Below, piece by piece: positions 1 through 30,840 of a DNA stretch of 30,840 nt; within the stretch, counting starts at the first letter, position 1, and each line of letters begins with the position of its first letter. Location of the stretch: positions 1 through 30,840 of IMG/VR virus record IMGVR_UViG_3300017788_000110; one strand, given 5' to 3'. Origin of the DNA: a virus. Under the pieces are notes generated by a model. The model was given only the letters and a program-made list of their open reading frames with translations, was not told the DNA's origin and ran no database searches. Both the position numbers and the translations under genes were made by a program.

Positions 1-1
1 A

Positions 2-349
2 TATCGCGATTGGAAACGACGAACGGATGCGATGAGCAAAGTCTATGCAGACGATTTGCAAAAGATTGCAACAAAAGAAAATTTCAATGATTTATTTAAA
101 GTCGAAGATGGTCAGTTTCCAAAATTGCTTGTATTGTTCATGCAAAATGAAATTGCAATCGAAACAATGGTCATCCTAAATAATCTCTTTGATTTTATAA
201 GAATTTGGGACAAGAAGATATCTGATGATATCATCTATCCCAAAATTTCAAGAAAGATCCGCAAATACGGAGCATTCTTGAACGTGAACGTCGACAAGTA
301 CAAGACTTTAACAAAAGAAACTTTACTTGGTGACGAGAATACTATATAA
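2..349 (+). CDS. 59: gp59 helicase loader, C-terminal part (5' end outside window)
   Basis: In T4, gp59 loads the gp41 replicative helicase onto gp32-coated forked DNA. The frame is open from the first bases of the window, so the Met codon at 32 is internal, not a start. From memory, the segment YRDWKRR..FPKLLVLFMQNEIAIETMVILNN..DFIRIWDK..D..YPKI..K.RKY..FLN matches the C-terminal helical domain of T4 gp59 (YREYIGR...IFKLLQSNIISFETFILLDSFLNIIDKHDEQ..). The final stretch KTLTKETLLG fits the gp59 end. About 115 codons are present, roughly half of the usual 210-220. Gene 32 follows 68 bases downstream on the same strand, the T4 order 59-32. An unrelated small protein is unlikely given both the match and the neighbour. 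Confidence 0.8.
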   Translation, partial: YRDWKRRTDAMSKVYADDLQKIATKENFNDLFKVEDGQFPKLLVLFMQNEIAIETMVILNNLFDFIRIWDKKISDDIIYPKISRKIRKYGAFLNVNVDKYKTLTKETLLGDENTI

Positions 350-382
350 TAATATGGTAATGAAGAAAGTGGACAAGTCGAA

Positions 383-417
383 AATACAAATCATACTACG
401 CATACGAGGTAATACAA
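383..417 (+). promoter_or_regulatory. gp32 leader: ribosome binding site and flanking 9-base direct repeat
   Basis: GAGGT at 406-410 lies 7 bases before the ATG at 418 and fixes the gp32 start. The nonamer AATACAAAT occurs at 383-391 and again at 411-419, straddling the binding site. The leader is A-rich with no evident hairpin. T4 gp32 represses its own translation by cooperative binding to an unstructured A/U-rich region over its start; this leader could serve the same role, which is inference. I see no clear NATAAATA late promoter here. Confidence 0.5.
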
Positions 418-1314
418 ATGAGTCTATCTAATCTAAAGAAGGGTTCTTCCCTTGACAAACTGAAGAAGGCAGTCGAAGCCTCTTCCTCTGGCAACTCTGG
501 AAAATCAAATGCTGATGATCGTTTCTGGCAACCCGAAGTGGATGCTGCTGGAAATGGTTATGCAGTCATTCGTTTTCTTGACACACCAGCGGTAGATGGT
601 GAAGATGGTTTGCCTTGGGTTCAAATTTGGTCCCACGGTTTCCAAGGTCCAGGTGGTTGGTACATTGAGAATTCTCTCACAACCCTTGGCAAAACTGACC
701 CAGTCTCTGAATACAACACGGTTCTTTGGAACTCTGGCATTGAAGCCAATAAGGAAATCGCACGCAAGCAGAAGCGCAAGTTGACGTACATCGCCAACAT
801 TCTTGTAATCTCTGATCCAAAGCGTCCTCAAAACGAAGGAAAGGCTTTCCTCTACAAGTTCGGCAAGAAAATCTTTGATAAGGTCAAGGAAAAACTCGAG
901 CCGCAGTTTGCTGATGAAACACCGTTGAATCCGTTTGATTTCTGGAAGGGTGCAAATTTCAAGGTCAAAATTCGTAACGTTGAAGGCTATCGTAACTATG
1001 ACAAGTCGGAGTTTGATTCTCCTGCTCCGTTGTTCGCTGGCGATGACGCGCAAATCGAAAAGACTTGGAAGTCTGCTCATTCACTCAAAGATTTTTTGAA
1101 GCCTGATAACTTCAAGACTTATGATGAGTTGAAGGCGAAGTTGGAGCGTGTGCTTGGTGCTGGTGGTTCTGCCGCTGCATCTGCTAAGAAGATCGATGAC
1201 GAGGAGGCTGATGCTCCTGTTGTTCGTTCTGCTCCTGCCAAGAAAGTTACTGCTGAAGATGTCACCGTTGAAGATGATGACATGGCATTTTTTGAGAAAC
1301 TTGCCGCAGAATAA
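418..1314 (+). CDS. 32: gp32 single-stranded DNA-binding protein
   Basis: Coats ssDNA during replication, recombination and repair, and recruits gp59/gp41 and polymerase. 298 aa against 301 in T4. An N-terminal LAST-like basic/Ser element (LKKGSS, residues 6-11) is the expected self-association region. The OB-fold core runs about 40-245, with AGNGYAVIRFL (44-54), SHGF (72-75), YIANILVISDP (124-134), NEGKAFLYKFGKKI (139-152) and WKGANF (176-181). The C-terminus is acidic (VEDDD) as in T4, where it binds partner proteins. The Zn site of T4 gp32 (one His, three Cys) is not kept: the protein has no cysteine, and the region reads WYIENSLTTLGKTDPVSEY. Similar Cys-poor forms occur in cyanophage-type gp32, as I recall. 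Followed directly by a terminator. Confidence 0.96.
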   Translation: MSLSNLKKGSSLDKLKKAVEASSSGNSGKSNADDRFWQPEVDAAGNGYAVIRFLDTPAVDGEDGLPWVQIWSHGFQGPGGWYIENSLTTLGKTDPVSEYNTVLWNSGIEANKEIARKQKRKLTYIANILVISDPKRPQNEGKAFLYKFGKKIFDKVKEKLEPQFADETPLNPFDFWKGANFKVKIRNVEGYRNYDKSEFDSPAPLFAGDDAQIEKTWKSAHSLKDFLKPDNFKTYDELKAKLERVLGAGGSAAASAKKIDDEEADAPVVRSAPAKKVTAEDVTVEDDDMAFFEKLAAE

Positions 1315-1323
1315 TCTGTTTTA

Positions 1324-1367
1324 GAAAACCGTAGATGTTTTCAGGGGCACGCAAGTGCCCCTTTTTT
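1324..1367 (+). terminator. Rho-independent terminator after gp32, with an extra upstream hairpin
   Basis: Perfect 7-bp stem GGGGCAC / GTGCCCC (1344-1350, 1355-1361) with a GCAA loop, followed by six T (1362-1367). A weaker inverted repeat GAAAAC / GTTTTC (1324-1329, 1337-1342) lies just before. The T-run overlaps the stop codon of the converging minus-strand gene (1366-1368). On the minus strand the hairpin is not followed by a T-run, so it should act mainly on the gp32 transcript. Confidence 0.92.
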
Positions 1368-2679
1368 ATCTGTTTGGATGAAACATATCTGCCGAAGCGT
1401 GACGATTAAATGTGCTATCGTCGCTGAATACTCGCGATGTTCGTGATCCATCATTAGTTTTATTCGTAGCAAAAGTTTGATTATTGTTTATGATGGTTGG
1501 ACTGCCAAATTGTCTAGAATTATTTGTGTCCATCATATCTTGCTGATATGGTCCAACTAATTCATCTCTTTCATTTTTCGCTTGCATAATCACATTCGTA
1601 TCGCGGTTCATATTCCCTACGCTGCTGGATGATTCTGTGTATGATTTTTTATTGAGATTGCTCATTGAATTTGCATTATTATAAATGTCATTGAATTCGC
1701 CAGCATCTTCTCTGCGGTTAAATTCTTGCAGAAGATCTTCACCACGCCCACCTGTATAAAAGTCAACGTAGAGTTCTTTAAATCTTTCCCATGGATTATC
1801 TGGACGTCTTACTGCTGCACTTCTTCTTGATGATTGGACATCGACACCTTCTAGATCTTCTGCACTTCCTCTTGATGATTGGACATCGATACCTTCTATA
1901 TCATCCATTGCTTCCTGAATAAAATTTCTATCATTCATTTTTGGAGTAGTATCTGGTTGTTTATCTGCGGCACTGCTTCGAGTATAAGTAGGTTGTTCCT
2001 GAGGTTTTGGTTCTGGCATTACCACCTGTGGCTTTATTTCTGCGCTCGTATTTTCAGCCGCCATACTTTTTGCTTGTGGTTCTAATTTTGTTTGATCTTG
2101 CGGTTTGACGCTGTAATCATCTACCATCGGCATTGTAGTGTCTTCTTTCGCGATGATTTCACGATATGACTCATTCGCAGGATCTCTCAATCCTACATTA
2201 AAAGATCCTCTACCATAACTATCAATTAGAGATCTAAGTTTAACTGGATCGAATATTGGATTTTGAACTGCAGTGGTTGCTGTATTTTCTGTTGCTTTTA
2301 AAGTTGCAGCTGCATTTACCATACTCTCATCCGATTCTGTTCTTTGAACGTAACTTTGAGAGGCTGTCAAATTCGAAATAAAACTTTTTGGAATCGTCGA
2401 TACGGTGGGTTCATTTACACTTGGTGGCGTGTATGTCGATTCAGGAGCAGAAGATTTGACTGTTTCTTCTTGATCTATATTGAACGCATTAGCATATCTC
2501 TTAGAATCTGGAATTGCTCTCTTAAATCCTTCATCAGGTTCGCTTCTAAATTGTTGTGCAATAAAAGGTGTTCCAGTATACCCACCGAATCTCGATGCGA
2601 AGTTCATCGATGGTTCTGCACCTCTAGCTGCAAAACTTGAAAAGTTATTTCTAAGCGTATCTATATTTGGTACAAACAT
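1366..2679 (-). CDS. 437-aa disordered protein of tail-assembly operon, function unknown
   Basis: Not recognised by family. The start ATG overlaps the stop of the gp51 frame (TAATG), so it is translationally coupled to it. Composition is polar and low in hydrophobic residues, with Ser/Thr/Asn/Gln/Pro-rich stretches that look largely disordered; no signal peptide or membrane segment. Residues 259-288 hold two copies of a 15-residue unit (DIEGIDVQSSRGSAE, DLEGVDVQSSRRSAA) related to the repeats in the gp54-like protein of the same operon. A compact segment (NPWERFKELYVDFYTGG) follows. The end is Asn-rich (IINNNQTFATN) and finishes HPNR. It lies directly after the gp26/gp51 cassette, where many tailed phages put the tape measure, so a divergent gp29-like or scaffold role is possible, but its composition is not that of a helical ruler. 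It is the last gene of the minus operon. Confidence 0.75.
   Translation of the reverse strand: MFVPNIDTLRNNFSSFAARGAEPSMNFASRFGGYTGTPFIAQQFRSEPDEGFKRAIPDSKRYANAFNIDQEETVKSSAPESTYTPPSVNEPTVSTIPKSFISNLTASQSYVQRTESDESMVNAAATLKATENTATTAVQNPIFDPVKLRSLIDSYGRGSFNVGLRDPANESYREIIAKEDTTMPMVDDYSVKPQDQTKLEPQAKSMAAENTSAEIKPQVVMPEPKPQEQPTYTRSSAADKQPDTTPKMNDRNFIQEAMDDIEGIDVQSSRGSAEDLEGVDVQSSRRSAAVRRPDNPWERFKELYVDFYTGGRGEDLLQEFNRREDAGEFNDIYNNANSMSNLNKKSYTESSSSVGNMNRDTNVIMQAKNERDELVGPYQQDMMDTNNSRQFGSPTIINNNQTFATNKTNDGSRTSRVFSDDSTFNRHASADMFHPNR
1816..1905 (-). repeat. Two tandem 45-bp units encoding the GIDV-QSSR motif
   Basis: 1816-1860 and 1861-1905 are near-identical 45-base units within the 437-aa gene. 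Each encodes 15 residues of the form D-[IL]-E-G-[IV]-D-V-Q-S-S-R-x-S-A. The motif resembles the 13-residue repeats at 3646-3821 in a neighbouring gene. Confidence 0.85.
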
Positions 2680-2933
2680 TATCTTTTACTCTTCGACAAT
2701 CGTTCTCTTATTCTATCGTTTTCTTCTTTGACATGTTGTGCCACTAAAGAAACATACATTGCTCTTTCCCACGGAAGCATTTGCTCAAGTTCCGTGAGAC
2801 TATATCCATGATGCTGCATCAATGCAAAATTGGTCATGAAGTATGACTTCAGACTCTCATTACGAAGGCTTATACGAAAAAATCGAGGAGACCCTCCAGT
2901 TTGATAAAGTGTTCTTTTCCACACTTCTTGCAA
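2679..2933 (-). CDS. 51: gp51-like baseplate hub assembly protein, probably made as a -1 frameshift extension of gp26
   Basis: In T4, gp51 is a non-virion factor for hub assembly. The conserved part here is about 65 residues after the frameshift point: SYFMTNFALMQHHGYSLTELEQMLPWERAMYVSLV..HVKEENDRIRER. The pattern of a His/Tyr motif, then PWER and an amphipathic charged helix, is what I associate with small gp51 proteins of aquatic T4-like phages, and it also resembles the T-domain of tail assembly chaperones. The open frame overlaps gp26 by 64 bases and offers only a TTG start (2933) with no good ribosome site; the first ATG (2837) would cut off conserved sequence. The slippery heptamer at 2882-2876 instead joins it to gp26 in the -1 frame, giving a 304-aa fusion. 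Its stop overlaps the start of the next gene (TAATG). Confidence 0.75.
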   Translation of the reverse strand: MQEVWKRTLYQTGGSPRFFRISLRNESLKSYFMTNFALMQHHGYSLTELEQMLPWERAMYVSLVAQHVKEENDRIRERLSKSKR

Positions 2934-3592
2934 ACTATTGTGCTTTCGTGACGAAGCATTGGAATCTCTTTGAAAAAATTCTTGATCTTCTTGTATTGTT
3001 CTGTTGTTAAGTTATTAATAAACTGTTCAAATTCACCTTCCAACATCTCATCTAGTTTATATACTTGACTATCATCATACAAGTATTCTGTGCATTCTTT
3101 GAGAATTTCAATCGGCATATCTTTCGTATTAAACTTCTCAATTAAAGTTTTAGATACACTGAATGTCGGATAATGTAGTTTAATTCCAATGTCGTTTGTA
3201 AGCGGAATATTACTAGAATGTGGTTTGTATTCTAATGCAACCTTTAACAAATCTACATCTAACTCCATTCTGCCTTTACACTTTTTTTTATCATCGATCA
3301 CATTCTCACAAATAAACTCTAATGAAACAATTTCACCGATAGATCTTGCTCGCAAATTTAAAAACAAATATTCGATTTCATATAACGGCAGAGAATCTAC
3401 TTCTATCTGATCATAGACGCAATTATTAATTATTTGTTTAATTGCATCTAAACTTGTTGTATAATCATTAGACTCTAAAGCCATAAGAAGAATCTTTTCT
3501 TCTTTTACCACAAAAGGTCTAAAGGTAATTTCTTTATCTAATGATTCAAGTCTCAATTTATAAGTCGGCAAATCAATTTTTGGTAAAGCCAT
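2870..3592 (-). CDS. 26: gp26-like baseplate hub / tail assembly protein with zinc ribbon
   Basis: T4 gp26 is needed for baseplate hub assembly and belongs to the 'T4 bacteriophage base plate protein' family. 240 aa here against about 208 in T4. Features: N-terminal MALPKIDLPTYKLRLES and FRPFVVKEEKILLMA typical of the family; a split zinc-ribbon candidate with Cys95 and Cys105 and a C-terminal CKKCGKEH pair (Cys221, Cys224); end LEGLLDFFV. The start is supported by GGAG 7 bases before the ATG. The zero-frame product ends one codon after the slippery site, so this is the short form and the gp26-gp51 fusion (304 aa) the long form, as with lambda gpG and gpGT. It sits between the gp54-like gene (13-base gap) and gp51. 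Confidence 0.85.
   Translation of the reverse strand: MALPKIDLPTYKLRLESLDKEITFRPFVVKEEKILLMALESNDYTTSLDAIKQIINNCVYDQIEVDSLPLYEIEYLFLNLRARSIGEIVSLEFICENVIDDKKKCKGRMELDVDLLKVALEYKPHSSNIPLTNDIGIKLHYPTFSVSKTLIEKFNTKDMPIEILKECTEYLYDDSQVYKLDEMLEGEFEQFINNLTTEQYKKIKNFFKEIPMLRHESTIVCKKCGKEHFIKLEGLLDFFV
2876..2897 (-). promoter_or_regulatory. Programmed -1 ribosomal frameshift site (T_TTT_TTC) with internal Shine-Dalgarno
   Basis: On the minus strand the gp26 frame reads GAT TTT TTC GTA TAA. The heptamer T_TTT_TTC (2882-2876) is in the correct phase, so both tRNAs can re-pair as TTT TTT in the -1 frame, which stays open to 2679. The zero-frame stop comes one codon after the heptamer. GGAGGG (2897-2892) lies 9 bases upstream, a spacing like the stimulatory Shine-Dalgarno of bacterial dnaX. 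An inverted repeat TGAAGT / ACTTCA (2851-2837) lies 24 bases downstream, rather far for a stimulator. Sequence is seen directly; the activity is inferred. Confidence 0.75.
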
Positions 3593-3605
3593 AATTTACT
3601 CCATG

Positions 3606-4436
3606 TTAACTATTTCTATTTCTTCGTCTTCCTGATGTACTTCCAATATCGATACCCACTATTTCAGTTCCTTCTCCTCTTCTGCTTCCGATATCGATAC
3701 CCACTAGTTCTGTTCCTCTTCTGCTTCCGATATCGATACCCACTAGTTCTTCTTTTCTTCGACTATAGATATCAATGCCCACCACTTCAGGAGTGCCTTC
3801 GCTCTCAATATCAATACCAATTACATCCTCTTCAGCATTTGCATCATCTCTCTCAAAGTCACTCGATCTTAGATTTTTCCAATATCGATATGAGAACGTT
3901 ACATCCAAGCGAACTGCTTCGCCAGCATCAGCCCAAGATCCACGAATTTCATTCATCGATACAGGGAATGCTTCGAATAGTTTGACTGCATAAGGAAAAT
4001 ATTTGCCTGTTTCAGATAACTGCAAAATTAATACCTCACCGATATAACTGTCTCTATATCTAAAATCAAATTTATTCTCTTTTGGATTTATGAAATTCAT
4101 CCATGCATCAAAAAAGGTCTTCTGACGCATCTCATCATCAACCAAAAATGTGATTTGAACTTCATTGTAGTCTGTGCTCACTGGAACCTTCATCAAAGGT
4201 CCACCATAATTCATATTAGCCAAAGAAATGTTCAGTCCAGGAAATGCAACAGACTCTGAGTAATAAGTTAAGAAGTCGTTTTGTAATAACGATGGAAGTT
4301 TAAAACGAAGAGTGTTGAGAAGTTCGCTTGGTGGCAAAATTGCAATTGCAACCTTACTGGCTCTTGCGTAACCACTTTTTCTTACTTGAGAGAGAAAATT
4401 ACTTACGTTTAAAAGATTTTTTGGATTTAAAGACAT
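3606..4436 (-). CDS. 54: gp54-like baseplate tail-tube initiator with repeat-bearing C-terminal tail
   Basis: 276 aa from the ATG at 4436, preceded by GAGGAG 9 bases upstream and overlapping the previous stop (TAATG); an upstream in-frame ATG at 4487 lacks such support. Residues 1-190 look like the tail-tube fold of gp54/gp48/gp19: SQVRKSGYARASKVAIAI, YYSESVAFPGLNIS, VQITFLVDDEMRQKTFFDAWMNFINP, FDFRYRDSYIGEVLILQL, VKLFEAFPVSMNEI, VTFSYRYW. gp54 polymerises on the gp48-capped hub and starts the tail tube. Residues about 203-276 are an extra, probably disordered tail with five copies of a GIDI-centred repeat (VIGIDIESEG, VVGIDIYSRRK, LVGIDIGSRRG twice, IVGIDIGSTSG), ending basic (RRRNRNS). I know no such tail in T4 gp54. 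Another tube-fold role, such as a terminator, is possible. Confidence 0.75.
   Translation of the reverse strand: MSLNPKNLLNVSNFLSQVRKSGYARASKVAIAILPPSELLNTLRFKLPSLLQNDFLTYYSESVAFPGLNISLANMNYGGPLMKVPVSTDYNEVQITFLVDDEMRQKTFFDAWMNFINPKENKFDFRYRDSYIGEVLILQLSETGKYFPYAVKLFEAFPVSMNEIRGSWADAGEAVRLDVTFSYRYWKNLRSSDFERDDANAEEDVIGIDIESEGTPEVVGIDIYSRRKEELVGIDIGSRRGTELVGIDIGSRRGEGTEIVGIDIGSTSGRRRNRNS
3646..3821 (-). repeat. Five tandem 39-45 bp units encoding VGIDI-x-SRR repeats
   Basis: The plus-strand core ATATCGATACCCAC and its variants start at 3646, 3691, 3730, 3769 and 3808, spacings 45, 39, 39 and 39. Units encode 13 residues (one of 15) of the form E-[VLI]-[VI]-G-I-D-I-x-S-R-R. The central copies are nearly identical in DNA, pointing to recent tandem expansion. 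Confidence 0.9.
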
Positions 4437-4984
4437 TAAGCATTGCTCCTCATATTCGCAACAGGTAGGAAAATGGCTGTTTCCCATTGGTTCGGCTCAA
4501 TGTAAATCATCGGCGATACCATCTGTTGATACAGATATCTTCTCATACAATCACGAATACCTGAAAATTGACTCATGCTCGAAAGTAAATCATAAGAGAG
4601 CATAAATCTTGTAGAACCATCATATTTATCATTATTCAGGAAGATTGACAATCCGTCTAGAATAGTTAATCGTTGGCTTGAATTCAGGAAGTGTAGGTTT
4701 ATCCCCGTAAATCCATCACCCGTTACCGTAGTTGGGATCACCAACGGAAATTCGTCCCATTGTGGGAGTCTTTCCTTAGTAAGAGGATCGTATCGAAACA
4801 TAAACATACGACCAACAGCTGCGAATGGAGTTAAACGTTTGGCATCATTTAGAACATTCGATCGACTAGTTGAAATCGTTGTTTTAGAGATCATTTCTTG
4901 AATAAATGCCTTGGCTTCCTCTGTTCGAGGTTTAATGCCCTTTTTGGACATTTCACGAGTTATTTTCTCGAGTAAGGCTGGCAT
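4436..4984 (-). CDS. Conserved T4-like phage protein of unknown function (182 aa)
   Basis: I recognise a family common in aquatic T4-like phages but know no assigned function. The N-terminus is a charged helix. The core reads VGRMFMFRYDPLTKERLPQWDEFPLVIPTT..GDGFTGINLHFLNSSQRLTILDGL, then a Tyr/Arg-rich helical part (RDCMRRYLYQQMVSP) and a C-terminal WETAIFLPVANM. No membrane segment or signal is visible. It overlaps gp4 upstream and the gp54-like gene downstream by TAATG junctions, so all three should be made together late. Neighbours suggest a virion or assembly role, perhaps in head completion or tail joining. T4 gp2 (DNA end protector), which neighbours gp4 in T4, is a possible counterpart but I cannot show it. 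Confidence 0.8.
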   Translation of the reverse strand: MPALLEKITREMSKKGIKPRTEEAKAFIQEMISKTTISTSRSNVLNDAKRLTPFAAVGRMFMFRYDPLTKERLPQWDEFPLVIPTTVTGDGFTGINLHFLNSSQRLTILDGLSIFLNNDKYDGSTRFMLSYDLLSSMSQFSGIRDCMRRYLYQQMVSPMIYIEPNQWETAIFLPVANMRSNA

Positions 4985-5418
4985 TAGATCCCCAGTTGGT
5001 CTTCAGTAATTAAACTAAATTTCCAATTTCTGTCTTTGCAGTATTCCTGGGCTGCTTTCCATTTTGCGTCGTTGACGCCCCAAGTTGTCACTTCTCGGAT
5101 ATACTGACGAGTAACTTTATCTTTTGGTTTTGGAGGGACTGCCTGACTTTTGGGTTTTACTTCTAAAATCATGCTCTCGACGAGTCCTTGTCTATTCTGG
5201 ACTTTAACATAAAAGTCCGGGAAGTATCGATGCCAGCGATTGTCAACAGGGGATAAATAAGGGATGACGATTTCTTCGTTAGACCATCCAATTACGCTAG
5301 TGTTTTCGTCCAGGTGCACCATAACTCGGCGTTCCCATAACGATCTGTACCAGATGTTTGTGGGGTCACCTAAATATTTTTTGGTATTTCTAGGACTAAA
5401 TTTACCACTATAAGCCAT
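4984..5418 (-). CDS. 4: gp4 head completion protein, TnsA-like nuclease fold
   Basis: T4 gp4 (also called gp50/65) completes filled heads before tail joining. The 144-aa product matches the T4 protein closely as I recall it: FSPRNTKKYLGDPTNIWYRSLWE, SNEEIVIPYLSPVD, HRYFPDFYVKV, ILEVKPKSQ, VTTWGVNDAKW, LITEDQLGI. The PD-(D/E)xK-type arrangement is complete: Glu in the first WE pair, Asp in PDF, and E-x-K in LEVKPK, as in the TnsA N-terminal endonuclease family. The start is taken at the ATG at 5418; a GTG lies one codon before. No Shine-Dalgarno is visible, and a perfect TATAAATA late-promoter box ends five bases before this ATG. It opens the minus-strand operon and is divergent from gp48, 22 bases away. 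Confidence 0.93.
   Translation of the reverse strand: MAYSGKFSPRNTKKYLGDPTNIWYRSLWERRVMVHLDENTSVIGWSNEEIVIPYLSPVDNRWHRYFPDFYVKVQNRQGLVESMILEVKPKSQAVPPKPKDKVTRQYIREVTTWGVNDAKWKAAQEYCKDRNWKFSLITEDQLGI
5252..5259 (+). promoter_or_regulatory. Possible late promoter (GATAAATA) for gp48 operon
   Basis: GATAAATA fits the relaxed NATAAATA late box of cyanophage-type T4-likes. It lies inside gene 4, antisense to it, about 180 bases before gp48. The plus operon needs a start near here, but an 8-base AT-rich match can be chance. Confidence 0.25.
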
Positions 5419-5422
5419 CACT

Positions 5423-5430
5423 TATTTATA
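5423..5430 (-). promoter_or_regulatory. T4-type late promoter (TATAAATA) for the minus-strand operon
   Basis: The minus strand reads TATAAATA at 5430-5423, an exact match to the T4 late -10 box used by the gp55/gp33/gp45 system. It fills the gap between the divergent genes 4 and 48. Predicted initiation, about 6 bases beyond the box, falls at the gp4 start codon, implying a leaderless mRNA or a start site shifted slightly upstream. Confidence 0.6.
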
Positions 5431-5440
5431 GGAAAGAGTA

Positions 5441-6529
5441 ATGTCTACTGCTACTGAAGACGCAAGACGATTAGAAAGACAAAAAGAATCACATAAAAAG
5501 CATTTATATTTTCCACAAGAATTGGGCGATAAAAGCGGTCAATATAAGAATGCGATAAGATTTAAGGCTTATGGACAAACAAGATCATTTCAAGACAATC
5601 CAGGCGAAACAACATATGTAAGAGAACTTCCAACTCAATATCAGTCTGGGAGAAGAACATTTCCTATTACGCAAACCGCATTTAATACAGCCTTCGCGTT
5701 CAGAAGTGGTGGAACCGTTATTACGGCAGCTAGTAGTTTATTATTGCCAGGTAGAGGTGTTCCCGACACATCAATTATTGAAGATCTAGTAGGTGTGGGT
5801 GCATTTGGATTACAATATTTTGCATTTGGTCAAGAAACATTTTATGGTAGAAGGACTCGATCTTTAGATAATTCGATTACTTTGTATATGCCAGATATGG
5901 TTGTCAATTCTGATAAACATGATTATCAACCCATATCTTTAAATCAAGCATCTGGAAAAGCAGGTCTTTATACAGCAGCGTATGATGGATCAGCTTTAGG
6001 TAATGTCGAAACATTTGCAGAACTGGCTGGCAGAGCAGGCATATTTGGCGGACGCTCTACAGAGGCATTCCTTTCAGGATTAGGATATGCACTGAATCCG
6101 ATGCTTGAAATGGTTTATGGTGGAACGCAGCCACGAACTTTTGCATTTCAATTTAAATTCGCACCTAGAAACCATAAAGAAGCAGAAGACGTTTTAAATA
6201 TTATTAAGACATTTCGTTTTCATTCGCATTCAGAAAGTGCAGATAAGCCAGACGATCCAATGTCCAAAGGAAGTGGAACAAGATACCTCGTTCCACCAAA
6301 TCATTTTGAAATAGAATTTTTACGAAGAAAATCAGACGGTAGATTTGAAGAGAATCTTGCGATGCCTCGCGTGACAACTTGTATGTTGGCTCAAGTACAA
6401 ACAAATTATGCTGCTCAGCTTGAGTCCTTTGCAACATTCAGAGATGGTATTCCTGTTTCAATAAGCATGGAACTAGAATTTATTGAATCTGTCATTCTAA
6501 CAAAACGAGACATTAGGACGGGATATTAA
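5441..6529 (+). CDS. 48: gp48 baseplate tail-tube cap
   Basis: Binds the top of the hub and, with gp54, templates the tail tube. 362 aa against 364 in T4. Family marks: LDNSITLYMPD (tube-fold strand), GYALNPMLEMVYGGTQPRTFAFQFKFAPRN (the N-P-x-x-E...R-x-F region), EDVLNIIKTFRFH, YLVPPNHFEIEFLRR, the late repeat-like strands TCMLAQVQTNYA and DGIPVSISMELEFIESVILTKRDI, and the terminal TGY. The start is supported by AGGAAAG before the ATG at 5441. The N-terminal 40 residues are charged and probably extended. The stop overlaps the gp53 start (TAATG). It is the first plus-strand baseplate gene, divergent from gp4. Confidence 0.92.
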   Translation: MSTATEDARRLERQKESHKKHLYFPQELGDKSGQYKNAIRFKAYGQTRSFQDNPGETTYVRELPTQYQSGRRTFPITQTAFNTAFAFRSGGTVITAASSLLLPGRGVPDTSIIEDLVGVGAFGLQYFAFGQETFYGRRTRSLDNSITLYMPDMVVNSDKHDYQPISLNQASGKAGLYTAAYDGSALGNVETFAELAGRAGIFGGRSTEAFLSGLGYALNPMLEMVYGGTQPRTFAFQFKFAPRNHKEAEDVLNIIKTFRFHSHSESADKPDDPMSKGSGTRYLVPPNHFEIEFLRRKSDGRFEENLAMPRVTTCMLAQVQTNYAAQLESFATFRDGIPVSISMELEFIESVILTKRDIRTGY

Positions 6530-7434
6530 TGGCATACTTTGCGAAATTCCCTAGAGTTTTATATTCTGTTAACAAAGAAGGCAACAATGCAAAGATTGTT
6601 CCTGATATTCTTGCTCGCGTAAAATTTATTGACTCTATCATGTCAAATGAGAATCTATTCTTTAAATATGAGATTAAAGGTGAAGAAACTCCAGAACAAA
6701 TCGCATATAGAGTTTACGGAGATCCAGAAAAGCACTGGATCCTATTGTTAGTGAATAAACTCATTGATCCTCAATTTGACTGGGCACTTGGTCCATTCGA
6801 TTTTGAGAAACATATTAAACAAAAATATGCATCATTGAACGTAAGTTTAAAAACAACTGAATCTTATCCTACAGGTTATACGGTTGGTGAGGTAGTCTAT
6901 CAAGGATCTGCATACAATGCCACTACTGCAGAAGCGAAAGTTATTGCATATAACTCTGAAACAAAAACGTTACAAGTTAAATTTCCTTCTGAAATTTTAG
7001 CGAATGGAAGTAACATTTCTGGCGTAACATCAGCGCAGACGCATTCAATTATTGGTATTACAAACAATCAAGATGGTTATCAGTGGGCAGTGAATACAAT
7101 CAGCCACTATCAAGCAACCGAAGTTATTCGCAATTCTGATGATCCGACTTCTACTGAAACGAGAAAGTATAGAGTGACTGCAAATTCTTACAATTACAAC
7201 ACAGGTAATATCATATCCATCAATACAAATACTTCTTATTCTAACAGTTATAACGTAATAAGTTCAGTAGACGGCAGCAATGCTACGCTTACTATTACAA
7301 CAACTATTGGTCCAGTATCATATTATGATTATGAGTTAGAATTAAATGAAACCAGACGTAAAATTCTTGTGCCTAAATCTTCAATTATAAGTTCTATTGA
7401 AGGTCAATTAACGTCATTAATGTCGGCAAGATAA
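6529..7434 (+). CDS. 53: gp53 baseplate wedge protein, enlarged
   Basis: gp53 joins wedges to the hub and is made of a LysM-like core. Residues 1-105 show the family pattern YFAKFPRVLYSV, then YEIKGEETPEQIAYRVYGDPEKHWILLLVNKLIDPQFDWALGP. The protein is 301 aa against 196 in T4. The excess is a beta-rich insert at about 115-265 (YTVGEVVYQGSAYNATTAEAKV and following) before a C-terminal segment (YDYELELNETRRKILVPKSSI) like the usual gp53 end. The insert resembles VYQG-type modules in gp7 and gp8 of this window. Start by TAATG overlap with gp48; the gp27 ATG follows its stop after one base. Confidence 0.9.
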   Translation: MAYFAKFPRVLYSVNKEGNNAKIVPDILARVKFIDSIMSNENLFFKYEIKGEETPEQIAYRVYGDPEKHWILLLVNKLIDPQFDWALGPFDFEKHIKQKYASLNVSLKTTESYPTGYTVGEVVYQGSAYNATTAEAKVIAYNSETKTLQVKFPSEILANGSNISGVTSAQTHSIIGITNNQDGYQWAVNTISHYQATEVIRNSDDPTSTETRKYRVTANSYNYNTGNIISINTNTSYSNSYNVISSVDGSNATLTITTTIGPVSYYDYELELNETRRKILVPKSSIISSIEGQLTSLMSAR

Positions 7435-7435
7435 C

Positions 7436-8758
7436 ATGGAAATGATGGCAAGTGGCAAAACGTCGGCTGATGGTGCATTGTCGCCATACGACTTTACACT
7501 CATTGAATTAAAAATTGTCAACGCTTCTGGCACGAGCATAGATATTAATTTTATCTATAGTGAAATTAATATCTATGAAGATATCTTTAACAATGTTATA
7601 AACGGTGATATCTTATTGACTGATTCGAGTGACATTATTAATAGAATGGGAATACACGGAAATGAATTTATCTCAATTGTTTTTAAATCACCTGGAATGA
7701 AAAGATTTGAGAAAGTGTTTAGAATCTATAAAATAAGTGAGTATTCTTTGCAAGGAACATCTGCTGCCAAATATAAACTACATTTTTGTTCAGAAGAGTT
7801 TCTACTCAATCAGCAATATTTTATCTCAAAATCATTCAGAGAAACTCGATTGTCTGATGTAGTGAGGATTATTGCGCAAAACTATTTAAAAATATCATCA
7901 AATAAATTCTCAGAATCTAACATAGAAGAATCTACACTTCTACTTACACCTGAGAAGAATCCTTTAATAGTGCCAAATTTAAGACCACTCGAAGCCATCA
8001 ATTGGATATCATCTTTTGCACTCAGCAAAGATTTGTCTCCAGGTTTTTTCTTTTATGAAACTGCTGATGGATTTAAATTTAGTTCTATGAGTAGCATTTA
8101 TTCGCAGATTCCAAAAAGAAAACTATATTACTCTGCAAAAAACCTTGTACAAAATGAGAGCATTGCATCACAACATAGTAAACTTGATGAATTACAGTTT
8201 CGACAGGTGTTCGACACACTAGAGAGTATAAGCAGTGGTGCATTTGCGTCGCAATTAATTACTTTAGATGTTATGAATAGAACTGTGGAAGGTGAAGTTA
8301 TGTCTTCATCTATTCAACAATATAAAACATTGAATCAATATTTGCCATATAATAACGCTAGGAATAGAATTGGATCATCTATAAGTCAGGCTTCTGGATA
8401 CATAAGAATGTTTCCAAAATTTCAAGACAATCTTGCTAGTCAGTGGTTGTTGATGAGAGCTTCTAGACTCGCGCTATTAAATAACACAAGATTACATATT
8501 GACATTCCAGGCGACAGCTCGCTATCTGTTGGTGATATTGTATATGTAAGCGTTCCACAAAACGCAGCAGAAACAAATCCTGATAATATTTCAGAAGATC
8601 GATATATGTCTGGCAATTATTTAATTACTGGTCTAAGACATCAATTGTTAGATACCAGGTATCATTGTTATGCTCAATTGTGTAAAGATTCTGTCAATGT
8701 TAATCTAAACTATTCGCCGCCAGTCAATTCAATGTGGAATACGGTAATTAATTCATGA
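7436..8758 (+). CDS. 27: gp27-like baseplate hub protein
   Basis: Trimeric hub ring that carries the gp5 needle and matches it to the sixfold sheath and tube. 440 aa against 391 in T4. Seen: N-terminal tube-like beta domain (FTLIELKIVNASG..IDINFIYSEINIYEDIF..INGDILLTDSSDIINR), a central domain with NPLIVPNLRPLEAINWISSFA and GFFFYETADGFKFSS, and a second tube-like domain ending LNNTRLHIDIPGDSSLSVGDIVYVSVP..SGNYLITGLRHQL. This order is that of gp27/Mu gp44-type hub proteins. It overlaps gp5 by ATGA, and the products are direct partners in T4. Three Met codons within the first four residues leave the exact start open by a few residues. Confidence 0.88.
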   Translation: MEMMASGKTSADGALSPYDFTLIELKIVNASGTSIDINFIYSEINIYEDIFNNVINGDILLTDSSDIINRMGIHGNEFISIVFKSPGMKRFEKVFRIYKISEYSLQGTSAAKYKLHFCSEEFLLNQQYFISKSFRETRLSDVVRIIAQNYLKISSNKFSESNIEESTLLLTPEKNPLIVPNLRPLEAINWISSFALSKDLSPGFFFYETADGFKFSSMSSIYSQIPKRKLYYSAKNLVQNESIASQHSKLDELQFRQVFDTLESISSGAFASQLITLDVMNRTVEGEVMSSSIQQYKTLNQYLPYNNARNRIGSSISQASGYIRMFPKFQDNLASQWLLMRASRLALLNNTRLHIDIPGDSSLSVGDIVYVSVPQNAAETNPDNISEDRYMSGNYLITGLRHQLLDTRYHCYAQLCKDSVNVNLNYSPPVNSMWNTVINS

Positions 8759-11154
8759 AGTTGCGCACAAATTTTGTTGGACAAGATGGGTTTCAATGGT
8801 GGATTGGTGTCGTTGAAGACAGAAATGATCCAGAAAAACTTGGCAGATGTCGTGTGCGTATTTTTGGTATACACACAGATGACATTGTAGCCATTCCAAC
8901 GGAAGATCTTCCGTGGGCGATTCCAGTTCATTCTGTGAATAATAACGATACTTTCGCAACACCAAAAGAAGGCGAATATGTTATAGGTTTTTTCTTAGAT
9001 GGATCGTTTAGTCAATCACCAGCAATACTCGGCGTAATTCCAGGATATAATCAACAAGTATCTCATGGTAACAGAGGATTTGGCGATTTAAGAAATGCGA
9101 ATAAAATTCGAAATTCTCCAAAAAAACCATCCGCGTTAGATTATCCAGAAGCGCGCACTGGTGATTCAAACACAATCAGTGGCAATATTATTAATGATGG
9201 GCTTGGTGTTGCGAAGTTGACAGCAGAAAATATTATGCTTCATCTTCCGCTATCTTTACAATCTAAAGAGTCATTGACTGATGGTATGCAAAATGTAGTT
9301 GGATACAATCATAAATTTACACAACGTGAATTGAATCAAGGGTATATTGCGCTCACAAAAAATGATAACATTATTATAAATGGTATCAATGGAGCAAACA
9401 CAATTGTAACGAAGGCGCAAGCAAAGGAATTACTTGATATCGATATTGTTGAGACAATTGAACGAGCCAAACAATCGATTGGCGAATCAACTTGGAATGG
9501 ATTATCAACTCCGCAAAAAACAGGTCTTACGCTTAATGCTTATCACTTAGGAGTTAAGGTCGACTTTGAGAAATCTGGAGTTCGTTCTGCAGTAACCAGC
9601 GGTGACATTATACGAGCTTCACAGCTATTAGGTGCTGAGATGCTCAAATCGTCTACAGGAAAATATTTACGCAGTGAAGATACTCTTGCGCATACTGCAG
9701 CAAGTTTATTCAAGTCTATTCCAAGAAGTTCACTCACTTCTGCGCGTGCTAACAATGAATTAAATACAAACCCTTCAATTGTTGCGGGAGCAGGTGTAGG
9801 CGTACAAGTTCATGAATCTAATTTGTCTGCTGATTCAGATGCATTATCCATCAAATACCCAGTACCTGAAGAGCTCGGCAAACCATCATTAAGCGATGTT
9901 GCTACAAATTTAGATAAGACATTAATTCAAAAATTCCGAGAACGAACTCCAATCAGCGCAATCGGTGCAAACAATGAGTCTTGGACTGAACCAAGTCCAG
10001 CATACTCAGCAGAATACCCATATAATAAAGCAAGAGAAACCGAGTCTGGTCACGTTTTTGAAATGGACGACACGCCATTAAACGAACGTGTTCATTTGGC
10101 GCATCGTTCTGGAAGTTTCTCAGAATGGTATCCTAGTGGATCTAAGGTAGAAAAAGTCGTCAAAAACAACTATAGAATTGTAATGAGTGATGATCATTTA
10201 TATGTTGCTGGAAAGGTAAACATCGTCATTGAATCGAATACCAATGTAAGAATAGTTGGGGATGTTTTTTTACAAGTTGAAAATGATTTAAATGCATCTG
10301 TGAGCGGCAATGTTAACTTTTCGGTGGGCGATACCTTTAAAGTCAAAGCAAATACCTTATCGTTCTGCGCACAACAACTTACAGAATCCTCTCACGATCT
10401 CTTTACGGCTCCAAGAAGAGGAACACCTACTGCTGCGCAAAAATTCCTTGAAAATGATCGAACTATTCGATTAAGTGTTAATATTAATACGCAAAATGAT
10501 GGATTTCTACGAAATTTCCTCATCAATCCATATGATTATACATCACAATATCAAAATGTTAAGCGATATATTCCTGAGTCGCCAAGATCTGGTTCTGATT
10601 TAATCTTAAATAATGTAGTTGGGGAAAGTTTAATTTATCTAAACGAAACTGCAGACATATCGAAGTGGCTAGACAGACAACTTGCTCTCGCTTCGAATGG
10701 TTATTGGAGAGAAACTGGAATCGAACTTACGGGAACTATTCAGCCATCTAATCAAAATATCTTAGGATTATGGAGAAATCTAGGATTCTCTCAAGAATAC
10801 TGGACATTGAGCGATCAGACCGTATGGGCAATGGCGTTTGTAAATTATGGATTGAAACAGAATGGTTATCGATACGTTCAGACTCCATATTCTAAAGATA
10901 TCGAATTGAGATTTAACGACTTTAGATTTACTCGTGTAAAACCTGAAGATGCTCAGCCTGGGGATATCGTTCTTTGGGCTAATGATCATGTGAATTTCGT
11001 CTATCAAAAGAAAAATAATGCCCTAACGTTTGTAGGTGGTTCACAGCCTCCTGATCCAAGATTTGATATCGGAGACGGTCGAATCGGTGATGTCTCATTA
11101 GTTGGAGATGGCGGTTGTCCCATTACGACAATAGTTCGCCCATCTAAGACATAA
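8755..11154 (+). CDS. 5: gp5 baseplate central spike: OB fold, degenerate lysozyme, beta-helix, NlpC/P60-like tip domain
   Basis: Membrane-puncturing needle under the hub. 799 aa against 575 in T4. Residues 1-100 form the OB domain (WWIGVVEDRNDPEKLGRCRVRIFGIH..PWAIPV..PKEGEYVIGFF). Residues about 148-320 are lysozyme-like: KESL (Glu172), VGYNHKFT for the usual IGxGH, and a TKAQAKELLDIDI helix as in T4 lysozyme ITKDEAEKLFNQDV; the loop between Glu and His is shortened and the Thr of TIGxGH is Val, so activity is doubtful. Residues about 440-540 are the beta-helix (VHLAHRSGSF.., NVRIVGDVFLQVENDLNASVSGNV). Residues about 635-799 resemble NlpC/P60/CHAP-type domains on phage needles (VWAMAFVNYGLKQNGY, PGDIVLWANDHVNFVY), but the usual WC is WA (Ala692); His745 is kept. 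Starts by ATGA overlap with gp27. Confidence 0.92.
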   Translation: MKLRTNFVGQDGFQWWIGVVEDRNDPEKLGRCRVRIFGIHTDDIVAIPTEDLPWAIPVHSVNNNDTFATPKEGEYVIGFFLDGSFSQSPAILGVIPGYNQQVSHGNRGFGDLRNANKIRNSPKKPSALDYPEARTGDSNTISGNIINDGLGVAKLTAENIMLHLPLSLQSKESLTDGMQNVVGYNHKFTQRELNQGYIALTKNDNIIINGINGANTIVTKAQAKELLDIDIVETIERAKQSIGESTWNGLSTPQKTGLTLNAYHLGVKVDFEKSGVRSAVTSGDIIRASQLLGAEMLKSSTGKYLRSEDTLAHTAASLFKSIPRSSLTSARANNELNTNPSIVAGAGVGVQVHESNLSADSDALSIKYPVPEELGKPSLSDVATNLDKTLIQKFRERTPISAIGANNESWTEPSPAYSAEYPYNKARETESGHVFEMDDTPLNERVHLAHRSGSFSEWYPSGSKVEKVVKNNYRIVMSDDHLYVAGKVNIVIESNTNVRIVGDVFLQVENDLNASVSGNVNFSVGDTFKVKANTLSFCAQQLTESSHDLFTAPRRGTPTAAQKFLENDRTIRLSVNINTQNDGFLRNFLINPYDYTSQYQNVKRYIPESPRSGSDLILNNVVGESLIYLNETADISKWLDRQLALASNGYWRETGIELTGTIQPSNQNILGLWRNLGFSQEYWTLSDQTVWAMAFVNYGLKQNGYRYVQTPYSKDIELRFNDFRFTRVKPEDAQPGDIVLWANDHVNFVYQKKNNALTFVGGSQPPDPRFDIGDGRIGDVSLVGDGGCPITTIVRPSKT

Positions 11155-11157
11155 ATA
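11150..11157 (+). promoter_or_regulatory. Late promoter candidate (CATAAATA) before gp25
   Basis: CATAAATA overlaps the gp5 stop codon and lies 20 bases before the gp25 ATG. Initiation about 6 bases on would leave a short leader that still contains GAGGTG (11166-11171), the gp25 ribosome site. It matches the NATAAATA form of the late box. Confidence 0.5.
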
Positions 11158-11177
11158 ATCATTTAGAGGTGCTTTAA

Positions 11178-11570
11178 ATGGAAAGAGTCGCTCGAGTATT
11201 TTCTGACTTAGACCTAAAATTTAGTAAACATCCAGTTACGAAAGACGTTTCTTTAAAGATAAACGAACATGCAATCATTAGTGCAGTTCGAAATATCATT
11301 TTGACCAATCATGGTGAGCGAAGATTTACTCCCAGGTTTGGAAGTGATGTATATTCGCAGTTATTCGAGCCATTAGATGACATGACGGCAATGAACATTA
11401 AGGAAGAAATCGTCACTAGTCTTAAAAACTACGAGTCGCGTATAAAATTAGATTTTGTCAATGTAGTTCCAAATTTCGATATGGATGGATTCGATGTCAC
11501 AATTCGTTTCTATTTGTTAAACTCTATTAAACCATTCACGACGGTTATATTTTTGCAAAGGTTAAGATAA
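11178..11570 (+). CDS. 25: gp25 baseplate wedge protein
   Basis: gp25-like wedge subunit, related to the gp25 family of type VI secretion and other contractile tails; it forms the wedge core with gp6 and gp53 and initiates the sheath. 130 aa against 132 in T4. Diagnostic: DLDLKFSKHPVTKDVSLKINEHAI, VRNIILTNHGERRFTPRFGSDV (the GERxF..xFGS motif), LFEPLDDMTAMNIKEEI and a final strand DGFDVTIRFYLLN. A strong GAGGTG site precedes the ATG, and gp6 starts one base after its stop. Confidence 0.95.
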   Translation: MERVARVFSDLDLKFSKHPVTKDVSLKINEHAIISAVRNIILTNHGERRFTPRFGSDVYSQLFEPLDDMTAMNIKEEIVTSLKNYESRIKLDFVNVVPNFDMDGFDVTIRFYLLNSIKPFTTVIFLQRLR

Positions 11571-11571
11571 A

Positions 11572-13647
11572 ATGGCTAATGTCGAAAGCAAACTAGTAAT
11601 ATCAGAGCCAGACTTCTTTACAATTAAAGCAAGTCTAAAGAACTTTTTAAAGTCACAAAGTACCTTTGCGGATTATGACTTCGAAGGCTCGACGTTATCT
11701 CAGTTAATTGATTTGCTCTCTTATAATACTCATTATCTTTCGTTCTATATGAACATGATTGCAAATGAGTCGTTTTTAGATTCCGCATCTATCCGAAATT
11801 CTGTTATCTCTCATGCTAAGATGCTTGGTTATACTCCAGCATCTATTCGCAGTTCAATAGCAAGAGTCGATTTAACCTTTACTTTAGCGAATAATGCTGG
11901 GGTTGCAAACACATCATCACTAACTATTCCTAAATTCACAAGATTCGCTTCTTCAGCTGTTGATGGTATTAATTATACGTTTACAAATTTAGATGAAGTT
12001 ACAGTAACAAAGGCAAATAATCAGTTTGTATTCGCTGATCTGAATATATTCGAAGGAACACCCACTTCACAAGTATTCATACACAGCGAACAATTAAATC
12101 CATTGCAAGAATTTACATTAGGAAACCAAAATATTGACACCTCTACAATTGAAGTTATTGTTCAAACATCTGCTATTGATCTATCACAACAATCATATAC
12201 TTTAGCAGCTAATTCTACAGCACTTACTGGTAACAGTGCGGTTTATTTTATCGATGAAATTGAAAATGGAAATTACAAGATCTATTTCGGTGATAATATT
12301 CTTGGCAAAAAATTATCAGAAGGTAACATGGTTGTTGTTTCTTATCTAACGAGTAATGGCAAAAAAGCCAATAAAGCCACATCATTTAAATTACTCGATT
12401 CAGTAGGTGGATTAACTAACGGAAGCATTGTGGTTGATCAAGTCGCAGCTGGTGGTGCGGACATGGAATCAATTGAAACAATCAAATATCTTGCTCCAAA
12501 AACATTTGCATCTAACGGTCGTGCTGTAACAAAGAATGATTACACAGCATTGATTCAACAACGTTACCCATCATTTGAGGCAGTAAACGTTTGGGGTGGT
12601 GAAGAAAACATTCCACCAATTTACGGCAAGGTGTTTGTATCTGCAAAACCTTCAGCTGGTTATGAAATTTCAAGAACAGAAAAAGATTACATTCTCAGAG
12701 AAATTATTAATCCAATTAGTATTCTTACTGTAACGCCAGAATTTGTCGACCCAGATTTTAACTATTTAAATTTAAACGTTCGTGTTTCATATGATCCGAC
12801 TGCAACGACTTTGACTCCAGGGGAGATTTCTTCACTTGTTCGCGGAAGAATTAATGATTATGCAAATACAAATCTTGATCAATTTAACTCATTATTTAAG
12901 ATTTCACGATTGATGCATGAAGTCGACATGGCACATCCTTCAATTGTAAGTAATGATATCGATGTGAAAATTGAAAAACGATTGACTCCTGTTCTTGGTG
13001 TTTCGCGAAATTATGTCATCAAATACTACACTGAACTCAAACGTTCTACAGGTGCTGATCGTATTGGTTCGAGCCCAGCATTTACTGCATATGATAACGA
13101 GGGCATTCTTCGTGAATTCTATTTTGAAGAATCACCTCTATCATCAACAGGTATATCAGCAGTGCAAGTTATTAGAGGTGGCTCTGATCTAATTACTGCT
13201 CCAAGATTGCAAGTAAATGGAGATGGTGTTGGTGCATCTCTCAAAGCTGTTGTAACAAACGGTAAAATTACTTCTGTTAATGTTGATAAAACAGGGTCTG
13301 ATTATTCGACCGCTGCAATCAAAGCATACGATGAGGATGATGAATTACTTGAAAACGTTATTCTTAAACCTATAATTGAAAACACAACAGGCAAATTGCG
13401 ATCCTATTATTTCGACAACAATAACATTAAGATCATCTTCTCTGAAGATGCTGGCACAATTGACTATCAACAAGGTATTATAACATTATCGCAATTTAAT
13501 CCATTAGATGTTATCGATGCATTTAAGACAATTAAGTTCTTTGCAACACCAAAGAACACATTGTTTAATTCAGAAAGAAATACAATTATTACGCTAGACA
13601 TTGACAATCAATCACAAGTCACTATTGATACAATAAAAGTAACCTAA
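11572..13647 (+). CDS. 6: gp6 baseplate wedge protein (gpJ-like)
   Basis: gp6 dimers form the inner ring linking wedges; the family includes P2 gpJ. 691 aa against 660 in T4. Seen: KASLKNFLKSQSTFADYDFEGSTLSQLIDLLSYNTHYLSFYMNMIANESFLDSA, SVISHAKMLGYTPASIRSS, IDEIENGNYKIYFGDNILGKKLSEGN, LAPKTFASNGRAVTKNDYTALIQQRYP, VNVWGGEENIPPIYGKVFVSAKP, all typical. Near residues 525-590 there is a G-rich beta module (VQVIRGGSDLITAPRLQVNGDGVGASLKAVVTNGKI) of a kind that recurs in gp7, gp8 and the 912-aa protein. The end SQVTIDTIKV is the usual gp6 C-terminal form. Packed between gp25 and gp7 with one-base gaps. Confidence 0.95.
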   Translation: MANVESKLVISEPDFFTIKASLKNFLKSQSTFADYDFEGSTLSQLIDLLSYNTHYLSFYMNMIANESFLDSASIRNSVISHAKMLGYTPASIRSSIARVDLTFTLANNAGVANTSSLTIPKFTRFASSAVDGINYTFTNLDEVTVTKANNQFVFADLNIFEGTPTSQVFIHSEQLNPLQEFTLGNQNIDTSTIEVIVQTSAIDLSQQSYTLAANSTALTGNSAVYFIDEIENGNYKIYFGDNILGKKLSEGNMVVVSYLTSNGKKANKATSFKLLDSVGGLTNGSIVVDQVAAGGADMESIETIKYLAPKTFASNGRAVTKNDYTALIQQRYPSFEAVNVWGGEENIPPIYGKVFVSAKPSAGYEISRTEKDYILREIINPISILTVTPEFVDPDFNYLNLNVRVSYDPTATTLTPGEISSLVRGRINDYANTNLDQFNSLFKISRLMHEVDMAHPSIVSNDIDVKIEKRLTPVLGVSRNYVIKYYTELKRSTGADRIGSSPAFTAYDNEGILREFYFEESPLSSTGISAVQVIRGGSDLITAPRLQVNGDGVGASLKAVVTNGKITSVNVDKTGSDYSTAAIKAYDEDDELLENVILKPIIENTTGKLRSYYFDNNNIKIIFSEDAGTIDYQQGIITLSQFNPLDVIDAFKTIKFFATPKNTLFNSERNTIITLDIDNQSQVTIDTIKVT

Positions 13648-13648
13648 T

Positions 13649-16600
13649 ATGTCAAGTCTGAATAGAGTTTCAACATTTATTGAATCACAGTTACCTGAGT
13701 TCATTCGCTCAGATTATCCTGTATTCGTTGAATTTCTAGAAAAGTATTATGAGTTTTTAGAACAGCCAGGTAATCCTATTTACGAATTAAAAAGATTTTC
13801 TGATAACTATGACATTGATTTAACACGAGAAAGTCTACTCAAGTATTTTAGAACAAAGATTCTACCTTCGTTTCCAGAAGAATCAGAGTTGTCGACTGAA
13901 AGAATTATCAAATCTGCAAGAGATTTCTATAATAAAAAAGGCACGCCCGACTCATTCAAATTTTTATTCCGAATCTTGTACAACAAAGATCTTGAAATTT
14001 ACTTTCCGAAACTTCAAATCTTTAAGGCTTCAGATGGTAAGTGGGTTCAACCACAAGCATTTCGTTTGACATCATCTATCGGAAATCAATCAGTCAATTT
14101 AAATCTACTTAAAGGTCTTAAAGGCGTTGGCTCGGTATCAAAGGCAACATGTATCATTGAACGAGCATATAAGACGATTGACCTTGCAACAAACAATGAG
14201 ATCTATGAGGTCTATGTTTCCAGCATTACCAGAGTTTTCAATAATAACGAATTTTTAGAAGTTCAATATGTCGATGAAAATGGCAATTCTCAAGTTTTTA
14301 GAGAGACAATTATTGGTAGTTTGTCAAATATTAGAATCAATCCTCGAAGAAGAGGGAAACGATATTATACTGGTGATCCAGTTGTAATTAGCGGTGGTCA
14401 AAATTTAAATTCTCTTACAAGACAAAAGGCTGTCGCAACAGTTGGCAACGTTACTGTATCCACGCTAGAAAGTGTTACAGTTGTAAAAGGTGGTTATGGC
14501 TTTAGAACCTCACCAAATACAATCATTGATATCATAACTAAAAATCCATATACAGGATTATTTGATGGAACGGGCAATGGTGCAGGAGGAAATGCAGTTG
14601 TATCTGGTCTTGATACAAGTGTTGCAAAAACTATAAAAGTCACATATTCCTCTGATGGATTATCACTCAAAGCCGACACTCCTCTTTATGCGAGTGACAT
14701 GGACTTTGCTAATTCTGCGTTTACAACGTTGTTTTATGCAAATGCTGCTGGATCAACACAAACAACAGTAAACCTGTCAAGTCGTCCATCTGTAAATACT
14801 ACAAACGATTACTATAACAATTATGTTATAAAGGTCGTAGAAGGCACAGGATCAAATGGATTGCAGTCGAAAATCAATACGGTTGTGATCTCTGATTATT
14901 ATGGATCTAATGGGATGGCTGTGATAAACACATTCACCTCTATTGTTGGTACTGTAAATGTTTCTGGTGTCACCGTAACTGCAAATTTATCAGAAATTAA
15001 TAAAGCAAACTTTACTGCAGGCTCTCCAGGATTCTATAATTATCTTACTTCTGGAAAAAATATTGAAGTAAATGGCGAAACGCGAACAATTGATACAGTT
15101 ACAAACGCTGATCATTTAACTGTCACCTCAGCATTCAGCGCACCAGCTTACAATAAAAAATTAAATGCAAATTCAACATTAAGCACAACATTAGATGCTA
15201 CAAGTTATTTACAATTAACAACATCTCTCGATTCTAGAATCGGTGGTGCGTTGTCATTCGAATCATTTAATTTATATCCGATTGTCACAACTTCAGTCGT
15301 AACTGGCGGTGGTGGATATGAAGATGACCTCAGTTTTGATGTGTTATCTTTATATGAAAGTGATCTATCTTCTTTAGGATTTGTCAATATTAATCCTGGT
15401 GATTTTAATGCATACAATACCATAAATGCATCTTTTAGATTAAGCAGCGACTTTTCATCGGCAGATGATTATTACGTTGGTAGAAGAATTAAAATTGAAA
15501 ATCATTTCAGAAAGATCGTTGATTATGACGGCGCAACAAGAACAGTATTTTTAGAACGTCCGTTTGAAACGAATATTACTAGTTCGAACATATTAAACAA
15601 ACGTTTGCAAATGGATAATCGCCCATTAATTTCCGCTATGGGAATTCTTGGCGCTATTGAAATCATTAATGGTGGCACTGGATATGCAAATAATGATCCA
15701 ATTTATTTTTATGGAACTGGTGTAGGTGCAGCTGCACAAGTCGAAGCGGTGAATATATCTGGAACAATAACAAAAATTAAGTTTACGAACAGAGGCGAGG
15801 GATATGTTTATCCTCCAACTGCAGTTGCTGGTGGTGCTGGAACAGGCGCAAATTTAAACGTTATTCTTTTGGGTGATGGCGAAGAACTAACCTCGACGAC
15901 TTCTGCGCGTGGAGAAATTATCGATTTCGTGTTATCAAATCGTGGATCTGACTATATTACAAAGCCTAATGTCTCACTGAAGATTTATGATTTGTTTATA
16001 AGTGGAAATACAACTAACATTGCAGCAATTAAAGAAAATGACGTCATATACCAAGGTACGCCAAGCAGCAAAGTATTCACAGGAACAGTTGATGCAGTGT
16101 ATTCGAATAACTCAATTCTTCGTGTCTTTGATTATTCTGGTTCGCCTAACGTGGCAAACATTGTCATTACTCGAGCAAATGCGACTGGGGTTTATCTAAA
16201 CGTTCACAATACTGGTATTACTATTTCAAATGCAAATATAAACGGTATTTTGTATCCAAGACAATATGGTAATGGACGCGCGAAAGCAAATGCAGAGTTT
16301 TTAAATGGATTGATTCGCTACAATGGATTTTATCTAAACAGTGATGGTCATTTAAGTTCAGACCAACACTTCCAAGATAGTCGAAAGTTTCATAACTATT
16401 CTTATTCTTTATATTCAGAAGAAAGTTATGATACCTATAAGAAAACTGTATTTGATACGATACATCCAACAGGAACAAAACTGCTTCCGACTCATGTTAT
16501 TCCAGAATCGTATTCCTCTGAACCTGCGATTGTCATCAACGCGCATGCAATTGTGCTGGCAACTAACTCTTTCATTGGAAAGTGTTCAATCGAATATGAT

Positions 16601-17080
16601 TCATCAACAGTCATAGGTAGTGGTGGTGAGGTATTTGATACAGTTGCAAATGTTGGCGATATGATTATAATTAATTCGTCTGATACGAATCGATTCTTCG
16701 TCAAGACAATTACTTCAATCGCTAATAATAATTCTCTAAATATTGAAAGTTCTTGTACGATTATTGGAGAAGGAAGATTGCACATTTCAACAGGAAATGC
16801 GAGTGTTGTTATCAAAGGAAATACAAACGCTGTCTCTAGTTTCTTAGATACATCCGACAAAATTCGACTTAACATTGATGGAACTTTACTTGTCAAGACA
16901 ATTAATGTAATATTCGGAAATGTGGTGACTCTTAATAGCAGTACTGGTATTACAAATACAACTAACCTTACAATTGATACTACAAGCGAAACTAACTACG
17001 GAAAACAAATAGCCCCAGCTTTGGTCTATGAGATTATCCCTCAGTATAGTAATGTTGATTATGAGATTATAAGAACTTGA
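13649..17080 (+). CDS. 7: gp7 baseplate wedge initiator
   Basis: gp7 starts wedge assembly and spans it; its N-terminus is related to P2 gpI. 1143 aa against 1032 in T4. N-terminal part: FIESQLPEFIRSDYPVFVEFLEKYYEFLEQPGNP, LSTERIIKSARDFYNKKGTPDSFKFLFRILYNK, FPKLQIFKASDGKW, all typical of aquatic T4-like gp7. The long middle (about 270-860) is beta-rich with several Gly-Gly-x-Gly-Tyr modules (VKGGYGF, TGGGGYEDD, NGGTGYANND, NRGEGYVYPP). A VIYQG module lies near 795. The segment near 890-960 (FLNGLIRYNGFYLNSDGHLSSDQHFQDSRKFHNYSYSLYSEESYDTYKKTV) is the strongly conserved gp7-type region with DGHLSSD and FHNYSY. The C-terminal part is beta-rich again. No start ambiguity: the ATG follows the gp6 stop after one base. 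Confidence 0.9.
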   Translation: MSSLNRVSTFIESQLPEFIRSDYPVFVEFLEKYYEFLEQPGNPIYELKRFSDNYDIDLTRESLLKYFRTKILPSFPEESELSTERIIKSARDFYNKKGTPDSFKFLFRILYNKDLEIYFPKLQIFKASDGKWVQPQAFRLTSSIGNQSVNLNLLKGLKGVGSVSKATCIIERAYKTIDLATNNEIYEVYVSSITRVFNNNEFLEVQYVDENGNSQVFRETIIGSLSNIRINPRRRGKRYYTGDPVVISGGQNLNSLTRQKAVATVGNVTVSTLESVTVVKGGYGFRTSPNTIIDIITKNPYTGLFDGTGNGAGGNAVVSGLDTSVAKTIKVTYSSDGLSLKADTPLYASDMDFANSAFTTLFYANAAGSTQTTVNLSSRPSVNTTNDYYNNYVIKVVEGTGSNGLQSKINTVVISDYYGSNGMAVINTFTSIVGTVNVSGVTVTANLSEINKANFTAGSPGFYNYLTSGKNIEVNGETRTIDTVTNADHLTVTSAFSAPAYNKKLNANSTLSTTLDATSYLQLTTSLDSRIGGALSFESFNLYPIVTTSVVTGGGGYEDDLSFDVLSLYESDLSSLGFVNINPGDFNAYNTINASFRLSSDFSSADDYYVGRRIKIENHFRKIVDYDGATRTVFLERPFETNITSSNILNKRLQMDNRPLISAMGILGAIEIINGGTGYANNDPIYFYGTGVGAAAQVEAVNISGTITKIKFTNRGEGYVYPPTAVAGGAGTGANLNVILLGDGEELTSTTSARGEIIDFVLSNRGSDYITKPNVSLKIYDLFISGNTTNIAAIKENDVIYQGTPSSKVFTGTVDAVYSNNSILRVFDYSGSPNVANIVITRANATGVYLNVHNTGITISNANINGILYPRQYGNGRAKANAEFLNGLIRYNGFYLNSDGHLSSDQHFQDSRKFHNYSYSLYSEESYDTYKKTVFDTIHPTGTKLLPTHVIPESYSSEPAIVINAHAIVLATNSFIGKCSIEYDSSTVIGSGGEVFDTVANVGDMIIINSSDTNRFFVKTITSIANNNSLNIESSCTIIGEGRLHISTGNASVVIKGNTNAVSSFLDTSDKIRLNIDGTLLVKTINVIFGNVVTLNSSTGITNTTNLTIDTTSETNYGKQIAPALVYEIIPQYSNVDYEIIRT

Positions 17081-17089
17081 GGACCTAAC

Positions 17090-18478
17090 ATGTCATCTTT
17101 ATTTACTCGAAATTTCGGAATTTTAAATGCTCGCGCCTTTGAGCATTACGTTGCATCAGACCTTGCAAAAGTCTATTTGACAATTGGAAGATCGCAGCAG
17201 TGGGCAAACGGTGATGCTGTACCGAATCTTATAGAATCTTCAAATTCGTTTTACAGCATGTGGAATGACATGGTCGCAATGAAGAGAATCACTGCAGCAG
17301 ATATGAATCTTGTAATTCCTCGAGTAGATTGGACTACTGGGACAACTTATGTTGAATATACTCAAGATTTAGATTTATTTGCAAGAGCCAATTCTGCAAA
17401 TATTGCTTATGATAATAAATTCTACGTTCGAAACACAAAAGATCAAATCTTTAAGTGCTTGTTCAACAATTCGAATACATCCTCGACTGTGATGCCTGAG
17501 ATTGATCTTGGCGGTCAATTACCAGAAAATCCATATATTGAAACTTCTGATGGATACAGATGGAAGTATATGTATAAGATCCCACCAGGACTAAAAGAAC
17601 GATTTTTTACCACAAATTATATGCCTGTAGTCGTTGAAACCAACGTTGTCGATAGTGCAGTTGCTGGTAGAATTGATATTATTAAAATCGTAACTGCAGG
17701 TGCGGGGTTCAATGCGAATATTAGTAATAACTTTTTAAATATTGTCACCGTTAATGGTGATGGAACAGGGGCAAATATTCGTGTAAATGCTTACTCCACT
17801 GGCGTTAATGGTGGTAACATAGTTGGTTACACGGTTATTTCTGGTGGAAATAACTATAGTAGGGCAACGATATCTCTTATCGACGAAAATAAAATTGTTG
17901 GCACAGCAAATGCAAACTTAGTAGCCATTATTGGACCTCCAGGCGGTCATGGTTCTAACGTGGCAAGCGAGCTCGGCGCTTCATCTTTAATGATTAGTGT
18001 CGCAATTGAGGGTGATGAAAACGATACCATTCCGACACAAGGCGGTGGGGGAAGTCAGTATAGACAAATCGGTCTTTTAAAAGATCCAAAAGCAACCTCG
18101 AACACTAATGCTCTGGCTTCGGTTTATAGAGCGACAACTAAATATTCCTTAGTCATTCCAACTGGAACGTTTTTGCATCGAGAGAGCGTTTATGTTGGTG
18201 CTAATCTAGCAGCTGCTAATTTAACAGCACTTGCTGATTTCTATGACAGCGTGAATGATATATTGTATGTTAATAATATCATTAATGATGGAACTATTAA
18301 CGTTGCAAATTCATTCTCTATTACAGGCGCAAACTCTGGAGCAACTGCAACAGTGATTGCTTCTGAAAGTCCAGGTTTAAAATTGTATTCTGGAGAATTA
18401 TTGTATATTCAGAATACTACTGCAATTAATCGCGACCCCGAAGAGAACCAGCAATTTAAAATTGTTTTAAAGTTTTAG
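17090..18478 (+). CDS. 8: gp8 baseplate wedge protein
   Basis: gp8 dimer, peripheral wedge part contacting gp7 and gp10 in T4. 462 aa against 334 in T4. Marks: KVYLTIGRSQQW, DMVAMKRITAADMNLVIPRVDWTTGTTYVEY, NKFYVRNTKDQIFKCLFNN, ETSDGYRWKYMYKIPPGLKERFFT, YRQIGLLKDPK, and the ending LYSGELLYIQNTTAINRDPEENQQFKIVLKF in outline, all typical. The excess length is a G-rich beta module at about 198-280 (VTAGAGFNANI.., VNGDGTGANIRV, VISGGNNYSRATISL) and a VYVGANLAAANLTALADFYD module near 365. Coupled to gp7 with a 9-base gap and preceded by GAGGACC as a ribosome site. Confidence 0.92.
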   Translation: MSSLFTRNFGILNARAFEHYVASDLAKVYLTIGRSQQWANGDAVPNLIESSNSFYSMWNDMVAMKRITAADMNLVIPRVDWTTGTTYVEYTQDLDLFARANSANIAYDNKFYVRNTKDQIFKCLFNNSNTSSTVMPEIDLGGQLPENPYIETSDGYRWKYMYKIPPGLKERFFTTNYMPVVVETNVVDSAVAGRIDIIKIVTAGAGFNANISNNFLNIVTVNGDGTGANIRVNAYSTGVNGGNIVGYTVISGGNNYSRATISLIDENKIVGTANANLVAIIGPPGGHGSNVASELGASSLMISVAIEGDENDTIPTQGGGGSQYRQIGLLKDPKATSNTNALASVYRATTKYSLVIPTGTFLHRESVYVGANLAAANLTALADFYDSVNDILYVNNIINDGTINVANSFSITGANSGATATVIASESPGLKLYSGELLYIQNTTAINRDPEENQQFKIVLKF

Positions 18479-18489
18479 GAATATAACTC

Positions 18490-21400
18490 ATGGCAACAGA
18501 TTTTAATGTAGAACCATTTTACGACGACTTCCAAGCCTCCAATGGAGCCAAGGAAGAAAACTACATGCGTATTCTATTCCGACCTGGTTATGCAGTTCAG
18601 GCTCGTGAACTAACGCAAATTCAAAGTATAATTCAGAATCAAATTAAGCAGTTCGGTGATCATATCTTTCAAAATGGATCTCCAGTTTTCGGCGGTCAGA
18701 TCACTTATGATTTAAATGTGCCATATATTAAGTTACAAACTACTTATAACGGAGCTGACGTTGATGTTGAAGACTTTGCTGATGCAGTAGTCCGTAACGT
18801 CTCTGGAACTGCAAAAATCCGCGCAAGAGTTGTAGCGTCTGACGATACTTTAACTTATCCAACTCTCATGTTAAAGTATTTAAGAGGAACAAAATTCTCA
18901 GATAATGAAGTTATTTCAAATGCAGAATCTGGCGGAACGGAAGCAAAATTATTAGCTGCAGCAGCAACTGGATTTGGATCTGTCGCGTCTATTCAGCCTG
19001 GAGTTTTCTATGTTGATGGATTCTTTGTTCAGGTTGCAGAACAATCGATTGTGCTTGATGCATATGGGAGCACACCATCTTATAAGGTTGGATTGCAGAT
19101 TGTTGAAAAGATTGTTGATGAAAGTGCAGACGCAAATCTTCTTGATCCAGCACAGGCTTCATTCAACTATCAAGCTCCTGGTGCTCATCGTTATCAATTC
19201 AATCTTGAGTTGACAAAACGTACTATTAATTCAGCAGACGACACCAAGTTCTTTGAACTTCTTCGTATTGAAAATGGCGTAATCACGAAACAAGTTAAGT
19301 ATCCATTTTATTCTGAACTTGAGAAGACTCTTGCTCGCCGAACCTATGACGAATCTGGAGACTACACAGTAACTCCATTCAAACTCTCGCTAGAAGCAAA
19401 CACTGCTAATTCAACCAACTTTATCGCTATCGTTGAACCTGGAAAGGCATATGTTAAGGGATTTGAATATGAATCAATCGGTCCACAAAGAATTGAAGGA
19501 CCAAAGGCAAGAACAAAACAGACTTCAACAGATTTTGATTTGTCTCTAGAGTATGGTAATTATTTGTATGCAAATTCTGTTGTTGGCTCTGCAAATGGAT
19601 TTGCAAATACTGCAAGTCTAACTACACTCGAATTGCATTGTGTCCCAAAGAATAGTATTAACACAACAAATTCTATTACATACAATGCAACTTATATGGG
19701 TAATGCAAAACTTAAACATATTACTCGTAATTCAGGAGCAGAGTATATCATCTATTTGAGCGATGTGGCTCTTGAATCAAATACTGTAACAGCGGGTTCT
19801 ACAGGCGCAAATACTCTAGCCATTAATTTCCCTGTAAACTATTCAAATCTCGCAGATGCTTATGCTAACGTTTCTGTTAGAGTAACTTCTGGTTCTTCTG
19901 CAGGCGATGTGCGTAAAATTGTTTCATATAACCCATCAACGAGAGTTGGCGTGGTTGATCTACCGTTCACAGGTTTGATTGGAGCTGGACAAACTTTTGC
20001 ATTGCTTTACAGCACTAAAGATATTGATTCTCTTGTTGATGTAATTTCAACTAAAACTGCATTTAATGTTTCTATGAATGTTTCAAATAACAGTAAAGAT
20101 ACTGCAGGTGGAACAATCGTATATGACTCAAATCGCAGAACATTAATCTTTAAACTACCAGAGGCGCAAATTGCTAATGGAACAATCGATAATGCAGATT
20201 ATGTTACGAATCGATTCTTCGCATCACAATCATTCAACGCCAGTGGTATCCTATCATTACCATTAACAAATAATGAAGTTCTTGATTATGGATCAGATGG
20301 CAGCACCTTATCTTCTGCACTCGTCAGTCAAAATTTTATTATTGTGGTTAGAAGCATTGGTACAGCAAGTGGTGCGAGCGTCGGCGATATTATTACTCCA
20401 ACGAGTATTACACGCACTTCAAGCACTGGTCTTACAATTAATTCTGGTTTAGGTGGATCTTTCACTGCTGACATTTATGTTCGTGTGAAGATGGACAATT
20501 CAGAAGATTATAATCGTCGCCTAAAGGTTGTAAAAGGAAACGTTGCAAATACAACTCTAACTGCTACTGCAAATTACACAGGTGGTCAAGCAACATCAGT
20601 GAGCGGGTGTACTAGTATTTACATTGACTCTGCTAATGGTAGAGTTTGGTACACGGATACATCAATCATTAATAAAACACCAGGTGGTAATACATCATTG
20701 TTTATTCCTGATGTTTATAGATTGGTTAAAGTTTATGATTCTGGTAGTGTTTCATATGCTCCAAATTCTACGAATGTGATTGACGTAACTCAAAGTTTTT
20801 ACTTAGATCCAGGTCAAACGTCAGAATACTACGATCACTCAAAACTTGTTCTAAAGGCTGGTAGAAATCCGCCAAGAGGACAAACAGTCGTGATTTTGGA
20901 ATACTACGATCATTCCACAACTGCTGGATATTTTAACGTTGACTCATATCCTTCGACACAATATGATAATGGTGAGATTCCAGTGTTTAAATCAAATGAT
21001 AAAACAAGTTTCCCATTACGCGATTGTATTGATTTTAGACCAACGAGAACACTAGGTACAACTGCAAATACATTCTTTGGTGCTCGCATTCCACTTCCAT
21101 ATGAATCTATGGAAATGTCATATGAATATTATGTGCCAAGAAAAGATAAAATTGTTGTCACTTCTTCAAAAGAATTAAAACTCATAAGTGGTATTGCAGA
21201 TAAAAATCCAAAATATCCAGCAGATCTATCTGATGCAATGACGTTGTTTACGTTAGATATTCCTGCATATACAAATTCTGCAAAAGATATTACCGTAAAG
21301 GCGATGGATCATCGTCGTTACACAATGCGTGATATTGGTAAACTTGAGCAAAGAATTAAGAATGTTGAATATTACTCTGCATTGTCTTTGGCAGAAACAA

Positions 21401-22404
21401 AGGCAAAGGATTCTACTCTATTCTACGAAGATAATGCCACACAGAAAGAAAAATATGGCATTCTTGTAGATAATTTCAGTGGATTCGCAGTCGGTGACAC
21501 ATCAAGTCCAGACTTCAAGTGTTCAATTGAAAACGGTGCGTTGAAGCCATATGGCAAAACAACTAATATTAATTTAGTTCCATATGATAAATCATATACG
21601 AAGCCTGATGATCCTACGCACTCAAGAAAAACAATGTGGTCTATTCCTTCTAGTGAGATGATCATAAACAATCAAACTTCTGCTACAAAAAATACTGCAG
21701 TTATTCCGCCAGTATTGGCTGCGAAGTTTGATGGTTGGTTAACATTGGTGCCGTCTTCTGATAATTACTTCTCTGTCACAATACCGCCAGTTGTAATTTC
21801 ACCAACAGTGGTGATACCAACACCACCGCCTGTTGCGCCAGAAGTAATCTACTATACACCTCCAATTCCACCTGCAGTGGAGGTGCCAGTCACACCACCA
21901 GCTCCTCCTCCTCCGCCACCACCTGTGGCGCAGGCACCGATTGAGCCTGTGATTCCGCCACCCCCACCTTATGTACCTCCGCCATTTGTTCCACCTCCAC
22001 CTCCAGTGTATGTGGCACCACCACCTGTGGTTGTGCCAGAACCATTTTATCCACAGATTATTATGCAACCTATGCCATATCCAGACCCTGCAGAAGTTGG
22101 TGAGTTTTTGGTCATACCATCACCACCAGTGCCTGCATCACCACCACCAATTCCGCCACCAATTAATTTTGGTTTGACATTGGGTGGTGCGTTAACAATT
22201 AATTATGCAGAGATTTTCCCACCACCAGCGATTGAAATTCCACCTGATGTTGTGGGCACTGCACCAGAAGTCACCGTTGTTGATACTTGGTACAATGCTC
22301 CATCATACACACCAGAATTCTTGGCAACGCCAAGCGACACTGGAACGAGTGGCGGTGGTGGAGGAGACTTTGAATTTGAGATGTTCAGCACAGAACTGAA
22401 CTAA
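18490..22404 (+). CDS. Large tail structural protein, DUF4815 family, with proline-rich C-terminus
   Basis: 1304 aa. The N-terminus FYDDFQASNGAKEENYMRILFRPGYAVQARELTQIQSIIQNQIKQFGDHIFQNGSPVFGG is the hallmark of DUF4815 proteins, large virion components of aquatic T4-like phages encoded after gp8, where T4 has genes 9-12. A central region with PGVFYVDGFFVQV and EPGKAYVKGFEYE follows, then FPLRDCIDFRPTR and a helical MRDIGKLEQRIKNVEYYSALSLAE stretch (about 945-985). Residues about 1095-1255 are strongly proline-rich (PPPPP tracts, PPFVPP, PPVYVAPPP) and probably extended. The end has GGGGG and FEFEMF. Role: probably baseplate-peripheral or fibre-attachment, by position; not proven. AT-rich spacer of 11 bases after gp8. 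Confidence 0.88.
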   Translation: MATDFNVEPFYDDFQASNGAKEENYMRILFRPGYAVQARELTQIQSIIQNQIKQFGDHIFQNGSPVFGGQITYDLNVPYIKLQTTYNGADVDVEDFADAVVRNVSGTAKIRARVVASDDTLTYPTLMLKYLRGTKFSDNEVISNAESGGTEAKLLAAAATGFGSVASIQPGVFYVDGFFVQVAEQSIVLDAYGSTPSYKVGLQIVEKIVDESADANLLDPAQASFNYQAPGAHRYQFNLELTKRTINSADDTKFFELLRIENGVITKQVKYPFYSELEKTLARRTYDESGDYTVTPFKLSLEANTANSTNFIAIVEPGKAYVKGFEYESIGPQRIEGPKARTKQTSTDFDLSLEYGNYLYANSVVGSANGFANTASLTTLELHCVPKNSINTTNSITYNATYMGNAKLKHITRNSGAEYIIYLSDVALESNTVTAGSTGANTLAINFPVNYSNLADAYANVSVRVTSGSSAGDVRKIVSYNPSTRVGVVDLPFTGLIGAGQTFALLYSTKDIDSLVDVISTKTAFNVSMNVSNNSKDTAGGTIVYDSNRRTLIFKLPEAQIANGTIDNADYVTNRFFASQSFNASGILSLPLTNNEVLDYGSDGSTLSSALVSQNFIIVVRSIGTASGASVGDIITPTSITRTSSTGLTINSGLGGSFTADIYVRVKMDNSEDYNRRLKVVKGNVANTTLTATANYTGGQATSVSGCTSIYIDSANGRVWYTDTSIINKTPGGNTSLFIPDVYRLVKVYDSGSVSYAPNSTNVIDVTQSFYLDPGQTSEYYDHSKLVLKAGRNPPRGQTVVILEYYDHSTTAGYFNVDSYPSTQYDNGEIPVFKSNDKTSFPLRDCIDFRPTRTLGTTANTFFGARIPLPYESMEMSYEYYVPRKDKIVVTSSKELKLISGIADKNPKYPADLSDAMTLFTLDIPAYTNSAKDITVKAMDHRRYTMRDIGKLEQRIKNVEYYSALSLAETKAKDSTLFYEDNATQKEKYGILVDNFSGFAVGDTSSPDFKCSIENGALKPYGKTTNINLVPYDKSYTKPDDPTHSRKTMWSIPSSEMIINNQTSATKNTAVIPPVLAAKFDGWLTLVPSSDNYFSVTIPPVVISPTVVIPTPPPVAPEVIYYTPPIPPAVEVPVTPPAPPPPPPPVAQAPIEPVIPPPPPYVPPPFVPPPPPVYVAPPPVVVPEPFYPQIIMQPMPYPDPAEVGEFLVIPSPPVPASPPPIPPPINFGLTLGGALTINYAEIFPPPAIEIPPDVVGTAPEVTVVDTWYNAPSYTPEFLATPSDTGTSGGGGGDFEFEMFSTELN

Positions 22405-22425
22405 TATAAACGAGGAAATGATGCT

Positions 22426-25164
22426 ATGCCAGAATCAATAGATCAATATTTTAAAAATTCATTGAGCGATGATGCTACGAGAAAAGTACAATTCACTCGT
22501 TTTATGCGTTCTCAAGAAATTTCTTTTTATGGGCGAGGATTATGTCCAGATAAAAAAGCAAATGTATTTTTTGATAAGATCGACGTTAAACCATTTACAC
22601 AAAAATCAAATCGTTTAACTGTTACAAATGTCTCGTCGCCTGAGGGATATACATCATTTTGGAATGATGAGCCAATTATCAACGCAACAACAAATGCTTT
22701 CGCGAAGGTGATCTTTTCTTCTGGTAATTTAGTTTATTTAAATGAAAACTTTATCAATGTAAATGTTGCTCCATTTGCCGCCAACACTCTCTCATCTACG
22801 ACAGTCGTTGAACAAGATGTCGTGTATCAAACAGCATCTGATACTGTTGCAGGACAAATTACTTTTGCTGGAATTGTTGAACGCTATCAAAATACAAGCA
22901 CCTCTCATGCTTATATGGCTATCAAGCCAATTGACGGATCATTTAGAAAGTTTAGTCCAAACTCAGTCATCTTCTTAAGAGATAATCAAAATATACGTTT
23001 AAATGTAAGTAGCACACAAACAGCTGGAAATGCATTTCCGATTGGATCAAATGTTTATAGTGTTGGATGGAGCGCAGGAAAAACTGCAACAGTTAGTGCT
23101 CACGATCATTACTCTGGTGTTATTTCATATACTGCCGCAAACGACACAAATGTTATTCACGTTTCAGGTAATCTTGCTTCTGCAGTTGGCAACACATTTA
23201 GAATTGCTGCTGGCGCAGGAGTGACAGCACAAAGAACACTTAATGCTGTTTCTGCAAATGGATTTATGATAACATTGAGCGGAAATGTCAGTGTATCTTC
23301 AAATTCAAGATATTCTTATGGTGATCATGAAGTTGATGATTATGGTGCAATCGCTGGCATCTTCCATATTCCAGAAGCAGATGGCGCATTTTTCCCAACA
23401 GGATTATATCCTTTGACAATTACTGATGCAGCCACAAGCACCTCTGAAACTTATACGATGAAGGCATCAAACTATTATAGTGCTGGTCCAAATGCTGGAT
23501 ATGCTAGATTGATGCCAATGCCACCTATTTCTGCAGAAAAACCAGTTGCAGCCCAAGTACAAGATATAACAGTAAATAATCGTAAATTTTATCCACTATC
23601 ACAAACATTCTTTACACCTGCAACACAAAACACTCATTCAGGTGGTGTATCCGCGCAGTTGAATGCTCTGCAGATATCTTCTCTTGATCTTTATTTCTCT
23701 GCAAAACCAACAAGCGGTGATCTAGAACTACCTGTAATGGTCACAATCAACGAATTTGAAAATGGATTGCCGTCTACTAAAATTCTTGCTCAGAGCATGG
23801 TAGAAGCAAGAGATGTAAAAACATCAACAATTCCATTTGCTGATTCTGATTTCACTACGTTTAAATTCTCACCGCCTGTTATCGTTAAGCCATCAAAGGA
23901 ATATGCGATTACAGTAACAACTTCATCACCAGATTATTCTTTATTCGTAGCAGAAATTGGTGGTGATATTCTTGGTACAACCCCCCCAAGAAGAGTTTCA
24001 GAACAGCCATACATTGGTCAGTTCTTCAAAGCGCAAAATGCATCAAATTGGTCGCCTATTCCGAATGAAGACTTGATGTTTAGAGTTCGTTATAATAACT
24101 GGTCTGGATCTACATCAAATAGTATTATCTTTATGACAGATAATATGCTATCGAATATTAATGTTGACTCTTTGCTCATTCACTCGAGTGATTTTAATTT
24201 TAAACCAACTAGTGTTGATTATTATTTTAAATCAACATCTGTTGATGGCACTCAAGACGCTGATTGGAAACGTATTCGCAAAAATCAATTTTACAACTTT
24301 GGTGGCGATTTAGAAACATCTTCAAAAACTGGAACACGCAGAAGAAGAATTTCTGCTGGTAATAATGAATCACTTCTTGTCAAAGTAGATTTGTCAACAT
24401 CTGATTCATATATTTCACCAACTGTTGATATGGAAAGCGTAAGTGCGATTGCAACAGAATATGTTATCAATGATGCGGGTATTTCTGTTGCAGATATTAC
24501 TCTAACAAATCTTGGGCAGCATTCGAATGCAGCAAATATAACTATCACATTCTCTGCCCCAGATCGAATCGATGGTCAAACTGCAAATGCTTATGTTGCT
24601 GCACTTTCTCCAATTACTGGATATACAGGCAATGTTTCAGTTCTTGTTGTTGATAATCCAGGATCTGGCTATTATAAAACACCAACAATTACATTTACAG
24701 AACCAGGAACTGCAATTAATGCAGCTGGTATAGTTGCAGGTGAAGATAAAACCTCTGGTGGAAATTGTAAAGCAAAATATGTTTCCAAAGTCGTTACACT
24801 TGCAGATGGATTTGATGCTGGAGATTTAAGAGTTTATCTAGATTGCAATCGTCCAGTCGGTACAGATATTGCTATGTATTACAAGATTAAATCTGCAGAC
24901 GATAATCAGTCATTTGAAGAAAAGAAATGGCAGTTGATGTATAAAGTCAATGACAATTTCTCTAAAGATCAAAATCAAATTGTGGAATTAGAATATCGAC
25001 CAAGTTTGGATTATAACAAGGCTTCGTATGTTGAAGATGGTATTACTTATCCGCTTGGTGGAAAATTCAAGTATTATGCAATTAAAATTGTCATGACGGC
25101 TGGAAGTTCAGCGATTGTCCCAAGCGTAAGAAATTATAGAGCGATTGCAACACCAGCAGGTTAA
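22426..25164 (+). CDS. Large tail/baseplate structural protein (912 aa), family of aquatic T4-likes
   Basis: It regularly follows the DUF4815 protein in related phages, to my knowledge, without a defined function. Near the N-terminus, FTRFMRSQEISFYGRGLCPDKKANVFFDKIDVKPF is the recognisable family block. Then come beta-rich modules (VVYQTASDTVAGQITFAGIVE; AIAGIFHIPEADGAFFPTGLYPLTITDA), a segment SLDLYFSAKPTSGDLELPVMVTINEFENGLPSTKIL (jelly-roll-like, found in surface-exposed phage proteins), PSKEYAITVTTSSPDYSLFVAEIGGD, a Gly-Ser-Gly-Tyr module (VVDNPGSGYYKTPTITF) near 745, and a C-terminal RVYLDCNRPVGTDIAMYYKIKSADD..WQLM. The ribosome site GAGGAAATG lies before the ATG at 22426. Likely a tail-tip or fibre-base component; this is inferred from position. 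Confidence 0.85.
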   Translation: MPESIDQYFKNSLSDDATRKVQFTRFMRSQEISFYGRGLCPDKKANVFFDKIDVKPFTQKSNRLTVTNVSSPEGYTSFWNDEPIINATTNAFAKVIFSSGNLVYLNENFINVNVAPFAANTLSSTTVVEQDVVYQTASDTVAGQITFAGIVERYQNTSTSHAYMAIKPIDGSFRKFSPNSVIFLRDNQNIRLNVSSTQTAGNAFPIGSNVYSVGWSAGKTATVSAHDHYSGVISYTAANDTNVIHVSGNLASAVGNTFRIAAGAGVTAQRTLNAVSANGFMITLSGNVSVSSNSRYSYGDHEVDDYGAIAGIFHIPEADGAFFPTGLYPLTITDAATSTSETYTMKASNYYSAGPNAGYARLMPMPPISAEKPVAAQVQDITVNNRKFYPLSQTFFTPATQNTHSGGVSAQLNALQISSLDLYFSAKPTSGDLELPVMVTINEFENGLPSTKILAQSMVEARDVKTSTIPFADSDFTTFKFSPPVIVKPSKEYAITVTTSSPDYSLFVAEIGGDILGTTPPRRVSEQPYIGQFFKAQNASNWSPIPNEDLMFRVRYNNWSGSTSNSIIFMTDNMLSNINVDSLLIHSSDFNFKPTSVDYYFKSTSVDGTQDADWKRIRKNQFYNFGGDLETSSKTGTRRRRISAGNNESLLVKVDLSTSDSYISPTVDMESVSAIATEYVINDAGISVADITLTNLGQHSNAANITITFSAPDRIDGQTANAYVAALSPITGYTGNVSVLVVDNPGSGYYKTPTITFTEPGTAINAAGIVAGEDKTSGGNCKAKYVSKVVTLADGFDAGDLRVYLDCNRPVGTDIAMYYKIKSADDNQSFEEKKWQLMYKVNDNFSKDQNQIVELEYRPSLDYNKASYVEDGITYPLGGKFKYYAIKIVMTAGSSAIVPSVRNYRAIATPAG

Positions 25165-25167
25165 TAT

Positions 25168-25392
25168 ATGTTAATTAAGATAAAAGATAATGATGATCTA
25201 GTAAGAGACGGGCGATCACAGGCAATTTTGAATATTAATAAAAAAACTCTTTTAAAAGATCAGATGTTTCAAGAAAAAATGAAAAGAGAACGGGAAATAG
25301 ACACTTCAATAAATAACCTCAAAGAAGAAATTTCCTCTATCAAAGGTGATCTTTCAAAAATTTTAGAAATGCTTTCTAGGGAAAACAAGTAA
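25168..25392 (+). CDS. Small coiled-coil protein next to tail fibres (74 aa)
   Basis: [24 protein letters not shown] is a short beta-type head that I recognise from small conserved proteins of aquatic T4-like phages, which lack a known function. The rest ([39 protein letters not shown]) is a predicted helix with heptad-spaced I/L residues, so a coiled-coil oligomer is likely. It starts four bases after the 912-aa gene and its stop overlaps the start of the S74 fibre (TAATG), which suggests it is made in step with the fibre and may be a fibre connector or assembly factor. That role is inference. Confidence 0.8.
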
Positions 25393-27011
25393 TGGCAAAC
25401 GCAAATATTACACACATTCAACTTGTTAATACATTTAATGAGTGGCGAGCAATCACAAATGATTTGATTGAAGATAGAAATAATCTTCGAAATTCAGATT
25501 ATTATAAAGATAATGGCAAGTTGATCCTTCAAGACTTAACTGTTTCTGGTAATTTAATTGTTCAAGGTAACTCAACAACTTTGAATACCGAAGTGCTTAC
25601 AGTTGAAGATGCAGATATTAAACTTCTATCAAACGTTACAGGTTCTCCAGTTCTGGATGCAGGGATTACAGTCAATCGTGGAACATCTACTGATACTTTC
25701 TTGCGTTGGAACGAAACAACAGACAAGTGGGGATGGAGTGACACTGGCTCCACTTTCTATTCATTTGATTCTGCATTATTTGCATATACACAAGCAAATA
25801 CTGCTCGTAATACAGCAAACGATGCATATAGCGCAGCGAACGCTGCAGCGGGAACTGGTGGAAGTGCCACTACAATTGCTCAAAATGCTTATGGTCAAGC
25901 GAATAATGCAGCAAATTCAGCTAGGGTAATTCACGCAAACACAAATGCTACATTTGACAATACTGTTATTACAGTAGCAAACTCAGCATCAGTTAATGTT
26001 CGTTCTGCAGCAGGTTCTGGTTCTTCAAATACTGTATTTTATTTTGAAGCAAATACATCCAATCCAGCTGTGTTAGGACCAGTAGGACCACAGGGTCCAC
26101 AAGGTCCTCAAGGAAATCAAGGTGTTGCTGGTCCGCAAGGTCCTCAAGGTGTCAGTGGTCCACAAGGACCACAAGGCGATTTAGGTCCACAAGGTCCTCA
26201 AGGAAATCAAGGTGTTGCTGGTCCGCAAGGACCACAAGGTCCTCAAGGAAATCAAGGTGTTGCTGGTCCGCAAGGACCACAAGGTCCTCAAGGAAACTCT
26301 GTCACTGGTCCTCAAGGACCACAGGGACCACAAGGAAATTCCATCACTGGTCCTCAAGGTCCTCAAGGTCCATCTGGTCCATCTGGTCCATCTGGTGGCG
26401 GTGGCGGTGGTACTGGTCCACAAGGACCACAGGGTCCGCAAGGACCACAGGGTCCGCAAGGACCACAGGGACCACAGGGACCAGAGGGTCCACAAGGTCC
26501 TCAAGGAAACTCTGTCACTGGTCCACAAGGTCCGCAAGGTCCATCAGGTCCATCAGGTCCATCTGGTGGCGGCGGTGGCGTTTCTAACACAATAAATCAT
26601 GTTTATTTTGGTGGCTTAACTGTAAGTACAACATCAACATCTGTTGCATCAGACGAAATTCGTTCTTCTGGCGATGTAATTGCTTATTATTCTTCTGACC
26701 GTAGACTTAAAGAAAATATTCGTAACATCGAAAATGCTCTTGAGTTAGTGAAAAAAATTGACGGCGTTAGATATGATTGGAAAGATGATCATATTCAAAG
26801 TCGTGGTGGAGAAGATGGATATTTTGTTCGAAAACAAGATGTTGGCGTAATTGCACAAGATATTGTGTCTGTCTTACCTGAAGTTGTCGCAGAAAGAGCA
26901 GATGGAACTTTAGCTGTTAAGTATGATAAAATTGTTGCACTCTTAATTGAAGCCATTAAAGATCTAGACAAAAAACATGATTCATTAATGGATATGATCA
27001 AAAGAGGTTGA
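25392..27011 (+). CDS. Collagen-like tail fibre with C-terminal peptidase S74 chaperone
   Basis: 539 aa. N-terminal [18 protein letters not shown], then a fibre module [63 protein letters not shown] (about 47-120). A short AY-x-QAN coiled-coil part follows ([25 protein letters not shown]). Residues 229-396 are collagen-like Gly-Pro-Gln triplets, with two poly-Gly breaks. The C-terminal 106 residues are the S74 intramolecular chaperone: [66 protein letters not shown]74 domains trimerise fibres and cut themselves off before the Ser of the S-D-x-R-L-K motif, here Ser435. Likely a side or tail fibre touching the host. Translationally coupled to the coiled-coil gene. Confidence 0.93.
26076..26579 (+). 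repeat. Collagen-like Gly-Pro-Gln repeat region in fibre gene
   Basis: About 56 Gly-x-y triplets, mostly GPQ, encoded by 9-base units (GGTCCTCAA, GGACCACAA). Higher-order units occur: [15 protein letters not shown] repeats almost identically (for example around 26190-26280), and [14 protein letters not shown] appears twice (near 26365 and 26545). The long minus-strand open frame across it is a by-product of the repeat. Confidence 0.92.
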
Positions 27012-27014
27012 GCA

Positions 27015-28040
27015 ATGACACCACTTTCTGGACAAATCAGCATGAGTTCACTTAGATCTGAAATTTTGCAAGCAGGATCAGGTCAGGTTGCATTGCGCGG
27101 TGATGCTGGAAATAGATTAGGATTAGGTTCCGACACTAATGTAAAATTGAGTGATTTATATAGATCATATGGTGCCACAATCACATCAGGAACATATAGT
27201 GGTTTATTTGGCGATCAATATGGATATGCAGATGGCTTGCATGGAACTATTGATGATCAAGTTATTTTGTCAAATGTGAGTGTACAACAAAACGTCACTG
27301 CAGTGATATCATATGCTAGTAGCGGTCAAGAATTAATGGGGATGAACGTTCAATTCGCAAATTATACTGCTGGCAATGTTAATATTTTAGCAACACAAAA
27401 TACTCAAAGAACGATAACATCTATTGTCAATCCTACCACTAGTCCAGGTGTAGCTGAACTTTATTGGGATCAAAGCGGCACTCTTCCTAGCAGTGGAACA
27501 TTTACAATTGGTCTGAGATTCAATGATGGTGGTCCAATAGATACTGGCGGCGGAGGTGGCGGCGGCGGAGGTGGCGGCGGCGGTGGATGCTGTTTCACTC
27601 ATGATACGATGGTAACGATGGCAGATTTATCAACAAAAGAAATAAACAAAATAAAAGTCGGTGATCATATTCTATCATTTAATCCAGATATAAATGCTCT
27701 TGAAACGAACGAAGTTTCTGAAGTAATCACTCGCGTAAACAGAAAAATGTATAAGTTTACAATTAATAATGGTAAAGAAATTAGAGCATCGCAAGATCAC
27801 CCATTTTACGTTGTTGGAAAGGGATACTGTTCAATGAATCCTCTGATGACGATGAATGGTTATAAAAATTTGACAGATGTAAAAACAATTGAAATTGGTG
27901 ATAATTTTATTGACAAAGACAGCAATTTAATCAGTGTAAACCAAATTACACCAATAGATCATTATGATACTGTTTATACATTTAATAATAAAAATAAATC
28001 AAGCCCTAATTTTTATGCTCATGGTGTGCTGGTCTATTAA
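27015..28040 (+). CDS. Tail-associated protein ending in poly-Gly linker and Hint (hedgehog/intein) domain
   Basis: 341 aa. The N-terminus MTPLSGQISMSSLRSE..VKLSDLY resembles the small SGQISMSxxR tail-tip proteins of many phages. Residues about 55-178 are a beta-rich body. A run of 14 Gly leads to Cys192-Cys193. From Cys193 the rest reads as a Hint domain: CFTHDTMVTMADLSTKEINKIKVGDHILSF (block A region), EIRASQDHPFYVVGKGYC (block B with His262), and the final YDTVYTFNN..NFYAHGVLVY (block F/G region). The N-terminal nucleophile and block B His are present, but the C-terminal His-Asn is missing: the protein stops at HGVLVY. So N-S acyl shift and cleavage or ester transfer, as in hedgehog or bacterial intein-like domains, is plausible, while protein splicing is not. 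It lies between two fibre genes, so the substrate may be a virion surface protein or the host. Confidence 0.85.
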   Translation: MTPLSGQISMSSLRSEILQAGSGQVALRGDAGNRLGLGSDTNVKLSDLYRSYGATITSGTYSGLFGDQYGYADGLHGTIDDQVILSNVSVQQNVTAVISYASSGQELMGMNVQFANYTAGNVNILATQNTQRTITSIVNPTTSPGVAELYWDQSGTLPSSGTFTIGLRFNDGGPIDTGGGGGGGGGGGGGGCCFTHDTMVTMADLSTKEINKIKVGDHILSFNPDINALETNEVSEVITRVNRKMYKFTINNGKEIRASQDHPFYVVGKGYCSMNPLMTMNGYKNLTDVKTIEIGDNFIDKDSNLISVNQITPIDHYDTVYTFNNKNKSSPNFYAHGVLVY

Positions 28041-28047
28041 TCGGATT

Positions 28048-28055
28048 CATAAATA
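28048..28055 (+). promoter_or_regulatory. Late promoter candidate (CATAAATA)
   Basis: CATAAATA sits in the 35-base gap before the gene at 28076, in the same form as the box before gp25. Predicted initiation near 28061 leaves a short leader with AGGA (28064-28067) as ribosome site. Confidence 0.5.
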
Positions 28056-28075
28056 TAAAAAATAGGAAATTGTAA

Positions 28076-28408
28076 ATGGCGCAGTTTATTGAATTGTCAA
28101 TGGATCAAGGTACATCCTTTGGTGTTGACATCACAGTCATTCGAGACGATGATTCACCCAGAGATGTTTCTAACTCTACATTTACCTCATCTATTCGTAA
28201 ATCATATTATTCTTCATCAGTCACTGCAAATCTAGTCATTACTGCAGCTGATGCTGCGAATGGTATTATCTACGCCAATGCAAATTCTGCCGTTACTGCA
28301 AATATTCGTCCAGGTCGTTATCTTTATGATATTAAAGAAATTAATGGCAACAATGTAAATCGTCTTATTGAAGGGATTATTACAGTTTATCCTCAGGTAA
28401 CGAAGTGA
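28076..28408 (+). CDS. Small beta-rich (Ig-like) tail protein
   Basis: 110 aa. FIELSMDQGTSFGVDITVIRDDDSPRDVSNSTFTSSIRKSYYSSSVTANLVITAAD..GIIYANANSAVTANIRPGRYLYDIKEINGNNVNRLIEGIITVYPQV is a pattern I know from many phage tail operons (similar to the N-terminal domain of BppU-type baseplate proteins): alternating strands, a central S-x-I-R-K, and the GRYLYDI turn. It probably forms an attachment collar or fibre-base domain for the fibre encoded next, which starts after one base. Function is inferred. Confidence 0.8.
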   Translation: MAQFIELSMDQGTSFGVDITVIRDDDSPRDVSNSTFTSSIRKSYYSSSVTANLVITAADAANGIIYANANSAVTANIRPGRYLYDIKEINGNNVNRLIEGIITVYPQVTK

Positions 28409-28409
28409 T

Positions 28410-29498
28410 ATGGCAGTAAAAGTTAAACAACAAAGTCAATCTGTAAATCTCTTAGAAATCTCTAGAGGTCCTCAAGGACCACAGGGACCTCAGGGACCAC
28501 AAGGTCCAGTTAATACACTTGGCGCTAATGACGCATATATTCAAGCAAACGCTGCATATGCTCAAGCAAACGCTGCTTATCTTCAAGCCAATTCTGCTTA
28601 TTCTGAAGCAAATTTAAAATTAGATATCGCTGGTGGAACAATCACTGGTTCGTTGAATATCGATAGTAATCTCTATGTAACTGGAGATATTTCTCTCGAT
28701 GGTAATCTAATTATCGGTAATGTAAACACCGATACGATTACTGTCATCGCCGACTTTACAAGCAATCTAGTTCCAGACGCAAATGCGACATATGATCTCG
28801 GCGCGCCAGGAAAAGAATGGGGAAATCTTTATCTCGGAACTGCAAATCTTAGCGGATCTTTGAACGTCGCTGGAGATATCTCTCTCAACGGCAACTTAAT
28901 TATCGGAAATGTTAATACTGACACTGTAACAGTGGTTGCAGACTTCTCGAGCAATCTAGTCCCTGACACAAATAACTCTTTTACACTCGGTACGCCTTCT
29001 CAAGAGTGGAAAAATATCTATGCCAATACTGGAAATGTCAGCGGATCTTTAAATGTCGCTGGAATCGTATTGGGTAAGGGTAATGTTATCGCGATCGGAA
29101 CTGAGATTTCGGATAATTCGACCACGCAAGCAGTAAATTCGACATATGTCGCAGCCAATGTATTAATTTCTGGTCCGACGCAGACGACCTATAATGTTTT
29201 TACAACCAATTCTGATAGTCCTCATACTATTGACAGCTTTCCTTCCTCTCAATTTACAACTGTGAAGTATATTATTCAAGCGAAAACCGTTGAAATATAT
29301 CATTCGACCGAATTATTCTGTATGCAAGATGGTTTGTCAGCTTATCTTACAGAATACGCGACTCTAATTAATAATTATTCACTCGGAACTTTCACTCTGA
29401 CGATCGCTGGAGGAGTGTGTAATCTAATTTTCCACCCGAACAATCCAGATAACAACATTATTACTGTAAAACTTGTGAGAACAGCACTAACATCGTAA
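28410..29498 (+). CDS. Tail fibre with short collagen stem, AYxQAN coiled coil and receptor-binding tip
   Basis: 362 aa. N-terminal VKVKQQSQSVNLLEISRG is a likely attachment peptide, then [14 protein letters not shown] (residues 20-33). AYIQANAAYAQANAAYLQANSAYSEAN forms four heptads (about 42-69). Then KLDIAGGTITGSLNI and a duplicated 63-residue shaft unit (GDISLDGNLIIGNVNTDTI.., GDISLNGNLIIGNVNTDTV..) each ending in LG-x-P-x-x-EW-x-N-[IL]-Y. The C-terminal part (about 250-362: TIDSFPSSQFTTVKYIIQA, EIYHSTELFCMQDGLSAYLTEYATL, LGTFTLTIAGG, TVKLVRTALTS) is a domain often found at the C-terminus of aquatic phage fibres. It probably binds the host surface. No S74 domain here. Confidence 0.9.
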   Translation: MAVKVKQQSQSVNLLEISRGPQGPQGPQGPQGPVNTLGANDAYIQANAAYAQANAAYLQANSAYSEANLKLDIAGGTITGSLNIDSNLYVTGDISLDGNLIIGNVNTDTITVIADFTSNLVPDANATYDLGAPGKEWGNLYLGTANLSGSLNVAGDISLNGNLIIGNVNTDTVTVVADFSSNLVPDTNNSFTLGTPSQEWKNIYANTGNVSGSLNVAGIVLGKGNVIAIGTEISDNSTTQAVNSTYVAANVLISGPTQTTYNVFTTNSDSPHTIDSFPSSQFTTVKYIIQAKTVEIYHSTELFCMQDGLSAYLTEYATLINNYSLGTFTLTIAGGVCNLIFHPNNPDNNIITVKLVRTALTS

Positions 29499-29502
29499 TT
29501 AT

Positions 29503-29510
29503 TATAAATA
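29503..29510 (+). promoter_or_regulatory. T4-type late promoter (TATAAATA)
   Basis: Exact TATAAATA match in the 36-base gap before the last fibre gene. Predicted start near 29516 gives a leader of about 19 bases holding AGGAGA (29524-29529) before the ATG at 29535. Confidence 0.65.
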
Positions 29511-29534
29511 CAAAAGATTCTCCAGGAGATTTAA

Positions 29535-30840
29535 ATGGCAACTCTTAATCGTACATTTAGCGTCAAAAATGGTGTTGACGTCGCCAATACAATAATTATT
29601 GATTCGAGCCGAAATATCTCTAATATCGTCTCTGCCAATATTACTCAAACACTTAATGCAGCAACCGTAAATGTTACGACTGCAAATATTGCAGAAACTG
29701 CTCGTGCAAATCTTGTTGTAAGTACGAGAACAGCTCTCGCTGCACCAGACACAGCACACTCTAACGGCGAAAGATTAAGACTATACGATTTTAACAATCC
29801 TGGTCAGCCTAATTATGCGATCGGTGTAGAACCAAATCACATTTGGTCAGCAACAGACGATAATACTGGCGCCACAGGATTTAAGTGGTATGGTAATACG
29901 ACTCAAGCTGCTATTCTTAAATCAAATGGTACATTAGAACTCGCAAATACCATTGTTGCTAAAAATTTCCTTACCACTGCTGGTTTAAATGTAACTGATC
30001 AAGCCAACGATGCTTATGCTCAGGCAAATACTGCTCGCGACACAGCCAATGGTGCATACGCTCAGGCAAATGGTGCATATTCTCAAGCCAATGGAGCATA
30101 TTCTCAAGCCAATGGAGCATATTCTCAAGCCAATGGAGCATATGCACAGGCTAATGGTGCTTACGCTCAAGCGAATGGAGCATATTCTCAAGCCAATGGT
30201 GCATACGATCAAGCAAATAGTGCAGCAAATACGGTTCGTGTTTATGCAAACAGTGCTGGTTCTCTCTCCAATAAGTTCCTAAACTTCGTAAATACAGCAA
30301 GTATTCAAGTTACTGTTGGCGATGCTGGTGACGGAAATGCAAATATTTCTTTCACAACTACTGGTGCTGCGGTTGCTGATGCTTATGCTCAAGCCAATGA
30401 TGCTTATGGTCAAGCAAATACCGCTCGTGGTACTGCTAACGATGCCTATGCTCAAGCGAATACGGCACGTGGTACAGCAAACGATTCGTATGCTCAAGCG
30501 AACGCTGGTTACGCTCAAGCGAATACCGCTCGTGGTACTGCTAACGATGCCTATGCTCAAGCGAACGCTGGTTACGCTCAAGCGAATACCGCACGTGGTA
30601 CAGCCAATGATGCATATGAACAAGCAAACACTGCGCGCACGACTGCCAACGATGCTTATGCTCAGGCGAATACGGCACGTGGTACTGCAAACGATGCATA
30701 TGGTCAAGCCAATGCTGCTTATGGACAAGCCAACGCTGCTTACGGTCAAGCAAATGCAGCATACGGTGAAGCAAATCTAAAACTTAATATTTCTGGCGGC
30801 ACGATTACTGGTAGCCTTGTTGTTCAAGGTAATCTTGAAA
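29535..30840 (+). CDS. Tail fibre with long AYAQAN heptad-repeat shaft (3' end outside window)
   Basis: The ATG at 29535 with AGGAGA 5 bases before it opens a frame that runs without a stop to the window edge (435 codons). N-terminal MATLNRTFSVKNGVDVANTI is a fibre-head type sequence, then a globular part to about 155 (RLRLYDFNNPGQPNYAIGVEPNHIWSATDD, GFKWYGNTTQAAILKSNGTLELANTI). Residues 157-232 are heptads of GAYSQAN type; 233-279 are a non-repeat spacer with a GDAGDGNANISFTTTG strand; 280-414 are 14-residue DAYAQANTARGTAN units. It then enters EANLKLNISGGTITGSLVV, the same module as in the fibre at 28410. Ala/Asn/Gln heptads suggest a slender trimeric coiled-coil shaft. The receptor-binding end lies beyond the window. 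Confidence 0.88.
   Translation, partial: MATLNRTFSVKNGVDVANTIIIDSSRNISNIVSANITQTLNAATVNVTTANIAETARANLVVSTRTALAAPDTAHSNGERLRLYDFNNPGQPNYAIGVEPNHIWSATDDNTGATGFKWYGNTTQAAILKSNGTLELANTIVAKNFLTTAGLNVTDQANDAYAQANTARDTANGAYAQANGAYSQANGAYSQANGAYSQANGAYAQANGAYAQANGAYSQANGAYDQANSAANTVRVYANSAGSLSNKFLNFVNTASIQVTVGDAGDGNANISFTTTGAAVADAYAQANDAYGQANTARGTANDAYAQANTARGTANDSYAQANAGYAQANTARGTANDAYAQANAGYAQANTARGTANDAYEQANTARTTANDAYAQANTARGTANDAYGQANAAYGQANAAYGQANAAYGEANLKLNISGGTITGSLVVQGNLE
30003..30231 (+). repeat. Tandem 21-bp heptad repeats (GAYSQAN) in fibre gene
   Basis: About ten 21-base units, several nearly identical (core GCATATTCTCAAGCCAATGG), encoding [DG]-AY-[ASD]-QAN. Near-identity in DNA points to recent unit gain by slippage or recombination. 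Confidence 0.9.
30373..30776 (+). repeat. Tandem 42-bp / 21-bp repeats (DAYAQAN-TARGTAN) in fibre gene
   Basis: Alternating DAYAQAN and TARGTAN or AGYAQAN heptads form 42- and 63-base units. For example the block around 30430-30530 recurs around 30540-30600 almost unchanged. The last units are AAYGQAN. It continues the shaft after a non-repeat spacer at 30232-30372. Confidence 0.9.

Follow-up and report, generated by a model that had tools for sequence, protein, structure and literature searches.

The window, i.e. the whole stretch of DNA analysed here (30,840 nt), carries a T4-like tail module with a baseplate wedge protein whose best matches are those of Methylophilales phage Melnitz, Pelagibacter phage HTVC008M and Synechococcus phages. 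Within this region, gene X encodes a protein that terminates in a Hint domain (Table 1). A previous sequence-only reading of this DNA had described the ORF, a run of 14 Gly, Cys193 and His262, and all of these were found to be correct in position and identity (341 aa; Gly at 178-191). The fibre gene adjoining upstream (25392-27011) displays collagen-like GPQ repeats and a C-terminal S74 chaperone domain. Promoter and terminator scans around gene X gave chance level only and PADLOC returned no match.

Table 1. Features of gene X. Fractions of 99 refer to the aligned Hint domains of phage contigs, fractions of 5 to the family of gene X.
Feature	Position	Strand	Evidence
Whole gene X, 341-aa tail-region protein with Hint at its end	27015..28040	+	ORF, translation, same locus in four related contigs
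N-terminal part, residues 1-177 (SGQISMSSL...), differing between relatives, probably beta-rich	27015..27545	+	BLASTP comparison
Poly-glycine linker, residues 178-191 (14 Gly)	27546..27587	+	Length differs in relatives
Cys192, Hint residue -1	27588..27590	+	Cys in 5/5 family members
Cys193, Hint residue 1, predicted nucleophile of the N-S acyl shift	27591..27593	+	Start of TIGR01445 match; 5/5 members
Hint domain, residues 193-341	27591..28037	+	Profile matches, AlphaFold model, Foldseek
His262, block B His	27798..27800	+	His in 98/99 phage-contig Hint domains
Pro331, replacing block F His	28005..28007	+	Pro in exactly five family members; His in 87/99
Tyr341 and stop, replacing penultimate His and terminal Asn	28035..28040	+	Same end in all relatives from C-terminal pattern

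The C-terminus of gene X is a Hint domain, as had been claimed. The intein_Nterm profile TIGR01445 scores 33.1 bits (curated cut-off 24.5) with a match starting exactly at Cys193, and PF01079 (Hint) scores 30.4 bits (curated cut-off 29.7) if the domain alone is used as query. Residues 187-341 were modelled with AlphaFold on the basis of 23 related sequences, resulting in a pLDDT of 91.1 and a pTM of 0.86. The top PDB match of this model in Foldseek is BIL2 of Tetrahymena (TM 0.84), and further matches comprise the Clostridium BIL 2lwy, inteins and hedgehog (1at0). The family profile likewise detects BIL2 of Tetrahymena (1e-24) and 2lwy (1e-21), whereas the match to Hog sequences in a profile search is weak (E about 5e-4). 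Fold and blocks A, B and F together place the domain in the Hint superfamily. The N-terminal part could only be modelled with a pLDDT of 35, which is too poor for use, and on its own has no match among cultured phages.

The top Pfam match of about residues 193-305 (27591-27930) is the AXH domain PF08517 (37.7 bits, cut-off 33), known from human ataxin-1 and HBP1. It matches 18 of the 23 phage Hints, and the A5 alignment profile detects ataxin-1 structures at 5e-10. AXH may be a Hint truncated ahead of block F. No open-literature paper was found that combines the terms 'AXH domain' and 'intein'.

A scan of viral contigs with the single protein was empty, and it was a degenerate poly-Gly-Cys-Phe pattern that revealed the family. 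For the residue survey, 99 distinct full-length Hint domains of phage contigs were aligned. Most of these loci were retrieved by a pattern containing Cys1, Phe2 and Thr6, so conservation at these positions is partly by construction. L148-L150 carry CCFAGDT and must have entered the collection via the ETNEV stretch, and the family members (the window is not in the collection) were recovered again by a C-terminal pattern without the Cys. The block F Asn is present in 99/99 domains, and block B has Thr in 94/99 and Ser in 5/99. His occupies the penultimate position (G:6) in 92/99, and the terminal Asn (G:7) is the last residue in 92/99. Five domains have Tyr at G:6 and a stop codon instead of the Asn, and these are the same five that have Pro in block F. 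They are the window, L144 (identical in L143, L145 and L146), L147, L148 and L149/L150, and only in these five of the 99 are block F His, penultimate His and terminal Asn all missing. All five keep Cys1, the block B Ser/Thr-x-x-His and the block F Asn. Their proteins end with GVLVY or GVLTY and the stop (5/5), one residue short of the intein Asn.

The sequence-only reading was therefore right about the missing His-Asn, and the loss of Cys193 or His262 in close relatives, which it had named as refuting its view, was seen in none of the five distinct members. Its blocks B and F are present as well; the block F His, however, is Pro331, and Ser259 stands where block B usually has Thr (Ser259-Gln-Asp-His262). 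A Cys indeed follows the poly-Gly, but the residue at -1 is Cys192 rather than Gly. This -1 Cys is conserved in the family and is found in 12/99 of the phage-contig Hints overall. Poly-Gly lengths among the members are 14, about 10, 5, 4 and 6. With its length unconserved, the stretch is a linker and not a tuned junction. Apart from positions 192 and 193, the protein of gene X has a single further cysteine, Cys272; its equivalent is Ala in L148/L149 and hence only the Cys192-Cys193 pair is conserved. As a guess, this pair could form a redox lock.

The step-one residues are kept, while those for Asn cyclisation have disappeared jointly. Judged from the residues, the family thus has no C-terminal cleavage left, but its N-terminal acyl shift is probably intact. 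This corresponds to the logic of a B-type BIL or of hedgehog, the latter being what had been suggested before. Among the known classes, class 1 inteins share Cys1 and the block B motif with the family, but their C-terminal His-Asn followed by Cys/Ser/Thr is lacking in 5/5 members. A-type BILs also have a C-terminal His-Asn, which again is absent here. Hog combines a C-terminal Hint with a sterol-recognition region, whereas our protein stops at the Hint; hedgehog resembles it in having a C-terminal Hint that uses the N-S acyl shift alone, and differs in the weak sequence match and the phage context. B-type BILs, i.e. domains with intein motifs minus block G in variable, non-conserved proteins, agree best when judged by their described features: both have the Hint fold, Cys1 and the block B His, both lack an intein-like block G, and both occur in variable proteins (PMC4031507, PMC7765530). 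In contrast to these, the window Hint forms the extreme C-terminus of a phage tail-region protein and has no flank after it, and its block F/G region is still recognisably derived (NFYAxGVLxY). BIL2 of Tetrahymena BUBL1, although being the top match in both structure and profile, retains a C-terminal Asn (the structure is that of C1A-N143A), which the window Hint does not have.

Hint identity among the five members is 59-92%, and 60-74% between the groups window/L144, L147 and L148/L149. The domain is under strong purifying selection: dN/dS is 0.04 for L148/L149, and the divergent pairs show pN of 0.16-0.25 vs pS of 0.63-0.87, with synonymous sites near saturation. A degenerate intein or BIL retained as a folded, non-catalytic decoration would fit the loss of both His (block F and penultimate) and of the Asn. 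We consider this improbable, as every member keeps all step-one residues, the selection is strong and the end point is identical in all lineages.

The tail genes that precede the Hint gene form the same series in the window, L144, L147, L148 and L149. Between the window and L144 the N-terminal parts share 64% identity, while BLASTP reveals no relation between those of window/L144, L147 and L148/L149; in the window, L144 and L147 they look complete. L188 and L195 carry a protein without a Hint at this locus. Together with the unrelated N-terminal parts, this indicates that the Hint is constant but optional, a module that follows exchangeable proteins. Cultured phages provide distant Hints only and no close relative, the long matches being in Ruminococcus phages and the rest mostly inteins of enzymes. 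No Hint was found among the gene products read from the tail region of Melnitz, and bacterial species genomes yielded a single distant relative only. Each of 14 related virus records, mostly fragments, has one Hint, which argues against a second Hint gene as partner.

S74 chaperone domains are shed from fibres, and by analogy the Hint could be an assembly aid that hydrolysis or thiolysis removes, so that the tail protein would then end in poly-Gly-Cys. Like S74, it is a constant C-terminal domain behind variable bodies, the adjoining fibre gene combines collagen repeats with just such a domain, and cleavage without splicing has been reported for B-type BILs (PMC4031507). On the whole such plain self-cleavage is rather unlikely: Hint-less proteins of the same kinds at the locus imply that the Hint is unneeded for folding, and the split of a fibre gene described below would be left unexplained. 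For the window protein taken by itself, plain cleavage is almost as likely as ligation or acyl transfer.

The fibre gene is split in L148 (6123-10066), L149 (6177-9970) and also L150. The first ORF comprises the fibre head, repeats, GGGG, the Hint and a stop, but no fibre end. The second ORF overlaps this stop by TAATG; it starts with Met-Ser-Thr directly in the repeats and leads into the fibre end without a head. In L188, the head and end profiles both match a single ORF, which occupies this very locus, and both also match a second fibre gene, a paralogue, in each of L148, L149 and L150. As three contigs from separate metagenomes show the split, it is unlikely to be an assembly error. Purifying selection acts on the second half (dN/dS 0.19; 0.07 for the last 60 aa). 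A -1 frameshift across the TAATG of L148 would fuse the halves, and no canonical slippery heptamer was seen by eye. The position of the Hint at the cut of a fibre gene suggests that it joins separate tail parts. Phage fibres often consist of two non-covalently joined gene products, however, thus a split gene need not imply ligation. In the window and L147 a split partner is missing; the next gene follows 35 or 49 bp downstream and starts with MAQ..., and its orthologues occur in L188 and L191, where no Hint was seen.

L144 has a 46-aa ORF (8453-8593, MSANTENNS...) with a Met-Ser start that overlaps the stop of the Hint gene. This ORF is absent from the window and L147.

We favour the explanation that the C-terminal Hint is a single-turnover acyl-transfer module, used at one locus by variable tail proteins. 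It would activate the end of the upstream tail protein as a thioester on Cys193, presumably with Ser259, His262 and the block F Asn assisting. With no Asn to cyclise, the Hint would be released only via an outside nucleophile taking the acyl group, which could be water, a thiol or a second polypeptide offering an amine or Ser/Lys. In L148-L150 the next gene product, i.e. the other half of the split fibre, would serve as acceptor with its N-terminus, and the TAATG stop/restart would replace the C-terminal cleavage step of an intein: once a separate chain supplies the second piece, Asn cyclisation becomes needless and its residues can be lost. For A-type BILs, the proposed route leads from an N-terminal thioester via Asn cyclisation, which frees the C-terminal piece, to an attack of the amine of this piece on the thioester (PMC4031507). 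Split inteins and A-type BILs resemble the family in the Cys1 thioester, predicted here, and possibly in joining two chains, but the family has neither His-Asn nor a C-intein piece, and the second chain of L148-L150 is separate and made from a new start codon. BIL2 of BUBL1 is reported to form an isopeptide bond between the C-terminus of a ubiquitin-like protein and Lys (PMC8616854). This and the residue pattern argue for acyl transfer, with two-chain fibre ligation in the L148 lineage, and we assign a probability of about 0.6 to this reading. The Hint-less genes in L188 and L195 imply that the module is dispensable.

The sequence-only reading had proposed attachment of the tail protein to another fibre subunit. 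The split fibre genes of L148-L150 speak indirectly for this idea, but the window itself has no partner half, and its protein may undergo either cleavage or conjugation to some acceptor. The other proposed target, a host surface molecule bound covalently on contact, found no support. It draws on the analogy with hedgehog cholesterolysis and is highly improbable, as the protein ends at the Hint without a later domain able to bind lipid or another acceptor, and no host link was found.

To our knowledge no clear biological role has emerged for BIL domains in the two decades they have been known. A half-reaction Hint that follows exchangeable tail proteins and splits a fibre gene in one lineage makes such a role directly testable, the role in question being covalent assembly or timed release of virion parts. 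Only tentatively, phage tails might hold a natural protein-ligation system, in which the fibre chains of two genes are welded by a one-sided Hint, stop and start do the job of Asn cyclisation, and variable tail modules are joined by chemistry instead of gene fusion. If ligation holds true, nature would have its own equivalent of expressed protein ligation. Public data already contain annotated Hint domains of phage proteins. To judge by the open papers searched, what is new is the form truncated at its end, together with its locus and the split fibre, and no open-literature paper on intein-like joining of phage fibres was found.

Other phage tail Hints (L125-type hub, L151-type and lambda J-like) are similar in being part of tail proteins with, in most types, poly-Gly followed by the Hint, and those of the L125 and L151 types share 32-36% identity with the family. 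Unlike the family, they retain His-Asn, followed in nearly all by Ala, Lys or Gly. Hub-type tail proteins in L125, L126, L040, L106, L124 and L128 have poly-Gly and a C-terminal Hint ending in HN-Lys plus a short tail; a homologue in the cultured phage P19250A has neither poly-Gly nor Hint. The wedge-type protein of the window (18490-22404, FNVxPYYDDF) has no Hint, unlike its relatives in L129 (1345-6669) and L134 (4077-6623), which carry a different C-terminal Hint ending in NGYGTTSI. In many phage contigs of L002-L121 (e.g. L105:4283-4672, L010:7437-7823) a long tail-tip protein (lambda J-like) has its Hint close to the N-terminus, at a distance of about 10-60 residues. Being flanked by two Gly-rich stretches and ending in HN-Ala or HN-Gly, not HN-Cys/Ser/Thr, these look like a widespread A-type BIL.
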